From Pseudofulvimonas gallinarii (GTDB lineage Bacteria; Pseudomonadota; Gammaproteobacteria; Xanthomonadales; UBA2363): DNA of 64,000 nucleotides. The stretch is from contig NZ_SMAF01000004.1 in assembly GCF_004343305.1 (NCBI RefSeq), forward strand, positions 62,001-126,000, in the 5' to 3' direction. This document shows, piece after piece, positions 1 through 64,000 of the stretch. Every line of letters begins with the position of its first letter. Position 1 is the stretch's first letter. The position numbers and the translations under genes are program-made. The notes beneath the pieces were generated by a model. That model saw only the letters and a program-made list of their open reading frames with translations, was not told where the DNA came from and ran no database searches.

Positions 1-212
1 GCCGCCGCTTCCGGCGTATTGACCGTCAACCTGACCAGCTCGGAGCCGGCCCGCCACAACTCGGCCACCTGCCGCGTCGTGCCCTGGATGTCCGCGCTAT
101 CGGTATTGGTCATCGACTGCACGACGACCGGCGCACCGCCGCCGATGCGCACGTTGCCGACCGTCACCGCCGTGGTGCGGCGGCGCTGGCCGGGCTGGAG
201 ATCGGCGCTCAT
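1..212 (-). CDS. ispG: 4-hydroxy-3-methylbut-2-enyl diphosphate synthase, N-terminal part (runs off the left edge)
   Basis: The complement strand encodes about 70 residues from an ATG at 212, preceded by a GAGGA ribosome-binding site. The fragment contains [11 protein letters not shown] and [16 protein letters not shown], which match the start of the TIM-barrel domain of IspG/GcpE. That enzyme is an iron-sulfur protein making HMBPP in the MEP isoprenoid pathway. The catalytic cysteines lie beyond the window, so completeness cannot be judged. It points away from the peptidase gene on its right. The other window edge cuts dxr, another MEP gene. Confidence 0.88.
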
Positions 213-327
213 GTCCGTGGTTGTCCTCGAATGTTTGCGGCTGGACGCGTCAGCGCGGCCGGCGACTTGAGTCGTCCGCCGCTTTGGCCGAGACTGGGCC
301 GCCGTTTACGGATTCCCGTCCGGCGCC

Positions 328-2376
328 ATGGCCCTTCGCTTCGTCCTGCGCTGTCTGCTTGACCTGCCAGCGGTGATGCCGGCGCACGCGCAGTTTACCG
401 TGGAACGCCTGTGGGAACTGAACCGCATGGGTGACTTCGCCGTCGCCCCGGATGGCCGATCGGTCGCGGTGACGACCACCGCGTTCGACTTTGATGTGAA
501 TGGCAGCCAGACCCGCCTGTGGCTGGTCGACAGCCTCGCCCGGCGCCCCGCCCGGGCCCTCGGCACGCCGGAAGGCAGCGACAGTGATCCGGCGTGGCAC
601 CCGGATGGACGGCGCCTGTTTTTCCTCGGCACGCGGCCGGGCACACCGACGCAACTCCATGAAACCGGTATCGATGGCGGACCTTCGCGGGCACTGACGA
701 GCCTGCCGGTGTCCGTTCGCCGCTTCCGCGTTGTCGAAGATGGCGAGGCCATCGTCTTCGAGGCCCTGACCTGGCCCGACCTCGATGCCGACTTCAAGGC
801 CGTCCAGGCACGCCTGCAGGCGCAGCGCGCCGACGCGACGCAGGCGCGCATCAGCGAAAGCCGCCTGCTGCGTTACTGGGACCGCTACCGGACGGACGGC
901 CGCGTGCCGCACCTGTTCCGCCTCGACCTTGGCGACGGCTCGATCCGCGACCTGATGCCGGGGTTCGACCGCCTGACGGGACTCGACGGCTTCGACTGGG
1001 ATGCATCGGCGGACGGCCGCTGGCTGGTGTACTCGGCCAACATCACGCCCGCGCCCTACACCACGATCGATTTCGACCTGTTCCTGCAATCGACCGAAAG
1101 GGGCGTCGACACGGCCCGCAACCTGACCGCGGACAACCCGGCGGACGACGTCGAACCCGTGTTCTCGCCCGATGGGCAGTCGATCGCCTACGGCCGGTTC
1201 AGTCGACCCGGCACCGGTTCGGACCTGAAACGCCTCGCCGTCCTCGACCTGCGGACATCCGGCCCGGCGCAAGTGGTCGGCGACGACCTGCCCGGGCCCG
1301 TCCGCGACTGGACCTTCACGCACGACGGCACGGCGCTCTACTTCCATGTCGAGGACGGCGGCCGCATCGATCTCTACCAGTGGAAGCAGCAGCGCCTGCG
1401 TCGGCTGGTCGAGGGCGGCAGCACCGCGAAGGTGCAGGTGGCGGGCAGCGGCATCGTCTATCTGCGCCATGCCTTCGACAGCCCGCACGACCTGTGGCGA
1501 CTGGATCCGGGCGCCGGCCCGCGCCGCTTCACCACGCTCAACGATTCACGCGTGAAAGCCCTGCGCCACGGCCGTTACCAGAGCGTGACGTTCACCGGCG
1601 CGGACAGCGACCCCGTGCAGATGTTCGTCGCCTATCCGCCGGGATGGCGACACGGCAGCCGCCATCCGGCCGTCGTGCTCAATCACGGCGGCCCGTTTTC
1701 GGCCTGGACCGACGGTTTCAGTTTCCGCTGGCATCCCGGCGTCCTGGCCGCGCGCGGATACGTCGTCGCATTGCCGAACGTGCACGGATCCACCGGTTTC
1801 GGCCAGGCGTTCGCCGACAGCATCCTCGGCAACCACGGCGAGAAGCCCGCGGCCGATGCCCTCGCCGCCGCGGACTGGCTGGTCGCCCATGCCGGCGTCG
1901 ATCCTGACCGCATCGCCGTGGCCGGTGGATCCTATGGCGGCTATCTCGCCGCCCTGCTGACCGGCCTGAGCGACCGGTTCCGCGCCGCGATCGTCCACGC
2001 CGGCATCTACGACCTTGGCCACCAGTTCGCCGCCGATTCGCACTGGCAGCGCCCGGTCGCCTACGGTGCCGCGCCCTGGGCCAACCCGGAAGCCCTGGCG
2101 GACTGGTCGCCCAGCAGGCTGGTGCCGCGGATGACGACGCCAACGCTGATCCTGCACGGCGAACTGGATTACCGTGTGCCGGTCACCCAGGGCATCAACC
2201 TCCACGGCGCGCTCAGTGGAAAGGGCGTGCCCTCGCGCATCGTCGTGTTTCCGAACGAGAACCATCGCATCAACCGGCCCCAGGCCGCGCGCCTGTGGTG
2301 GAACGAAGTGTTCGACTGGCTCGATCGCTGGACCGGCCCGCGGCGCGCTGCCCACGCACAGGACACAGCCCCTTGA
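328..2376 (+). CDS. Secreted S9 (prolyl oligopeptidase family) peptidase
   Basis: The 682-residue product begins with a short hydrophobic leader ending AHA-Q, consistent with a Sec signal peptide and periplasmic location. Residues about 30-400 show WD/TolB-like beta-propeller repeats (for example FSPDGQSIAYGRFS). The C-terminal alpha/beta-hydrolase domain has the nucleophile motif GGSYGG (Ser535), Asp614 in HGELDYRVP and His646 in NENHRI, a complete S9 triad. It is therefore a serine peptidase of the DPP IV / acylaminoacyl-peptidase type; the exact specificity cannot be read from sequence. No strong Shine-Dalgarno precedes the chosen ATG. Its stop overlaps the TTG start of xseA, so the two genes are probably translationally coupled. 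Confidence 0.88.
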   Translation: MALRFVLRCLLDLPAVMPAHAQFTVERLWELNRMGDFAVAPDGRSVAVTTTAFDFDVNGSQTRLWLVDSLARRPARALGTPEGSDSDPAWHPDGRRLFFLGTRPGTPTQLHETGIDGGPSRALTSLPVSVRRFRVVEDGEAIVFEALTWPDLDADFKAVQARLQAQRADATQARISESRLLRYWDRYRTDGRVPHLFRLDLGDGSIRDLMPGFDRLTGLDGFDWDASADGRWLVYSANITPAPYTTIDFDLFLQSTERGVDTARNLTADNPADDVEPVFSPDGQSIAYGRFSRPGTGSDLKRLAVLDLRTSGPAQVVGDDLPGPVRDWTFTHDGTALYFHVEDGGRIDLYQWKQQRLRRLVEGGSTAKVQVAGSGIVYLRHAFDSPHDLWRLDPGAGPRRFTTLNDSRVKALRHGRYQSVTFTGADSDPVQMFVAYPPGWRHGSRHPAVVLNHGGPFSAWTDGFSFRWHPGVLAARGYVVALPNVHGSTGFGQAFADSILGNHGEKPAADALAAADWLVAHAGVDPDRIAVAGGSYGGYLAALLTGLSDRFRAAIVHAGIYDLGHQFAADSHWQRPVAYGAAPWANPEALADWSPSRLVPRMTTPTLILHGELDYRVPVTQGINLHGALSGKGVPSRIVVFPNENHRINRPQAARLWWNEVFDWLDRWTGPRRAAHAQDTAP

Positions 2377-3758
2377 GTACGCCCGACCCGCGCGAGATCC
2401 TCACGCCCAGTTCGCTCAACCGCCTGGTGCGGCAGCTTCTGGACGACGCCATGCCCCCGGTGTGGGTGGAAGGCGAGCTGTCGAACGTCGCCCGGCCGGC
2501 GTCGGGACACCTTTACTTCACGCTGAAGGATGCCGGGGCGCAGATCCGCTGCGCGATGTTCCGCACGGCGGCGACGCGCCTGCGCTTCCGTGCCGGCGAC
2601 GGCCTGCACGTGCGCCTGCGCGGACGTGTCGGACTGTACGAACCGCGCGGCGACTACCAGCTTATCGTCGACGCGATGGAGGAAGCCGGTGAAGGCGCCC
2701 TTCAGCGCGCCTACGAAGCGCTGAAGGCGCGGCTCGCCGCCGAAGGGGTGTTCAACAGCGCGCGCAAACAGCCACTGCCGGCATTCCCCAAGCGGCTGGC
2801 CGTGATCACCTCGCCGTCCGGCGCCGCCATCCGCGACGTGCTCACCGTCATCGCCCGGCGTTTCCCGCTGCTCCCGGTCGATATCCTGCCGTCGCCGGTG
2901 CAGGGTGCGGAGGCCGTGCCGGTGCTGCGGGCACAGTTGCGTGCCGCCATCGCCGCAGGCCGGCACGATGTCATCCTCATCACCCGCGGCGGCGGCTCGC
3001 TGGAAGACCTCTGGGCCTTCAACGACGAAGGACTGGCTCGCGACATCGCCGCCTCGCCCGTGCCGGTTGTCGCCGCCATCGGCCACGAAGTGGACGTGAC
3101 GCTGGCGGAACTGGCCGCCGACCTGCGCGCACCGACGCCCTCGGCAGCCGCCGAGTCCATCGCACCGGACGGTGCGCAACTGGCGCGGCAACTCCGCCTG
3201 CTCGGCCAGCGCCTGCGCCGTGACACCACGCGCCATTTGCAGGGGCTGGCGCAGCGTCTGGATTCCGCGCGCCTGCGCCTGCAGTCGCGTGATCCGCGCC
3301 GACAGCTGGAACACATGCGCGAACGCGCTCTCGCCGCCCGTCAACGTCTGCTGCTCGCGATGCGCAATGGCCTGGCGAACCGCCGCGGCCGCCTCGCCAC
3401 CTCGGCGACCGCGCTGCGCAGCCAGCGACCGGAACGCCGCATCGCGCAGTGGCGCCTGCAGCTGCAGCAGGCCGGCCGACGCCTTCGCCACGGTGCGATC
3501 CAGCAGCAGCGCCAGCAGCGGCAGCGGCTTGAAACCGCCGGCCGCAGCCTCAATGCCCTGAGCCCCTTGCGCACCCTTGAACGGGGCTACGCCATCGTCC
3601 GTGAACCGGCCGCGGGCCATGTCCTGACCTCCGCCCACGAGGCGGCGCAACAGGCACGCCTGCACGTTCGCTGGCAGGACGGCCAACTGCTGGCGACGCC
3701 GCTTCCCGACTCGTTGCAGCGCCTGCCTGGCCCGGACCGGTCCGGCCAGGCCGACTGA
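2373..3758 (+). CDS. xseA: Exodeoxyribonuclease VII large subunit
   Basis: The 461-residue product has an N-terminal OB-fold (VWVEGELSNVARPASGHLYF), then the conserved core KRLAVITSPSGAAIRDV, ITRGGGSLEDLWAFN and AIGHEVDVTL, followed by a long helical coiled-coil region and a closing TLERGYAIV segment. These are hallmarks of XseA, which with XseB degrades single-stranded DNA. The start is a TTG at 2373 overlapping the upstream stop (TTGA), with AGGA ten bases upstream. The open frame extends further upstream, but family alignment favours this start (STPDPREILTPSSLN). xseB is not in the window. Confidence 0.95.
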   Translation: MSTPDPREILTPSSLNRLVRQLLDDAMPPVWVEGELSNVARPASGHLYFTLKDAGAQIRCAMFRTAATRLRFRAGDGLHVRLRGRVGLYEPRGDYQLIVDAMEEAGEGALQRAYEALKARLAAEGVFNSARKQPLPAFPKRLAVITSPSGAAIRDVLTVIARRFPLLPVDILPSPVQGAEAVPVLRAQLRAAIAAGRHDVILITRGGGSLEDLWAFNDEGLARDIAASPVPVVAAIGHEVDVTLAELAADLRAPTPSAAAESIAPDGAQLARQLRLLGQRLRRDTTRHLQGLAQRLDSARLRLQSRDPRRQLEHMRERALAARQRLLLAMRNGLANRRGRLATSATALRSQRPERRIAQWRLQLQQAGRRLRHGAIQQQRQQRQRLETAGRSLNALSPLRTLERGYAIVREPAAGHVLTSAHEAAQQARLHVRWQDGQLLATPLPDSLQRLPGPDRSGQAD

Positions 3759-3843
3759 AAGTGCCGCCGTCGCCGACGCGCGGCCGCCTGCGCCACCCGC
3801 CGCGGCGAAAACCGGCTAGAAAATGGCCGCCACGGCGTTCCTG

Positions 3844-3859
3844 CGTGATATAAGTCACA
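3844..3859 (+). promoter_or_regulatory. Candidate CRP/Clp-type binding site upstream of the FimX-like gene
   Basis: The sequence CGTGATATAAGTCACA contains the core GTGA-N6-TCAC with the right half-site TCACA complete. This matches the CRP consensus TGTGA-N6-TCACA used by Clp, the c-di-GMP-responsive CRP homologue of xanthomonads. It ends 27 bases before the ATG at 3887. It overlaps TATAAG and abuts CATATT, either of which could be a -10 element, so binding would probably repress. Assignment rests on sequence match alone. Confidence 0.5.
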
Positions 3860-3886
3860 TATTCGCCCCAGCCGTAAACGCGGCCC

Positions 3887-5626
3887 ATGTCCCGCCCCAG
3901 GCCCAAGACTCCCGTCGACATCGCTCCGACCGCGCTTCCGCGAGAAGACGCGGCGGTGCCGGAACACCTCTACGACTGCCTGCCGGCAGCGGTATTCGTC
4001 ATCGACGTCGACTCCGGGCAGATCGTGCATGCCAACGCCGGCGCGGTCGAACTGAGCGGCTTCCCGCTCGACCAGCTGGTCGGGCGCTTTGCTGTCCGCC
4101 TTTTTCCACGCAGCGACGTCTCGCGCTTCATCGATCCGCAGGCGGAAGTGCGCTTGCAGGGTGGATTCCTGGGCTGGATCCGCACGCGCGGCAAGGTGGA
4201 CGTCGCCATCGCGGCACGCATCAGTACCGTGTCCGGCACCTCGCCGCGCAGGGCCCTGCTGGTCGCCTTCGACATCACCGAGACCCGCCAGCAGCTGGAC
4301 AGCCTGTCCGAACGCGCCCGCATCGACACCCGCACCGGCCTGCTTCAGCGCGACGAGTTCGAGTCGGCACTCGCCGACATGGTGCTGTGCCGTCCCGGCC
4401 AGAACTCCTCGGCGGCGCTGTCCATCGCGTTCGACGGCGTGCAGCGTCTGCGCGACAGCCTCGGCCGCGAACAGGGCGACCTGCTGCTTGCCGAACTGGC
4501 GCGCCGCCTGCGCGAAGCCAGCGTCGCGCCCACGCTGATCGCCCGTGACGGCCAGGACGGCATCCTGCTGGTCTGGAACGACCTGCCGCCGGGCCTGCTG
4601 GAAGCCCGGCAGGAACTGGACCAGCGCGCGTCGGCGCTGCTCGCGTCCAGCCGGCAGCCGTATTTCGTCCAGGCCGTCATCATGGTCTGTACCTGCAGCA
4701 TCGGCATCGCGCTGGCGCCGCACGACGCCGACACGCCGGGCGCGCTGCTGCACTACGCCGACCTCGCCCGCCGCCAGCAGCAGGCGGAAGGCCACGATGG
4801 CCACCACCACTTCGTCAATGGCGACCTGCGCCGGGTCAACGACGAACTGGAAGTCGAGAGCAACCTGCGCGAAGCCCTGCGCCACCGCAACCTGGAGCAG
4901 CGCTGGCTGCCCGTCGTGCGGCTCTCCGACGGCCTCTGCGTCGGTGTCGAGGCCCTGCTGCGCGGCAACGAACCGCTGCAGCGACATGAGGCCGGGCGCA
5001 TCGTCGCGATCGCCCAGGCGCGCGGCCTGCTTCCGGAAGTCGGGCGGCTCAGCCTGCGCCAGGCCGCCGACTCCTATGCACAGCTGGGCCGCGCCGGGCG
5101 CACCGCGGCCATCCAGTATTTCGGCCTGAACCTGGGCGCCGACGAGGTCACCGCGCCGGGATTCGTGGAAGAGCTGATCGAAACCGCCCAGGCCGTCGCC
5201 ATGCCGCTCGACCGCCTGATGCTGGAGATCGGCGAGGCCGACCTCACCGCGCGCATGGCCGGCGTCGGGCCGCCGCTGCACCTGCTCGCCGAACACGGCG
5301 TGCGCGTGGCGATCGACGGCTTCGGCAGCGGCTTCGCTTCGATGAGCACGCTGGGCAACCTGCCGGTCGGGATGATCAAGATCGACCGCCGTTTCGTCTG
5401 GCAGCTTGAACACAACGCATACGACCGCGAGATCGTGCGCACGATGATCGAGCTGGCCCACCGCATCGACCTGCGGGTGACGGCGGTCGGTGTCGAAACC
5501 GCGGCGCAGCAGCAGATCCTGCGCGACCTCGGCTGCGACTTCGCCCAGGGCTACCTGTACAGCCGGCCCTTGCCGCTGGCCGAGCTGGTCGAGTTCCTGC
5601 GCCCGCACGCCGCGCGCGCGCGCTGA
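3887..5626 (+). CDS. PAS-GGDEF-EAL protein with degenerate catalytic sites (FimX-like c-di-GMP receptor)
   Basis: The 579-residue protein has a PAS-like sensor (about 27-135), a GGDEF-like domain (about 145-300) and an EAL-like domain (about 325-575). The GGDEF signature is replaced by GQDGI around residues 222-226, so cyclase activity is unlikely. In the EAL domain EALLR (355-359) and KIDRRF are kept. The metal-binding DD pair reads D477-G478, and EGVE reads V534-G-V-E537. Hydrolysis is therefore doubtful while nucleotide binding may persist. FimX of Pseudomonas and Xanthomonas has this logic and regulates type IV pili through PilZ and PilB. A pilZ gene lies 3.7 kb downstream. Unlike FimX it has no obvious receiver domain. 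A Clp-type site precedes it. Confidence 0.75.
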   Translation: MSRPRPKTPVDIAPTALPREDAAVPEHLYDCLPAAVFVIDVDSGQIVHANAGAVELSGFPLDQLVGRFAVRLFPRSDVSRFIDPQAEVRLQGGFLGWIRTRGKVDVAIAARISTVSGTSPRRALLVAFDITETRQQLDSLSERARIDTRTGLLQRDEFESALADMVLCRPGQNSSAALSIAFDGVQRLRDSLGREQGDLLLAELARRLREASVAPTLIARDGQDGILLVWNDLPPGLLEARQELDQRASALLASSRQPYFVQAVIMVCTCSIGIALAPHDADTPGALLHYADLARRQQQAEGHDGHHHFVNGDLRRVNDELEVESNLREALRHRNLEQRWLPVVRLSDGLCVGVEALLRGNEPLQRHEAGRIVAIAQARGLLPEVGRLSLRQAADSYAQLGRAGRTAAIQYFGLNLGADEVTAPGFVEELIETAQAVAMPLDRLMLEIGEADLTARMAGVGPPLHLLAEHGVRVAIDGFGSGFASMSTLGNLPVGMIKIDRRFVWQLEHNAYDREIVRTMIELAHRIDLRVTAVGVETAAQQQILRDLGCDFAQGYLYSRPLPLAELVEFLRPHAARAR

Positions 5627-5738
5627 GGACGCCGTCGCGCGGACACCGCGCAGCCCAGCTGTGAGAAACTAGCGCGGCCACCAGATTGCCGTGCGGGACG
5701 CCTGCAGGCGCCTGCACCGACCACGGAGACTCCGGCCG

Positions 5739-7781
5739 ATGTTTGAAGGACTGCGACCGCGGCATTGCCGCGCCGAACTGCGCGACGACGGTATCGCCGT
5801 CATCACCCTGGACCGCGCCGACAAGCCGGTGAATGCACTGGCCCAGGCGCTGATCGACGAGATCGGCCAGCTGGTCGAGCGCATGGCCATCGAGCCGCCG
5901 AAGGGACTGGTCTTCATGTCCGCGAAGGATGGCGGCTTCTCGCCCGGCGCCGACATCGGCGAGTTCGAGGGCTTCTTCGCGCAGGGCACCATCGCCGACG
6001 CGATCAGCAACGGCCACAGGGTCTTCGACGCCATCGCGCGACTGCGCTGCCCGACCGTGGCGGCGATCCACGGCCACTGCTTCGGGGGCGGCATGGAGCT
6101 GTCGCTGGCCTGCGACTACCGTGTCGCCGCCGACACGCCGGACACCCGCCTGGGCCTGCCGGAAGTGAAGCTCGGCATCCATCCCGGCTGGGGCGGCCTC
6201 GCCCGCCTGCCGCACCTGGTCGGCGCCCCGGAAGCCATGCGCATGATGCTGGCCGGTGGCTCGCTGAGCGCGTCGCGCGCACGCGCGATCGGGCTGGTCG
6301 ATGGCGTCGTTCCGCGCGAAGACCTGATGGCGAAGGCCACCGACCTGGTGCGCACGCGCCCTGCCCGCCCGTTCAGGCAGCGCCTCACCGCGTGGGCGAC
6401 GAACACCTGGCCGGCGCGCGTCGCGCTGGCGCCGACCCTGCGCAAGACCGTGCAGCGCAAGGCGCCCCGCAAGCACTACCCGGCGCCGTACGCGATGATC
6501 GATGTATGGCGCAAGCACGGCGGCAGCGTCGCCAAGGCACTGCGTCCGGAAATCCGCTCGGTGGTCAGGCTTGCCGGCACGCCGACCGCACACAACCTGG
6601 TACGCGTGTATTTCCTCCAGGAAGGCCTGAAGGCGCGCGGCGCCGGCACCGGTCACGGCATCCATCATGTCCATGTCATCGGCGCCGGCGTGATGGGCGG
6701 TGACATCGCCGCCTGGGCGGCAATGCAGGGTTTCAACGTCACCCTGCAGGACCAGAACGCGCAGGCCGTGCAGGCGGCACTGGCACGCGCCGGCACGCTG
6801 TTCGAGAAGCGCCTGAAGACCGCCGATCGCATCGAGGCCGCCCGCAGGCGGCTGGCCGGCGATCCGGAAGGCGCACGCGTCGGCGAGGCCGACCTCGTCA
6901 TCGAGGCCATCGTCGAAAAGGTCGAGGTCAAGCGCGCGCTGTTCGCCGACATCGAGCCGAAGATGAAGCCCGATGCCCTGCTCGCCACGAATACCTCGAG
7001 CATCGTGCTCGAAGACCTGCGCGAAGGGCTGGCGCGCCCGCAGAACTTCATCGGGCTGCATTACTTCAATCCGGTGCCCATGCTGCCGCTGGTCGAGGTG
7101 GTGCACCACGACCAGGCCAGCGGGGAATCGCTCAGGCGCGGCCTGGCCTTCGTCCGCGGCCACGACAAGCTGCCGCTGGCCGCCGCCAGCGCGCCGGGCT
7201 TCCTGGTCAACCGCATCCTGTTCCCGTACCTGCTGGAAGCCTTCCGCCTGCGCGAGGAGGGGGTGCCGCTGCGCGCCATCGACGAGGCCGCCGTCCGCTT
7301 CGGCATGCCGATGGGGCCGGTCGAGCTGGCCGACCAGGTCGGCCTGGACGTCTGCGCGCATGTCGGTGCCGTGATCGCGCCGAAACTCGGCGTCGAGCTG
7401 CCCGGCGGCGTCGAAGCGCTGATCGCGGCCGGCAAGCGCGGTCGCAAGGACGGCGAAGGTTTCTACACCTATCCCGAAGGGAAGGCCGTCAAGCCGCCGC
7501 TGCCGGAAAACTACGTGCCGCCGGTCGACCTGGAGGATCGCCTGATCCTGCCGCTGCTCAACGAAGCGGTCGCCTGCCTGCACGAAGGCATCGTCGCTTC
7601 CGCCGATGAACTCGATGCCGGCGTGATCTTCGGCACCGGCTTCGCGCCGTTCCGTGGCGGCCCGATCCAGCACATCCGTGCCGTCGGCAAGGACGAGGTC
7701 ATCAAACGGCTGACCGAACTGGCCAAGCGCCACGGCCCGCGCTTCGCGCCCCGACCCGGCTGGTCCGAACTGGCGTCCTGA
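5739..7781 (+). CDS. 3-hydroxyacyl-CoA dehydrogenase / enoyl-CoA hydratase (FadB/FadJ alpha subunit type)
   Basis: The 680-residue bifunctional beta-oxidation enzyme has an N-terminal crotonase domain with HGHCFGGGMELSLACDYRVA and PEVKLGIHPGWGG. Both catalytic glutamates are present (Glu120 and Glu142, corresponding to Glu119 and Glu139 of E. coli FadB). The dehydrogenase part begins with the NAD motif GAGVMG (315-320) and carries the catalytic segment HYFNPVPMLPLVEVV starting at His441. It should hydrate enoyl-CoA and oxidise 3-hydroxyacyl-CoA. It is about 35-50 residues shorter than E. coli FadJ/FadB. The thiolase partner is not adjacent. The ATG at 5739 has GGAGA nine bases upstream and is preferred over an upstream in-frame start at 5691. 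Confidence 0.93.
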   Translation: MFEGLRPRHCRAELRDDGIAVITLDRADKPVNALAQALIDEIGQLVERMAIEPPKGLVFMSAKDGGFSPGADIGEFEGFFAQGTIADAISNGHRVFDAIARLRCPTVAAIHGHCFGGGMELSLACDYRVAADTPDTRLGLPEVKLGIHPGWGGLARLPHLVGAPEAMRMMLAGGSLSASRARAIGLVDGVVPREDLMAKATDLVRTRPARPFRQRLTAWATNTWPARVALAPTLRKTVQRKAPRKHYPAPYAMIDVWRKHGGSVAKALRPEIRSVVRLAGTPTAHNLVRVYFLQEGLKARGAGTGHGIHHVHVIGAGVMGGDIAAWAAMQGFNVTLQDQNAQAVQAALARAGTLFEKRLKTADRIEAARRRLAGDPEGARVGEADLVIEAIVEKVEVKRALFADIEPKMKPDALLATNTSSIVLEDLREGLARPQNFIGLHYFNPVPMLPLVEVVHHDQASGESLRRGLAFVRGHDKLPLAAASAPGFLVNRILFPYLLEAFRLREEGVPLRAIDEAAVRFGMPMGPVELADQVGLDVCAHVGAVIAPKLGVELPGGVEALIAAGKRGRKDGEGFYTYPEGKAVKPPLPENYVPPVDLEDRLILPLLNEAVACLHEGIVASADELDAGVIFGTGFAPFRGGPIQHIRAVGKDEVIKRLTELAKRHGPRFAPRPGWSELAS

Positions 7782-7888
7782 GGCGCAGCCGGTCCGCGCC
7801 GGTGTCCGCCGCCCGCCGCACGCGGTCTGCGCCGATGCCCGCCGCCTGCTGCGCCTGACGGCGTCGAATGTCCGCAGGCGGTCGCACA

Positions 7889-9232
7889 GTGACAAGGCGT
7901 ACGCTCCGCATGGTGCCTGCCCTGGCGCTGGGGCTGGTCGCCACGCTCGCACTGTGGGCTTTCGGTTAAGGCATCGTCGCCATCAGGGATCCCGATCTCG
8001 GCGGCCCGGATCCGGCTGCCCAGGCGTGGGGCTGGCATCAGGCGCTCACTCCCGCGTTCGAAACCTGGGCGCGGGGGCGGGTCGTTTCTTCCGCGGCGCA
8101 GAAACTGTCGATCAGGGAAATTTCAGCGACCGAATGGCCACTGTTCTGCGCGGTCTTCTTTCTACGCGCAACCGAGAACCTCGATCGCGCCTGGACGGCG
8201 GCGCGCGGCCGCCCCCGTCCCGCGGTCTATGCCGAGGCGGCGGTACACGCTGCAGCAGAGTTGCTGGCGGATCCGGGGCATGCGCACTGGGTGCAGCTGC
8301 ACTGGGGCGAAGACCAGTATCTCGACAGGGAGAACGTCTTCTACCGGATGCTGCTGATCGACGGCCTGGCAACGCAGGCGCGGATCTACGGCAATACGCC
8401 ACACCTCGACCTGCTCCGGTCGCAGGTCGAGTCTTTGGCCGCCGAACTTGCCAACTCCGCGACGTGCCTGTTGGCCGATTTTCCGGCCCAGACATTCCCT
8501 GCGGACGTCGCGGCCGCGTGGCACGCCATCCTGCGTGCCGACGTCGTCCTCGGCACCAGCCACCGACAACGGGTCGCCGAGGGTCTGCGCGGTTTCACCG
8601 GCGTCATGGCACCGGGCGGTGGACTGCCGCCCTATGCCTGGTTCGATGATCCGCCCAGGCACACGCCGGTACGCGGTTCGGCAAACGCCTGGCTGCTGCA
8701 CCACGCCCCCTTGCTCTGGCCGGAACAGGCTGCGAGCTGGGCCGGAACGTTCAACCGGCAATTCTGGCAGGCGTCACGCTGGCGCGTCGGCTACCGCGAG
8801 TTCGCACGCAACGAGCGGCATCCCCATTCCGGAGACATCGACTCGGGTCCGATCATTGCCGGTCTGGGCGTTGCCGCAAGCGCCTTCGGCATCGGCGCAA
8901 CACGCATCCAGGCGGATGCCGCGAAAGCCCGGCCCCTCGCCCTGCAGGCCATCGCCCTGTCGTGGCCGCTTCCAAACGGCCGCTTGCTGCTGCCTATGGT
9001 GCTGTCGGACATCGGGCATGCACCGATGCTCGGCGAAGCGGCACTGCTCTACAACCTCAGCCTTGCCCCCTCACCGTCGCCAGCAGGCGGCAACGGAGGC
9101 CCTGGACCCGTGCCCTGGCTGGTCTGGACCATCCTGGCCGCCCAGCTGTTCCTTGGACTGTCCGCGCTGGTGTTCGCCGTACGTTTGTTCCGCCCCGGCT
9201 CCGGCAGCGACGCGCGCGGTTCCGCCGACTGA
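7889..9232 (+). pseudogene. Conserved-looking membrane-anchored protein interrupted by one in-frame TAA
   Basis: One frame runs from a GTG at 7889 (a hydrophobic leader MVPALALGLVATLALWAFG) to the TGA at 9230-9232, broken only by TAA at 7967-7969. After the stop the frame continues with protein-like sequence (RDPDLGGPDPAAQAWGWHQALTP split around 7980, then TEWPLFCAVFFLRATENL) for about 420 codons. No ATG or GTG with a ribosome-binding site occurs just after the stop; the first alternative start in frame is TTG at 8261. The C-terminus has a transmembrane helix (WLVWTILAAQLFLGLSALVF) and a short polar tail. The body is rich in Trp and His and recalls alpha-toroid-like xanthomonad hypothetical proteins; I cannot name a function. 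It is a nonsense mutation, a readthrough site or a sequencing error. Confidence 0.6.
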
Positions 9233-9306
9233 CGGGAGAACCAGGCAACCCTGGGTACCTGCTGCTCCGGGCCCGTACACCGCCGCCGTGACCCACGCGG
9301 CCATCG

Positions 9307-9660
9307 TTACATCGTCAGCGTCGGCTTGTCGGAATTGAGCATGGCGCCGAGGACGGCTTCGATGCGGGAACGCGCCGCCTCGCCGTCGGGTGAGTCGTTG
9401 AACTGGATGCCGACGCCAGCGACCGCACCGGACTGCGCACCCGTCGGGGTCACCCAGACGACCTTGCCGGACACCGGCAGGCGGTCCCCTTCTTCAGCGA
9501 GGTTGAGCAGCAGGAAGATCTCGTCGCCGAGCCGGAACGACTGCGTCGTCGGCACGAACAGGCCGCCACCGCGAATGGACGGCATGTAGGCGCCATACAG
9601 CGCCGCCTTGTCCTTGATCGTGATCGGCAGGATGGCCTGCCGTGCTCCGCCCATCTGCAT
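9307..9660 (-). CDS. pilZ: Type IV pilus assembly PilZ-domain protein
   Basis: The 117-residue product starts MQMGGARQAILPITIKDKAA and contains YMPSIRGGGLFVPT, GDEIFLLLNL and KVVWVTPTGAQ followed by GVGIQFND. These match the stand-alone PilZ of type IV pilus assembly in length and sequence. Family PilZ proteins of this short type lack the RxxxR arginines used for c-di-GMP binding, and I see none here. In Xanthomonas PilZ binds both FimX and the PilB ATPase, so the FimX-like gene at 3887 is a probable partner. The ATG at 9660 follows a GGGGG-containing ribosome-binding site; an ATG at 9654 is equally spaced. The usual holB-tmk neighbours are missing. Confidence 0.88.
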   Translation of the reverse strand: MQMGGARQAILPITIKDKAALYGAYMPSIRGGGLFVPTTQSFRLGDEIFLLLNLAEEGDRLPVSGKVVWVTPTGAQSGAVAGVGIQFNDSPDGEAARSRIEAVLGAMLNSDKPTLTM

Positions 9661-9823
9661 ACAGCCCCCTGTAAAGCTGCCGGTATCGGCCGGCTTGCGG
9701 CACGAGTTTGCCACACGCGAAGCGGCGCGCGCGAGCGGCCACCGGCCGCGGCAGGGAACATTCACGCGGCTGGCGACCCGTTCGGCGCTATGCTCGGTCG
9801 GCCCAGACTGGCGGCTCCGACCA

Positions 9824-10909
9824 ATGACCCCGGCAAAGACATCCACCCCGAACGCGCGCCTGCGCGCCCTGGTCCCGGGTCTCGCCGCTGCGGCAATGGC
9901 CAGCGCGGTGCTGGCGTCGCCGCTGAAGCGGGACGAGCACGTGCTCCTTGTTCCGACGCCGGCGCGTAACCTTGCAGACGGACGGGTCGAACTGGATATC
10001 CAGGCCTGGGTGTTCGAGTACGAGCCACGCCGCGGCAGCGTCGCGCTGTTCGCCCGCTATCTCGACCTCGATCCAGATGACCTGCCGCCGGAGCGGCGCG
10101 GCCTGTTCGAGGCGCGCACACAGCTGTTCCGCGTCGACTCCGAACGCAACAAGCAACTGCGGATCCGCATCGCGGGCGGGATCGAGGTCGACCTGCCACG
10201 CACGCGGTCCGATGGCCGGACCGGCAGGCGGGTCACGCTGGACGCGGGCGCCCCAGGCACCGCCGACTGGATCGAGTTGCAGGTCGTCGCACCCGGGGGC
10301 GATGACCGGCTGTTCACCGGCAGGGCACAGCGTGTACCCGACGAAGGGCTGTCCGTGGTCTCGGACATCGACGACACCATCAAGCATTCCAGCGTCCGCG
10401 ACCGTCGCGAGCTGCTGCTCAACACCTTCGCCCGCCCGTTCACCGCAGTGCCAGGCATGGCGGCCCGTTACCGGACATTGGCTGCGGAATCGGGAACGCG
10501 TTTCCACTATGTCTCGGCCAGTCCGCTGCAGTTGCAACCGGCGCTGCTCGAGTTCCTGGACGACGCCGGCTATCCGGCCGGCAGCCTGCACCTGCGCGAG
10601 ATGACGTCGTGGGTCAGCCTGCTCGGCGCCGCCCCGGATTCGCCGTCGCACAAGCGAGGGGCCGTCGACCGGCTTCTACGTGATTTCCCGGGGCGCCGGT
10701 TCCTGCTGGTCGGCGACTCCGGCGAACACGATCCGGAAATCTATGCCGGCATCGCGCGCGAGCATGGCAGCCGCATCGCCGGCATCGCCATCCGCGACGT
10801 CACCGGGGAGCCGGCCGGGGCGTCGCGATGGCAAGTGGTGTTCGAGGGCCTGCCCGAGGATCTCTGGACGGTGTTCAAGGATGGCGGCGACTGGCGGGCC
10901 ACGCCCTGA
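9824..10909 (+). CDS. App1-type (DUF2183) phosphatidate phosphatase family protein, secreted
   Basis: The 361-residue product has a signal-like N-terminus (LRALVPGLAAAAMASAVLAS). A beta-rich N-terminal half is followed by the HAD-like catalytic signature DIDDT (residues 181-185), then YVSASPLQLQPALLEFL and FLLVGDSGEHDPEIY, typical of the DUF2183/App1 family. Fungal App1 dephosphorylates phosphatidate; bacterial members are largely untested, so the substrate is inferred. The leader suggests periplasmic action on lipid or another phosphoester. The ATG at 9824 was chosen because the signal peptide begins there; the open frame continues upstream across the divergent pilZ leader. Confidence 0.82.
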   Translation: MTPAKTSTPNARLRALVPGLAAAAMASAVLASPLKRDEHVLLVPTPARNLADGRVELDIQAWVFEYEPRRGSVALFARYLDLDPDDLPPERRGLFEARTQLFRVDSERNKQLRIRIAGGIEVDLPRTRSDGRTGRRVTLDAGAPGTADWIELQVVAPGGDDRLFTGRAQRVPDEGLSVVSDIDDTIKHSSVRDRRELLLNTFARPFTAVPGMAARYRTLAAESGTRFHYVSASPLQLQPALLEFLDDAGYPAGSLHLREMTSWVSLLGAAPDSPSHKRGAVDRLLRDFPGRRFLLVGDSGEHDPEIYAGIAREHGSRIAGIAIRDVTGEPAGASRWQVVFEGLPEDLWTVFKDGGDWRATP

Positions 10910-11082
10910 ACCCGGCTTGCGCGGCGGAAGAACCGGCGAACCATGTCTTGCGGCCATCGGCATCCAGTGAGCGGCGGCGGCGGACAAATCGTCCGTTCGG
11001 CGATCCTTCCAGACGAGCCCTCAGCAAGACACGGCCGTGGCAGGCAGCGGCGACGCCCCCCCCGGCGGTTAAACCGCAAACC

Positions 11083-11116
11083 GGAAACGAAAACGGGCCC
11101 TTGCGGGCCCGTTTCC
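11083..11116 (-). terminator. Rho-independent terminator after tRNA-Ser
   Basis: On the minus strand AAACGGGCCC, loop GCAA, GGGCCCGTTT forms a perfect 10-bp stem followed by TTCGTTT. It begins six bases past the CCA end of tRNA-Ser. Confidence 0.85.
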
Positions 11117-11121
11117 ATATA

Positions 11122-11212
<91 letters not shown>

Positions 11213-11302
11213 GGTGGTCTTTCGGCGGCGAGGCCGCCTCCCGTCCGGTCCGGGCCGCGTGATCCAATCACGCCTGTTTGCCCGTATCTGTTGGGGTTGC
11301 GC

Positions 11303-11331
11303 AGTTTATAGGGCGGCAGGGGTCGTCGCAA
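11303..11331 (-). promoter_or_regulatory. Candidate sigma70 promoter for tRNA-Ser
   Basis: Minus-strand TTGCGA (11331-11326) lies 17 bp from TAAACT (11308-11303), overlapping TATAAA. The site is about 90 bp upstream of the mature tRNA end. An inverted repeat GCGTGAT-CCA-ATCACGC (11257-11273) lies between promoter and tRNA, in the would-be leader. Confidence 0.4.
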
Positions 11332-11393
11332 GGCCCGTTGCACGGATGACGGGAGCCGTGCATTCTGCCGACCGCAGCAGCATAAGGACGCCA

Positions 11394-12098
11394 ATGATCC
11401 ATTACGGCCATGGCAGCCATGTCGGCCGCCGACGCCAGCACAACGAAGACACCTACCTGGCGGATGCCGGGTTGGGTCTGTGGCTCGTCGCGGACGGCAT
11501 GGGCGGGCACGCGCATGGCGAGGTCGCCAGCGCGCTGGCGCGCGACGCCGTGCAGTCCGCCATCGAAGGCGGCCTGGGCCTGGACGAGGCCATCCGCAGC
11601 GCTGCCGAACGCATCATCCGCCAGAGCCGCAGCCAGGGCGACCAGGGACTGCCGATGGGCACCACCATCGCCGCCGTGCGCGCCGACGACAACGGATTCC
11701 ATGCCGCATGGGTCGGCGACAGCCGCATCTACCGCTGGGATGGCAGCACGCTGCAGCAGATCTCGCGCGATCATTCCTATGTCCAGCACCTGGTGCAGCA
11801 GGGCACGCTCACGCCAGGTGAAGCGCGCCGCCATCCCCAGCGCAACGTCGTCACCCAGGCACTGGGCGTGACCGAACAGGACGCGCTCGACATCGCGATG
11901 ATCGACCAGCCGTGGACGCCGTCGACGCAACTGCTGCTGTGCAGCGACGGACTTACCGAAGAAGTCGACGACGAGGCCATCGCCGCCGTGTTCGCGCGCA
12001 ATTACGCGCCGCAGGAAACGGTGGACCACCTGATCCACGCGGCGCTGACCGCCGGTGGCTCGGACAACATCACCGTCCTGGTGCTCAAGCGCTGCTGA
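11394..12098 (+). CDS. PP2C-family serine/threonine protein phosphatase
   Basis: The 234-residue product contains the PP2C metal-binding motifs in order: VGRRRQHNED near the start, LVADGMGGH, AWVGDSRIY, LLLCSDGLTEEV and GGSDNITVLVL. These are the two-metal-site aspartates of PPM phosphatases such as PrpC/Stp1, which reverse Hanks-type kinase phosphorylation. No kinase is adjacent. The ATG at 11394 is seven bases after AAGGA. It is a soluble, single-domain protein without membrane segments. Confidence 0.92.
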   Translation: MIHYGHGSHVGRRRQHNEDTYLADAGLGLWLVADGMGGHAHGEVASALARDAVQSAIEGGLGLDEAIRSAAERIIRQSRSQGDQGLPMGTTIAAVRADDNGFHAAWVGDSRIYRWDGSTLQQISRDHSYVQHLVQQGTLTPGEARRHPQRNVVTQALGVTEQDALDIAMIDQPWTPSTQLLLCSDGLTEEVDDEAIAAVFARNYAPQETVDHLIHAALTAGGSDNITVLVLKRC

Positions 12099-12153
12099 GC
12101 AGCGCGGAGGGCCTTGGCCGCGCTTGACGGGCCGGCCCCCCTGCTCCCCGCCC

Positions 12154-12891
12154 TCAACCCACCGCCGCTTCCGCGGCCAGCTGGCGCCACAGGCTGCCGC
12201 CGCTGACCTTGTCGATGCGGTCGAGCATGGCCTGGTGCTCCCGCAGCTCGTCGAGCGTGGCGCGCAGCACGCGGATCGGTGGCCGCTCGCCGATCGGGCG
12301 AGGAACGAAGGCCTCTCCAGCCGTGGCGGTTTCGGCATGCACACCGGCCAGCATGAGATCGGCCTGACCCGAGGTCATCGCCAGGTACACCTCGGCGAGC
12401 AGCTGGGCATCGAGCAGGGCGCCGTGCAGCGTTCGGTGTGCGTTGTCGATGTCCAGGCGCGAGCACAGCGCATCCAGTGAATTGCGCTTGCCCGGATAGC
12501 GTTCGCGCGCCATCGCCAGGGTGTCGGTGATGCGGGCGCACTCGGCCAGTGAGCGCACCCGCGCGCCAGCGCGCTGCAGTTCGGCATCGAGGAAACCGAC
12601 GTCGAACGCCGCATTGTGGATGACCAGCTCCGCACCTGACACGAAGTCGAGGAATTCTTCGACCACCTGCTCGAACAGCGGCTTGTCGGCAAGGAAATCC
12701 AGCGTCAGCCCGGTGACTTCCTGCGCGCCGGCATCGATCTCGCGCTGCGGGTTGAGGTAGTAGTGGAAGTGCCGCCCGGTCGGGCGGCGCTCGACCAGTT
12801 CGATGCAGCCGATTTCGATGACGCGGTGGCCCTTCGACACTTCCAGGCCGGTGGTTTCGGTATCGAGGACGACGAGGCGCGCACCACTCAT
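12154..12891 (-). CDS. dnaQ: DNA polymerase III epsilon subunit (3'-5' proofreading exonuclease)
   Basis: The 245-residue product has Exo I DTETTG (Asp10, Glu12), Exo [13 protein letters not shown] and Exo III with [14 protein letters not shown], the DEDDh proofreading fold, plus a C-terminal tail ending LWRQLAAE that in this family binds the alpha subunit. It edits replication errors within the Pol III core. The start ATG overlaps the stop of rnhA by four bases (ATGA), so the methyltransferase, rnhA and dnaQ form a coupled operon. Confidence 0.95.
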
Positions 12892-13337
12892 GGCACAGGA
12901 CTCCGCAGGGATTCGGCGGCCGCGCGTGCCAGCTGGTCGACACGTTCGTTTTCGGCGTGGCCGGCGTGGCCGCGCACCCAATGCCAGTCGACCTGATGGC
13001 GTGCCGCGGCGGCGGCCAGACGTTGCCAGAGATCGACGTTCTTTACCGGCTTGCCGTCGGCCGTCCGCCAGCCCCGCGCCTGCCAGCGCGGCAGCCATTC
13101 GGAAATGCCCTGCTGGACGTAGCGGGAATCGGTGTACAGCGAAACGCGGCAGTCGCGCGTGAGCGCTTCAAGCGCCGAGATCGCCGCCATCAGCTCCATG
13201 CGGTTGTTGGTGGTGTCCGGCTCGGCGCCGGACAGTTCGCGTTCGCGGCCGGCGTAACTGAGCACGGCGGCCCAGCCGCCGGGTCCGGGATTGCCAAGGC
13301 AGGCGCCATCGGTATGGATGACCACGTGTGTACTCAA
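12888..13337 (-). CDS. rnhA: Ribonuclease HI
   Basis: The 149-residue enzyme removes RNA from RNA-DNA hybrids. With the TTG start at 13337, the catalytic residues fall at Asp10 ([14 protein letters not shown]), Glu48 (NNRMELMAA), Asp70 (YTDSRYV), His124 ([11 protein letters not shown]) and Asp134, the same numbers as in E. coli RNase HI. This strongly supports the start. A GGAG lies nine bases upstream of it. The TTG overlaps the methyltransferase stop (TTGA), and its own stop overlaps dnaQ. Confidence 0.96.
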
Positions 13338-14215
13338 GAATGCGTGCTCCACATGCCTGTAAACAGGGCGGCGGCAGACAGCCGGCCGGGCGTGGTTCCG
13401 GTTGACCGACCAGCGTCGCGGAGGGCATCGGGTGGCCACGCGCCGGCGGGCGGGATGAGGGGCCCCGACCCCGCCTCGATGCGCCTGGCAAGGCTGTCAC
13501 GCTCGTTCACGACGCGGGCCAGGCCATAGCCGGCCGGCACCGGCACGGGCGCCGGCCGCCGCCCCGGCAGTACCCACTGCCGGCTGCGCTTGCGTAGAAC
13601 CCAGATACGCGTGGCGCGCAGGCTGGTGACCAGGGGCCAGCGCTCGGGCGCGCGTTCCGTTCCCGGCAAGCCGGCGACACTGTCACGCAGGCCCCGGCTG
13701 CCGAGGGCGTGGCGGTATTCCAGGGCCAGCCCTCGCGCCTGCGCTTCGGCCAGATGCAGGCGGCGACCCAGCACGCGCGGCGCACCGCCGCGCACCACGC
13801 CCGCGCTTCCGAATCGCCAGTACCACGGACTGAAGCGGTCGAAGCGCAGAACGTACAGCCGTCCCTCAGGCGCGAGCACGCGAGAGGCCTCGGCGAGGAT
13901 ACGGCGATCCAGGTCCGAGCCTTCGCAGACATGCTGGAGCACGATCGCGGGGACGCTGCCGTCGGCCCACGGCCAGTGTTCCGCGCTGGCGCGCACTGCG
14001 CCGCGCAGCCGGCCGTCCAATCCGGGCCGAAGCGACAGGATGCCGTGACGTGCCGATGGACCCGGCGGATGCCGGCGCAACCACAGCACCGGACGGACGC
14101 TGGCGATCTGGCGCAGCAGCCAGGCGTCCTCCTCGCGCAGCAGGCGACGCCAGGCGCGATACGTCACGTCCGGCGGTCGCATTGCGCCGTCGCTGGATCC
14201 GGTTTTCCTGAACAT
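13334..14215 (-). CDS. SAM-dependent methyltransferase-like protein (degenerate, DUF/Methyltransf_11 type)
   Basis: The product is about 293 residues. The region around 55-160 ([40 protein letters not shown]) matches motifs II-V of a class I methyltransferase. The glycine-rich SAM motif I is not evident, so activity is uncertain. A basic, proline-rich C-terminal region follows. Homologues of this type sit between gloB and rnhA in xanthomonads. The ATG at 14215 is preferred; ATG at 14182 and TTG at 14236 are alternatives. It is divergent from gloB with only 65 bases between starts and overlaps rnhA at its stop. Confidence 0.75.
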
Positions 14216-14280
14216 CGTCCGTGCATTGTCCCGCAAGCGTCGTTATGCTCGCCAGCCTCTCCACTGGTTCACGGGTTCCG

Positions 14281-15075
14281 ATGCCGGACGCCGCGACGCC
14301 CTGCCGGATCGAGGCCGTTCCGGTTCTTGGCGACAACTACGTCTGGGTACTCCACGACGGCCGTCACGCGGTGGTGGTCGATCCGGGCGAGGGCCCACCG
14401 GTCGGTTCATGGCTGCGCGAGCGCGGCCTGGCCCTGACGACGATCCTCATCACCCACCATCACGGCGACCACATCGGCGGCGTGCCCTACCTGTGCGGCG
14501 CCTGGCCCGAGGCCATCGTGATGGCGCCGGAAGACGCGCGCATTCCGCAGGCACTCCGTCGCGTCGGCGAAGGCGACCGCCTGCGCATCGGCTCGCCGTC
14601 CTTCGACTTCGAGGTCTGGGCGATTCCGGGACACACTTCCAGCCATATCGCCTATGTCACCGTGGGCGCGGTGTTCTGCGGCGACACGCTCTTCAGCGCC
14701 GGCTGCGGCCGCCTGTTCGAGGGTACGCCGGCGCAGATGCTGGGGTCTTTGCAACGCCTGGCTCAGCTGCCCGATGACACCGCGGTGTACTGCACGCACG
14801 AATACACGCTGGGCAATTGTCGCTTCGCCCGCCATGTCGATCCGGACAATGCGGCATTGCGTGACTATTGCTCATGGGTCGCCGCCCGGCGTGCCGAGGC
14901 GCTGGTCACCCTGCCCAGCCGCATCGATAGAGAGCGGGCGGTCAACCCGTTCCTCCGCATCGACGAGCCCCCGGTCCGCGCGGCGCTGATGAAGGAACGC
15001 GGCCTGCAGGAGGGCGCCTCACCCGTCGAAGCGTTCGCTGTGCTGCGGGCCTGGAAGGACGGTTTCCGTGGCTGA
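14281..15075 (+). CDS. gloB: Hydroxyacylglutathione hydrolase (glyoxalase II)
   Basis: The 264-residue metallo-beta-lactamase-fold enzyme has THHHGDHIGG (residues 58-67), GHTSSHIAY, GDTLFSAGCGRLFEG and CTHEYT. These supply the binuclear metal ligands, and the C-terminal FLRIDEPPVR helix region binds glutathione in glyoxalase II. It hydrolyses S-lactoylglutathione in methylglyoxal detoxification. The ATG at 14281 gives the usual family length; in-frame starts further upstream would add an unconserved tail. Its last eight bases overlap the GTG start of mltD. Confidence 0.95.
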   Translation: MPDAATPCRIEAVPVLGDNYVWVLHDGRHAVVVDPGEGPPVGSWLRERGLALTTILITHHHGDHIGGVPYLCGAWPEAIVMAPEDARIPQALRRVGEGDRLRIGSPSFDFEVWAIPGHTSSHIAYVTVGAVFCGDTLFSAGCGRLFEGTPAQMLGSLQRLAQLPDDTAVYCTHEYTLGNCRFARHVDPDNAALRDYCSWVAARRAEALVTLPSRIDRERAVNPFLRIDEPPVRAALMKERGLQEGASPVEAFAVLRAWKDGFRG

Positions 15076-16459
15076 TTGGCGGCGACTGCTGTGGGTGGCG
15101 CTTGCCTGCGCGGGACTTGCGGCCTGCCAGGCGCACGCGCCGCGCCGGGTCGCAGATGTGCCGGCTGCAGACACGGCTGTGGATCCCGGATCACACGCCG
15201 GCGGCGGCGATATCCCGCTGCACAACCATCCGCCAGCGAGCAAGGCACGCGCACCGGGCAACATCGCGGACAGCCGCACGACCGGCGAAACGGCCGCGGA
15301 AGGCGACGTCTGGCAGCGTCTGCGCGCAAGCTTCGTGATGCCGGGCTGCGACTACACGCCGGGCGTCCAGCACTGGGTCCGCCGCCATGCCGGTTCGCCA
15401 CGGCGCTTCGCAGCGCAACTGTCGCAGATGCTGCCCGCGATCGAATACACGCAGCGGCAGCTGGCCCAGGCATCCATTCCCGGCGAGTTCGCCCTGCTGC
15501 CGGTGGTGGAAAGCCATTACCACCCGTTCCCCGGTGGGCCGGACCGGCCGGCAGGCATCTGGCAGATGATCGCGGCGACGGGCCGCGCCGGCGGCCTGCG
15601 CGTGGACGCCTGGTTCGATGGCAGGCTCAATCTCGCAGCCAGCACCGCGGCGGCGGTTGTGCTGCTCGACCGCTATGCCGAACAGTTTGGCGAGGACTGG
15701 CGCCTGGTCGCATTCGCCTACAACGCGGGTGAATACCGCGTGCGGCGCGCCCTTGAGCGCCACAAGCCCGGTGACCATGCAGACAGCCTGCAGGCACTGG
15801 GCATGCCGCGTACCAGCCTGGAGTACCTCGACAAACTGCTCGCCCTGTCGTGCCTGGTGCGCGAGCCTGAGCGCGTGGGGCTGGAGCTGCCGGCGCTTCC
15901 CGCCGGACAGCAGCTGGTGGAGCTGGAACTGGATGGCGCGGTCGGACTGTCGCTGGCGCGTGCCCTGTCCGGCATGGACCGCGACGAATTCGCCCGCCGC
16001 AACGGCGGCATGCTGAAGGGCCGCACGCCGCCGGGCGACCGCCTGAAGCTGCTGGTGCCCGCGCATCGCCTGGACGATGCCAGGCGCGCCCTGGCCGGCA
16101 TACCGGCCGCGCGGCGCATGGAATGGCAGCAGCAGCACCTGGCCTCGCCCGACGAGTTGCAGGCGATTGCGGCCGAGAACGGCCTGGACACCGGCGCGCT
16201 GCTGGCGCTCAACGGCCTCGATAACCTCGACGCCGACATCGCCGGCCAGCGCCTGTGGCTGCCGGGCGCTGGCGGCGGAAACGGTGACGTCGCGGCCGGC
16301 GCGCAAGGAAGCGGCACGGTCCATGTCGTCCGCAGTGGCGACAGCCTCTGGCAGATCGCCCGCCGCCACGGCCTCACCGTGGCCGAGCTGCTTCGTTACA
16401 ATCGGATGAATGACACGCGCATCAAGCCGGGCCAGCGCCTGCGCCTGAGCGCGCCGTGA
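15068..16459 (+). CDS. mltD: Membrane-bound lytic murein transglycosylase D-type lipoprotein
   Basis: The 463-residue precursor carries a lipoprotein signal (VALACAGLAAC, lipobox LAAC). An SLT domain follows with catalytic Glu148 in LLPVVESHYHPF and the supporting GIWQMIAATGR and AFAYNAGEYRVRRAL segments. At the C-terminus one poor and one good LysM repeat occur; the last is VHVVRSGDSLWQIARRHGLT, ending NDTRIKPGQRLRLS. It cleaves peptidoglycan glycan strands at the outer membrane. The GTG start lies inside the end of gloB, so the two are co-translated. Confidence 0.92.
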   Translation: MADWRRLLWVALACAGLAACQAHAPRRVADVPAADTAVDPGSHAGGGDIPLHNHPPASKARAPGNIADSRTTGETAAEGDVWQRLRASFVMPGCDYTPGVQHWVRRHAGSPRRFAAQLSQMLPAIEYTQRQLAQASIPGEFALLPVVESHYHPFPGGPDRPAGIWQMIAATGRAGGLRVDAWFDGRLNLAASTAAAVVLLDRYAEQFGEDWRLVAFAYNAGEYRVRRALERHKPGDHADSLQALGMPRTSLEYLDKLLALSCLVREPERVGLELPALPAGQQLVELELDGAVGLSLARALSGMDRDEFARRNGGMLKGRTPPGDRLKLLVPAHRLDDARRALAGIPAARRMEWQQQHLASPDELQAIAAENGLDTGALLALNGLDNLDADIAGQRLWLPGAGGGNGDVAAGAQGSGTVHVVRSGDSLWQIARRHGLTVAELLRYNRMNDTRIKPGQRLRLSAP

Positions 16460-16492
16460 TTCACGCCATTCCACTTCTCGGAGTACATCGCG

Positions 16493-17278
16493 ATGGGATT
16501 TCTTGCCGGCAAGCGCGCCCTGGTCGTGGGCATCGCCAGTCACCGATCGATCGCCTGGGGCATTGCCGAGGCCATGCGCCGTGAAGGCGCCGAACTCGCC
16601 CTGACCTACCAGAACGAGCGCCTGAAGGATCGCGTCGACGAGGCGGCCAAGGAGTTCGGCAGCAATATCGTCCTGCCCTGCGACGTCGCCGAGGACAGCC
16701 AGATCGACACCCTGTTCACCGAACTGGGAAAGCACTGGGATGGCCTCGACATCCTGGTCCATTCGGTCGGCTTCGCGCCACGTGAAGCGCTGCAGGGCGG
16801 TTTCCTTGACGGACTGACGCGTGAGAACTTCGCCATCGCCCACGACATTTCCAGCTACAGCCTCGCCGCGCTGGCGAAGGCGGCGCGCCCGATGATGCAG
16901 GGACGCAATGGCGCCATCCTGACCCTGACCTACCTGGGCGCCGTGCGCGCGATGGCCAGCTACAACGTCATGGGCCTGGCAAAGGCCAGCCTCGAGGCCA
17001 ACGTGCGCTTCCTGGCCTACAACCTGGGACCGGAAGGCACGCGCGTGAACGCGATCTCCGCCGGCCCGATCCGCACGCTGGCGGCTTCGGGCGTCGGCAA
17101 TTTCCGCAAGATGCTGGACACCGTGCAGGCGGCGACGCCGCTGCGGCGCAACGTGACCATCGAGGACGTGGGCAATGCCGCCGCCTTCCTGTGCTCCGAC
17201 CTGGCCGCCGGCATCACCGGCGAGGTCACTTACGTCGACGCCGGCTACAGCACGGTTGCGATGGCGGGCATCGAATAA
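16493..17278 (+). CDS. fabI: Enoyl-[acyl-carrier-protein] reductase (NADH), FabI type
   Basis: The 261-residue SDR-fold enzyme has [13 protein letters not shown] (dinucleotide loop), [11 protein letters not shown], the catalytic Tyr157 and Lys164 in YNVMGLAK, and [17 protein letters not shown], all diagnostic of FabI. It carries out the last reduction of type II fatty acid elongation. Many Xanthomonas rely on FabV instead, so FabI is a mild taxonomic pointer away from that genus. GGAG lies 12 bases before the ATG. A GC-rich hairpin follows the stop. Confidence 0.96.
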
Positions 17279-17291
17279 TCCGTCGCATTCC

Positions 17292-17320
17292 CATCCGCCA
17301 GGCCGCCGGCCTGGCGGATG
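17292..17320 (+). terminator. Strong hairpin after fabI (possible terminator)
   Basis: CATCCGCCAGGCC, loop GCC, GGCCTGGCGGATG is a perfect 13-bp stem starting 14 bases after the fabI stop. No T-tract follows, so termination may need Rho or the hairpin may only protect the 3' end. Confidence 0.45.
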
Positions 17321-17772
17321 TCGCCGCACGACCACGGCGACGGACGGCCTTCGCAAGACACCCGCTGCGCATGGCAACCGGGCAGCATCGGCTCCCGCCA
17401 TAGGGTCTTGTGGCAAGCCGCAATTCGGGGCGTTACGGCTCACTCCGGCCGACCGGCGGCAGCCGCCCTGGCCACCGCGCGGCGGCTGGCGCGGCGACCT
17501 GGATGTCCTCGGCGTACAGCCCCGGCGCGGAAGTCCCTGGCCGACGGCGCTGGCAGCCTCTGCCGGCTGCCTGATCGCGCTGTGGTCGCCCGGCCGGGCG
17601 CCCGGCCGCCCAGCGGATCACGTCGACCCGTTGCATGTTCCCGCGCGGGACACTTGAGAGGCCTCACCTTGGCCTGGCACCGCGCAAAGGCGCGGACAGC
17701 CTCTGGCCATTGCGGACCGTCGGCAGGCGGCCGTCCGGAAGTCCCTGGCTGCGCCCCTCGGGTCCCATGACC
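17321..17772. other. About 450-bp GC-rich intergenic stretch without a convincing gene
   Basis: Open frames occur on both strands but read as Arg/Ala/Pro-rich composition with no recognisable motif or ribosome-binding site. A 13-base segment GGAAGTCCCTGGC occurs twice (near 17529 and 17739), and GC-rich dyads are frequent (for example GGCCGGGCGCCCGGCC near 17594). It could hold a small RNA or be the remains of a lost gene; nothing can be asserted. Confidence 0.5.
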
Positions 17773-17799
17773 GAAAAGGCCGGCAATGCCGGCCTTTTC
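17773..17799. terminator. Bidirectional Rho-independent terminator after ppiD
   Basis: GAAAAGGCCGGC, loop AAT, GCCGGCCTTTTC is a 12-bp perfect stem with A and T tracts on either side. It lies 53 bases beyond the ppiD stop on the minus strand and could also stop plus-strand reads. Confidence 0.8.
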
Positions 17800-17851
17800 A
17801 TTCTCGCGGTCGGCGCGGGGCGTCGCCCGCGCTGGATCCGTCGCCCGGGGC

Positions 17852-19765
17852 TTACTGCTGCTCCAGGCGCTCTTCGGCGATGACGATGCGCGTCTGCGCG
17901 CGCAGCGCCGCAAGCAGCGCCTGCGCCTCGCCCATGCCCAGGCGCTGCTGCAGTTCGTTGCGGACCTGGTCGCGACGCGCGGCATCAACGGTGGCCGGGT
18001 CGCCATCCTTCACCGCGGACAGTTCGACCAGCGCCCAGGCATCGCCGTACTGCACGCGGGCGCGCGTCGGCACCTCGCCATCCGGACGGCGCAGGCGGAA
18101 GACTTCGCCGACCAGACGACTGTCCGGCATCAGCGCCGCCCGGGTCACGCCCTCGGCCGATTCGACTTCGGCTTCCAGTTCCGACGCAATCTCGTCCAGC
18201 GCACGGCCGCCTTCCAGGCTGGCGAACAGCCCCTGGGCGCGCTCACGCAGCGCATCGGCGCGACGCTGCGCGATCACGCGCGAACGAATGGAATCCGCCA
18301 CCTCGGCGAGTGGCTTCGGCGCTGCGGCGACGTGATCGGTGACGCGCATGGCGACGACGTGGTTCGGGCCAACCTGGACCGGCTCGCTGACCGCGCCTTC
18401 GCGCAGCACTTCGTCGGCAAACGCGGCGTCGCGCACGGACGGTACCGCGAACGGACCTTCACCGGCCATGCGCGAGAACGGGCCCGCCTGCTTGATTTCG
18501 AGGTTCAGGGCTTCGGCGGTCGGCGCCAGCGAACCCGGCTCGGCGAACACCAGGTCGGTCAGCTCGCCCATGCGCTCGTTGAAGAGGCGCTCGCGTTCGA
18601 CGTTGGCGTACTCGCTGACGAGCTGCTCGCGGACTTCCTCGAACGGGGTCTGCGTGGCAGCGCGTACTTCGCGCAATTGGATCAGGTGATAACCGTCGAC
18701 ACCCAGCACCGGCTCGGAAATCGTGCCCGGCTCCATGGAAAACAGCACTTCCTCGAAGGCCGGGTCGGTCACGCCGCGCCCCAGCCAGCCCAGGTCGCCA
18801 CCCTTTTCACGGGAGCCCAGGTCGCGGGTGTGCTCACGCGCAAGCGCTGCGAAATCGGCGCCGTCGGCGCGAGCCTGGGCCAGAACCTCCTCGGCCCTGG
18901 CCAGGGCGGCGCGCTGGGCATCGGCGTCGTCACCGTCGGGCTGGATCAGGATGTGCGAGGCCAGGCGTTCTTCCGGCGTGCTGAAGCGCTCGATCTCGGC
19001 TTCATAGTGGGCGCGCAGGGCATCATCGTCCGCTTCCGGCAGGGAAATCGACGCGGCATCCAGCTCGACGTATTCGACGCTCACCGTTTCCGGATTCATG
19101 AATTCGTCGACGTGCTCGTCGAAGAAGCGCTGCAGTTCCTCGTCGGACACGTCCTCGGACACCGGCTCGCCGGGCGCGTTGACCGTGACGAAACGGAAGT
19201 CGCGGGTCTGCTCGCTGATGCGCAGGTAGGCGTCCACTTCCCCGTCCGTCACCACGGCCGAACCCATCACCGCGGCGGGCAGGATCTGCGCGCCGACGTC
19301 TTCGGAAATGCGGCGATCCAGTTCCGCCGCGCTCATGCGACGCGCGGCCAGGAACGCACGGTATGCCTCGGCGCTGTAACGGCCGTTCATCTGGAAAGCA
19401 GGAACAGCCATGATCTCGGAGCGCACGCGGCTGGCCGGCACGACGATGTCCATGCGTTCGTTGGCTTCATGCAGCACGGCGCGATCGACCATCTGGTCGA
19501 GCAGCTGGCGGCGCAGGCCCGGCTGTTCGAACAGGCGCGGATCGTAGGAGTCGCCCAGGCGGCTGCGCATGTTCTCGCGCCACTGCTGGTATTCCTCGCG
19601 GAATTGCGACTGGTCGATCTCGCGACCACCCACCTTGGCGACGTAGGTATCCACCGAAGTGGTGAAGTAGTCGGTGATCCCGAAGAAAGTCAGCGAGAAC
19701 AGCGCCATGAAGAGGATGACAAGGGCGAACCAGCTGGACGCCTTGTTCCGGATCGACTGCAACAT
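17852..19765 (-). CDS. ppiD: Periplasmic chaperone / peptidyl-prolyl isomerase D-type (SurA N-domain, parvulin)
   Basis: The 637-residue product has a single N-terminal transmembrane anchor (residues about 11-33, WFALVILFMALFSLTFFG). A SurA_N-like region follows (VGGREIDQSQFREEYQQW), then a parvulin domain around 255-360 with ASHILIQ, SREKGGDLGWLGRG, FEEVLFSMEPGTIS and GYHLIQL. PpiD folds outer-membrane and exported proteins at the periplasmic face of the Sec translocon. The ATG at 19765 gives the canonical MLQSIRNKASSW start; an ATG at 19798 would add an atypical 11-residue extension. It follows hupB and two tRNAs, the common gammaproteobacterial order. Confidence 0.93.
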   Translation of the reverse strand: MLQSIRNKASSWFALVILFMALFSLTFFGITDYFTTSVDTYVAKVGGREIDQSQFREEYQQWRENMRSRLGDSYDPRLFEQPGLRRQLLDQMVDRAVLHEANERMDIVVPASRVRSEIMAVPAFQMNGRYSAEAYRAFLAARRMSAAELDRRISEDVGAQILPAAVMGSAVVTDGEVDAYLRISEQTRDFRFVTVNAPGEPVSEDVSDEELQRFFDEHVDEFMNPETVSVEYVELDAASISLPEADDDALRAHYEAEIERFSTPEERLASHILIQPDGDDADAQRAALARAEEVLAQARADGADFAALAREHTRDLGSREKGGDLGWLGRGVTDPAFEEVLFSMEPGTISEPVLGVDGYHLIQLREVRAATQTPFEEVREQLVSEYANVERERLFNERMGELTDLVFAEPGSLAPTAEALNLEIKQAGPFSRMAGEGPFAVPSVRDAAFADEVLREGAVSEPVQVGPNHVVAMRVTDHVAAAPKPLAEVADSIRSRVIAQRRADALRERAQGLFASLEGGRALDEIASELEAEVESAEGVTRAALMPDSRLVGEVFRLRRPDGEVPTRARVQYGDAWALVELSAVKDGDPATVDAARRDQVRNELQQRLGMGEAQALLAALRAQTRIVIAEERLEQQ

Positions 19766-19886
19766 GCGAAAGGTCCGATGTCCGCGGAAAACAACCATTG
19801 TAGCCGTTCAGCGGCGCTTCGGGATATCAGGACTTTCAATCGGCGCGTCCGGAGCGCAACCGCGCAGGTCTCGAACAGGCAAAACG

Positions 19887-19915
19887 AAAGAGGGCGCCCA
19901 GGGGGCGCCCTCTTT
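19887..19915 (-). terminator. Rho-independent terminator after tRNA-Asp
   Basis: On the minus strand AAAGAGGGCGCCC, loop CCT, GGGCGCCCTCTTT forms a 13-bp stem followed by CGTTTTG. It separates the hupB/tRNA unit from ppiD. Confidence 0.85.
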
Positions 19916-19921
19916 GCGATA

Positions 19922-19998
19922 TGGCGGAGTGGACGGGACTCGAACCCGCGACCCTCGGCGTGACAGGCCGATATTCTAACCGACTGAACTACCACTCC
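19922..19998 (-). tRNA. tRNA-Asp (anticodon GTC)
   Basis: A 77-nt gene with acceptor GGAGTGG/CCACTCC, discriminator G, encoded CCA, D-arm GTTCAGTCGGTTAGAAT and anticodon loop CTGTCAC (GTC). Nearly the whole sequence agrees with E. coli tRNA-Asp. It lies downstream of tRNA-Val and hupB on the same strand. Confidence 0.97.
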
Positions 19999-20089
19999 AT
20001 TGTCTGTTCCGGCTCAAGCGGTCAAGCCGGGCGGCGCATTCTACTGCATCTGCGCCGAATTGGAACCCCCCGCGAAACAAAATCTCTCG

Positions 20090-20164
20090 TGGTGGGTGCT
20101 GAGGGTTTCGAACCCCCGACCCTCGCCTTGTAAGGGCGACGCTCTACCGCTGAGCTAAGCACCC
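20090..20164 (-). tRNA. tRNA-Val (anticodon TAC)
   Basis: A 75-nt gene with acceptor GGGTGCT/AGCACCC, encoded CCA, D-arm TAGCTCAGCGGTAGAGC, T-arm GGGGGTTCGAAACCC and anticodon loop CTTACAA (TAC). It starts 13 bases after the hupB stop, so it is probably processed from a hupB-tRNA-Val-tRNA-Asp transcript. Confidence 0.97.
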
Positions 20165-20177
20165 CTAACGAGGTCAC

Positions 20178-20450
20178 TCAGTTTACAGCATCCTTCAGGG
20201 CCTTGCCAGCCTTGAAGCTCGGCGTCTTCGACGCCGCGATTTCGAGTGTCTCGCCGGTGCGCGGGTTGCGACCGGTGCGAGCGGCGCGCTCGCGAACCTC
20301 GAACACCCCGAAGCCCACCAGGGTGACGGTGTCGCCGGCCTTCAGCGCCTTCGACACGACATCGGCGAAGGCATCGACGGCGCGCGCCGCATCCACCTTG
20401 CTCATGCCGGCGGCGTCGGCCACCGCTGAAACAAATTCCGCCTTGTTCAT
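20178..20450 (-). CDS. hupB: DNA-binding protein HU-beta
   Basis: The 90-residue histone-like protein begins [18 protein letters not shown] and has [21 protein letters not shown], the beta-arm signature of HU/IHF, and [16 protein letters not shown] at the end. As HU it binds and bends DNA as a dimer in the nucleoid. GGGAG precedes the ATG. It follows lon, as in most gammaproteobacteria, but has its own promoter and leads into two tRNAs. Confidence 0.97.
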
Positions 20451-20524
20451 CTGTTACTCCCGTGAATGATTACCAATGGTGATCCTGTTGATGTGTGCAT
20501 CCCGCGGCATCCGCGAAACACGCC

Positions 20525-20563
20525 AGCCTCACGCACCCCCTGGGAACATCGGCGCGTGAGGCT
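20525..20563 (-). repeat. 10-bp perfect inverted repeat over the hupB transcription start
   Basis: AGCCTCACGC (20525-20534) and GCGTGAGGCT (20554-20563) are exact inverse copies separated by 19 bases. They lie immediately downstream of the hupB -10 box, so the expected start point (about 20557) falls within one arm. The repeat could be an operator or a 5'-end hairpin. Confidence 0.7.
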
Positions 20564-20592
20564 TTTATACCAGCGCCCCCCTACCCCCGCAA
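20564..20592 (-). promoter_or_regulatory. sigma70-type promoter of hupB
   Basis: On the minus strand TTGCGG (20592-20587) is 17 bp from TATAAA (20569-20564), a near-consensus promoter. The expected leader to the hupB ATG at 20450 is about 105 nt. Confidence 0.75.
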
Positions 20593-20596
20593 GGAG

Positions 20597-20621
20597 AAAA
20601 CCGCGGAAAATCCGCAGTTTT
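20597..20621 (-). terminator. Rho-independent terminator after lon
   Basis: Minus strand AAAACTGCGGA, loop TTT, TCCGCGGTTTT is an 11-bp stem with one T-G pair and a TTTT tail. It lies 34 bases past the lon stop and abuts the hupB -35 box. Confidence 0.75.
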
Positions 20622-20654
20622 CCCCACACTCGAAGTGGGTGGCGCAAGGTCTTG

Positions 20655-23108
20655 TCAATGCGGCCTTTGGGCGGGTGAAGACACCGTCTTCGACGACTCG
20701 ATCGACGCCGACGCTTCCTCGTTATCCATGCCCGGAGCACGCGGATCGATGGGACGCACGAGTGCGATGTCCAGCACCTCGTCGATCCAGCGCACCGGAT
20801 GGATCTCCAGCGAGCCGGTGATGTTCTTCGGGATCTCGGCCAGGTCCTTCCGGTTTTCCTCCGGAATGATGATGGTTTTCAGTCCGCCGCGATGCGCGGC
20901 AAGCAGCTTTTCCTTCAGCCCGCCGATCGGCAGGACGCGGCCACGCAGCGTGATTTCGCCCGTCATCGCCACGTCGCGGCGAACCGGCACGCGTGTCAGC
21001 GCGGACACCAGCGCCGTGCACATCGCGATACCCGCGCTGGGACCATCCTTCGGCGTCGCACCTTCCGGCACGTGTACGTGGATGTCGTGCTTCTGGTGGA
21101 AATCCGGATCGATGCCGAGGCGCTCGGTGCGCGAACGCACCACCGACAGCGCGGCCTGGATGGACTCCTGCATCACGCCGCCGAGCTGGCCGGTGTGGAT
21201 GAGCTTGCCCTTGCCGGGGACGATGCTGCCTTCGATCGACAGCAGGTCGCCGCCGACGCTGGTCCAGGCCAGGCCGGTGACAACGCCGATCTCGTCCTGC
21301 GCCTCTGCGCGACCGAAATCGTGGCGACGTACGCCCAGGTAGGCCTCGAGGTTGCGGGCATCGACGCGTACGCGCCTGGCCTTGGCTGGCGGCTCGCCCT
21401 TGTTCTTGCGCTTCGCCGCGGACATGGTCAGTTCCTTGACCACCTTGCGGCAGATCTTGGCGATCTCGCGCTCGAAGTTGCGCACGCCGGATTCGCGCGT
21501 GTAGTAGCGCACGATGTCGCGCAGCGCCGATTCGCTGACATTCAGTTCGTCGGTCTTGAGACCGTTCGCCTTCAGCTGCTTCGGCAGCAGGTAGCGTTCG
21601 CCGATCGCGATCTTCTCGTCCTCGGTGTATCCGGGGATGCGGATCACCTCCATGCGGTCCAGCAAAGGACCGGGGATGTTCAGCGAGTTGGCCGTGGCGA
21701 TGAACATCACTTCGGACAGGTCGACGTCGACCTCCAGGTAATGGTCGTTGAAGGTGTGGTTCTGCTCGGGATCGAGCACTTCCAGCAGCGCCGCCGACGG
21801 ATCGCCCCGGAAATCCGTGGACATCTTGTCGATCTCATCGAGCATGATCAGCGGATTCCTGCTGCCCGCCTTGTTGAGGTTCTGGATAAGGCGACCAGGG
21901 AGCGAACCAATGTAGGTGCGGCGGTGGCCGCGGATTTCCGCCTCGTCGCGGACGCCGCCCAGCGCGATGCGCACGAACTTGCGGTTCGTTGCCTTGGCGA
22001 TGGACTGGCCCAGCGAGGTCTTGCCGACGCCCGGCGGACCGACCAGGCACAGGATCGGTCCCTTGAGCTTGCGCACGCGCTGCTGCACGGCGAGGTACTC
22101 GAGGATGCGTTCCTTGACCTTCTCAAGGCCATGGTGGTCGGCATCGAGGACGCGCTGTGCCTCTTCCAGGTCCTTGCGCACCCGCGTGCGCACCTGCCAG
22201 GGGACGCCAAGCAGCCAGTCCAGGTAATTGCGCACGACGGTCGCCTCGGCGGACATCGGCGACATCTGCTTGAGCTTGTTGAGCTCGGCGCGGGCCTTGG
22301 TCTCGACGGGCTTCGGCATGCCGGCCTTCTCGATGCGGCGGGCCAGCTCCTCGACCTCGTTCGGCGATTCGTCGAGGTCACCCAGTTCCTTCTGGATGGC
22401 CTTCATCTGCTCGTTGAGGTAGTACTCGCGCTGGCTTTTCTCCATTTGCGACTTGACGCGGCCACGGATGCGCTTCTCGATCTGCTGCACGTCGATCTCG
22501 CTGTCGACGAAGCCGATCAAAAGTTCAAGCCGGGCGGCGATGTCGACCGCCTCCAGCACCTGCTGCTTGTCGGGCAGGCGGATGTTGAGGTGCGCGGCGA
22601 TGGTGTCGGCCATGCGGCTGGGATCATCGATCGCACCCAGGGTCGCCAGCAGTTCGGGCGGAATCTTGCGGTTGAGCTTGACGAACTGCTCGAACTGGTT
22701 GAGCAGCGTGCGACCAAGGACGTCGATCTCGCGTTCTTCACGCGTGACCAGGTCGGCGATGGGCTCGACGCGCGCGCTGAGCTGGCCGTCGCGCTCCTCG
22801 AAGCCGACGATGCGGCAACGCGTGAGGCCTTCGACCAGCACCTTGATGGTGCCGTCCGGCAGCTTCAGCAACTGCAGGACGCTGGCGATGGTCGCCACGC
22901 CGAACAGGTCGTTGACGCCCGGGTCGTCGATATCCGGACTGGTCTGGGCGACGAGCAGGATCTGCTTGTCGCCTTCCATTGCCTCTTCCAGCGCATGCAC
23001 GGACTTCTGCCGCCCGACGAAGAGCGGAATCACCATGTGCGGGTACACCACGACGTCCCGCAGCGGCAGGACAGGGAGCACGGAATGCTGGGAAAAATCG
23101 TTGGCCAT
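20655..23108 (-). CDS. lon: ATP-dependent protease Lon
   Basis: The 817-residue enzyme has the N-terminal substrate-binding domain ([16 protein letters not shown]), the AAA+ module with Walker [12 protein letters not shown] and Walker [10 protein letters not shown], and the protease domain with catalytic Ser691 in [13 protein letters not shown] and the lysine in [15 protein letters not shown]. Lon degrades misfolded and regulatory proteins and is typically heat-induced. A candidate sigma32 promoter lies at 23222-23249. It follows clpX as usual. A Ser/Pro-rich tail ends the protein. Confidence 0.97.
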
Positions 23109-23221
23109 CTAGAGTCCGATCACGTCAGGTGGGCACGACCACCAGGGTCGTCAGGGGCCCGCCGGGCTGCCTGGGCAGTGCGGCGGGCGTCCGTTGTCAG
23201 CCAGATTACTGGACAGTCCCA

Positions 23222-23249
23222 AGCTGGGGGCGCCCACGACGAAAGCAAG
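23222..23249 (-). promoter_or_regulatory. Candidate sigma32 (heat-shock) promoter of lon
   Basis: Minus strand CTTGCT (23249-23244), a 14-bp spacer, then CCCCAGCT (23229-23222) resembles the sigma32 consensus CTTGAA-N13/14-CCCCATNT, matching CTTG and CCCCA exactly. It starts directly where the clpX terminator hairpin ends. The lon leader would be about 105 nt. Confidence 0.5.
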
Positions 23250-23271
23250 ACCTTCCCGGAACCGGGAAGGT
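23250..23271 (-). terminator. Hairpin terminator after clpX
   Basis: Minus strand ACCTTCCCGG, loop TT, CCGGGAAGGT is a 10-bp perfect stem followed by CTTGCTTTCG. The T-tract is weak. The clpX stop itself overlaps a palindrome CTGATATATCAG (23284-23295). Confidence 0.6.
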
Positions 23272-23291
23272 GCACGCAAGTGACTGATATA

Positions 23292-24596
<1,305 letters not shown>

Positions 24597-24773
24597 GCCT
24601 GCTTCCGAAGCCTCTTCATATCGGGAACGGAGAATACCACAGGGGTTTTCGGGCCCGTGTACACGGAATTGGCCTGGCCGGACGCCGCCTGGCCCGCCGT
24701 CTGGCCGCCCTGATCGGGCGGAATGCAGGCATCTCTGGACGGAAATCCGCGGTCCGTACCGGACAAGCCCGGG

Positions 24774-26882
24774 TCAGGCGGCCTGGACCATGAATTGGCG
24801 CAGCGAGGCGGCGGGCATCGGCCGGGCGATCAGGAAGCCCTGCGCATAGTCGCAGCCGATCTGGCGCAGGTACTGCCGCTGCGCCTCGGTCTCGATGCCC
24901 TCGGCCACGACCGTCAGGCGCAAGGCGCGGCCAAGCCGGACGACGATTTCGCAGATCTGTGCCGCACCTTCGTCCTCCTCGATGCCCTGGATGAACAGCC
25001 GGTCCAGCTTGAGCAGGTCGACCGGAAAGCTGCGCAGCTGGGCGAGGCTGGAATAGCCGGTGCCGAAATCGTCCATGATCAGCGTGACCCCGAGGGCCTT
25101 CAGTGCCCTCAGCCGGGCCAGAATGCCATCCGGGTCGTTCATGGCGCAGCTTTCGGTGACCTCCAGCGCCAGCCGGCGCGGCTCCATCCCGGTCCGCTGC
25201 AGGATGTCGGCGACCATGCCGGCGAACCGCTGCTCGCGCAGCTGCAGGACGGAGACATTGACCGCGACATAGTCGAAGGCGAGGCCTTCGGCGCGAAGGC
25301 CGACCAGCTCGCGGCAGGCCTGTTCGATCACCCAGGCGCCGATCGGCTGGATCAGCCCGCACTCCTCCGCCAGCGGGACGAACTGTTCCGGTGACACCTC
25401 GCCCAGGTCGGGGTGCGACCAGCGCAGCAGCGCCTCGATCGCCGTCGCCCGGCTGCCATCCAGGGGCATGATCGGCTGGAAGACCAGCGAGAGCTGTTCG
25501 CGTTCGAGTGCGCGACGCAGGTCGGCGACCACGCGCAGGCGGCGTTCGCCCTGCGCGCCCACCTCGGGCAGCCAGCGCGCGTGCCGGCCGCGGCCCAGGG
25601 CACGCGCCTCGGTCATGGCGACATCGGCGCGACCCAGCAGCATTTCCGCGGTGTCGCCCTCGCCTTCGACCAGTGCATCGCCGGCGGTCGCACTGACCGT
25701 CACTTCGCGACCGTCGACAATGATCGGCCGCGCCAGCTCGGCCAGAAGCTCGTCGACGCGGGCATCGAGCTGGTCTGGACCATCGACCAGCAGCAGGATC
25801 CCGAAGGCGTCGGACCCGAAGCGGCCGGCCAACTCCCCGGAGAGGGCATGGCGGCGCAGGCGCGCCGCCATCTCGATCAGCACGCGGTCGCCGCCCTCAT
25901 GGCCCAGGTTGCCGTTGACGAAACGGAACTGGTCGAGGTCGATGGCCACGACCGCTACCCGATGGCGCAAGCCGGGTTCGGCCAGCGCCTCGGTGACCCG
26001 CGCAAGCAGACCATGCCGGTTAGCCAGGCCGGTCAGCTCGTCATGGCTGGCCAGGTATTCCAGCCGCTGCATGCGCTGCGTCGCATCGGTGACGTCGTGT
26101 GCATAGGCTTCCAGCAGCGATTCGCTTGACGCCGGGTCACCCAGGCAGACGCCGCGTTCCCAGAGATGCCGGATCGCCCCGTCGGCGCGGACGATGCGGT
26201 ATTCGATCGTGTAACCGCCACCATCGGCGATCTGTCGCGAAACACTGCCGCGCACGCGCTCGCGGTCGGCGAAGTGGATCACCGACGCCCAGGTGCGGAT
26301 ACCGTCGAGGAATTCGCGCGGCGCGTAGCCGGAGAGTTCCTCGACGCCACCACTGATGTACTCCATCGTGTAGACATCGTCGTTGCGGCAGCGGAACAGC
26401 GTTCCCGGCAGGTTGCCGATCAGCGCCTGCAGCTTGCGTTCGCTTTCATTGAGGCTGTCGAGCAGCGTTTCGCGTTCGTCGATCTGTCGCGCGAACGCCA
26501 TCGTCCCGATCGCCTTGCCGGCGTTGTCGTGGACCACGAAGGCACGGATTTCGAAGCAGCGTTGCCGGCCATGCCGGTCCGTCATCTTGCGGCGGTAGCG
26601 GATGCTGCCACCACTGCTCAGCAGGGCCTTGTCCTCGGCATCGATCTCCGCCGCCGAGCGGGCGTCATAAATGTCCGCGGCGCGACAGCCGATGATCTGT
26701 GCCGAACGGTTGCCACCGTGGCTGCGGTATTCATCCCAGTACGCCGAATTGACGGCCAGGTAGACGCCATCGACGTCCTTGATCCACGCGGGATCCGGCA
26801 GGGCGTCCAGCAGCAGCAGCGCGGCGCGCCAGCCGACACGACCCGCCGACTCGAATACCCCCACGTTGGCCAGCTTGACCAT
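24774..26882 (-). CDS. PAS-PAS-GGDEF-EAL protein, probable c-di-GMP phosphodiesterase
   Basis: The 702-residue cytosolic protein has two PAS domains (about 20-135 and 150-270), a GGDEF domain (275-435) and an EAL domain (445-700). The GGDEF signature is GSDAF (356-360), lacking the catalytic glutamate, so cyclase activity is unlikely. The EAL domain is intact: EALLRW (483-488), VNVS, LEVTES, DDFGTGYSSL (from 604), KLDRLF and VAEGIET. It should hydrolyse c-di-GMP, perhaps with the dead GGDEF as a GTP-sensing regulator and the PAS domains as sensors. A strong GGAGG precedes the ATG. It sits upstream of clpX where clpP would be expected. Confidence 0.9.
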   Translation of the reverse strand: MVKLANVGVFESAGRVGWRAALLLLDALPDPAWIKDVDGVYLAVNSAYWDEYRSHGGNRSAQIIGCRAADIYDARSAAEIDAEDKALLSSGGSIRYRRKMTDRHGRQRCFEIRAFVVHDNAGKAIGTMAFARQIDERETLLDSLNESERKLQALIGNLPGTLFRCRNDDVYTMEYISGGVEELSGYAPREFLDGIRTWASVIHFADRERVRGSVSRQIADGGGYTIEYRIVRADGAIRHLWERGVCLGDPASSESLLEAYAHDVTDATQRMQRLEYLASHDELTGLANRHGLLARVTEALAEPGLRHRVAVVAIDLDQFRFVNGNLGHEGGDRVLIEMAARLRRHALSGELAGRFGSDAFGILLLVDGPDQLDARVDELLAELARPIIVDGREVTVSATAGDALVEGEGDTAEMLLGRADVAMTEARALGRGRHARWLPEVGAQGERRLRVVADLRRALEREQLSLVFQPIMPLDGSRATAIEALLRWSHPDLGEVSPEQFVPLAEECGLIQPIGAWVIEQACRELVGLRAEGLAFDYVAVNVSVLQLREQRFAGMVADILQRTGMEPRRLALEVTESCAMNDPDGILARLRALKALGVTLIMDDFGTGYSSLAQLRSFPVDLLKLDRLFIQGIEEDEGAAQICEIVVRLGRALRLTVVAEGIETEAQRQYLRQIGCDYAQGFLIARPMPAASLRQFMVQAA

Positions 26883-27022
26883 GACCCTCCCCGGTCAGTC
26901 CGGCTTGAACACACCGGCCGGGTCAGTGTGCGACGCTGGTCACGCCAACGCAAGGCACCCTGCAATGCAGGGCGAGGGCGCGATGCAGGCGACCCACGGT
27001 GACGACCCACTAACATTCATCC

Positions 27023-29404
27023 ATGCGATTCCCGTCCCGCCGATGGGCGCGATTCCTGCGCACCACCCTGCTCTGCCTTGCCGTCGTTGCGTTGGTACTG
27101 CTGGCGCTGGATCGCCTGTGGCCGCCGCTGCTGCCGGATGCCGGACATGGCACCGTGGTCGTGGCGGCGGATGGTCGTCCGTTGCGCGCATTTGCGGACG
27201 AGCGCGGGGTCTGGCGTCGGCCGGTTGCCGTGGACGAGGTGTCGCCGCTGTACATCGAAGCCCTGCTCGCCTACGAGGACGGGCGTTTCTGGTGGCATCC
27301 CGGCATTGACCCGGTCGCACTGGCGCGGGCCGCGTGGCAGACGCTCCGCCATGGCCGCATCGTCTCCGGCGGCTCGACGCTGACCATGCAGGTGGCGCGC
27401 ATCCTGCAACCGCCGGGCCGTCGCCACAGCGTGGCCGGCAAGATCCGCCAGGCTTTCCGCGCGCTGCAGCTGGAGTGGCGCCTCGACAAGAAAGACATCC
27501 TGGCGCTGTACCTCGATCACGCACCGTTCGGCGGTCCGATCGAGGGCGTTGCCGCGGCTTCCTGGGCCTACCTCGGCAAGCCACCGGACCAGCTCAGCCA
27601 TGCCGAGGCGGCCCTGCTGGCCGTGCTGCCGCAGGCGCCCAGCCGCAACCGGCCGGACCGGCACCCCGGGCGCGCCCGCCGGGAACGCGACAAGGTCTTG
27701 CAGCGCATGGCCGACAGCGGCGTCTGGGCGGCGGATGTCGTCGCCGCCGCCATGCAGGAACCGGTGACGAGCCGGCGCCTGCGCGCACCCGCCGATGCCG
27801 CGCTGTTCGCCGAGCGGCTGCGCAGCGCCCACCCGCGCCAGGCACAGATCGCCACGCTCATCGATGCCGACCTGCAGGCGACGCTCGAGGCGCGCGTCAG
27901 CGGCTGGCTCGAGCGCTTCCCGCCATCGACCTCGGCCGCCGTGCTGGTCGTTGAAAACCATTCGCTGGCCGTCCGCGCCTATGTCGGCTCAGGCGCCTGG
28001 GGCGATCCGCAACGCCTGGGCCACGTCGACATGGTGCGCGCGCGGCGCTCGCCCGGCTCGACCCTCAAGCCCCTGCTGTTCGGCATCGCCGTCGATGACG
28101 GACTGATCCACAGCGGCAGCCTGCTGGTCGATGCGCCGCAGTCCTTCGCCGGCTACCGCCCGGCCAATTTCGACACCGGCTTCCGCGGCCCGGTGTCGGC
28201 GGCGGAGGCTTTGCGCCTGTCGCTCAATGTGCCGGCGGTCGACCTGCTCGACCGCGTCGGGCCTTCGCGATTCGCCGCCCGCCTGCAGCATGCCGGGCTG
28301 CGGCTGCACCTGCCGCGCGGTGCCGAACCCAACCTGAGCATGATCCTAGGCGGGGTCTCCACCAGCCTGGAGGACCTCGTCGCCGCCTACAGCGCGCTCG
28401 GAAACGGCGGGCTCGCCGGCCGGCCGAGACTCACGGCGGACCAGCCGGTTGTACAGCGCCGCCTGATGAGTGCGGGCGCGGCCTTCATCGTCCGGGAAAT
28501 GCTGACCGAACCGGCGCCGCCGGGCTCTGCGGCGGAGCAACTGGCACGCGCGGACCGGCTGGTCGCCAAGACCGGGACCAGTTGGGGTTACCGCGACGCC
28601 TGGGCCGTCGGCGTGCTGCCGGGCTGGACGCTCGGCGTCTGGATCGGACGCCCGGACGGCACGCCGATGCCGGGCCACTACGGCGCGGTATCGGCGCTGC
28701 CGCTGCTGCAATCCATCGGCAATGACCTGCCCCGCCGCGCGACCGCCTTCGGCCGGCCCGACAGCGTCAGGCAGGTCGATGTCTGCTGGCCACTGGGCCA
28801 GCTGGCGGCAGGCAGCGAGCCGGAAACCTGCCCGCAACGGCGGTCGGCATGGATCCTCGACGACGTCGTGCCGCCGACGCTGCCCGACCGATCGGCGCCG
28901 AATGCGCAGCGCCGGATCCAGGTGCAGGTCGACGGCCGCGGCGAGCGCCGCGATACGGCCTGCGCCAATGGACAGGCGCTGACGACACGCACCATCGCGC
29001 GCTGGCCGCAACGTCTGCTGCCGTGGCTTGAGGCATCGGCGCGGAATGCAGCGACGCCACCACCGTGGTCGCCAGCGTGTCCGGGCCGTCCGGCGCACCT
29101 GGCGCAGGCGTTGGAGATCACCGGCCTGCGGGAGGGCATGACGCTGCGGCCGGCGCCCGGGAGTCGCGACTCGACAGCGCGAGTGAAGGTCACCGCACAG
29201 GGATCGGGCGCCGACATCTGGTGGCTGGTCGATGACCGGCTGGCCGCCCATAATGGACCGGGCGAATCGACGACGCTTGCGTTCGCCGAAGCAGGTCCGC
29301 ACCGGGTCGTTGCGGTGGACGGCAATGGCAATCATGCCGCGGTGCGGGTCCGGGTGCTGCCGGCCAGCGGCGACCGGGCGGCGGACGCGCAGGAGCCGCC
29401 CTGA
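27023..29404 (+). CDS. pbpC: Penicillin-binding protein 1C
   Basis: The 793-residue bifunctional class A PBP has an N-terminal membrane anchor (residues 11-31) and a GT51 glycosyltransferase domain with the catalytic Glu in AYEDGRFWWHPGID (Glu85) and GGSTLTMQVAR. The transpeptidase domain has Ser346 in PGSTLK, SLN and KTGTSWG (Lys516). A C-terminal BiPBP_C-like beta domain with NGPGEST and GPHRVVAVDGNGN marks PbpC. It polymerises and possibly cross-links peptidoglycan. The alpha-2-macroglobulin gene yfhM, its frequent partner, is not adjacent. It diverges from the EAL gene with a 140-bp gap. Confidence 0.93.
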   Translation: MRFPSRRWARFLRTTLLCLAVVALVLLALDRLWPPLLPDAGHGTVVVAADGRPLRAFADERGVWRRPVAVDEVSPLYIEALLAYEDGRFWWHPGIDPVALARAAWQTLRHGRIVSGGSTLTMQVARILQPPGRRHSVAGKIRQAFRALQLEWRLDKKDILALYLDHAPFGGPIEGVAAASWAYLGKPPDQLSHAEAALLAVLPQAPSRNRPDRHPGRARRERDKVLQRMADSGVWAADVVAAAMQEPVTSRRLRAPADAALFAERLRSAHPRQAQIATLIDADLQATLEARVSGWLERFPPSTSAAVLVVENHSLAVRAYVGSGAWGDPQRLGHVDMVRARRSPGSTLKPLLFGIAVDDGLIHSGSLLVDAPQSFAGYRPANFDTGFRGPVSAAEALRLSLNVPAVDLLDRVGPSRFAARLQHAGLRLHLPRGAEPNLSMILGGVSTSLEDLVAAYSALGNGGLAGRPRLTADQPVVQRRLMSAGAAFIVREMLTEPAPPGSAAEQLARADRLVAKTGTSWGYRDAWAVGVLPGWTLGVWIGRPDGTPMPGHYGAVSALPLLQSIGNDLPRRATAFGRPDSVRQVDVCWPLGQLAAGSEPETCPQRRSAWILDDVVPPTLPDRSAPNAQRRIQVQVDGRGERRDTACANGQALTTRTIARWPQRLLPWLEASARNAATPPPWSPACPGRPAHLAQALEITGLREGMTLRPAPGSRDSTARVKVTAQGSGADIWWLVDDRLAAHNGPGESTTLAFAEAGPHRVVAVDGNGNHAAVRVRVLPASGDRAADAQEPP

Positions 29405-29497
29405 AGGTGTCGCGGCGGTCGCCGATGCCGCAAACGCGCCGAGACCGCCGGGTCCATCCGGGCTAGAATTGCCGACCTTTCACCCGACAACCGGCCC

Positions 29498-31213
29498 ATG
29501 AGCGGCGAAACACGCAACGATTTCATCCGCCAGATCGTCCGCGACGATCTGTCCAGCGGCAAACACGACCGGATCCAGACCCGCTTCCCTCCGGAACCGA
29601 ACGGCTACCTGCACCTGGGCCACACGCGCGCCATCTGGGCGGATTTCGGCATCGCCCAGGAGTTCAACGGGGCCTGCAACCTGCGTTTCGACGACACCAA
29701 TCCGGCGAGGGAAGACCCGGAGTACGTGCAGGCGATCCAGGACGACGTGCGCTGGCTGGGCTACGACTGGCGTTCGCTGCGCCATGCGTCGGACTACTTC
29801 GACGTCTATTACCTGGCCGCCGAGAAGCTCATCCTCGACGGCAACGCCTACGTCTGCGACCTCAGCGCCGACCAGGTGCGCGAATACCGCGGCACGCTGA
29901 CCGAACCGGGTCGCGATTCCCCGTTCCGCGGTCGCAGCGTCGAGGAAAACCTCGACCTGTTCCGGCGCATGCGCGCCGGCGAGTTCGCCGATGGCGCCCG
30001 CACGCTGCGCGCGAGGATCGACATGGCCAGCGGCAACATCAACCTGCGCGATCCGGCCCTGTACCGCATCAAGCATGTGCCACACCAGAACACCGGCGAT
30101 GCCTGGTGCATCTACCCGATGTACGACTTCGCGCACGCACTGGGCGACGCCATCGAAGGCATCACGCATTCGCTGTGCACGCTGGAATTCGAGGACCACC
30201 GTCCGCTGTACGACTGGTGCGTGGACAAGGTCGATCTGGCCGGCAACCCGCAGCTGCTGCAACCGCTGCTGGATCGCGGGCTGCCGCTGGAAGCAGGCAA
30301 GCCGCGCCAGATCGAGTTCTCGCGACTCAATGTCAACTACACCGTCATGAGCAAGCGCAAGCTGATGGCGCTGGTGCAGGAAGGCCTGGTCGATGGCTGG
30401 GACGACCCGCGACTGCCGACGCTGCAGGGCATCCGCCGCCGTGGCTACACGCCGGCGGCGCTGCGCGCCTTCGTCGAGCGCCTCGGCCTGAGCAAGCAGA
30501 ATTCGCTGATCGATTTCTCGGTGCTGGAAGCGGCGGTGCGCGAGGACCTCGACGCCAGCGCGCAGCGCCGCATGGCGGTGCTGGATCCACTGGGGCTGGT
30601 GCTGACCAACCTGCCCGAAGGGCACGGGGAAGTGGTCGCTTTCGCCAATCATCCGAAGGATGAAGCGGCCGGACAGCGCGACGTGCCGTTCTCGCGCGAG
30701 CTGTGGATCGAACGCGAGGACTTCATGGAGCAGCCGGTGAAGGGCTTCCACCGCCTGGTACCGGGTGGCGAGGTGCGGCTGCGCGGTATCGGCATCGTGC
30801 GTTGCGACGAAGTCGTCAAGGACGGCGATCGCGTGGTCGAGCTGCGCTGTTCGCTCGATCCGGAAACGCGACCCGGCCGCGAGGGCGCCAACCGCAAGGT
30901 CAAGGGCACCATCCACTGGGTCAGCGCGCGACATGCGGTCGCAGCCGAAGTGCGCCTGTACGACCGCCTGTTCAAGGTCCCGGATCCGGACGACGACAGC
31001 GACGGCCGGACCTACCGCGATCATCTCAATCCCGAATCGCGCCGCACCGTCCAGGCCTGGCTGGAGCCGGCGGCCGTCGATGTGGCGCCGGAAACCCGCC
31101 TGCAGTTCGAGCGCCTGGGCTACTTCGTCGCCGACCGCAAGGACCATTCGCCGCAGAAGCCGGTGTTCAACCGCACCGTCACCCTGCGCGATACCTGGGC
31201 CACGCGCGCCTGA
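29498..31213 (+). CDS. glnS: Glutaminyl-tRNA synthetase
   Basis: The 571-residue class I synthetase has the HIGH-type motif in [21 protein letters not shown], the KMSKS-type loop VMSKRK and the C-terminal anticodon-binding beta-barrels ending [11 protein letters not shown]. It charges tRNA-Gln with glutamine, so this organism need not use the transamidation route for Gln. The ATG at 29498 has only a weak ribosome-binding site. TAGAAT at 29464-29469 could be a -10 box giving a short leader. Confidence 0.97.
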
Positions 31214-31243
31214 ACCCGGCGCCTGGAAGCGCCGTGACGCCGG

Positions 31244-31714
31244 TCACGGTGTGGCGGCGCCTCGCCGGCGCGGCAGGTGGATCCCGAAGCCCATCACCGC
31301 AGCAACCAGCAGCCCGCCCAGCAGCAGCCAGCCATCGACCGGCGACAGCAGTCCTTCCAGCACCAGGCTCGCGAACTGGACGCCGGTGTCGGCCAGCGAA
31401 GCCAGCGGCGACAGATGCAGCACGCGTGCGATATGGAAGGCCGCCTGTCCATACAGCGCCAGTGCGATCGTCAGCGCCGTGAGGCCGACCGCCCACAGCG
31501 CGCCGCGCCAGCGTCGGCCTCCCAGGATCTGCACGGCCACGCCCAGGGTCAGGCCAGCCGCCAGCGCCACCACGCAGCACGGTTGCCGGAACTTCAGCGA
31601 AAGCAGCAGCCACAGGCAGGCTTCAAACAGGACCAGAACCGTCCAGAACGGCCACATGCGCAGCAGGGAATCAACAGCGGCATTTCCCCGCGACGCGGAG
31701 TGTTGGACAATCAC
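31244..31714 (-). CDS. Small four-helix membrane protein, function unknown
   Basis: The product is about 156 residues with four hydrophobic segments: WPFWTVLVLFEACLWLLLSL, CCVVALAAGLTLGVAVQIL, LWAVGLTALTIALALYGQAA and WLLLGGLLVAAVMGFGI. A basic tail (PRRRG) suggests a cytoplasmic C-terminus. I recognise no family. The GTG at 31714 has a weak GGGG upstream; the ATG at 31657 just before the first helix is an alternative. It converges on glnS; a small dyad GTGAC-GCCG-GTCAC lies between the two stops. Confidence 0.65.
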   Translation of the reverse strand: MIVQHSASRGNAAVDSLLRMWPFWTVLVLFEACLWLLLSLKFRQPCCVVALAAGLTLGVAVQILGGRRWRGALWAVGLTALTIALALYGQAAFHIARVLHLSPLASLADTGVQFASLVLEGLLSPVDGWLLLGGLLVAAVMGFGIHLPRRRGAATP

Positions 31715-31824
31715 GTTCTGACCCCATCTAAGACATTGCAGAGCGACCCGGCGGCGGCACTGGCATGCACCGGGCCTTCACGGTGCCGGCAACGGCGACC
31801 GCGCGACCGGAACCCCTGTTCGGC

Positions 31825-32382
31825 ATGACACCTTACAGCAGCACCAGCGAACCCTTCACCCTTCAGCGCGACTGCCCGGCCATCCTGGTACCGGCCGGCG
31901 ACGAGGTGACCCTACCGGCCGGCCAGGCCGGCTACATCACCCAGGCGCTCGGTGGCAGCTTCACCGTCTATGTCGAAGGCAACCTGTTCCGCATCGCCGG
32001 CGCCGAGGCCGACGCCCTCGGCAAACTGCCGCCGCCGCTCCCGGAACTGCCGGAAGGGGCGACCGAGTCCGACGTCGAACAGGTCGTCTGGCAGCAGCTT
32101 CGGACCTGTTTCGATCCGGAGATCCCGGTGAACATCGTCGATCTCGGCCTCGTATACGAATGCGTGCTGTCGCGCAGCGCTGAGGGCGGCTACCGCGTCG
32201 ACGTCAAGATGACGCTGACCGCGCCCGGCTGCGGCATGGGCGAAGTGCTGGTGGACGAGGTGCGCAGCAAGCTGGAGCTGATACCCACGGTTGAAGAGGC
32301 CGACGTCGAACTGGTGTTCGATCCGCCCTGGGGACGCACCATGATGTCGGAAGCCGCGCAGCTGGAAGTGGGGATGTTCTGA
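31825..32382 (+). CDS. sufT: Iron-sulfur cluster assembly protein SufT-type (MIP18/DUF59)
   Basis: The 185-residue product has an N-terminal region (LVPAGDEVTLPAGQAGYITQ, GGSFTVYVEGNLFRI) that is typical of SufT. The MIP18/DUF59 domain follows with CFDPEIPVNIVDLGLVYEC, MTLTAPGCGMGEVL and ELVFDPPWGRTMMSEAA. The family matures or delivers Fe-S clusters. No suf operon is next to it. The ATG at 31825 begins just before the conserved part; an upstream in-frame start at 31765 would add an unconserved leader. Its stop overlaps the next ATG by one base. Confidence 0.9.
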   Translation: MTPYSSTSEPFTLQRDCPAILVPAGDEVTLPAGQAGYITQALGGSFTVYVEGNLFRIAGAEADALGKLPPPLPELPEGATESDVEQVVWQQLRTCFDPEIPVNIVDLGLVYECVLSRSAEGGYRVDVKMTLTAPGCGMGEVLVDEVRSKLELIPTVEEADVELVFDPPWGRTMMSEAAQLEVGMF

Positions 32383-32615
32383 TGGCGACACGCGAAGACC
32401 GTGGCATCGAGTTCATCCTGGATCGACCGCACGTGGAGCTGAACCAGTTGCTGAAGCTGGTCGGACTGTGCGACAGCGGCGGCGCCGGGAAGCAGATGGT
32501 CGCCAGTGGCGCGGTCAGCGTCGACGGCGAAGTGGAATCGCGCAAGACACGCAAGATCGTCGCCGGCAACGTCGTCGAGGCCGCAGGCGAGCGAATCCAC
32601 GTTCGCGGCGCCTGA
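32382..32615 (+). CDS. S4-domain RNA-binding protein (YbcJ-like)
   Basis: The 77-residue product has the S4 fold HVELNQLLKLVGLCDSGG, KQMVASGAVSVDGEVESRKT and KIVAGNVVEAAGERIHV, close in length and sequence to E. coli YbcJ. S4 domains bind structured RNA; the target here is unknown. It overlaps the sufT stop by one base (TGATG), so the pair is translationally coupled. Confidence 0.87.
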   Translation: MATREDRGIEFILDRPHVELNQLLKLVGLCDSGGAGKQMVASGAVSVDGEVESRKTRKIVAGNVVEAAGERIHVRGA

Positions 32616-32740
32616 GGCGCAAAGCGGAGACACACCGCCGCAAGGGCAGGCGCTCGCGCGATACGGAAACGGGTGCGACGCCCCTGGGCTTGCCGGGCAT
32701 CGTCGGTCGCTGATTCCAGTGCGCGGCGGCCAGGCCTGAT

Positions 32741-32775
32741 AGCCGCCTTCAGCCGCCTTCAGCCGCCTTCAGCCG
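32741..32775. repeat. 10-bp tandem repeat (three copies) at the end of the Mth938-like gene
   Basis: AGCCGCCTTC is repeated exactly at 32741, 32751 and 32761 and continues as AGCCG. On the minus strand each unit carries a TGA. As ten is not a multiple of three, the copies place stops in all three frames; the first one ends the upstream gene. Confidence 0.9.
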
Positions 32776-33152
32776 GCCGGCAGGATGAATGCAACGAGCA
32801 CGCGCCGGCCCTCGCTTGCCAGCACGTTGTAAGTGCGTGCGGCAGCATCGTTGGCCATCACTTCCAGCCCGACGCCGCGCGTCAGCGGACGGGCCATCAG
32901 CGCGGCCGCCAGCTGCACGCGCGTGCGGCCGGTGCCAAGCAGGATGACATCGACGCCGGTCGCTACCAGCGTGTCCAGATGCGCGGCCTCGATGGCCGCT
33001 GCCGAGGCCACCGGCCAGTCCTCGATCACGCCTTCCGCCCACAGCGCGAAGCTTGACGGGAATTCGCGATCGCCGACCACCACCGCGTCATCACGCACCG
33101 AGCGCACCAGCGGCGCGCCGCCGGCATCGTCGAGGACGAGTGTCGTTGTCAT
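32769..33152 (-). CDS. Mth938-like domain (DUF498) protein
   Basis: The 127-residue product contains FALWAEGVIEDWPV, LLGTGRTRVQL, GVGLEVMANDAAARTYNVL and RRVLVAFILPAG, the conserved segments of the Mth938/NDUFAF3-type fold. Human NDUFAF3 helps assemble respiratory complex I; the bacterial role is not settled. Its stop is embedded in a tandem repeat. It lies 16 bases downstream of yhbY on the same strand. Confidence 0.85.
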   Translation of the reverse strand: MTTTLVLDDAGGAPLVRSVRDDAVVVGDREFPSSFALWAEGVIEDWPVASAAAIEAAHLDTLVATGVDVILLGTGRTRVQLAAALMARPLTRGVGLEVMANDAAARTYNVLASEGRRVLVAFILPAG

Positions 33153-33168
33153 CTCGTGCGCGGCCCGG

Positions 33169-33465
33169 TCACGCCGGCAGGGCGATCTTCGGCTCGTCGC
33201 GGTTGCGCCGGAACAGCACGACGATGTGGCCGATGGTCTGCACCACGCTGGCGCCGGTGCCGGAGACCAGTTCGTCGATCATGGCGGCGCGTTCCTCGCG
33301 GTCGCCGGCGGCGATCTTCACCTTGATCAGCTCGTGCTGGTCGAGGGCGACGCCGACCTCGGCGATGAAGGCGGCCGTGACGCCCTTGTTGCCGCTCTGC
33401 AGGACGGGCTTCAGGTGGTGCGCCTGGCTGCGCAGGTAACGCTTCTGTGTGGGCTTGAGATTCAT
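33169..33465 (-). CDS. yhbY: CRM-domain RNA-binding protein YhbY (ribosome assembly)
   Basis: The 98-residue product has LKPTQKRYLRSQAHHLKPVL, QSGNKGVTAAFIAEV, ALDQHELIKVKI and the terminal QTIGHIVVLFRRN, which define the CRS1-YhbY domain. E. coli YhbY associates with pre-50S particles. It usually faces ftsJ-ftsH; here the divergent neighbour is a cation exporter under a riboswitch. Confidence 0.93.
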   Translation of the reverse strand: MNLKPTQKRYLRSQAHHLKPVLQSGNKGVTAAFIAEVGVALDQHELIKVKIAAGDREERAAMIDELVSGTGASVVQTIGHIVVLFRRNRDEPKIALPA

Positions 33466-33520
33466 CCGCGCATGATACAGCCCGCGCCCGCGCGCGTTGG
33501 GCTACACTACGCGCCGTTTT

Positions 33521-33630
33521 CGGGGAGTAGCCAGCTTCGCCGGGCCACCGGTGGAGCGTGTCCGTCAACATACTTGGCCCACAGGCCATGGCGGGCACCG
33601 GGTTCGACCGCAGCAAGACCGGAGACCGCG
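33521..33630 (+). ncRNA. yybP-ykoY (manganese-sensing) riboswitch
   Basis: The leader of the GDT1-family gene carries the conserved elements in order: GGGGAGTAGCC (33522-33532), CGTCAACATACTTGGCC (33563-33579) and GCAAGACC (33612-33619), with pairing segments between them. The first two form the L1 Mn-binding loop, and the third belongs to L3 in known yybP-ykoY aptamers, which turn on Mn exporters such as MntP and the UPF0016 protein MneA. Genomic context agrees. A TACACT at 33503-33508 may be its -10 box. The end coordinate is approximate. Confidence 0.85.
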
Positions 33631-33693
33631 ATGGCGCCAGGACCGGCCGCTTTCGTGGTCTTCGTGCGCCTGCCGGTCGGAATCATCGTCACC

Positions 33694-34305
33694 ATGTCCA
33701 CCTTCCTCCTTGCGACCGGCCTGGTCGCCCTTGCCGAGATCGGCGACAAGACGCAACTGCTGTCCCTGCTGCTCGCCGCACGCTACCGGCGTCCCTGGAC
33801 GATCGTGCTCGGCATCCTGGTCGCCACGCTGGCCAACCACGCCCTCGCGGCCTGGCTCGGCGCCCTGCTCGCCGATGCCGTCAGCCCGGAGGTCCTGCGC
33901 TGGATCGTGGTGGCCGGCTTCGCGGCCATGGGCCTGTGGGCGCTGAAGCCGGACACCCTGGAAGCCGACAGCGTTCCGCAAAGCAGTCCGTTCGGCGTCT
34001 TCGGCATCACCCTCGTCGCATTCTTCCTGGCCGAGATCGGCGACAAGACGCAGGTCGCGACCATCGCCCTTGCCAGCCGGCACGCAACGGAACTGTCCGC
34101 CGTGGTGCTGGGCACGACCGCCGGCATGATGATTGCCAACGTGCCGGCCGTTTTCGCGGGCGCCTGGCTGCTGCGGAAGCTGCCCATGGTCTGGATCAGG
34201 CGCGCCGCCGCCGCCAGCTTCCTTGCCCTTGCTATCCTCGCGGCGCTGGCGCCCGTGCACGCGCCGGCATCGCACCCCACGCCGGCCACCGGGACGCCAC
34301 CATGA
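33694..34305 (+). CDS. GDT1/UPF0016 (TMEM165) family cation exporter, probably Mn2+
   Basis: The 203-residue six-helix protein has two inverted copies of the family signature E-x-G-D-K-T: LAEIGDKTQLLSLLLAAR (Glu15) and LAEIGDKTQVATIALASR (Glu114). Members export Mn2+ or Ca2+; with the yybP-ykoY aptamer upstream, Mn2+ efflux is likely. The ATG at 33694 fits family alignments. An in-frame ATG at 33631 directly follows the aptamer and has GGAG seven bases upstream; it would add 21 mostly hydrophobic residues. The stop overlaps the next ATG (ATGA). Confidence 0.9.
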   Translation: MSTFLLATGLVALAEIGDKTQLLSLLLAARYRRPWTIVLGILVATLANHALAAWLGALLADAVSPEVLRWIVVAGFAAMGLWALKPDTLEADSVPQSSPFGVFGITLVAFFLAEIGDKTQVATIALASRHATELSAVVLGTTAGMMIANVPAVFAGAWLLRKLPMVWIRRAAAASFLALAILAALAPVHAPASHPTPATGTPP

Positions 34306-34667
34306 ACCGTATCGCGCTGCTGTGCCTGCTGTCGCTCCTTGCCGCCTGTGCGGCCGCCGTTCAACCCGACAGGCGTGAAACGGCGCAGGCGTCCGCTGCT
34401 GCGATCAGCGGCCTGAAGGCCCATCGCGGCATCGCCACGCACTGCGAACGCGACAGCGATTGCACCGTCCAGGACATCGGCAACTGTTGCGGTAGCTATC
34501 CGGCTTGCGTACGCGTCGATGCCCGACCGGACCCCGAGGCCGTCGCCAGCGAATGCGCGCGCGAAGGTCTCGCCGGCATCTGCGGCTTTCCGGACATTTC
34601 CACCTGCACCTGCGTGGAAGGCCAATGCGCCGCCGCCGGTGCTTCCCAGCAAGAGAACCTCCGATGA
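34302..34667 (+). CDS. Small cysteine-rich lipoprotein, function unknown
   Basis: The 121-residue precursor has a lipoprotein signal (MNRIALLCLLSLLAAC, lipobox LAAC). The mature part has ten cysteines in CERDSDC, IGNCCGSYPACV, ECAREGLAGICGF and STCTCVEGQC, suggesting a disulfide-bonded periplasmic fold. I do not recognise the family beyond similarity to short CxxDxDC-type secreted proteins. It overlaps the exporter stop and the deaminase start by ATGA junctions, so it is co-translated within the riboswitch-led run. Confidence 0.8.
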   Translation: MNRIALLCLLSLLAACAAAVQPDRRETAQASAAAISGLKAHRGIATHCERDSDCTVQDIGNCCGSYPACVRVDARPDPEAVASECAREGLAGICGFPDISTCTCVEGQCAAAGASQQENLR

Positions 34668-35227
34668 CGTTGCCCCATTCGCTGAGCCTGACCCTGCCGG
34701 ACTGGCTGCCCGACCTCGTCGATCCCGCGCTGCGTTTCGACAGCGACGAAGCCAAGGTCTCCATCGCGATCACGCTGTCGCGGCACAACGTCGACCACCG
34801 CAGTGGCGGCCCCTTCGGCGCGGCCATCTTCGATCCGGAAGGTCGCGTCGTGGCCGCCGGCGTCAATCGCGTGCTGCCGCAGAACTGCTCTGCCGCGCAT
34901 GCCGAGATGATGGCGTTCATGCTCGCGCAGCAGCGCCTGGGGCGCGCGCGCATCAACGACGATGGTGGCCACTACACGCTGGCCACGTCGGCGCAGCCCT
35001 GCTGCCAGTGCTACGGCGCCAGCTTCTGGGCCGGCATCGACACGCTGCTGATCGGCGCGCGCAGCGAGGACGTCATGAGCCTGACGCAGTTCGACGAAGG
35101 TCCGCTGCCCGGCGACTGGGTCGGCGAACTGCAGGCACGCGGGATTGCCGTGCGACGCGACATCGAGCGCGAACAGGCCTGCGTCGTGCTCGCCGACTAC
35201 GGCCGGCTCGGCGGCGTTTTCTACTGA
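34664..35227 (+). CDS. Nucleoside/nucleobase deaminase (CDA-fold)
   Basis: The 187-residue product has the zinc site H79-A-E81 (CSAAHAEMMAFMLAQ) and P112-C113-x-x-C116 (AQPCCQCYGASFWAG), the hallmark of guanine/tRNA-adenosine/cytidine-type deaminases. Glu81 would shuttle the proton. Overall it resembles guanine deaminase-like proteins more than TadA; the substrate is not determinable here. Its start overlaps the lipoprotein stop, and rlmM starts eight bases after its stop. Confidence 0.88.
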   Translation: MTLPHSLSLTLPDWLPDLVDPALRFDSDEAKVSIAITLSRHNVDHRSGGPFGAAIFDPEGRVVAAGVNRVLPQNCSAAHAEMMAFMLAQQRLGRARINDDGGHYTLATSAQPCCQCYGASFWAGIDTLLIGARSEDVMSLTQFDEGPLPGDWVGELQARGIAVRRDIEREQACVVLADYGRLGGVFY

Positions 35228-35235
35228 CCGGCATC

Positions 35236-36309
35236 GTGGCGATCATCGAACCGACCCACGCCGTGCTGGCACTGTGCCGCGCCGGCTTCGAAGGCGAATG
35301 CGGCCAGGAGCTGGCCGACCTGGCCGGTCGCACCGGCGGCGTCGGCTATGTGCGGGCGCGCAACGGCACGGCGATGGCGGAGTTCGTCGCCAGCGAAGAC
35401 GGCAAGGCCAGCGCACCGGCCGTGGAATCGACGATCTTCGCGCGACAGGTTGTTTCCGTGTTCGCGCGCCTGACGGCGCTGGATGTCGGCGACCGCATCT
35501 CGCCGATGCTGGCGGCAGTGCGCGCGCGGGCCGACGAGGCGGGCCGGGTGCCGTGGCGCGAAGTGCTCATCGAATCACCGGACAGCGATGGCGGCCGCGA
35601 ACTGGCACCGCTCTGTCGCCGCTTGGCGGGGCCGCTGGACCAGGCGCTGCTGCGTGCCGGCCTGCTGTCACGCACCGGAACGCGGCGCCTGCACGTGGTG
35701 TTCACCGCGACCGACGCCGCGATGCTCGGCGAACACACCTCCGACGCCAGCCGGCCCGCAGCCGGTGGCATTCCCCGCCTGCGCCGGCTGAGCGGTGCAC
35801 CCAGCCGTTCCGCCGCCAAGCTCGACGAAGCGCTCGCGGTGATGATGGACGCCGACGAACGCCAGCGCCTGTTGCAGCCGGGCATGCGCGCCGTCGACCT
35901 CGGCGCCGCACCGGGCGGATGGACCTGGGTGCTGACCCGACACCATGTCCAGGTCAGCGCCATCGACAATGGCCCGCTCGCCGCGCACGTCATGGACACC
36001 GGGCTGGTCACCCACGTCCGTGCCGACGGCTTCCGCTGGCGGCCGGCAAAGACCGTCGACTGGCTGGTCTGCGACATGGTGGAACAGCCCATCCGCGTGG
36101 CCACGCTGATCGGCGGCTGGCTGGCCGACGGCGCCTGCCGCCAGGCGCTGTTCAACCTCAAGCTGCCGATGAAGAAGCGCTACGCGGAAACCCTCGCCTG
36201 CCTGGAACGCTTGCGCGACACCGCCGGCCTGCCGCTGGATCTGCGCTGCCGGCAGCTTTACCACGACCGCGAGGAAGTGACGGTACTGGCGATTCCGGCA
36301 CGTCGCTGA
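35236..36309 (+). CDS. rlmM: 23S rRNA C2498 2'-O-ribose methyltransferase RlmM
   Basis: The 357-residue product has an N-terminal THUMP-like RNA-binding half (CRAGFEGECGQELADLAGR) and a C-terminal Rossmann methyltransferase with SAM motif DLGAAPGGWTW (from Asp221). The K-D-K-E type catalytic set is visible in SRSAAKLDEAL, VCDMVEQP, FNLKLPMKKR and DREEVTVL. Length and sequence fit RlmM (YgdE). The GTG at 35236 was chosen from family length and its position right after the deaminase gene. Confidence 0.93.
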   Translation: MAIIEPTHAVLALCRAGFEGECGQELADLAGRTGGVGYVRARNGTAMAEFVASEDGKASAPAVESTIFARQVVSVFARLTALDVGDRISPMLAAVRARADEAGRVPWREVLIESPDSDGGRELAPLCRRLAGPLDQALLRAGLLSRTGTRRLHVVFTATDAAMLGEHTSDASRPAAGGIPRLRRLSGAPSRSAAKLDEALAVMMDADERQRLLQPGMRAVDLGAAPGGWTWVLTRHHVQVSAIDNGPLAAHVMDTGLVTHVRADGFRWRPAKTVDWLVCDMVEQPIRVATLIGGWLADGACRQALFNLKLPMKKRYAETLACLERLRDTAGLPLDLRCRQLYHDREEVTVLAIPARR

Positions 36310-36518
36310 GTCGGGTCCGACCTGCGCCGGATCGCGATGGGACCGGGACGGCAGGGCCGCTCCGGCGCCGGCGCGCCCCACGTCCATCCCGCCCCGGGAC
36401 AGGTCGGGTCGCCGCCACAACGTCCAGTCGCGGCGACGTTCACCGGCATGCCATCCCGCTGACATGAATCCATCCTAAAATTGCCGCACCCCTGTCCCCG
36501 CCATCGAGGTCCATGCCG

Positions 36519-39500
36519 ATGCAACGCTCCCTGGGCGCCCTTCGCGCTCTAGCCCTGCTCGCCGCGGTTGCCGCCGCACCGTCCGTTTCCGCACAGGTCG
36601 TCATCAGCCAGGTCTACGGCGGTGGTGGCAACAGCGGTGCGGTCTATACCCACGATTTCGTGGAGCTGTTCAACGCCGGCAGCGCACCGGCCGATCTGGC
36701 CGGCCTGACGCTGCGCTACGCCAGCAACAACGGCAACTTCCCGAACTCCGGCACCAACTATTTCGAACTGCCGGCCGACACGATTCCGCCCGGCGGCTAC
36801 TACCTGGTGCAGATGGCCGTCGGCGCCAACACGGGCATGCCGGGCCTGCCGACCCCGGACGCGATCGGCGCCGCCACGATGGGCGGCACCAACGGCAAGA
36901 TCGTGCTGGCCACCATGGGCGACCTTGCCTGCGGCAGCACCACCGGCACGCCGGTTCCCTGTTCGCCCGGGCAGCTCGACCTGATCATCGACCTCGTCGG
37001 CTTTGGCTCCGCGACGATGTTCGAAGGCAGCGCGCCGACCGCGGTGCTCTCCAATGCCACCGGCGCGATGCGCAAGGAAAACGGCTGCCAGGACACCGAT
37101 GACAATGGCGCCGACTTCGACGTCGTCACCCCGGTTGCACGCAACTCCTCCAGCCCGGCCGCACAGTGCGGCTCGCCGAAGGTCGTCATCAGCCAGGTCT
37201 ACGGCGGTGGCGGCAACAGCGGTGCGGTCTATACCCACGATTTTGTGGAGCTGTTCAACGCCGGCAGCGCACCGGCCGACCTGGCCGGCCTGACGCTGCG
37301 CTATGCCAGCAACAACGGCAACTTCCCGAACGCCGGCACCAACTACTTCGAACTGCCCGCCGACACCATTCCGCCCGGCGGCTACTACCTGGTGCAGATG
37401 GCGGCCGGCTCCAACCTGGGCCTGCCGGGCCTACCGACGCCGGATGCGACAGGCGCCGCCACCATGGGCGGCACCAACGGCAAGATCGTGCTGGCCACCA
37501 CCGGCGACCTTGCCTGCGGCAGCACCACCGGCACGCCGGTTCCCTGCTCCCCCGGGCAGCTCGACCTGATCGTCGACCTGGTCGGCTTCGGCTCCGCCAC
37601 GATGTACGAAGGCAGCGCGCCGACCGCGGTACTCTCCAATGCCACCGGCGCCATGCGCAAGGAAGACGGTTGCCAGGACACCGATGACAATGGCGCCGAC
37701 TTCGACGTCGTCACCCCGGTTGCCCGCAATTCGGCCGCGCCGGCGCATGTCTGCGGCGGCGGTGGCGGCACCGACCTCGTCCTCTCGATCGCGAGCGCCA
37801 GCGTTGTCGAAGGTGACAGCGGCACGACCCATCTCGACTTCATCGTGACGCTGTCCGGTCCGGCTCCGGAAGGCGGCGTCGCTTTTGTCGCCACCACCAC
37901 CGACGGCAAGGCCACGTCCCCGGATGACTTCACCGCCCTTTCCTTCGCGTTGTTCGCCATCGACGAAGGCGAGACCACGACCACCGTTTCCGTGCAGGTC
38001 AATGGCGACACCACCGTCGAACCGGACGAGACCTTCACCGTCAGCATCGACGCACCGGTAGCCGGCGTGGTGCTGGGCACGGCCACCGCGACCGGCACCA
38101 TCATCAATGACGACGCCGAGATCCTTGCGATCAACGCCATCCAGGGCAGCGGCCTGCGCTCGCCGCTGGCGCCTGTAACCGGCAACGGCATCGGCACCAT
38201 GGTCAGCACCACCGGCAACATCGTCACCGCGATTTCCAGCAACGGCTTCTTCATGCAGACGCCGGACGGCGCCGATGACGGCAACCCGGCCACCAGCGAA
38301 GGCATCTTCGTGTTCACCGGCAGCGCGCCGAACGTGCAGATCGGCGACGTGGTCAACGTCAACGGCAGCGTCCAGGAGTACTACGAGTGGACCCAGCTCA
38401 CCGGCGTGACGGTGACCGTCACCGCCAGTGGCGCCACCCTGCCGACGCCGGTGGTCCTCGACGAGACCCGTCCTTCCGCCGACCTGCTGGCACTGAGCTG
38501 CCCGGAAACCGAAAGCAATTTCGAATGCTTCGAGAACATGCTCGTCCATGTGCCGGCGGGTGCCGTGGTGCAGGGCAACCAGCGCTTCGGCAGCGATCCG
38601 TTCGGCGAAGCCTTCGTGACTGCCAGCGGTGAACGTACGCGTCGCGAGAAGGGCCTGCTTCCGAACGTGACGCCGCCCGTGCCCGGCCTGCCGGTGTGGG
38701 ATGGCAATCCGGAAGTGTTCGAGCTCGACGCCGACGGCGCCGGTGCGGTGCCGACCGGCACGGCCCTCTTCGGCGGCGACCTGTTCGAAGCCACCGGCGT
38801 GATCGCCTACCAGTTCGGCAATTACGCGCTGCGTCCGACTTCGCTGACGATCGTGCCGGCGGATCTTCCGCGTGCCGTTCCTGCCAGCGCCGGCGACGCC
38901 GAGCTGCGCATCGGCTCGTTCAACACGCTGAACCTGTGCCAGGGCAGCTGCAACGCGACCAAGGTCGCGCGTGTCGCCGCCTACATCGGCGACGTGCTGG
39001 GCCTGCCCGACGTCGTCGGCCTGCAGGAACTGCACGGCACCGGCGCGGCGACCGCGCTGGCTGCGCGCCTCAACGACCAGTACGGCACCGACTACGTCGC
39101 CTACACCGGCAGCACGCCGCACAGTGACGGCATCCGCAACGGCTTCCTGGTCAAGGCCGGCCGCGTCGATGTCACCCGCGTCCGCAACCTCAACGCCGGC
39201 GCGACCATCGACGTCTGCGAAGGTACGCCGCCCTGCGTGATGCATGACCGTCCGCCCTACCTGCTCGAAGCCAACTTCACGGGCGGCGAGGGCGAGCGTT
39301 TCGCGGTCATGAACAACCACACGCGCTCGCTGATCGGCATCGGCGACGACGGCGCCACCGGCACGCGCGTGCGCGCCAAGCGCTTCGCCCAGGGCAAGGA
39401 CATCGCGCAGCTGGTCCAGCGCTTCCAGGAAGGCGAGGAACTGGAACCGGCATCGCCGGTCGGCAACCCGGACACCGCCGGCGTGCCGCTGGTGCTGGTG

Positions 39501-39944
39501 GGCGACTACAACGCCTTCGAGGTGACCGACGGCTATGCCGACGTGGTCGGGCTGATCACCGGCCACTACGACGACGACGAGAACGAATACCAGTTGTCCG
39601 GACCGAACATCGTCGATCCGCCGCTGCAGAACCTCGTCCTCGACGTGCCGCTCGACGACCGCTACTCGTACACCTACACCGAAGACCTGGGCGACACGCT
39701 GGCGGAAACGCCGCGCAACGTCGGCTCGGTGCAGGTGCTCGACCACGGCATGGTGAACGAGGCGGCGCTGACCTGGTGCGGCGGCCTGCACTACGGTCGC
39801 GGCAATGCCGATGCGCCGGTCGAACTGCGCAACACGGGCACCGGCGCGGTCGGCAGCTCCGACCATGACGGCCTGGTGGTGCGCCTGTTCACCGACCGCC
39901 TGTTCATCCATGACTTCGAGGATAGCCTGCGCTGCAGGCGCTGA
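36519..39944 (+). CDS. Secreted ExeM/NucH-like nuclease with tandem lamin-tail domains
   Basis: The 1141-residue precursor has a Sec signal (ALRALALLAAVAAAPSVSAQ). Two lamin-tail domains follow (residues about 27-210 and 222-405), a Calx-beta domain (about 420-535), an OB-like region typical of ExeM (about 540-790) and an endonuclease/exonuclease/phosphatase domain (about 795-1125). The last has SFNTLNL, GLQELHG, NNHTRS, GDYNAF and SSDHDG, the metal and catalytic residues of the family. Extracellular DNase activity is expected. The two lamin-tail copies are almost identical over 195 residues. The protein ends FIHDFEDSLRCRR. The ATG at 36519 has GAGGT nine bases upstream and is preferred over 36513. 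Confidence 0.9.
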   Translation: MQRSLGALRALALLAAVAAAPSVSAQVVISQVYGGGGNSGAVYTHDFVELFNAGSAPADLAGLTLRYASNNGNFPNSGTNYFELPADTIPPGGYYLVQMAVGANTGMPGLPTPDAIGAATMGGTNGKIVLATMGDLACGSTTGTPVPCSPGQLDLIIDLVGFGSATMFEGSAPTAVLSNATGAMRKENGCQDTDDNGADFDVVTPVARNSSSPAAQCGSPKVVISQVYGGGGNSGAVYTHDFVELFNAGSAPADLAGLTLRYASNNGNFPNAGTNYFELPADTIPPGGYYLVQMAAGSNLGLPGLPTPDATGAATMGGTNGKIVLATTGDLACGSTTGTPVPCSPGQLDLIVDLVGFGSATMYEGSAPTAVLSNATGAMRKEDGCQDTDDNGADFDVVTPVARNSAAPAHVCGGGGGTDLVLSIASASVVEGDSGTTHLDFIVTLSGPAPEGGVAFVATTTDGKATSPDDFTALSFALFAIDEGETTTTVSVQVNGDTTVEPDETFTVSIDAPVAGVVLGTATATGTIINDDAEILAINAIQGSGLRSPLAPVTGNGIGTMVSTTGNIVTAISSNGFFMQTPDGADDGNPATSEGIFVFTGSAPNVQIGDVVNVNGSVQEYYEWTQLTGVTVTVTASGATLPTPVVLDETRPSADLLALSCPETESNFECFENMLVHVPAGAVVQGNQRFGSDPFGEAFVTASGERTRREKGLLPNVTPPVPGLPVWDGNPEVFELDADGAGAVPTGTALFGGDLFEATGVIAYQFGNYALRPTSLTIVPADLPRAVPASAGDAELRIGSFNTLNLCQGSCNATKVARVAAYIGDVLGLPDVVGLQELHGTGAATALAARLNDQYGTDYVAYTGSTPHSDGIRNGFLVKAGRVDVTRVRNLNAGATIDVCEGTPPCVMHDRPPYLLEANFTGGEGERFAVMNNHTRSLIGIGDDGATGTRVRAKRFAQGKDIAQLVQRFQEGEELEPASPVGNPDTAGVPLVLVGDYNAFEVTDGYADVVGLITGHYDDDENEYQLSGPNIVDPPLQNLVLDVPLDDRYSYTYTEDLGDTLAETPRNVGSVQVLDHGMVNEAALTWCGGLHYGRGNADAPVELRNTGTGAVGSSDHDGLVVRLFTDRLFIHDFEDSLRCRR
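36597..37760 (+). repeat. Intragenic tandem duplication, unit about 585 bp
   Basis: The sequence from GTCGTCATCAGCCAGGTCTA at 36597 recurs at 37182, an offset of exactly 585 bp (195 codons), with only scattered mostly silent or conservative differences. It encodes the two lamin-tail domains of the nuclease and looks recent or maintained by gene conversion. Confidence 0.93.
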
Positions 39945-40027
39945 TCCGGTCCCGTACCGGCTCACTTCGACGGCTGCCTGCGGGCAGCCGTCGTCGTTTG
40001 CGGCCCCTGCCCCGCTAACATGGCGTC

Positions 40028-40783
40028 ATGCGAACGTTGCTGCGCTTCCTGCCTTTGCTGGTCCTCGCTGCCCTGGCCATCGCCGCCTTCGTGGTCGGAC
40101 TGCCGGGACGGCTGGCACCCGAGCGCCTGCTCACCGACGCCAGCGATTTCCTCGGCCTTGCCTCCAGTCGGCCGTTCACGACGTTCGGCCTGCTCTGCCT
40201 GCTGCTCGCGCTGGTGACCGCGGTCGGACTGCCCGGCGCGTTCGCGGTGTTCGCGGCCGCGGGTTTCCTGCTCGGTGCGCCCGCCGCCATGCTGGTCGCC
40301 GCGACCGGAAACTGCCTGGGCACGTCGGTGCTCATGCTGGCGCTCAAGCGGGCTTTCTTTTCGAGCGAGCATGCGCCTCGCGCCGACCAGGGCACGCTGT
40401 CGCGGCTGCGCCATGACTTCGCGCGCAGTCCCTTCTATTATGCAGTGGCCTTGCGTGCCATGCCGGTCCTGCCCAACGGCGTGGTGACGGCGACCCTTGC
40501 TGCGCTGCGCTGTCCCTGGCCCAGCTTCCTCGCCAGCAGTGCCGTCGGACCGCAGGTCAATGCCGCGCTTCTGGGCTGGATGGGCGCCGAGCTCGCCCAT
40601 GAAGTGCGAGCCGGACATCCGCTGGAACTGGAAACGCTGGCCCGTCCCGGCCTGTGGTTGCCGATGCTGCTGGTGGTGGCAGTCGCCCTGTTGCCGCCCC
40701 TGCTGCGCAATCGCCGCGAGAGGAAGCGTGAGGCCGCCGCCGACGATGCGGTTAAGCCTGGTTACTCTAACCTCACGCCATGA
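40028..40783 (+). CDS. TVP38/TMEM64 (VTT/DedA-like) family membrane protein
   Basis: The 251-residue product has an N-terminal hydrophobic helix and a VTT domain with GLPGAFAVFAAAGFLLG, ATGNCLGTSVLML, FYYAVALRAMPVLPNGVVTA and PQVNAALLGWMG. It ends with a helix (LWLPMLLVVAVALLPPLL) and a basic tail. DedA-superfamily proteins support membrane lipid handling and proton-motive-force homeostasis; the specific role is unknown. Its stop overlaps the tamA ATG by four bases, linking it with outer-membrane assembly genes. Confidence 0.87.
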   Translation: MRTLLRFLPLLVLAALAIAAFVVGLPGRLAPERLLTDASDFLGLASSRPFTTFGLLCLLLALVTAVGLPGAFAVFAAAGFLLGAPAAMLVAATGNCLGTSVLMLALKRAFFSSEHAPRADQGTLSRLRHDFARSPFYYAVALRAMPVLPNGVVTATLAALRCPWPSFLASSAVGPQVNAALLGWMGAELAHEVRAGHPLELETLARPGLWLPMLLVVAVALLPPLLRNRRERKREAAADDAVKPGYSNLTP

Positions 40784-42729
40784 ATGCACTGTTCCGCCCG
40801 TCGCGCCTGTTCCTTGTCCTGCTCGCACTGCTGCCGGCAATGCCGGCCGACGCCGCGGTGCGCGTGGTGATCGAAGGTCTCAAGGGCGCGACGCTGCGTG
40901 AACAGGCCCAGAAATCGACCAGCCTCTACGGCTACCGCGACCGCGCGATCAGCCCGGCTCAGGCGCGCCGCCTGCATGAGCGCGCACCGGACGAAATCCG
41001 TCGCGCCCTGCAGCCGCACGGTTACTACCGGGCCGAAGTCACCGGCGACCTTGTCCAGAACGGTGATGACTGGGTAGCGACCTACACCATCCGCGTGCGC
41101 ATCAGCGCGAAGGTGCGCAAGATCGACATCGCCTTCACTGGCGAAGGTGCCGACGACGAGGCGCTGCAGGCGCTGGCGTCACGTTTCCCCCTCGCCGTGG
41201 ACGATCGCCTGGTCCATGCCCGCTACGAAAGCGGCAAGGCGGCCATGCTCAACGCGATCCAGGGGCGCGGCTACCTGCGCGCACGAGGCGTCACGACGCG
41301 GGTCGACGTGCACGTCGACGAGGACGCCGCAGACATCACGCTGCACTGGGACACCGGGCCGCGCTACCGGATCGGCGAAACCCATTTCGAAGGCGCACAG
41401 TTCCCCGACGAGTTCATGCGCCGCTTCGTCCAGCACAGGGAAGGCGACTACTACGACGCCGACACGCTGCTGAAACTGCAGCGACGCCTGATCGACGCCG
41501 ACTATTTCGGATTCGTCGCCGTAACGCCGCGCATGCAGCGCCGTCGCACAGGCCGCGGCGCGGCTGCGGCGGCGGGGGCGGAAGGTGAAACGGTGACGAC
41601 CGCTGTCGATGGCGACCTGCCCGCCGATGCGGACCCGCGCGCCGATGATCCACCCGCCGATGCCGCCACCGGCACGGCAGCCAGTCGCAGTCCGGGCGAA
41701 AGCGGCGCGGCAAATGGCGAAGCCATCGTGCCGATCGTCGTCCAGGTCGCGCCGGCGCCGCGCAACGTTTACACCGCGGGCGTGTCGATCGGTACCGATT
41801 CCGGCGTCGGCGTGCGGGGCGGCGTCAAGCGGCGCTGGGTCAACAGCCGCGGCCACAAGGCGAATGCCGAGTTCGAACTCAGCCAGCGCCTCACCGCGGG
41901 TGCACTGAACTACGAGATCTTCTCCACCGACGAACACCTGCGCAGCTTCAACATCGGTGCCACCCATCGCCGCGAAAGCACCGACAGCACCGAATCGGAA
42001 ACCACCAGTGTCTTCGCCATGGAGAACCGCCTCTGGCATGGCTGGTGGCGCGACCTCGGCCTGCGCGCGCTGTATGGCGATTTCGAAGTCGCCCGCCAGC
42101 GCAGCAACTCCACCCTGGTCTTCGCCGAAGGCCGGCTGACGCGCCGACGCGCCAACGACGACCTGTTCCCCACCCGCGGCTACAGCATCACGCTGGAGGC
42201 CCGCGCCGGCAGCGAAGCCATGCTTTCCGACACCGATTTCGTCCAGTTGCGTGGCGAAGCGCGCTACATCCATCCGCTCGGGGACAGGCAGCGCCTGTAC
42301 TTCCGTGGCATTGCCGGCAGCACCTGGGTGGACGACTTCAACGCGCTGCCTCCTTCGCTGCGTTTCTTCGCCGGCGGCGACCGCACCATCCGCGGCTATG
42401 GATACCAGGCTGTCGGTCCGGAAACGCGCGTCTGCGATTTCGACCCGGAACGACCCGGCTACTGCGAGGACTTCGTGGTCGGCGGCAAGCACCTGGCCGT
42501 GCTCAGTGCCGAATACGAACGCGACATCGCCCGCGACTGGTCTTTGGCCGGCTTTGTCGATACCGGCAATGCCTTCAACGACGCGGGCGCCTTCAAGACG
42601 CGCACCGGCGTCGGCGTCGGTGTGCGCTGGCGATCGCCGGTCGGCCTGGTACGGCTGGACATCGGCCACGGCCTCGACGACGCCAAGAACGCTGTCGAGC
42701 TGCACATCATCATCGGGCCCGACCTGTGA
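40780..42729 (+). CDS. tamA: Translocation and assembly module subunit TamA (Omp85 family)
   Basis: The 649-residue precursor has a signal peptide (LFLVLLALLPAMPADA), three POTRA-like regions (about 26-325) and a C-terminal 16-strand beta-barrel with the Omp85 motif FFAGGDRTIRGYGYQAVGP, ending with VELHIIIGPDL. TamA works with TamB in outer-membrane biogenesis. A low-complexity insert (about residues 254-315, rich in Ala, Gly, Asp and Pro) interrupts POTRA3; the family normally lacks it. The ATG overlaps the upstream stop, and the stop overlaps the tamB GTG. Confidence 0.93.
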   Translation: MNALFRPSRLFLVLLALLPAMPADAAVRVVIEGLKGATLREQAQKSTSLYGYRDRAISPAQARRLHERAPDEIRRALQPHGYYRAEVTGDLVQNGDDWVATYTIRVRISAKVRKIDIAFTGEGADDEALQALASRFPLAVDDRLVHARYESGKAAMLNAIQGRGYLRARGVTTRVDVHVDEDAADITLHWDTGPRYRIGETHFEGAQFPDEFMRRFVQHREGDYYDADTLLKLQRRLIDADYFGFVAVTPRMQRRRTGRGAAAAAGAEGETVTTAVDGDLPADADPRADDPPADAATGTAASRSPGESGAANGEAIVPIVVQVAPAPRNVYTAGVSIGTDSGVGVRGGVKRRWVNSRGHKANAEFELSQRLTAGALNYEIFSTDEHLRSFNIGATHRRESTDSTESETTSVFAMENRLWHGWWRDLGLRALYGDFEVARQRSNSTLVFAEGRLTRRRANDDLFPTRGYSITLEARAGSEAMLSDTDFVQLRGEARYIHPLGDRQRLYFRGIAGSTWVDDFNALPPSLRFFAGGDRTIRGYGYQAVGPETRVCDFDPERPGYCEDFVVGGKHLAVLSAEYERDIARDWSLAGFVDTGNAFNDAGAFKTRTGVGVGVRWRSPVGLVRLDIGHGLDDAKNAVELHIIIGPDL

Positions 42730-45700
42730 GGCGCGGCGTCCGCTACGCGCTGTGGGGGCTCGCCTCGCTGCTGGTACTGGTGGTGCTCGTGGTCGCCTGG
42801 CTTGGTGGCAGCCAGAGCGGCCTGCGCTTCGCGCTCGGCCAGGTGCGCGGACTGCTTTCCGACCGCCTTGACGTCGGCAGCGCCGAAGGCTCGCTGCTGG
42901 GCGGCATGCGGCTGCGCGACATCCGCTATTACGATCCACTCGTCGGCGATTACAGGCTGGCGCTTGTCGAGGTCGCGCCGCGCAGCCGGCGCCTGTTCAG
43001 CGGCGAACTGTTTCTTGCCGGCGTCACCGTCGAAGGCGTCGATATCACGCTCGCGCCACCGTCCGACGATACGCCGGCGGCGGACGATCCGTTCCGCCTG
43101 CCGCCCTTGCATGCGCCACTGGCGATGCAGGTCGAATCACTGGAGGTGCGCAATGTAGCCGTCCGCCAGCACGACGGCACGCCTGTGGTCGACATCGAGA
43201 GTATCGACGGCGCCGCGCGCTGGGCCGGGGCACGCCTTGCCGTCCAACAGTTCGACGTGCGCCTGCAGGAAGGCGAGCTGGGCATGACCGCGGACATCGA
43301 CACCGCCGCCGACTGGGCCGGCGACGCCCGGGTCGCGTTCAACCTTCAATGGCCGGATCAGCCCGAACCGCTGGCCGGTGTCGCCCAGCTGCAGGGCCCG
43401 CAGGATACCCCGACGATCCACCTCGCCCTGGCGCAGCCTTCGGCGGCGACACTCGACCTCGACTGGCCGGCGGGACTGGAATCGCGCTGGCGGCTGAGCG
43501 CACGCAGCGACGGATTCGACCTTGACCGACTGCTGGCCGATGCACCGTTCAGGCGGATTGCGCTCAGCATCGAAGGCGAAGGCGACCTGCATACCGCCGC
43601 GCTGGATGGCAGCGTGCGGCTCGATGACTACGGCGTTGTCCTGGAAGCGCTGTCACTGCGTCGCGAGTCGCCCCGCGTGGTACTGGAACGGCTTGCCCTC
43701 GGTGAGGCCGATGGCAGTGGCCGCATCGACGCCAGCGGTGAGATCGACCTTTCCGGAGACACGCCGGTGGGCCGCATCGCGGCCGACTGGCATGGCATCA
43801 ACCCGCCACTGCAGGCACCGTTCGACCAGCTCGCCGCCAGCGGACATGTGTCGGCCAGTGGCACGCCGTCGCAGTTGCGCGCGCGCATCGACGCCGTTGC
43901 CCAGGTCAACGCCCAGCAGGTTCGACTGGACGCGCAGCTGGAAGGCGATCCGCAGCGCGAACTTCGCGTCGCGCCGTTCACGCTGGTGACCGGCAACGGG
44001 CAGCTCGACGGTGAGGCGCGCCTGCTGCTGGCCGACGGCCTTGGCTGGGATGCGACGTTGCGCGCGCAGCAGTTCGATCCCGGCCTACTGTTGGCCGACT
44101 GGCCGGGACAGGTGGATCTCGACGCCACCTCGACGGGGCATGTTCCTGCCGGCGACCGCGATGCAATGAGGGCGAACGTCGAGATCACGCGCCTGGGTGG
44201 CCAGCTGCGGCAGCGCAGGCTGGCGGGTGGCGGCCGACTCGAGCTCGCCGACCGCGAAAGCGCGCGTACCGATCTCGACCTTCGGCTGGGCGACAACCGG
44301 CTGCGCATCGAAGGCCGTGTCGGCAGCACCATGGACGCGCGACTGCGCGCCGACCTGCCCGATCCGGCAGCGTTCCTGCCCGACGCCAGCGGACACGTGG
44401 ACGCCGATCTCACAGCGCAAGGCAGCTGGCCGACGCTGGCGATCGCCGGCCGCATCAATGGCGAAGACGTCGCCTTCGCTGATGTCCATGTTGCCGGGCT
44501 GTCCCTCGACATGGACGCACGCAGCGACTTCAGTGGCGACAACCGCCTCCGGGTCCAGGCCACCGGCCTGCAACTGGCCGGCCAGCACTTCGACACGCTC
44601 GACCTCGCCGCAGGCGGCAATGAGGCGGACAACCGCATGACGCTGGAAACCGACTCCGCGCAGGGTCAGCTTCGCCTTGCCGTGGCCGGTGCCTGGTCGC
44701 GCGCCGATTCCCGCTGGGCGGGACGCATCGACACGCTGGAACTGGCGTCGCCACAGTTGCCCGAGCCGCTGTCGCTGCGCGACAGCAGTGCCCTGCAGCT
44801 GTCGGCGCAAGCGGTCGCGCTGGAACGCGCCTGCCTGCATGGCGCCGACACCCATGTCTGCCTCGACGGCGACTGGAACGCCGGCAGCGGCGGCGCCATC
44901 GGCTTCGAACTCGCACGCCTGCCGACGGCCTGGCTGGTGGCGCTGTCCGGCGACGACACCCTGCAAGCCAGTGGCGAACTCGGCGGTCGCGGCCGCCTGC
45001 TCATCGACGCGGACAACCACATCACCGGACAGGTGCGCGTCGAAGGGACGCCGGGCCGCATCGCATTCGTCGAGGCCGAGCGCAGCGACGAACGGCAACC
45101 CGACCTGCTCGCCTGGACGCGGCTGGAAGGCCAGGTCGAGCTCGCCGGCGACCAGCGCAGTGTCGATGCCACGCTGGAACTGAGCCCGAGCGGGCTGCTG
45201 CGTGTCGTCGCCGTCACCGCGCCGGGCGACGACGGCCGCGACACATTGGCGGGCCATGTCGACGTCGATGTGCCCGACCTGTCGATGCTGGCATTGCTGA
45301 CGCCGGAGCTGGTCAACCCGGTGGGCGGCGTGCGCGGCCGGATCGCGCTGGGCGGCACGCTGGACGCGCCGGAAACGCGAGGCAACATCGAACTGGCCGG
45401 GTTCGGCGCCGAGATTCCGTCGGCGGGCCTGCGCGTGCGCGACAGTAACGTGAAGGTGGTGGCGGGCGCCGATGGCCGCCTCGACATCGAAGGCGATGTA
45501 CGCACCGGTGATGACGGCAACCTGCGCATCGGCGGCTGGGTCGGCCCGTTCGCCGGCGAACGCATCGCGATGGAGATCACGCTGACCGGCGAGCAGGTGC
45601 TGGCTGCCGATATTCCCGCCGCGCGCGTGTTCGTCAGTCCGGACCTGCGCATCGTCAACAATGCGCGCGGACTGCGCGTGCTGGGCAAGGTGGCGATCCC

Positions 45701-46511
45701 GCAGGCGATGATCCGGCCGGAGCTCCTCGAAGGTGGCGCCAGCCCGCCCTCGCCCGATGTCCATATCGCCAACCAGGATGACGTCGATGTCGCCACCACC
45801 GGCCTGCCGGTGTTCGCCAATGTCGAAGTCACGCTGGGCGACCGTGTGCGCATCGAAGGATACGGCCTGAAGGGCAGCCTCGGCGGCAAGCTCGACATCC
45901 GCGAACGTCCGGACAGCGATACCCGTGCACTGGGTGAAATCACGGTGGCCGGCACCTACCAGGCCTATGGCCAGGATCTCGACATCGAACGCGGCCGCCT
46001 GCTGTTCTCCGGCCCGGTCGGAAACCCGGGCCTCGACATCCGCGCCATCCGCCGCATCGACGCCGTTACGGCAGGCCTGCAGGTCACCGGCTACGCTCAG
46101 CGCCCGATCCTCGAGGTCTATTCGGTGCCGGCGATGGACCAGGCCGAAGCCCTGTCGTACCTGGTACTGGGCCGTCCTTTGCGCCAGGCAACCAGCAGTG
46201 AAGACCAGAGTGCGCTCGGCACCGCCGCGACCGCCGTCAGTACCGCCGGTGGCGACCTGCTCGCCAAGTCGCTCGGCGCGCGCCTGGGCCTCGATGAGGT
46301 CGGCGTCGGCACCTCTCGCGAGCTCGGTGCCGGCGCCCTGACCGTGGGCAAGTACCTGTCACCACGCCTGTACCTGGGTTACGGGCGCAGCCTGTTTGAC
46401 GGTGGCCAGCTGATGACGCTGCGCTACCGCCTGACCGAGCGTTTCGAACTGGAGGCGCAGTCGGGCACCCGCGACAACAAGGCCGGCATCAACTACCGCC
46501 TGGAACGCTGA
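42726..46511 (+). CDS. tamB: Translocation and assembly module subunit TamB (AsmA-like, DUF490)
   Basis: The 1261-residue product has an N-terminal membrane anchor (YALWGLASLLVLVVLVVAWLGG), then a very long beta-rich periplasmic body with repeated amphipathic strands, and the C-terminal TamB/DUF490 domain with GNPGLDIRAIR, RPILEVYSVPAMDQAEALSY and YLVLGRPL, ending RDNKAGINYRLER. It spans the periplasm to reach TamA, and AsmA-like relatives carry phospholipids to the outer membrane. The GTG start at 42726 overlaps the tamA stop (GTGA). Confidence 0.94.
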   Translation: MRRGVRYALWGLASLLVLVVLVVAWLGGSQSGLRFALGQVRGLLSDRLDVGSAEGSLLGGMRLRDIRYYDPLVGDYRLALVEVAPRSRRLFSGELFLAGVTVEGVDITLAPPSDDTPAADDPFRLPPLHAPLAMQVESLEVRNVAVRQHDGTPVVDIESIDGAARWAGARLAVQQFDVRLQEGELGMTADIDTAADWAGDARVAFNLQWPDQPEPLAGVAQLQGPQDTPTIHLALAQPSAATLDLDWPAGLESRWRLSARSDGFDLDRLLADAPFRRIALSIEGEGDLHTAALDGSVRLDDYGVVLEALSLRRESPRVVLERLALGEADGSGRIDASGEIDLSGDTPVGRIAADWHGINPPLQAPFDQLAASGHVSASGTPSQLRARIDAVAQVNAQQVRLDAQLEGDPQRELRVAPFTLVTGNGQLDGEARLLLADGLGWDATLRAQQFDPGLLLADWPGQVDLDATSTGHVPAGDRDAMRANVEITRLGGQLRQRRLAGGGRLELADRESARTDLDLRLGDNRLRIEGRVGSTMDARLRADLPDPAAFLPDASGHVDADLTAQGSWPTLAIAGRINGEDVAFADVHVAGLSLDMDARSDFSGDNRLRVQATGLQLAGQHFDTLDLAAGGNEADNRMTLETDSAQGQLRLAVAGAWSRADSRWAGRIDTLELASPQLPEPLSLRDSSALQLSAQAVALERACLHGADTHVCLDGDWNAGSGGAIGFELARLPTAWLVALSGDDTLQASGELGGRGRLLIDADNHITGQVRVEGTPGRIAFVEAERSDERQPDLLAWTRLEGQVELAGDQRSVDATLELSPSGLLRVVAVTAPGDDGRDTLAGHVDVDVPDLSMLALLTPELVNPVGGVRGRIALGGTLDAPETRGNIELAGFGAEIPSAGLRVRDSNVKVVAGADGRLDIEGDVRTGDDGNLRIGGWVGPFAGERIAMEITLTGEQVLAADIPAARVFVSPDLRIVNNARGLRVLGKVAIPQAMIRPELLEGGASPPSPDVHIANQDDVDVATTGLPVFANVEVTLGDRVRIEGYGLKGSLGGKLDIRERPDSDTRALGEITVAGTYQAYGQDLDIERGRLLFSGPVGNPGLDIRAIRRIDAVTAGLQVTGYAQRPILEVYSVPAMDQAEALSYLVLGRPLRQATSSEDQSALGTAATAVSTAGGDLLAKSLGARLGLDEVGVGTSRELGAGALTVGKYLSPRLYLGYGRSLFDGGQLMTLRYRLTERFELEAQSGTRDNKAGINYRLER

Positions 46512-46546
46512 GCAGGACCGCGTCGACGGCGGAAACCGGTTGGGAA

Positions 46547-46577
46547 GAAGGGGCAGCGCCGCGCGCATGCCCCCTTC
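46547..46577. terminator. Hairpin between convergent tamB and otsA
   Basis: GAAGGGGCA pairs with TGCCCCCTTC across a 12-base loop with one bulged base. No T-tract is evident, so it is only a candidate terminator. Confidence 0.35.
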
Positions 46578-46612
46578 GTGTCGTCGAATGCAAAGTTGCA
46601 TCAGTGGTTGGA

Positions 46613-48118
46613 TCAGTGGTGCACGAGAAGGCGCCCGGCTGCAACCGGGCGCGCAGGCGTCCTCGCCTCGCGCAGCTGGCGCAGGAAGGAGCGGCTCCAG
46701 GCATGGATGTCGTTCTGGCGGATCACGCGCATCATCGCCTGCCAGCGCTCGCGACGTTCCGCCTTCGGCATGGCGATCGCGCGCGCCACGGTGTGCGCAG
46801 TGCCATAGACGTCGTACGGGTTCACCAGCAGGGCGGCGTCCAGCTCGCTGGCGGCGCCGGCGAACGACGACAGCACCAGCACGCCCGGATCGGCGGGATC
46901 CTGCGCTGCGACATATTCCTTCGCAACCAGGTTCATCCCGTCCCGCAACGGCGTCACCAGGCCGACTTTCGATCCGCGGTACAACGCCGCGAGCTTCCGG
47001 AGTGGCAGCGCTTCCCTGACACAGTCCACGGGCTGCCAGCCGTCCGCGCCACAGTGGCGGGTATTGATCGTCTCGACCAGCATCTCCACGTGATCCGCCA
47101 GCTCGCGATACGCATCGACATCGCCGCGTGATGTCGGTGCGACCTGCAGGAAACGGAAACGGCCCTGCAGCTGGGGATCATCGCGCAGCAGGCGATCGAT
47201 GCAGCGCAGGCGCTCCGGAATGCCCTTGGTGTAATCGAGGCGATCGACGCCGATGACCTGCGCGATGCCGTCATCGCGCTTGCCAGCGTCCGCGCGACTG
47301 CCGTTCGCCGCGAGCGCGGCAACGGCATCGGGGTCGATGCCGATCGGAAAGGGCTTAACCCGGAAGCCGCGACCATTGTCCAGCCGCACGCGCCCATCGT
47401 CCTCGATCCGGGCGCCATGCTCCCGTTCGAAGTAGTCACGGAGATTCAGTGCGTCCGTCTCGGTCTGCACGCCGATGAGATCGTAGGCGGACAGCATCGA
47501 CAGCAGGCGCTGGTGCGATGGCAGCAGCGACAGGGTCGCTGGCGCGGGCACCGGGGTATGCAGAAACAGCCCGATGGGAACGCGAACGCCCAATTCGCGT
47601 GCCTGGTACGCCAGCGGCAGCAGGTGGTAATCGTGGACCCAGATGATGTCGTCTTCACGGACAGCTGCGTGCAACTGGCGTGCAAAGTGCCGGTTGACGG
47701 CCAGGTATCCATGCAGATCGCGGGGATCGAACGCCATCAGGTCCGGTCGCGCATGCAGCAGCGGCCACATCACGCTGTTGGAAAATCCACGGTAGTAGCA
47801 GCGGTAATCCTCGTCGGTGAGGTCCCTGACGAGGAACTGCATGTTGCCAACCGTGCTCTCGTGCACCGAGGGCTTTTCGCGGGTTTCTCCGCTCCAACCC
47901 ATCCACAGGCCTTCGCTGCCCGCCAGCGCCGACTTCAGCGCCTGCCCGAGTCCGCCAACATGTTCGTGCTGCGGCTTGACGACTCGGTTCGAGACGACGA
48001 TCACTCGACGTTTCGATGTGCCCGGCGTAATCGTGGACAAGGAAGCGCGTCGAACGGCGCCGTTGGCCGGGTCATTGGCGGCGGTGTTGATGTGTGGTGA
48101 GGGCGAATCCATCGGCAT
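46613..48118 (-). CDS. otsA: Trehalose-6-phosphate synthase
   Basis: The 501-residue GT20 enzyme has VIVVSNRV and GGLGQALKSAL, WVHDYHLLPLA, LHTPVPAPATL, GVDRLDYTKGIPERL, FLQVAPTSRGDV and PLRDGMNLVAKEY, the binding sites for UDP-glucose and glucose-6-phosphate. It makes trehalose-6-phosphate, a step in osmoprotectant synthesis. The phosphatase otsB is not in the window. GGAG lies close to the ATG at 48118; an ATG at 48112 is equally possible. The first 35 residues are a variable leader. A 9-bp direct repeat lies upstream. Confidence 0.94.
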   Translation of the reverse strand: MPMDSPSPHINTAANDPANGAVRRASLSTITPGTSKRRVIVVSNRVVKPQHEHVGGLGQALKSALAGSEGLWMGWSGETREKPSVHESTVGNMQFLVRDLTDEDYRCYYRGFSNSVMWPLLHARPDLMAFDPRDLHGYLAVNRHFARQLHAAVREDDIIWVHDYHLLPLAYQARELGVRVPIGLFLHTPVPAPATLSLLPSHQRLLSMLSAYDLIGVQTETDALNLRDYFEREHGARIEDDGRVRLDNGRGFRVKPFPIGIDPDAVAALAANGSRADAGKRDDGIAQVIGVDRLDYTKGIPERLRCIDRLLRDDPQLQGRFRFLQVAPTSRGDVDAYRELADHVEMLVETINTRHCGADGWQPVDCVREALPLRKLAALYRGSKVGLVTPLRDGMNLVAKEYVAAQDPADPGVLVLSSFAGAASELDAALLVNPYDVYGTAHTVARAIAMPKAERRERWQAMMRVIRQNDIHAWSRSFLRQLREARTPARPVAAGRLLVHH

Positions 48119-48143
48119 CGATCTCCATGAGTCTGCGCTGCTT

Positions 48144-48163
48144 CAAAGCAAGTCCAAAGCAAG
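48144..48163. repeat. Direct repeat upstream of otsA
   Basis: CAAAGCAAG occurs at 48144-48152 and 48155-48163, an 11-bp period, 26-45 bases upstream of the otsA ATG on its template side. One helical turn spacing is compatible with a tandem operator, but no regulator is implied. Confidence 0.5.
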
Positions 48164-48179
48164 GTCGATGCCAGCTGCA

Positions 48180-48365
48180 TCAATCCTTCTTCCTGCGCTC
48201 CGGTGCATCGAGGTTGGGACGCCGATACACGCCACCGCGATAGGTCTTTCCTTCGGAGAGATCCGCCGGCTGAACGGTCCGGTCTCCGGAGGAGTGCGGC
48301 ATCGTCCGCGGCGCGGTGTCGTTGTCTTGTACCGAAGGCGGCTCCTTCCGCTTAGCGGCCATCGT
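48180..48365 (-). CDS. Small hydrophilic protein, function unknown
   Basis: The 61-residue product (MAAKRKEPPSVQDNDTAPRT at the start, SEGKTYRGGVYRRPNLDAPE near the end) is highly charged with no hydrophobic core and probably disordered. GGAG is eight bases before the ATG at 48365. Its start overlaps the end of the lipoprotein gene by 14 bases. Length and composition resemble small proteins encoded near stress genes. I recognise no family. Confidence 0.55.
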   Translation of the reverse strand, partial: TMAAKRKEPPSVQDNDTAPRTMPHSSGDRTVQPADLSEGKTYRGGVYRRPNLDAPERRKKD

Positions 48366-48684
48366 CCTGCTCCCGGTCCTGCTGTGGTCCAGTGCCCTTT
48401 TGCGGAGGTGCAACAGGCTGCGCGCCGGCCCGCGGCGCCGACGGATCCATCCGGCGCTGCGCGTCACCATCACCGCCGGGATGCGCGTCGGCGCGGACCG
48501 TCGGGGCGATCCGCAGGCATTCATGCGAATCGGGCGCCTGCAGCTCGGCACAACGGCCATCGCGAGCCGCCTGTTCGATCGCCGCACGCGACGTATCGCC
48601 ATATGCACGATCATCGAGGCGATCGTCCTGCGAATTGCCACAGGCGGCGAAGAGGCCGATCGCGGATATGAATAGAATTCTCAT
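48352..48684 (-). CDS. Small putative lipoprotein, function unknown
   Basis: The 110-residue precursor begins MRILFISAIGLFAACGN, a compact lipoprotein signal with lipobox FAAC. The mature part is polar, with RAAIEQAARDGRCAELQAPD and SHECLRIAP (two cysteines), then a Pro/Gln/Gly-rich low-complexity tail. AGGTGA lies about nine bases before the ATG. It overlaps the next small gene. Confidence 0.62.
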   Translation of the reverse strand: MRILFISAIGLFAACGNSQDDRLDDRAYGDTSRAAIEQAARDGRCAELQAPDSHECLRIAPTVRADAHPGGDGDAQRRMDPSAPRAGAQPVAPPQKGTGPQQDREQDDGR

Positions 48685-48703
48685 GAGGTCACCTGTCTAG
48701 GGG

Positions 48704-49508
<805 letters not shown>

Positions 49509-49588
49509 AGCTCCCGACGCCGGAAGCCCGGCTTGGCATGGCCGGTGCAACTACAGCGCCAGTCCACCCCAACACCAGGAGATACGTC

Positions 49589-50206
49589 ATGGCCAAGGCG
49601 GAGCCGGGCTTCAACGCTGAACAGCTCAACGAACTGCTCTACCAGGCCCTCGAAACCGAAATGGGCGGCATCGAGATCTACGAAACCGCCATCGAGTGTG
49701 CGGTCAACGACGACCTGCGCGAAGAGTGGGAGAAGTACCACGCGGAAACCGTGAACCACCGCGACATCCTGCTCGGCGTATTCGAGCAGCTCGGCCTGGA
49801 TCCGGAAGTGCAGACGCCGGGTCGCCAGGTGGTCCACCACATCGGCCAGTCGCTGGTCGAAGCCATGCGCATGGCGCTCGCCGAAGGCAAGGGCCCGGCC
49901 AGCGAGCTGGTTGCCGCCGAATGCGTGGTGCTCGCGGAAACCAAGGACCACATGAACTGGGAACTGCTCGGCAAGCTGGTCGAGCACAGCCGTGGTGACC
50001 ATACCGGCATCCTCAAGGAAGCCTACGAGCAGGTCGAACAGGAAGAGGACCACCACCTCTACCACACGGCCGGCTGGGCCCGCGAACTGTGGATCCAGAG
50101 CCTGGGCATGCCGGCCGTGCTGCCGCCTCCGGAAGAGGTCAAGAATGTCGAGACCGCCATCGGCGCTTCGCGTGCCGAGCAGGCCCGCGACAACATGATC
50201 AACTGA
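49589..50206 (+). CDS. Ferritin-like four-helix protein, function unknown
   Basis: The 205-residue helical protein has carboxylate/histidine pairs expected of a ferritin-like di-iron site: LETEMGGIEIYETAIE, EWEKYHAETVNHRD, AECVVLAETKDHMNWEL and YEQVEQEEDHHLYHTAG. It lacks a signal peptide. The arrangement suggests iron or peroxide chemistry, but no named family was recognised with certainty. A perfect AGGAGA precedes the ATG at 49589, and a strong terminator follows, so it is probably a well-expressed single gene. Confidence 0.78.
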   Translation: MAKAEPGFNAEQLNELLYQALETEMGGIEIYETAIECAVNDDLREEWEKYHAETVNHRDILLGVFEQLGLDPEVQTPGRQVVHHIGQSLVEAMRMALAEGKGPASELVAAECVVLAETKDHMNWELLGKLVEHSRGDHTGILKEAYEQVEQEEDHHLYHTAGWARELWIQSLGMPAVLPPPEEVKNVETAIGASRAEQARDNMIN

Positions 50207-50230
50207 TACGGACGGACGCTTTGCCCGCGG

Positions 50231-50279
50231 CGTCCTGCATGACCGGCCTTGCCGGCTCGTGCAGGACGCATTGTTTTTT
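50231..50279 (+). terminator. Rho-independent terminator after the ferritin-like gene
   Basis: CGTCCTGCA pairs with TGCAGGACG around an inner CCGG/CCGG stem, followed by TTTTTT at 50274-50279. It begins 24 bases after the stop. Confidence 0.88.
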
Positions 50280-50287
50280 GCCGCCCG

Positions 50288-51655
50288 TCAATCCTGCACG
50301 GGCGCTTCCCAGCGCGAAAGATCCTGCTCCAGGCCGTCGATGCCTTCCCACGGATCGGCATTCAGGCGTTTGAGCCGGGCCGGCAGCGTCGCCAGCGAAT
50401 AGGCGTCCGACTGTTTCAGTCGGCCCAGCTCGCGCCAGGCCAGCGACACGGCGACCGGTGCGCCGGGCCGCGCGCGCAACGAGTACGAGGCCACGCTGGT
50501 GGCACCGCGGCTGTTGCGCAGGTAGTCCACGAAGATCCTGTTCCGGCGACGGCTCATGGTCGCCACCGACACATAACGTTGCGGCTCGCTGGCAACCAGG
50601 GCTTCGGCGAATGCGCGGGCGAAGTTCTTCACCAGGGGCCAGCGGCTGCGCGGCCGCAATGGCAGCGCCACGTGCAGGCCCTTGCCCCCGGAGGTGCGCA
50701 GGAACGACTGGAAGCCGATCTCCGCTAGCCGGTCACGGACGGTCAGCGCCGCTTCCTTCACCTGGTCCCAGGAAATCCCCGGGCCGGGATCGAGATCGAA
50801 CACCACGCGGTCGGCGCGCTCCGGATCGTCGGAACGCGCGCCCCAGGGGTGGAATTCCAGTGCGTTCATCTGCACGAGGGCCATGACATCGGCTGCGTTC
50901 TCGACAACCAGGTAATCGGCGCGCTTGCCGGATTCCTCGCGCAGCCGGACATGGCCCACCTCGTCCATGCCGCCACTGTGGTGCTTCTGGAAGAAACAGG
51001 AGCCGCCCAATCCCTCCGGGCAGCGGATGATCGACAGGGGCCGGCCGACGATTTCCGGCAGGAACCAATCCATCACCTTCGCGTAGTAGTCGGCGACATC
51101 GGCCTTGGTGAAGCCGTCTTCGGGATACACCACCCGTTCCGGACTGGTCAGGCGGCGCACGGTTTCGTCTGGCGCCTTTGGACCTTTCCGCCGTGCGGTG
51201 CGCCTGCCGCTTCCCCCGGTGGCCGGCGCCTGTGCGCCGGAACGCCGATCACTGTCAGAGAGTGCGTCCACGGACTTGTCCTCGCGCAGGGACTTGAATG
51301 AGGCCTGCCGCAACAGGCCGCTGGAGGCATGTCCCCGGACATTGACCTCGATCACGAACAAGGGCTCGAACCAGCGCGCGCCGCGCAGTTCGGTGTCGTT
51401 CGCAGGGATGCGGACCGTCGGGTCGCGGCCACCCGCCTTGCCGATCATGCGCGTGATCCGCCGGATCATCTCGTCGGAGAACCCGCTGCCGACGCGGCCG
51501 GCATAGGTCCATGCGCCGGCATCGTCGGGGCGCGCCAGCAACAGCGAGCCGAAACCGGTCCGGCTGCCCTGCGGTGGCGTGAACCCGACCACGGCATATT
51601 CATCGCCTTCGACCAGCTTGCTTTTCCGCCAGTCGTCACCGCGTCCACTGCGATG
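50288..51655 (-). pseudogene. ligD: 5'-truncated ATP-dependent DNA ligase LigD (OB-fold and polymerase domains only)
   Basis: The frame begins at SGRGDDWRKSKLVEGDEYAV and GFTPPQGSRTGFGSLLLAR, the C-terminal OB-fold of the LigD ligase domain. After a linker it continues into the polymerase/primase domain (TSPERVVYPEDGFTKADVAD, GGSCFFQKHH, VVFDLDPGPGISW, TSGGKGLHVALPL, RIFVDYLRN). The phosphoesterase and ligase adenylation domains that should precede it are missing. Upstream of about 51655 the frame reads unrelated low-complexity sequence that is antisense to a ctaG remnant. The polymerase part looks intact and might still be made from an internal start. No ku gene is present. LigD normally repairs double-strand breaks with Ku. 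Confidence 0.82.
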
Positions 51656-51834
51656 GGGTCGATCGGCCCGTTTCGGTCCTGGACCTGGATCCGCTGATCG
51701 ACCAGCAGCTGGCCGGACTGGTGATGTGGGTCCCCACCTGCCTGCCATACCTCGTCGCGGCCGCCGCCATTGTGGTGACGAGACTGGGACCGTACTCCAA
51801 CCGGCGGATGCGGGACGGGCGCCCTGCCGATTGA
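51652..51834 (+). pseudogene. 3' remnant of a CtaG-type cytochrome c oxidase assembly gene
   Basis: The plus-strand frame reads VLDLDPLIDQQLAGLVMWVP followed by TCLPYLVAAAAIVVTRLGP and stops at TGA 51832-51834. The D-Q-Q-L-A-G-L-x-M-W-V-P segment and following helix are the C-terminal end of caa3-type CtaG membrane proteins. No start or the other helices exist upstream, where the sequence is instead the antisense of truncated ligD. The remnant is about 60 codons. Confidence 0.72.
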
Positions 51835-51972
51835 CCGGGCTGCAGCAGCGCGCCGGCGATGAAGAGGTTGGCGGCGACACGAGCGCAACGAAGGCCAAAC
51901 GGACCGCGCTTCCGCGCAGTCCGTGGCAAGGCCGTTGCTGCCCCACTACACCGCCAACGACAGGTCAATGCC
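51835..51972. other. Short non-coding stretch between the ctaG remnant and a small ORF
   Basis: I see no gene, terminator or strong promoter here. The region up to 52373 is covered only by the doubtful ORF at 51973. Confidence 0.5.
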
Positions 51973-52377
51973 ATGAGCACGACTCCGCGCCGACACCATA
52001 GCCATGGAAACACGCCCGACGACCGTTCCGCACGCCTGCCCGATTCCATCCGCAAGGCAACGGTCGACGGCGCCGAAAACGCGAATTCGGAAGACACCGC
52101 AGCCACCTCCAACGACGCATCCGCGGGCCGCAACGACGGCCCGGGCGGCTACGCACCCACGGTGTCGCCCGATGACGACACCCCACGTCGTCCCGGCGAC
52201 AGCGGCAGCGGGATGCGGGATGCGGGATGCGGGAAAAGGGCGCCAGTGACGACCGGCGCCCGCCACCGCTCGACGACAGGCAACGCTAGAAGACAGGCAC
52301 CGACCGGCACCCGCCGGTCCTTTCCCCCATTTCGCCGGCAACACCCGGCAAACCCTATCCAGGAGCTGATCGCATGA
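51973..52377 (+). CDS. Hypothetical disordered protein (doubtful)
   Basis: The frame gives 134 residues, starting MSTTPRRHHSHGNTPDDRSA, very polar and rich in Thr, Asp, Gly, Arg and Pro, without hydrophobic segments. AGG lies nine bases before the ATG and the stop overlaps the CBS gene start (ATGA), which favours reality. A 7-bp tandem repeat at 52208-52234 within it alters the frame with each copy, and the sequence after the repeat looks less protein-like, so the true end may be elsewhere. No family recognised. Confidence 0.38.
   Translation: MSTTPRRHHSHGNTPDDRSARLPDSIRKATVDGAENANSEDTAATSNDASAGRNDGPGGYAPTVSPDDDTPRRPGDSGSGMRDAGCGKRAPVTTGARHRSTTGNARRQAPTGTRRSFPPFRRQHPANPIQELIA
52208..52234. 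repeat. 7-bp tandem repeat (GCGGGAT, three full copies plus six bases)
   Basis: Copies start at 52208, 52215 and 52222, with GCGGGA at 52229. Gain or loss of a copy would shift the frame of the small ORF that spans it. Confidence 0.9.
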
Positions 52378-52787
52378 AAGTCAGGGACGTAATGAGCCGC
52401 GATGTGAAGACCATCCCGGCAACCGGCACACTGCACGAAGTGGCGGTACTGATGAAGCAGAATGACATTGGCAGCGTGCCCGTGGCGGAGCAGAACCGCC
52501 TCGTCGGGATGGTTACCGACCGTGACCTGGTAATCCGGGCGCTGGCCGAACAGCTGCCCTCCGACACGCCCGTGCGCACGATCATGACCGACAAGGTGAT
52601 GTATTGCTTTGATGACCAGGACCTCGCCGATGCCGTGCGCAACATGGCGGAGTTCGAGGTCAGGCGCCTGCCGGTGGTGGACCGCGAGAAACTGCTGGTC
52701 GGCGTCCTTTCGCTCAGCAATGTCGCCTCGGGCGACGATGACGAGCTCAGCGGCGAGCTGCTCGACGGCGTGGCGACGCCGCACTGA
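52374..52787 (+). CDS. Tandem CBS-domain protein
   Basis: The 137-residue product is composed of two CBS domains: MKVRDVMSRDVKTIPATGTL with IGSVPVAEQNRLVGMVTDRD, and VRTIMTDKVMYCFDDQDLAD with EVRRLPVVDREKLLVGVLS. Such stand-alone pairs bind adenine nucleotides and report energy status. A hydrophilic tail (SGDDDELSGELLDG) follows. AGGAG lies nine bases before the ATG. A strong terminator follows. Confidence 0.9.
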   Translation: MKVRDVMSRDVKTIPATGTLHEVAVLMKQNDIGSVPVAEQNRLVGMVTDRDLVIRALAEQLPSDTPVRTIMTDKVMYCFDDQDLADAVRNMAEFEVRRLPVVDREKLLVGVLSLSNVASGDDDELSGELLDGVATPH

Positions 52788-52828
52788 CGACATCGCGGGG
52801 AGCATGGCTCATCGCCATCCTCCGGTCA

Positions 52829-52865
52829 CAAAAAAACCGGGATCGATCGATCCCGGTTTTTTTTC
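52829..52865. terminator. Bidirectional Rho-independent terminator
   Basis: AAAAAAACCGGGATCGA and TCGATCCCGGTTTTTTTT form a long perfect palindromic stem with A and T tracts, serving the CBS gene (plus) and the secreted-protein gene (minus). Confidence 0.9.
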
Positions 52866-52941
52866 CTGGCTGGATTTTTCTTCACGGCCGGACGTCGCGT
52901 GCACGAGCCGGGTTTGAGGGGGTTTGAGGGCTGCGACGCGA

Positions 52942-53799
52942 TCAGGGCATCGGTGCGTGGACGGCGTGCACGACGCCGATCTGGCTGTAGGCGTCGAAGC
53001 CCGGGCTGCGCAGCGCATTCAGGGCCGTCGGCGGCTCGATCGCGCCATCGCTGATCGACCACAAACCGGTCTCGGTGCCGACGTACATGGGCAGCGCGGC
53101 CCAGAGGCTCCAGTACACGTGCGCCTCGGTCGGCGCCGGGTCGCCGGGATTGGCCGCCACCATCACGCCGATGCTTGCGTCACTGCGGTCCAGTTCGATG
53201 CACGTATCGGCAATGGCGTGACGGGCCAGCACTTCGCGCCCATCGGTGTCGATGCGGTGGCTGCCGCCGACCGGTATCGAGCCGTGGTCGCTGGCCTGGG
53301 GCAGCAGGTAGACCTGCCACTGTCCGCGCGCTGTCGGATCCGGAAGAACGATGCTGCGCGTGTCGTGGCCGCAGGTATCGACCTGCGCCCCCTCGGCAAC
53401 GGCGCGGGCCGCCAGCGCCTTGCGCTGGTAGGCGCCCAGGGCGGCCGGCGTCGCGAACACCTCCAGCGGACCGGAACGGTAGTCATGCAGCTCGATGTCG
53501 ACGCGATACAAGGCCGCCGGCGTCGCATCGACGAAGGTCACCCGGATCAGCGACTCGTCGATTTTCTCGGAGACGGCGGTGACCACGCGATCATCATGGG
53601 TGAACGTGCGGCTGGCCTGCGCGCGCCGCTGCGCCGCTGCCAGCGCGCGATCGTGCTGGAACAGCAGGTGGCCGCGTGCCTGGATGTCCGCCCAGCTTGC
53701 CGCTGGCATGGCATGGCTCTCGCCGGCCTGGATGGAGGGCGCCGCCAGCGACGCTGTCGTGATCAGCAGGGCGGCCATACTGGACTGGATGCGATTCAT
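52942..53799 (-). CDS. Secreted protein of unknown function
   Basis: The 285-residue precursor has a signal peptide (SSMAALLITTASLAAPSIQA). The mature protein shows no transmembrane segment. It contains two cysteines, at VDTCGHD and ADTCIELD, which may form a disulfide, and alternating beta-like segments (LIRVTFVDATPAALYRVDIE, HVYWSLWAALPMYVGTETGL). I recognise no family. GGAG precedes the ATG at 53799. It lies 35 bases downstream of the PPOX gene on the same strand. Confidence 0.75.
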   Translation of the reverse strand: MNRIQSSMAALLITTASLAAPSIQAGESHAMPAASWADIQARGHLLFQHDRALAAAQRRAQASRTFTHDDRVVTAVSEKIDESLIRVTFVDATPAALYRVDIELHDYRSGPLEVFATPAALGAYQRKALAARAVAEGAQVDTCGHDTRSIVLPDPTARGQWQVYLLPQASDHGSIPVGGSHRIDTDGREVLARHAIADTCIELDRSDASIGVMVAANPGDPAPTEAHVYWSLWAALPMYVGTETGLWSISDGAIEPPTALNALRSPGFDAYSQIGVVHAVHAPMP

Positions 53800-53834
53800 G
53801 GGACGTGTACTCCGTCGTGTCCTTTGCGTTCACG

Positions 53835-54353
53835 TCAACCGTGGGCGGCGCGCACGTCCAGCGTGCGGTTCTCGCCAAGGTCCTGGGGTCCGTCGCCGGC
53901 GATTGCACGCACCAGCTTCAGTGCCTGGCCCACCAGTCCGCCGGTGCTGCGCCAGTATTCGGCGCTGTCGACCTCGACCCTGAGCAGCGCGAGGTCCGGA
54001 TCATCCTTGCCACCGGGGAAGAAGATCTTCGACTGCGTGCTCCACAGGTCATCGATCTTCGCGCGGTCACGGATGACTTCGGCGCGCCCGGTGACGGAGA
54101 CGTACAGGTGCTTGCCCGGACGGGCATAGCTCAGGTTGATCCGCGGATCCCCGGCGATGTCGTCGACCTTGCCGCTGCTGGCGTGGGTGAAGAACCAGAG
54201 GGCGCCGTCCGGATCCGCCTGCAGCGTCGCCAGCGGCCGGCTGACAAGACTTCCGTCCGGCGCGCGCGAAACAAGCATGGCCACCTCGATGTCCTCGATC
54301 AGTTCGGCGAGGGTCTGCACTTCGGCGTTCGCGTTGCGGGTATCGTTCTGCAT
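53835..54353 (-). CDS. Pyridoxamine 5'-phosphate oxidase-like FMN-binding protein (general stress protein 26 type)
   Basis: The 172-residue split-barrel protein has IEVAMLVSRAPDGSLVSRPL, LWFFTHASSGKVDDIAGDPR, YVSVTGRAEVIRDRAKIDDL and FFPGGKDDPDLALLRVEVDS, matching the general stress protein 26 branch of the PPOX superfamily, which binds flavin. AAGGA lies six bases before the ATG at 54353. It is 14 bases downstream of a small acidic-protein gene and probably co-transcribed with it. Confidence 0.87.
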   Translation of the reverse strand: MQNDTRNANAEVQTLAELIEDIEVAMLVSRAPDGSLVSRPLATLQADPDGALWFFTHASSGKVDDIAGDPRINLSYARPGKHLYVSVTGRAEVIRDRAKIDDLWSTQSKIFFPGGKDDPDLALLRVEVDSAEYWRSTGGLVGQALKLVRAIAGDGPQDLGENRTLDVRAAHG

Positions 54354-54367
54354 GGCCGTTCCTTCCC

Positions 54368-54661
54368 TCATTCCGGATCAATGAATTCGAGCGCGGCGCC
54401 GGCGGAACGCGCCGAGGCATCGGCCTGGCGACGGACCAGGCTGGCCAGTTCGTCGTTGTCGTCGAACTCGACCAGCAGCTCGCCAACGCCGCCGTAATCG
54501 TTCTCCGCCAGGCCGGCCGAGCTTGAATCGGCGTCGTCCATGCGCGGCATCAGGTCGGCGACTTCGTCGACGCGCTGCACGCCCTCGATATCCATCAGGC
54601 TTTCGGAAACGCTTTCCAGCGCCTCTTCCGGTCCGGTAACCCGCAGTCGCAGCTGGGCCAT
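54368..54661 (-). CDS. Small acidic protein of unknown function
   Basis: The 97-residue product starts MAQLRLRVTGPEEALESVSE and has a ferredoxin-like alternation (SLMDIEGVQRVDEVADLMPR, VGELLVEFDDNDELASLV) with an acidic linker. It might be a small-molecule or protein-interaction domain; no family recognised. CAGGA is close to the ATG at 54661. It precedes the PPOX gene. Confidence 0.7.
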   Translation of the reverse strand: MAQLRLRVTGPEEALESVSESLMDIEGVQRVDEVADLMPRMDDADSSSAGLAENDYGGVGELLVEFDDNDELASLVRRQADASARSAGAALEFIDPE

Positions 54662-54910
54662 GTCCTGATCCTCGATCCAGTTGTCCCGATGGGACGAATG
54701 GCCTCTTGCAGCATGCGGCGTGCCATACGGGTTCAGCGCGGATTTACGCCGATGAACGCCGGCCGGCGGCCGCAATCCGCCCGAACGGACGGACACGGTC
54801 ATGCAAGATGCACGATCTGGCGAGGCGGAAGGTCGCGAAATCCCTGGCCCCGGAACTGGCAGCCCGCGTGCTTGGGGAGCTGGCGACCTCCATTGCCCGA
54901 TCACTTGACC

Positions 54911-55993
54911 ATGCCCATGCCCCGCCCACGTACCGCAGTGCTGGCCGTTCTCGTCATCGTCCTCGTCCTGCTGGCCTTGCGACTGGCCCTGCCGACCCTG
55001 ATCGAGCGCTCGGTCAACGCCCGGCTCGCGGCGATGGCGAATTACAGCGGCCACGTCGCCGACGTGGACGTGGCCCTGTGGCGCGGCGCCTACGTACTTC
55101 GCGACCTGCGCATCGACAAGCGCGACAGCAACCTGCCCGTCCCCATGCTGGTGGCGCCACGGGTCGATATCGCGCTGGCCTGGCGCCACCTGTTCCGGGG
55201 CTCGATCGTCGCGCTTGTCGAATTCGAACAGCCGGTGCTGCATTTCGTTGACGGTCGCGGCCGTGACGACAGCCTGACCGGCGCCGGCGAGGACTGGCGC
55301 CAGCGCCTGGAGGAGCTGGTACCGATCCGCATTGACGAGGTGCTGGTGCGCGACGGCGAAGTGGTCTTCCACAACTTCGTGTCGGATCCGCCTGTCGACC
55401 TGCGTGCCGCCGCCGTCAACGCCCGCCTCGAAAACCTCACCAACGTACGCGACGAGGCCGGCGGGCGTGTCGCCGACCTGCAGGCCACCGCCCTGCTGTT
55501 CGACAGTGCCGACCTGGAAGCGCAGGCACGCTTCGATCCGATCGGCCGGATGGAAACCTTTTCACTGGCGTTGCGGGTGCTGTCCATCGACTTGACGCGC
55601 ATCAACGACCTCGCCCGCGCCTACGCCAACATCGACTTCGAGTCCGGTAATGGCGAGTTCGTGCTTGAGCTGGAAGCCGAGGACGGCAGCCTTTCCGGTT
55701 ACGCGAAACCGCTGTTCCAGAACCTGAAGATCTTCAGCTGGCGCAGTGACGTCGTCGAGTCTGAAAAAAATCCCTTCCGCATCGCCTGGGAAGCCGTGGT
55801 CCAGGGCGTGACCACCCTGTTCCGCAACCAGCCCGCCGACCAGTTCGGCACCCGCATCGAGATCAGCGGGCGCATCGACAATCCGGAACTGGGCGTGTTC
55901 GGCGCCGTGATCGGCGTGCTCCGCAACGCGTTCGTGCGCGCGCTGGAACCGTACTTCGAGGGCACGCATCTGCCGCTGCGCGACGACGGTTGA
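54911..55993 (+). CDS. DUF748 (AsmA-like) membrane-anchored periplasmic protein
   Basis: The 360-residue protein has an N-terminal transmembrane anchor (TAVLAVLVIVLVLLALRLAL) and a DUF748-like body: VDVALWRGAYVLRDLRIDKR, FEQPVLHFVDGRG, PIRIDEVLVRDGEVVFHNF and GVFGAVIGVLRNAFVRAL. It is related to AsmA/TamB-type lipid-transport or envelope-stress proteins. An ATG at 54917 is also possible. The preceding 249 bases hold no convincing gene. Confidence 0.83.
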   Translation: MPMPRPRTAVLAVLVIVLVLLALRLALPTLIERSVNARLAAMANYSGHVADVDVALWRGAYVLRDLRIDKRDSNLPVPMLVAPRVDIALAWRHLFRGSIVALVEFEQPVLHFVDGRGRDDSLTGAGEDWRQRLEELVPIRIDEVLVRDGEVVFHNFVSDPPVDLRAAAVNARLENLTNVRDEAGGRVADLQATALLFDSADLEAQARFDPIGRMETFSLALRVLSIDLTRINDLARAYANIDFESGNGEFVLELEAEDGSLSGYAKPLFQNLKIFSWRSDVVESEKNPFRIAWEAVVQGVTTLFRNQPADQFGTRIEISGRIDNPELGVFGAVIGVLRNAFVRALEPYFEGTHLPLRDDG

Positions 55994-56063
55994 GCCGCTC
56001 CGCGGTATCTGGCACGGATCCTGCAATTCCCTTTCCGACTTCAACCGGACAAGGAGCCGAAGG

Positions 56064-56927
56064 ATGAGCAGCAAGGAAAAACGACCCAACCCGCCGCAGT
56101 CGCAGGATCAACAGCCCGGCCACGAATCGGAAATGCGTCCGCGTCCGGTGTTCATCCGCGACGACTACCGCGGCAGCGGCAAGCTGGAGGGCCGGGTCGC
56201 GCTGATCAGCGGCGGCGACAGCGGCATCGGTCGTGCCGTGGCCGTGCACTTCGCCCGCGAAGGCGCGGATGTCGCCATCATCCACCTTGAGGAAAACGAG
56301 GACGCGCGCGAAACCCGACGGCTGGTGGAAGCCGAGGGCCGACGCTGCCATGTCATCCGTACCGACCTGTCCAAAGCCGGAAACGGCCGCAAGGCGGTCA
56401 GCGACACCGTGTCCGCCCTTGGCGCCCTGGACATCCTGGTCAACAACGCCGGCGAACAGCACGAATCCGACTCGCCTGCCGAACTGGACCGCGCGCAGAT
56501 CGAGCAGACCTTCGCCACCAACCTGTTCGCCTGCTTCGAGCTGGTCGATGCAGCCCTCCCGCACCTGAAGAAGGGCAGCTCGATCATCAGCACCGGTTCG
56601 ATCACCGGCGCCCGCGGCCACGAAACCCTGCTGGACTACGCGGCCACCAAGGGCGCCATCCACGCCATGACCTTCTCGTTCGCGCAGAGCCTCGCCAAGC
56701 GCGGCATCCGCGTCAACGCGGTGGCGCCTGGCCCGATCTGGACGCCGCTGATCCCGGCCAGCTTCGATGCCGACAAGGTCGCCAAGTTCGGCGCCGATAC
56801 GCCGATGGGCCGGCCCGGCCAGCCGGCGGAAGTGGCTCCGGCCTATGTCCTGCTCGCCAGCGAGGACGGCGCCTACATCACCGGGCAGGTCATCCACATC
56901 AACGGCGGCGGCTACATGGGCGACTGA
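56064..56927 (+). CDS. Short-chain dehydrogenase/reductase (YghA-type)
   Basis: The 287-residue classical SDR has a polar N-terminal extension (MSSKEKRPNPPQSQDQQPGH) typical of the YghA/YdaD/glucose-dehydrogenase-like stress branch. It has the NAD(P) motif SGGDSGIG, NNAG, the catalytic serine in STGSITG, YAATKG (Tyr-x-x-x-Lys) and the closing ITGQVIHINGGGYMGD. The substrate is unknown. AAGG lies directly before the ATG. ChaB follows 34 bases later. Confidence 0.92.
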   Translation: MSSKEKRPNPPQSQDQQPGHESEMRPRPVFIRDDYRGSGKLEGRVALISGGDSGIGRAVAVHFAREGADVAIIHLEENEDARETRRLVEAEGRRCHVIRTDLSKAGNGRKAVSDTVSALGALDILVNNAGEQHESDSPAELDRAQIEQTFATNLFACFELVDAALPHLKKGSSIISTGSITGARGHETLLDYAATKGAIHAMTFSFAQSLAKRGIRVNAVAPGPIWTPLIPASFDADKVAKFGADTPMGRPGQPAEVAPAYVLLASEDGAYITGQVIHINGGGYMGD

Positions 56928-56961
56928 ACGCCCCGCCCACTGCAGCAACGAGGACCGCACC

Positions 56962-57189
56962 ATGCCTTACGACAAGCGCAGCGACCTGCCCGACAGCGTT
57001 CGCGACAACCTGCCGGCACATGCCCAGGACATCTACAAGGAAGCCTTCAACAGTGCCTGGGACCAGTACCGCGACCCGGACGAACGCCGGGACGACGCCT
57101 CCCGCGAGGAAGTCGCCCACCGCGTGGCCTGGGCAGCGGTGAAGCGCGACTACCACAAGGACAAGGACGGCCACTGGCGGCGTTCCTGA
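56962..57189 (+). CDS. chaB: ChaB family protein
   Basis: The 75-residue product starts MPYDKRSDLPDSVRDNLPAH and continues AQDIYKEAFNSAWDQY, with EEVAHRVAWAAVKRDYHKD, the full ChaB domain. ChaB was named as a cation-transport regulator next to ChaA in E. coli; no chaA is nearby. AGGA precedes the ATG. Likely co-transcribed with the SDR. Confidence 0.92.
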   Translation: MPYDKRSDLPDSVRDNLPAHAQDIYKEAFNSAWDQYRDPDERRDDASREEVAHRVAWAAVKRDYHKDKDGHWRRS

Positions 57190-57241
57190 ACCCGCCGGCG
57201 CCCGACTGGCGCCAGGCCCGGCCCGCACGACGGGCCGAAAG

Positions 57242-57271
57242 TTGCCGCTGAGCGCCGGCAGCGACTAGAAT
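57242..57271 (+). promoter_or_regulatory. Candidate sigma70 promoter of rpsB
   Basis: TTGCCG (57242-57247), an 18-bp spacer and TAGAAT (57266-57271) precede a roughly 185-nt leader to the rpsB ATG. The leader (57280-57461) has GC-rich dyads (for example GGGGTGCCCC near 57344) and, by analogy with E. coli, may hold an S2 autoregulation site. Confidence 0.55.
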
Positions 57272-57461
57272 GCGCGACCCGCCGGACCTGCCGGCGGCAG
57301 GCGGACAGTCCGCCGAATTCGCACACGCATCGTCACCCTGGTGGGGTGCCCCGGCCGAAAAACGGGGTCGCCAGCGGCGGATGCGTGGAGGATGAACCCC
57401 GGAGCACGACCTGCCTGGCCAGGCGCCAGCGGCGTGTTCCCTGTTGCAAGGAACATTGAAA

Positions 57462-58367
57462 ATGCCTCAGGTCACGATGCGCCAGATGCTCGAAGCTGGC
57501 GTCCACTTCGGCCACCAGACCCGTTACTGGGACCCGCGCATGTCGCCGTACATCTTCGGCGCCCGCGGCAAGATCCACATCATCAACCTCGAAAAGACCC
57601 TGCCGCTGTTCAGCGATGCGATGAACTTCATCAGCAAGCTGACCTCGCGCCGTGGCACCGTGCTGTTCGTCGGCACGAAGCGTTCGGCCCGTGAAGCGAT
57701 GAAGGAAGAAGCAACACGTTGCGGCATGCCTTACGTGGCTTCGCGCTGGCTGGGCGGCATGCTGACCAACTTCCGTACCGTCAAGCAGTCGGTCGCGCGC
57801 CTCAAGGAACTCGAGGCGATGGAAGCCGACGGCAGCATCAACAAGTTCGTCAAGCACGAGATCCTGCAGCTGCGTCGCGAGCGCGAGAAGCTGGAAGCCT
57901 CGCTGGGCGGCATCAAGAACATGGGCGCGCTGCCGGACTGCCTGTTCGTGATCGACATCGGCCAGGAAAACATCGCCGTCGCCGAAGCCAAGAAGCTGGG
58001 CATCCCGGTGGTGGCCGTGGTTGACACCAACTACGACCCGAACCTGGTCGACTACGCGATTCCGGGCAACGACGACGCCATCCGCGCCGTGCAGCTGTAC
58101 GCCCGCGCCGCCGCCGACGCCGTACTGGAAGGCAAGGCCACCGCGCCGACGTTCGCCGCCGACACCGAGTCCGAGTTCGTCGAGCTCGACGCCCAGGGCA
58201 AGCCGGTCGACAACCGTCGCCGCGCGCCGGGCAACAAGCCGGCCGGCAAGCCGGGCGCCAAGGCGCCGGCCAAGGCCGCTGCCAAGCGTCCTGCCGCCAA
58301 GCCGGCCGCCAAGGAAGAAGCGCCGGCCGCCGAGGCGCCGGCGGCTGAAGCTCCGGCTGCCGAGTAA
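57462..58367 (+). CDS. rpsB: 30S ribosomal protein S2 with a long basic/acidic tail
   Basis: The 301-residue product has the S2 core ([89 protein letters not shown]). Residues 250-301 form an Ala/Lys/Pro/Glu tail resembling histone H1, absent from E. coli S2 (241 residues). The tail changes from basic to acidic ([17 protein letters not shown]). The ATG at 57462 follows AAGGA; an upstream in-frame CTG/TTG start would add six residues only. A hairpin separates it from tsf. Confidence 0.97.
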
Positions 58368-58380
58368 CAGGCGCAGCCCC

Positions 58381-58406
58381 GCGCCGGCCCTTTCCCGGGC
58401 CGGCGC
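58381..58406 (+). terminator. Hairpin (attenuator) between rpsB and tsf
   Basis: GCGCCGGCCC and GGGCCGGCGC form a 10-bp stem around TTTCCC. The following ACTTCCCCCC has no U-tract, so it probably attenuates or stabilises rather than fully ends transcription. Confidence 0.55.
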
Positions 58407-58481
58407 ACTTCCCCCCGTTTGACGCGCCGGCCGGACAGGCTGGCGCGACACTCCCAGATCACCCAGATTCCGAGGACTCCC

Positions 58482-59360
58482 ATGACGATCACTGCCAACC
58501 AGGTGAAGGAGCTGCGCGAGCGGACCGGCGCCGGCATGATGGAATGCAAGAAGGCGCTGACCGAGAACAGCGGCGATATGGACGCGGCCATCGAGTGGCT
58601 GCGCAAGCAGGGCCTGGCCAAGGCCGACAAGAAGGCCGACCGCGTCACCGCCGAAGGCCGCATCGCGCTGGCCCAGGAAGGTGGCAAGGCCGTGCTGGTG
58701 GAAATCAATTCCGAAACCGACTTCGTGGCCAAGGACGAGAACTTCGTCGGCTTCTGCGAAACCGCAGCCAAGGCGGCGCTGGCCGCTGGCGCGACTGACG
58801 TCGAATCGCTGAAGGCGGCCAAGCTGGCCAGCGGCGAAACCGTCGAGGAAGCGCGCTCCGCGCTGATCCAGAAGGTCGGCGAGAACGTGCAGATCCGTCG
58901 CATGGCATCTATCGACAGCGCCAACACCGTCGCCGCCTACGTGCACGGCGGCCGTATCGGCGTGCTGGTCGAGGTCAAGGGCGGCGACGCCGACCTCGCC
59001 CGCGGCCTGGCCATGCACATTGCGGCAATGAACCCGCCGTACGTGCGCGCCAGCGACGTGCCGGCCGACTTCGTGGCCAAGGAAAAGGAGATCGAGCTGG
59101 CCAAGATGTCGGACAAGGACAAGGCCAAGCCGGCCGACATCCTGGACAAGATCATCAGCGGCAAGATCGCCAAGATCGTCAACGAAGTCACGCTGTACGG
59201 CCAGCCGTACGTGCTCGACACCAACCAGACCGTCGAAGCGGCCGTCAAGGCTGCCGGCGCCGACGTCGTCGGCTTCACCCGCCTGGTCGTGGGCGAAGGC
59301 ATCGAGAAGGTCGTCGAGAACTACGCTGCCGAAGTGATGAAGCAGGCCGGCCTGGCCTGA
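58482..59360 (+). CDS. tsf: Translation elongation factor Ts
   Basis: The 292-residue guanine-exchange factor for EF-Tu begins [20 protein letters not shown] (UBA-like domain). It has the core [15 protein letters not shown] that contacts EF-Tu, [11 protein letters not shown] and a C-terminal [17 protein letters not shown]. Length is close to E. coli Tsf (283). GAGGA precedes the ATG. It follows rpsB as in nearly all bacteria. Confidence 0.97.
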
Positions 59361-59382
59361 TCTTCGCGACATCGCTGCAGCG

Positions 59383-59409
59383 AAAAGGCCGCCTCCGGGC
59401 GGCCTTTTT
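59383..59409. terminator. Rho-independent terminator between convergent tsf and the Nudix gene
   Basis: AAAAGGCCGCC, loop TCCG, GGCGGCCTTTTT is an 11-bp stem with A and T tracts; it can serve both directions. Confidence 0.9.
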
Positions 59410-59419
59410 CATGGCAGGA

Positions 59420-59842
59420 TCAGGCGCCGGCGAGCAGTCGCGGCAGAATCTTTTCAGCGCTCAGGGGCGCCACCTTCACCGCGTGCGGAGCGCGAGGATC
59501 CACCCAGGCCAGCTCCTCGATCTCGGCGCATGCCTGCGGCTCACCGTCGATCTCGACGCGGAACACCTCGGCCTGGACGCTTCGCCCCGGCTCGTTGACG
59601 GCGACGTGTTCGAATTCGCCCAATCTCTTCGCGCTGCCGACGCGCAGGGTCACGCCCAGTTCCTCGTCCAGTTCGCGCGCCAGCGTCACCAGCGAAGCCT
59701 CGTCGGGTTCGCGCTTGCCGCCGGGCTGGATGAAGAACGTCGAGCCGCGTTTGCGCACCAGCAGCACGCGTCCCTGGCCGTCGACGATCACCGCGGCGAC
59801 CGTGCGCACCCGTGCGTCCTGCCTGTTTGATCCGCTTTGCAT
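59420..59842 (-). CDS. Nudix hydrolase
   Basis: The 140-residue protein has a complete Nudix box Gx5Ex7REUxEExGU: Gly42, Glu48, Arg56-Glu57, Glu60-Glu61 and Gly63 ([20 protein letters not shown]). It should cleave a nucleoside diphosphate linked to another moiety; the substrate is unknown. It interrupts the tsf-pyrH order on the opposite strand and ends next to the tsf terminator. Confidence 0.93.
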
Positions 59843-59958
59843 TCGCGGATTCTCTCAAACGCCGCCGCATTCCTTCCATCAATCCGCCGCGGCGCTCCCC
59901 TATCCGCCGCCGCTCCGTTACAATGCGGCGGTTTTGTTTCCCCTGCCGGAGTATCGGG

Positions 59959-60687
59959 ATGAGCCTGAAGTATTCGCGTGTCCTGCTGAAACTCTCCGGT
60001 GAAGCGCTGATGGGCGAAGCCGATTACGGCATCGACCCGCAGACGCTGGCCCGCATCGCCGGCGAGATCCACGACGTCGTCAACCTCGGCTGCCAGGTCG
60101 GCGTGGTCGTCGGCGGCGGCAACATCTTCCGCGGTGCCGGCCTTGCCGCCAAGGGCATGGATCGTGTCACCGGCGACAACATGGGCATGCTGGCGACGGT
60201 GATCAACGCGCTGGCGATGCAGGATGCGCTGGAACGCCGCGGCGCCGTCGCCCGCGTGATGAGCGCGATCAAGATCAACGAGGTCTGCGAGGACTTCATC
60301 CGCCGCCGCGCCATCCGCCACCTCGAGAAGCGCCGCGTCGTGATCTTCGCCGCCGGCACCGGCAATCCCTTCTTCACCACCGATTCGGCCGCCGCCCTGC
60401 GCGCTGCCGAGATCGGCGCCACGCTGCTGCTCAAGGCGACCAAGGTCGATGGCATCTACAACGTCGATCCGGCCCGGGACAGCAGCGCCGTGCGCTATGA
60501 CAGCCTCAGCTACCAGCAGGTGATCGAGCTGGACCTGAAGGTCATGGATACGGCCGCCTTCGCCCTCTGCCGCGACCACCGCATCCCGATCCGCGTCTAC
60601 GACCTCGAGCGCGAAGGCGCCCTGCGCCAGATCCTCGAAGGCCAGTCCATCGGCACGCTGGTGCAAGAGGCGCCACGCGCCGCCTGA
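59959..60687 (+). CDS. pyrH: Uridylate kinase
   Basis: The 242-residue amino-acid-kinase-fold enzyme starts [20 protein letters not shown] and has [51 protein letters not shown] and [16 protein letters not shown], characteristic of bacterial UMP kinase. It converts UMP to UDP. GGAG lies eight bases before the ATG. TACAAT at 59919-59924 could be a -10 box. Confidence 0.97.
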
Positions 60688-60892
60688 CCGGCGCCACCGC
60701 CCGGACAGCGCCGCGAAGGCCCACGTCCCAGGCTCCGGAAAGCTGCCCGCTCCGCCTTGCCGCGGGTCGGCAATGCCCGCGTCATGCCCCCTTGAGCTGC
60801 GCCGGACGGCCGGAGCGCTAACGCAAACTCAACACAGGCCCCGCGGCCATCCCGTTATACTTCGCGGTCACCTGTCGATCCCGAGGCCGGAC

Positions 60893-61450
60893 ATGATCAA
60901 CGATATCAAGAGCGATGCGGACAGCCGCATGAAGAAGAGCGTGGAATCGCTGCGCCAGGACCTGACCCGCCTGCGTACCGGGCGCGCTTCCACGGCCCTG
61001 GTCGAGCATCTGAAGGTGAACTACTACGGTTCCGACATGCCGCTGACCCAGGTCGCGAGTGTCGCCGTCAGCGATGCCCGTTCGCTCACCATCACGCCGT
61101 GGGAAAAGACCATGGTCGGCCCGATCGAAAAGGCCATCCTCGCCTCGGACCTGGGCCTGACGCCGAACACCGCCGGCACCACGATCCGCATCAACCTGCC
61201 GCCGCTGACCGAGGAACGCCGCAAGGAGCTGTCGCGCCACGTCAGCCAGGAAGGCGAAGCGGCCAAGGTCGCGATCCGCAACATCCGGCGTGACGCCCTG
61301 CACCAGGTCAAGGAACTGCTGAAGGAAAAGATGATCTCGGAAGACGACGAGCGTCGCGCCGAGGACGACGTCCAGAAGCTGACCGACACCTGGGTCAAGG
61401 AGGTCGACAGCGTGGTCAAGGCCAAGGAAGAGGAGCTGATGGCGATCTGA
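60893..61450 (+). CDS. frr: Ribosome recycling factor
   Basis: The 185-residue protein, the same length as E. coli RRF, starts [20 protein letters not shown] and contains [35 protein letters not shown] and [16 protein letters not shown]. With EF-G it splits post-termination ribosomes. TATACT at 60856-60861 may be a -10 box, so it may be expressed separately from pyrH, 205 bases away. Confidence 0.97.
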
Positions 61451-61470
61451 GCGCAACCGCGCTGCGCGCC

Positions 61471-62259
61471 ATGCATACCCACCTGGACATCGCGGCCGGC
61501 AACGGGACCGCGGACGCCGGCAACGCGCCCGCCGCCCTTCCGTCGCGGCTGCCGCGGCATGTCGCGATCATCATGGACGGCAACGGCCGCTGGGCCCAGC
61601 GACGCGGCAAGCCGCGCAGCTTCGGCCATCGCGCCGGCCAGAAGGCGGTACGCGCGACGGTCGAGTTCTGCCTGCGCGAGGGAATTCCGGCGCTGACGCT
61701 GTTCGCGTTTTCCAGCGAGAACTGGCGCCGGCCCGCCGACGAGATCGGCGTGCTCATGGAACTGTTCCTGCGTGCCCTCGACCGTGAGGTCAAGACGCTG
61801 CACAAGAACAACGTGCGCCTGCGCTTCATCGGTGACCTCGACGCCTTCCAGCCGCGACTGCGCGACCGCATGCGCCAGGGCGAGGCGCTCACCGCCGGCA
61901 ACACCGCACTGGCCCTGAACATCGCCGTCGGTTATGGCGGCCGCTGGGACATCGCCCAGGCCGCGCGCGCGCTCGCCGAAGAGGTGAAGGCCGGCCGCCT
62001 GGAGCCGTCGCAGGTCGACGAAGCCGCCGTGCACGCACGCACCGCGCTGTCGGACCTGCCGGCGCCCGACCTGTTCATCCGCACCGGCGGCGAACAGCGG
62101 ATCAGCAATTTCCTGCTGTGGCAGTGCGCCTACAGCGAACTGTATTTCACCGATGTGTTGTGGCCGGATGTCGACGCCGCCCTCCTGCGCGAGGCCTGTG
62201 ACGATTACGCACGACGCGAACGCCGTTTCGGCTTGACCAGCGCCCAGGTGGCCTCATGA
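61471..62259 (+). CDS. uppS: Undecaprenyl diphosphate synthase
   Basis: The 262-residue cis-prenyltransferase has the catalytic Asp36 in HVAIIMDGNGRWA, FAFSSENWRRP, RFIGDLDAF, ALNIAVGYGGRWDI and the pyrophosphate-binding RTGGEQRISNFLLWQ with AYSELYF. It makes the C55 lipid carrier for peptidoglycan. It starts 20 bases after frr, and its stop overlaps cdsA (ATGA). Confidence 0.97.
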   Translation: MHTHLDIAAGNGTADAGNAPAALPSRLPRHVAIIMDGNGRWAQRRGKPRSFGHRAGQKAVRATVEFCLREGIPALTLFAFSSENWRRPADEIGVLMELFLRALDREVKTLHKNNVRLRFIGDLDAFQPRLRDRMRQGEALTAGNTALALNIAVGYGGRWDIAQAARALAEEVKAGRLEPSQVDEAAVHARTALSDLPAPDLFIRTGGEQRISNFLLWQCAYSELYFTDVLWPDVDAALLREACDDYARRERRFGLTSAQVAS

Positions 62260-63080
62260 GTTCCGGATTGCGTACCCGACTGCTGACCTCGCTGGTGCTC
62301 GCGCCCTCGGTCGTCCTGGCGATCCTCTACCTGCCCCGATGGGGTTTCGCGATCCTGGTCAGCGTGATGATGCTGGCCGCGTTCTGGGAGTGGAGCCGCC
62401 TGTCCGGCGTGCCCGGCCGGCCATTGCGCGCGGTGTTGACCATCCTGCTTGGCCTGGCCTTCGTTGGGCTGGCAATGCAGCCGCATGAACGGCTGCTCTG
62501 GCCCGCCGCCGTCGCGGTCGCCTTCTGGGCGCTGGCGCTGTTCTGGCTGTTCGCACCGCAGTTCGCCGCCAGCGATACGCCGACCCACCGGATCCTGAAG
62601 ACACTGGCCGGCATCATCCTGCTCTGCGGCGCCTGGGCCGGGGCCGTCCATATCCGCGACGGCCTGCCCGGCGGACCGACCTGGCTGATCGTCTGCCTGG
62701 CCGTCATCTATGGCGGCGATTCCTTCGCCTATTTCGTCGGCAGCCGCGTCGGCGGTCGCAAGCTGGCGCCACGGATCAGCCCGGGCAAGACCTGGGCCGG
62801 ACTGTCCGGCGCCGTGGCCGGGGTGGCGCCGCTGGCGCTTGCCCTGGGCTGGCTGAAGGGCCTTGAAGGGCGCACGCTGGCGCTGTGGATGCTGCTGGCC
62901 ATGGCCTGCCTGCTGCTGTCGGTGCTGGGCGACCTGGTCGAAAGCATCATGAAGCGGCACCGCCAGGTGAAGGATTCCGGCCGCCTCTTCCCCGGCCATG
63001 GCGGCGTGCTGGACCGGGGCGACAGCCTCTTTGCCGCGCTTCCCGCCTTCGCCCTCGGACTGGCCTGGCTGCTGTCGTGA
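62256..63080 (+). CDS. cdsA: Phosphatidate cytidylyltransferase
   Basis: The 274-residue, multi-helix membrane enzyme makes CDP-diacylglycerol. It has [35 protein letters not shown] and the C-terminal signature [20 protein letters not shown] followed by [14 protein letters not shown], with the Mg2+-binding aspartates. It overlaps uppS upstream and the dxr GTG downstream (GTGA). Confidence 0.96.
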
Positions 63081-64000
63081 AACGCATCGCGCTGCTCGGC
63101 GCCACCGGTTCCATCGGTACATCGGCCCTGGATGTCATCGCCCGGCACCCCGGGCGTTTCGCCGTGCAGGCGCTCACGGCGGGCACGCAGGTCGATGCGC
63201 TGGTTGAACTGTGCCGGCGCTTCCGTCCGCGCTACGCCGTGATCGCGGACGCCGCGCGCGCCGTCGACCTGGCCGCCGGCCTGGCCCGGCACGGCCTCGA
63301 CACCGAGGCGCTCGCCGGTCCCGGGGCGCTGGATTTCGTCGCCGCCGACACCGGTGCGGATACGGTCATCGCGGCCATCGTCGGTGCCGCCGGCCTGTCC
63401 TCGACACTGGCCGCGGCCGAAGCCGGCAAGACCCTGCTGCTGGCCAACAAGGAAGCCGTCGTCATGGCCGGGCCGCTGCTGTTCGCGGCACTGGCCCGAG
63501 GTGGCGGCCGCCTGCTGCCGGTGGACAGCGAGCACAATGCGATCTTCCAGTGCCTGCCCAACGGCTATGACCGCGATCCTGGCGCCGCCGGCGTGCAGCG
63601 GCTGGTGCTCACTGCTTCCGGCGGTCCGTTCCGCGACTGGTCGGCCGGGCAGCTGGCGCAGGCGACACCGGAGCAGGCCTGCGCCCATCCGAACTGGCGC
63701 ATGGGCCGGAAGATCTCGGTCGATTCGGCCACCCTGATGAACAAGGGCCTGGAGGTGATCGAGGCGCACTGGCTGTTCGGCATGCCGGCGGAAAGGATCG
63801 ACGTGCTGGTGCATCCGCAGAGCCTGGTCCATTCGCTGGTCGAATACGTGGACGGCTCGCTGCTGGCCCAGCTGGGCAGCCCGGACATGCGCACCGTGCT
63901 GGCGCACGCCCTGGCCTGGCCCGAACGCATCGACGCCGGGGTCGAGCGCCTGGACCTGCTGAAGGCCGGACGCCTGGACTTCCAGGCCCCCGATCGCGCC
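63077..64000 (+). CDS. dxr: 1-deoxy-D-xylulose 5-phosphate reductoisomerase (cut by the right edge)
   Basis: The first 308 codons are present from the GTG at 63077. The NADPH motif GATGSIG (8-14), [36 protein letters not shown] and [20 protein letters not shown] mark Dxr, the committed MEP-pathway enzyme. The metal-binding Asp and Glu of VDSEH are intact. About 80-90 residues are missing beyond the window. Confidence 0.96.

Follow-up and report, generated by a model that had tools for sequence, protein, structure and literature searches.

Tails of ligD and ctaG joined back to back at a probable chromosomal breakpoint in Pseudofulvimonas gallinarii

Two gene tails and their junction

Within the window, i.e., the whole stretch of 64,000 nucleotides that was analysed, the 3' part of a DNA ligase D gene (ligD) on the minus strand abuts the last codons of ctaG on the plus strand. 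The features of the locus and its flanks are collected in Table 1.

Table 1. Features at the ligD-ctaG junction and in its flanks (window coordinates).
Feature	Position	Strand	Basis
Ferritin-like gene (weakly DUF892-like), left flank	49538..50206	+	homologue adjoins ku-ligD in congener G001
ligD remnant: DNA ligase D 3' part, 461 codons + stop	50288..51673	-	profile matches, alignment
LigD primase-polymerase (Pol) domain, complete	50309..51154	-	Pfam; DLD, SGGKGLH and FVDYLRN motifs
Ligase OB-fold (DNA_ligase_A_C) of the ligD remnant	51263..51673	-	Pfam, alignment
Junction (LigD end 51673, CtaG start 51676)	51671..51678	.	homology limits of both
ctaG remnant: last 52 codons + stop, caa3-oxidase assembly factor (membrane protein)	51676..51834	+	profiles, congener alignment
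Pyridoxamine-oxidase-like gene, right flank	53835..54371	-	~62% homologue near ctaG in congeners G001 and G002
Short-chain dehydrogenase, right flank	55911..56924	+	72% identical homologue, Pfam

The frame of the ligD remnant has neither internal stops nor frameshifts and is part of a longer open frame, P0001 (minus strand, 50288-51946). With regard to Pfam, P0001 matches only DNA_ligase_A_C (E=2e-20, residues 129-224) and LigD_Prim-Pol (E=6e-89, residues 280-533); the NCBIfam DNA ligase D model matches residues 92-537. Residues 1-91 show no LigD homology and lie on the strand opposite to the ctaG tail and to the bases that follow it. That is, the phosphoesterase (PE) and adenylation (LIG) domains are absent from P0001, and the match to the ligase part is limited to its C-terminal OB fold.

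Conservation is largely kept in the two remaining domains, i.e., 28 of 29 near-invariant positions of the OB fold (a count that excludes two further differences upstream of the junction) and 54/58 of the Pol domain, where the four changes are mostly conservative substitutions. The resulting Pol conservation of 0.93 is lower than in most relatives (5th percentile 0.966, minimum 0.915), and the three motifs align with those of the solved Pseudomonas Pol domain 2fao. We also compared the divergence of OB and Pol from the relatives, which is equal (ratio 1.01 vs 1.06 +/- 0.18), such that a faster decay of the OB fold was rejected. Without an adenylation domain, an OB fold is useless for ligation; given this, the missing extra decay would point to a recent truncation. 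With conserved residues kept in both domains, either the truncation is recent or else the product of the ligD tail may still be in use.

In the tree, P0001 has the longest end branch (0.87) and falls inside a clade of Xanthomonadaceae LigD proteins, its exact place being unsure. The Ku-linked LigD of the congener G001 sits in a different clade and the two are thus not orthologues. A plasmid search with ligD gave, among the matches listed, only distant ones that cover at most 20% of the query.

The ctaG remnant is 57% identical to congener CtaG over 37 aa (E=2e-7). It covers only positions 202-233 of the 237 positions of the Pfam model Caa3_CtaG, slightly under the curated cut-off, i.e., it is not a full-length transmembrane assembly factor. 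A whole-genome search gave E=2.6e-5, and the iterated profile built in this analysis 1.8e-10.

Against 52 aligned relatives, the LigD alignment breaks within the conserved (S)KRAD motif, namely at its K. The conserved LigD motif is EGIISKRADxP; P0001 reads PGPGP followed by KRADRPHRSGRGDDWRK, with the lysine at the breakpoint codon 51671-51673, the last one with LigD homology. On the plus strand, CtaG homology reads VLDLDPLIDQQLAGLVMWVPTCLPYL... from base 51676 (vs MLGLDALADQQLAGLVMWIPSALPYL... in congener CtaG), and no CtaG match was found 5' of this base. Only 2-3 bases separate the two homologies, with the join at position ~51674. The initial annotation, which had both homologies start at virtually the same base and both genes lose their 5' parts at one breakpoint, is confirmed in this respect; the junction it described is indeed abrupt but lies ~20 bases away from the position near 51655 that it gave. 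Chance would not explain such a spacing. Judging from the sequence, the tail ends of ligD and ctaG were joined back to back by a chromosomal break.

Flanking genes and genome-wide losses

In both congeners (G001 and G002), homologues of the two right-flank genes follow ctaG within ~4 kb, that of the short-chain dehydrogenase at ~1.8 kb. This shows that the sequence to the right of the junction is the native ctaG locus with some local reordering. The reductase gene that follows ctaG in the congeners is missing and a CBS-domain gene takes its place, so further changes took place here. A reading of the gene at 55911 as YihY was rejected given its Pfam assignment as a short-chain dehydrogenase, and weaker homologues of it that lie next to ligD in further genomes were kept out of the evidence. 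The interval from the ctaG tail to the CBS gene holds a short, perfect tandem repeat of GCGGGAT (3.9 copies, 52208-52234). Elsewhere in the window, a manganese (yybP-ykoY) riboswitch match at 33504-33684 is barely over threshold.

On the left side, the ferritin-like gene and the ligD remnant are convergent, unlike in G001, where ferritin-like gene, ku and ligD follow in a row on one contig and in the same direction. The ferritin-like gene is also present in G002, with ku and ligD both absent.

In both congeners, ctaG is intact within a caa3-type oxidase cluster that encodes CtaC, a CtaD/E fusion, a DUF2231 protein, a CopD-like protein, CtaG and a ferredoxin-reductase-like protein (the DUF2231 name comes from Pfam, the CopD-like gene was matched to UPF0093, and the other names are from sequence inspection). 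The G002 versions match the cluster proteins of G001 at 88-97%. In the P. gallinarii genome, this cluster finds only the ctaG tail, CtaC/CtaD paralogues at ~41-45% (subunits of the ordinary oxidase) and weak hits to the reductase and the CopD-like protein. The whole cluster, the ctaG tail excepted, is thus gone from the genome, and with the oxidase genes that precede ctaG the loss goes beyond two 5' ends. Within the window, nothing credible was found for remnants of the missing oxidase, reductase or LigD halves, and no window gene has a homologue in the stretch that precedes the congeners' oxidase cluster, as far as this stretch was covered.

The assembly has 3.45 Mb in 57 contigs and is rated 100% complete. 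No Ku was found in it. Among 200 genomes of the order, the same search finds Ku in 51, G001 included; LigD-type matches were found in 65 of the 200 and CtaG matches in 49. Neither the remnant itself nor a full LigD as query revealed another LigD segment in the assembly, and there is no second CtaG. Both genes that the initial annotation suggested to search for, ku and a second ligD, are hence absent. Its reading of the site as a recent loss of Ku/LigD end joining is only partly supported: the absences agree with it, but the loss of a Ku/LigD pair at this very site does not follow from them, as the remnant is no orthologue of the Ku-linked ligD of G001. From gene absence, we infer a lineage incapable of Ku/LigD end joining and without this kind of caa3-type oxidase cluster.

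For a draft genome of 57 contigs with a join within a few bases, an assembly chimera of two wrongly joined loci has to be considered. This is very unlikely since no other contig carries the ligD 5' half, the ctaG 5' half, the oxidase cluster or ku. The junction is also interior to a 210-kb contig that contains the whole window.

Origin of the breakpoint

We consider it probable that a chromosomal deletion or rearrangement had its breakpoint at this site, that it fused the ligD 3' part to the terminal 52 codons of ctaG in the latter's native place, and that the missing parts were lost; the ligD tail left behind is most likely a young pseudogene. The simplest single event, for which we see about an even chance, would be one deletion of at least ~6 kb that starts inside ligD, runs through the oxidase cluster and ends in ctaG. 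This minimum includes the ligD 5' part and assumes an ancestor with the congeners' layout; the deletion would have to span the cluster since the latter directly precedes ctaG in the congeners. It would also require that ligD was directed away from the oxidase cluster in the ancestor, an arrangement unobserved in the relatives searched.

With regard to the ancestral arrangement, a divergent adjacent ligD-ctaG pair occurs in 0 of the 200 genomes of the order, and there is none among the matches listed for 199 Xanthomonadaceae that were searched with both proteins (the two draws partly overlap and comprise about 370 genomes together). Among the matches listed, the closest case is genome G154, where ctaG and ligD are on the same strand ~6 kb apart with two unrelated genes in between, i.e., IMP dehydrogenase and GMP synthase (named from sequence, not by family search). 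The initial annotation had proposed one deletion between divergent neighbours, to be checked by an intact divergent pair in relatives. Its shared breakpoint stands; the neighbour arrangement is unproven, given that the matches listed for the ~370 genomes contain no such pair and that ctaG is located within the caa3 cluster in the congeners. Because the whole cluster is missing, the event would have been larger or more complex than a deletion between two neighbours. Furthermore, the reductase gene is also missing and the right flank is locally reordered, which is evidence against one event; that is, a single event is insufficient for everything.

Alternatively, an inversion or translocation might have moved the ferritin-like gene and the ligD tail beside the ctaG tail, with the displaced halves lost later. 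This would be in accordance with the local reordering of the right flank, with the location of ligD and ctaG on different contigs in G001, and with the nesting of the LigD remnant in another family's clade, a hint of horizontal origin. It would also fit the convergence of ferritin-like gene and ligD here compared to the co-directional ferritin-like gene, ku and ligD of G001, although the orientation of the latter ligD is weak evidence, the gene not being an orthologue. On the other hand, at least two events are needed, and both displaced halves are absent from the genome, which a deletion directly explains. We regard an inversion or translocation followed by loss as the main rival to a deletion, albeit the less likely of the two.

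The same genome searches gave two further observations on ligD. In five Xanthomonadaceae genomes (G352, G367, G337, G321 and G283; loci L122, L123, L124, L126 and L135), two ligD-type genes lie ~4-6 kb apart with the second one beside ku; the search matches of this second gene show an in-frame stop, which may be mere read-through beyond the gene end. In genome G135, the ku-linked ligD frame (L107:9324-11120) has only 599 codons and is possibly a truncated or frameshifted ligD.

Fate of the ligD tail and relation to known systems

A truncated but expressed ligD could act as a functional stand-alone OB-polymerase that fills gaps without Ku, by analogy to stand-alone primase-polymerases. The open frame and the kept catalytic motifs favour this reading. 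So do stand-alone Pol genes, several of which (about 290-370 codons) occur in the order, and the mycobacterial stand-alone Prim-PolC, which acts with LigC in excision repair (PMC5663958). On the other hand, the in-frame starts of the remnant show no clear ribosome-binding site and none is convincing, no sigma-70-like promoter was found for it, starts further upstream would run antisense through the ctaG tail, and the end branch of P0001 is the longest in the tree. Nor do we know of any use for an OB fold that is retained without its adenylation domain. We therefore consider a functional OB-polymerase unlikely. The polymerase domain, which the initial annotation suggested to be possibly still expressed, is indeed intact, but start and promoter-like sites lend no support to its expression. 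That the truncated gene is both expressed and selected as a Ku-independent OB-polymerase, i.e., that a new stand-alone polymerase was born by deletion from LigD, is if anything more improbable; most likely, the ligD tail is a young pseudogene.

Compared to bacterial DNA ligase D (PE-LIG-POL) of the Xanthomonadaceae clade, the OB and Pol domains of the remnant are ~62% identical to their best relatives with the catalytic motifs kept, but the PE and adenylation domains are missing, as is Ku from the genome. Because of these absences, the remnant is unable to act as an end-joining ligase. With the stand-alone LigD-type primase-polymerases (Prim-PolC/PolD), among which repair functions are known (PMC5663958), it shares a complete Pol domain without a ligase catalytic core; it differs by its left-over OB fold and its truncation origin, and neither a start site nor a partner ligase was identified. 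The ctaG tail resembles the end of the caa3-type oxidase assembly factor, while more than 80% of the gene and the oxidase cluster are missing here.

It is established that bacterial non-homologous end joining (NHEJ) was gained and lost several times independently, and a genome that has POL but lacks both LIG and Ku is scored as NHEJ-minus (PMC7719229). P. gallinarii, with neither Ku nor a LigD ligase, resembles the lineages with secondary loss described there; in contrast to other NHEJ-minus lineages, the physical scar of ligD loss is still visible. The site is a case of ordinary gene loss with an unusually clear scar. It is one more example and introduces no new principle; as the scar documents the loss of a LigD and of an accessory oxidase from one lineage, possibly together, the site can serve as a small test case for the patchy occurrence of NHEJ among bacteria.
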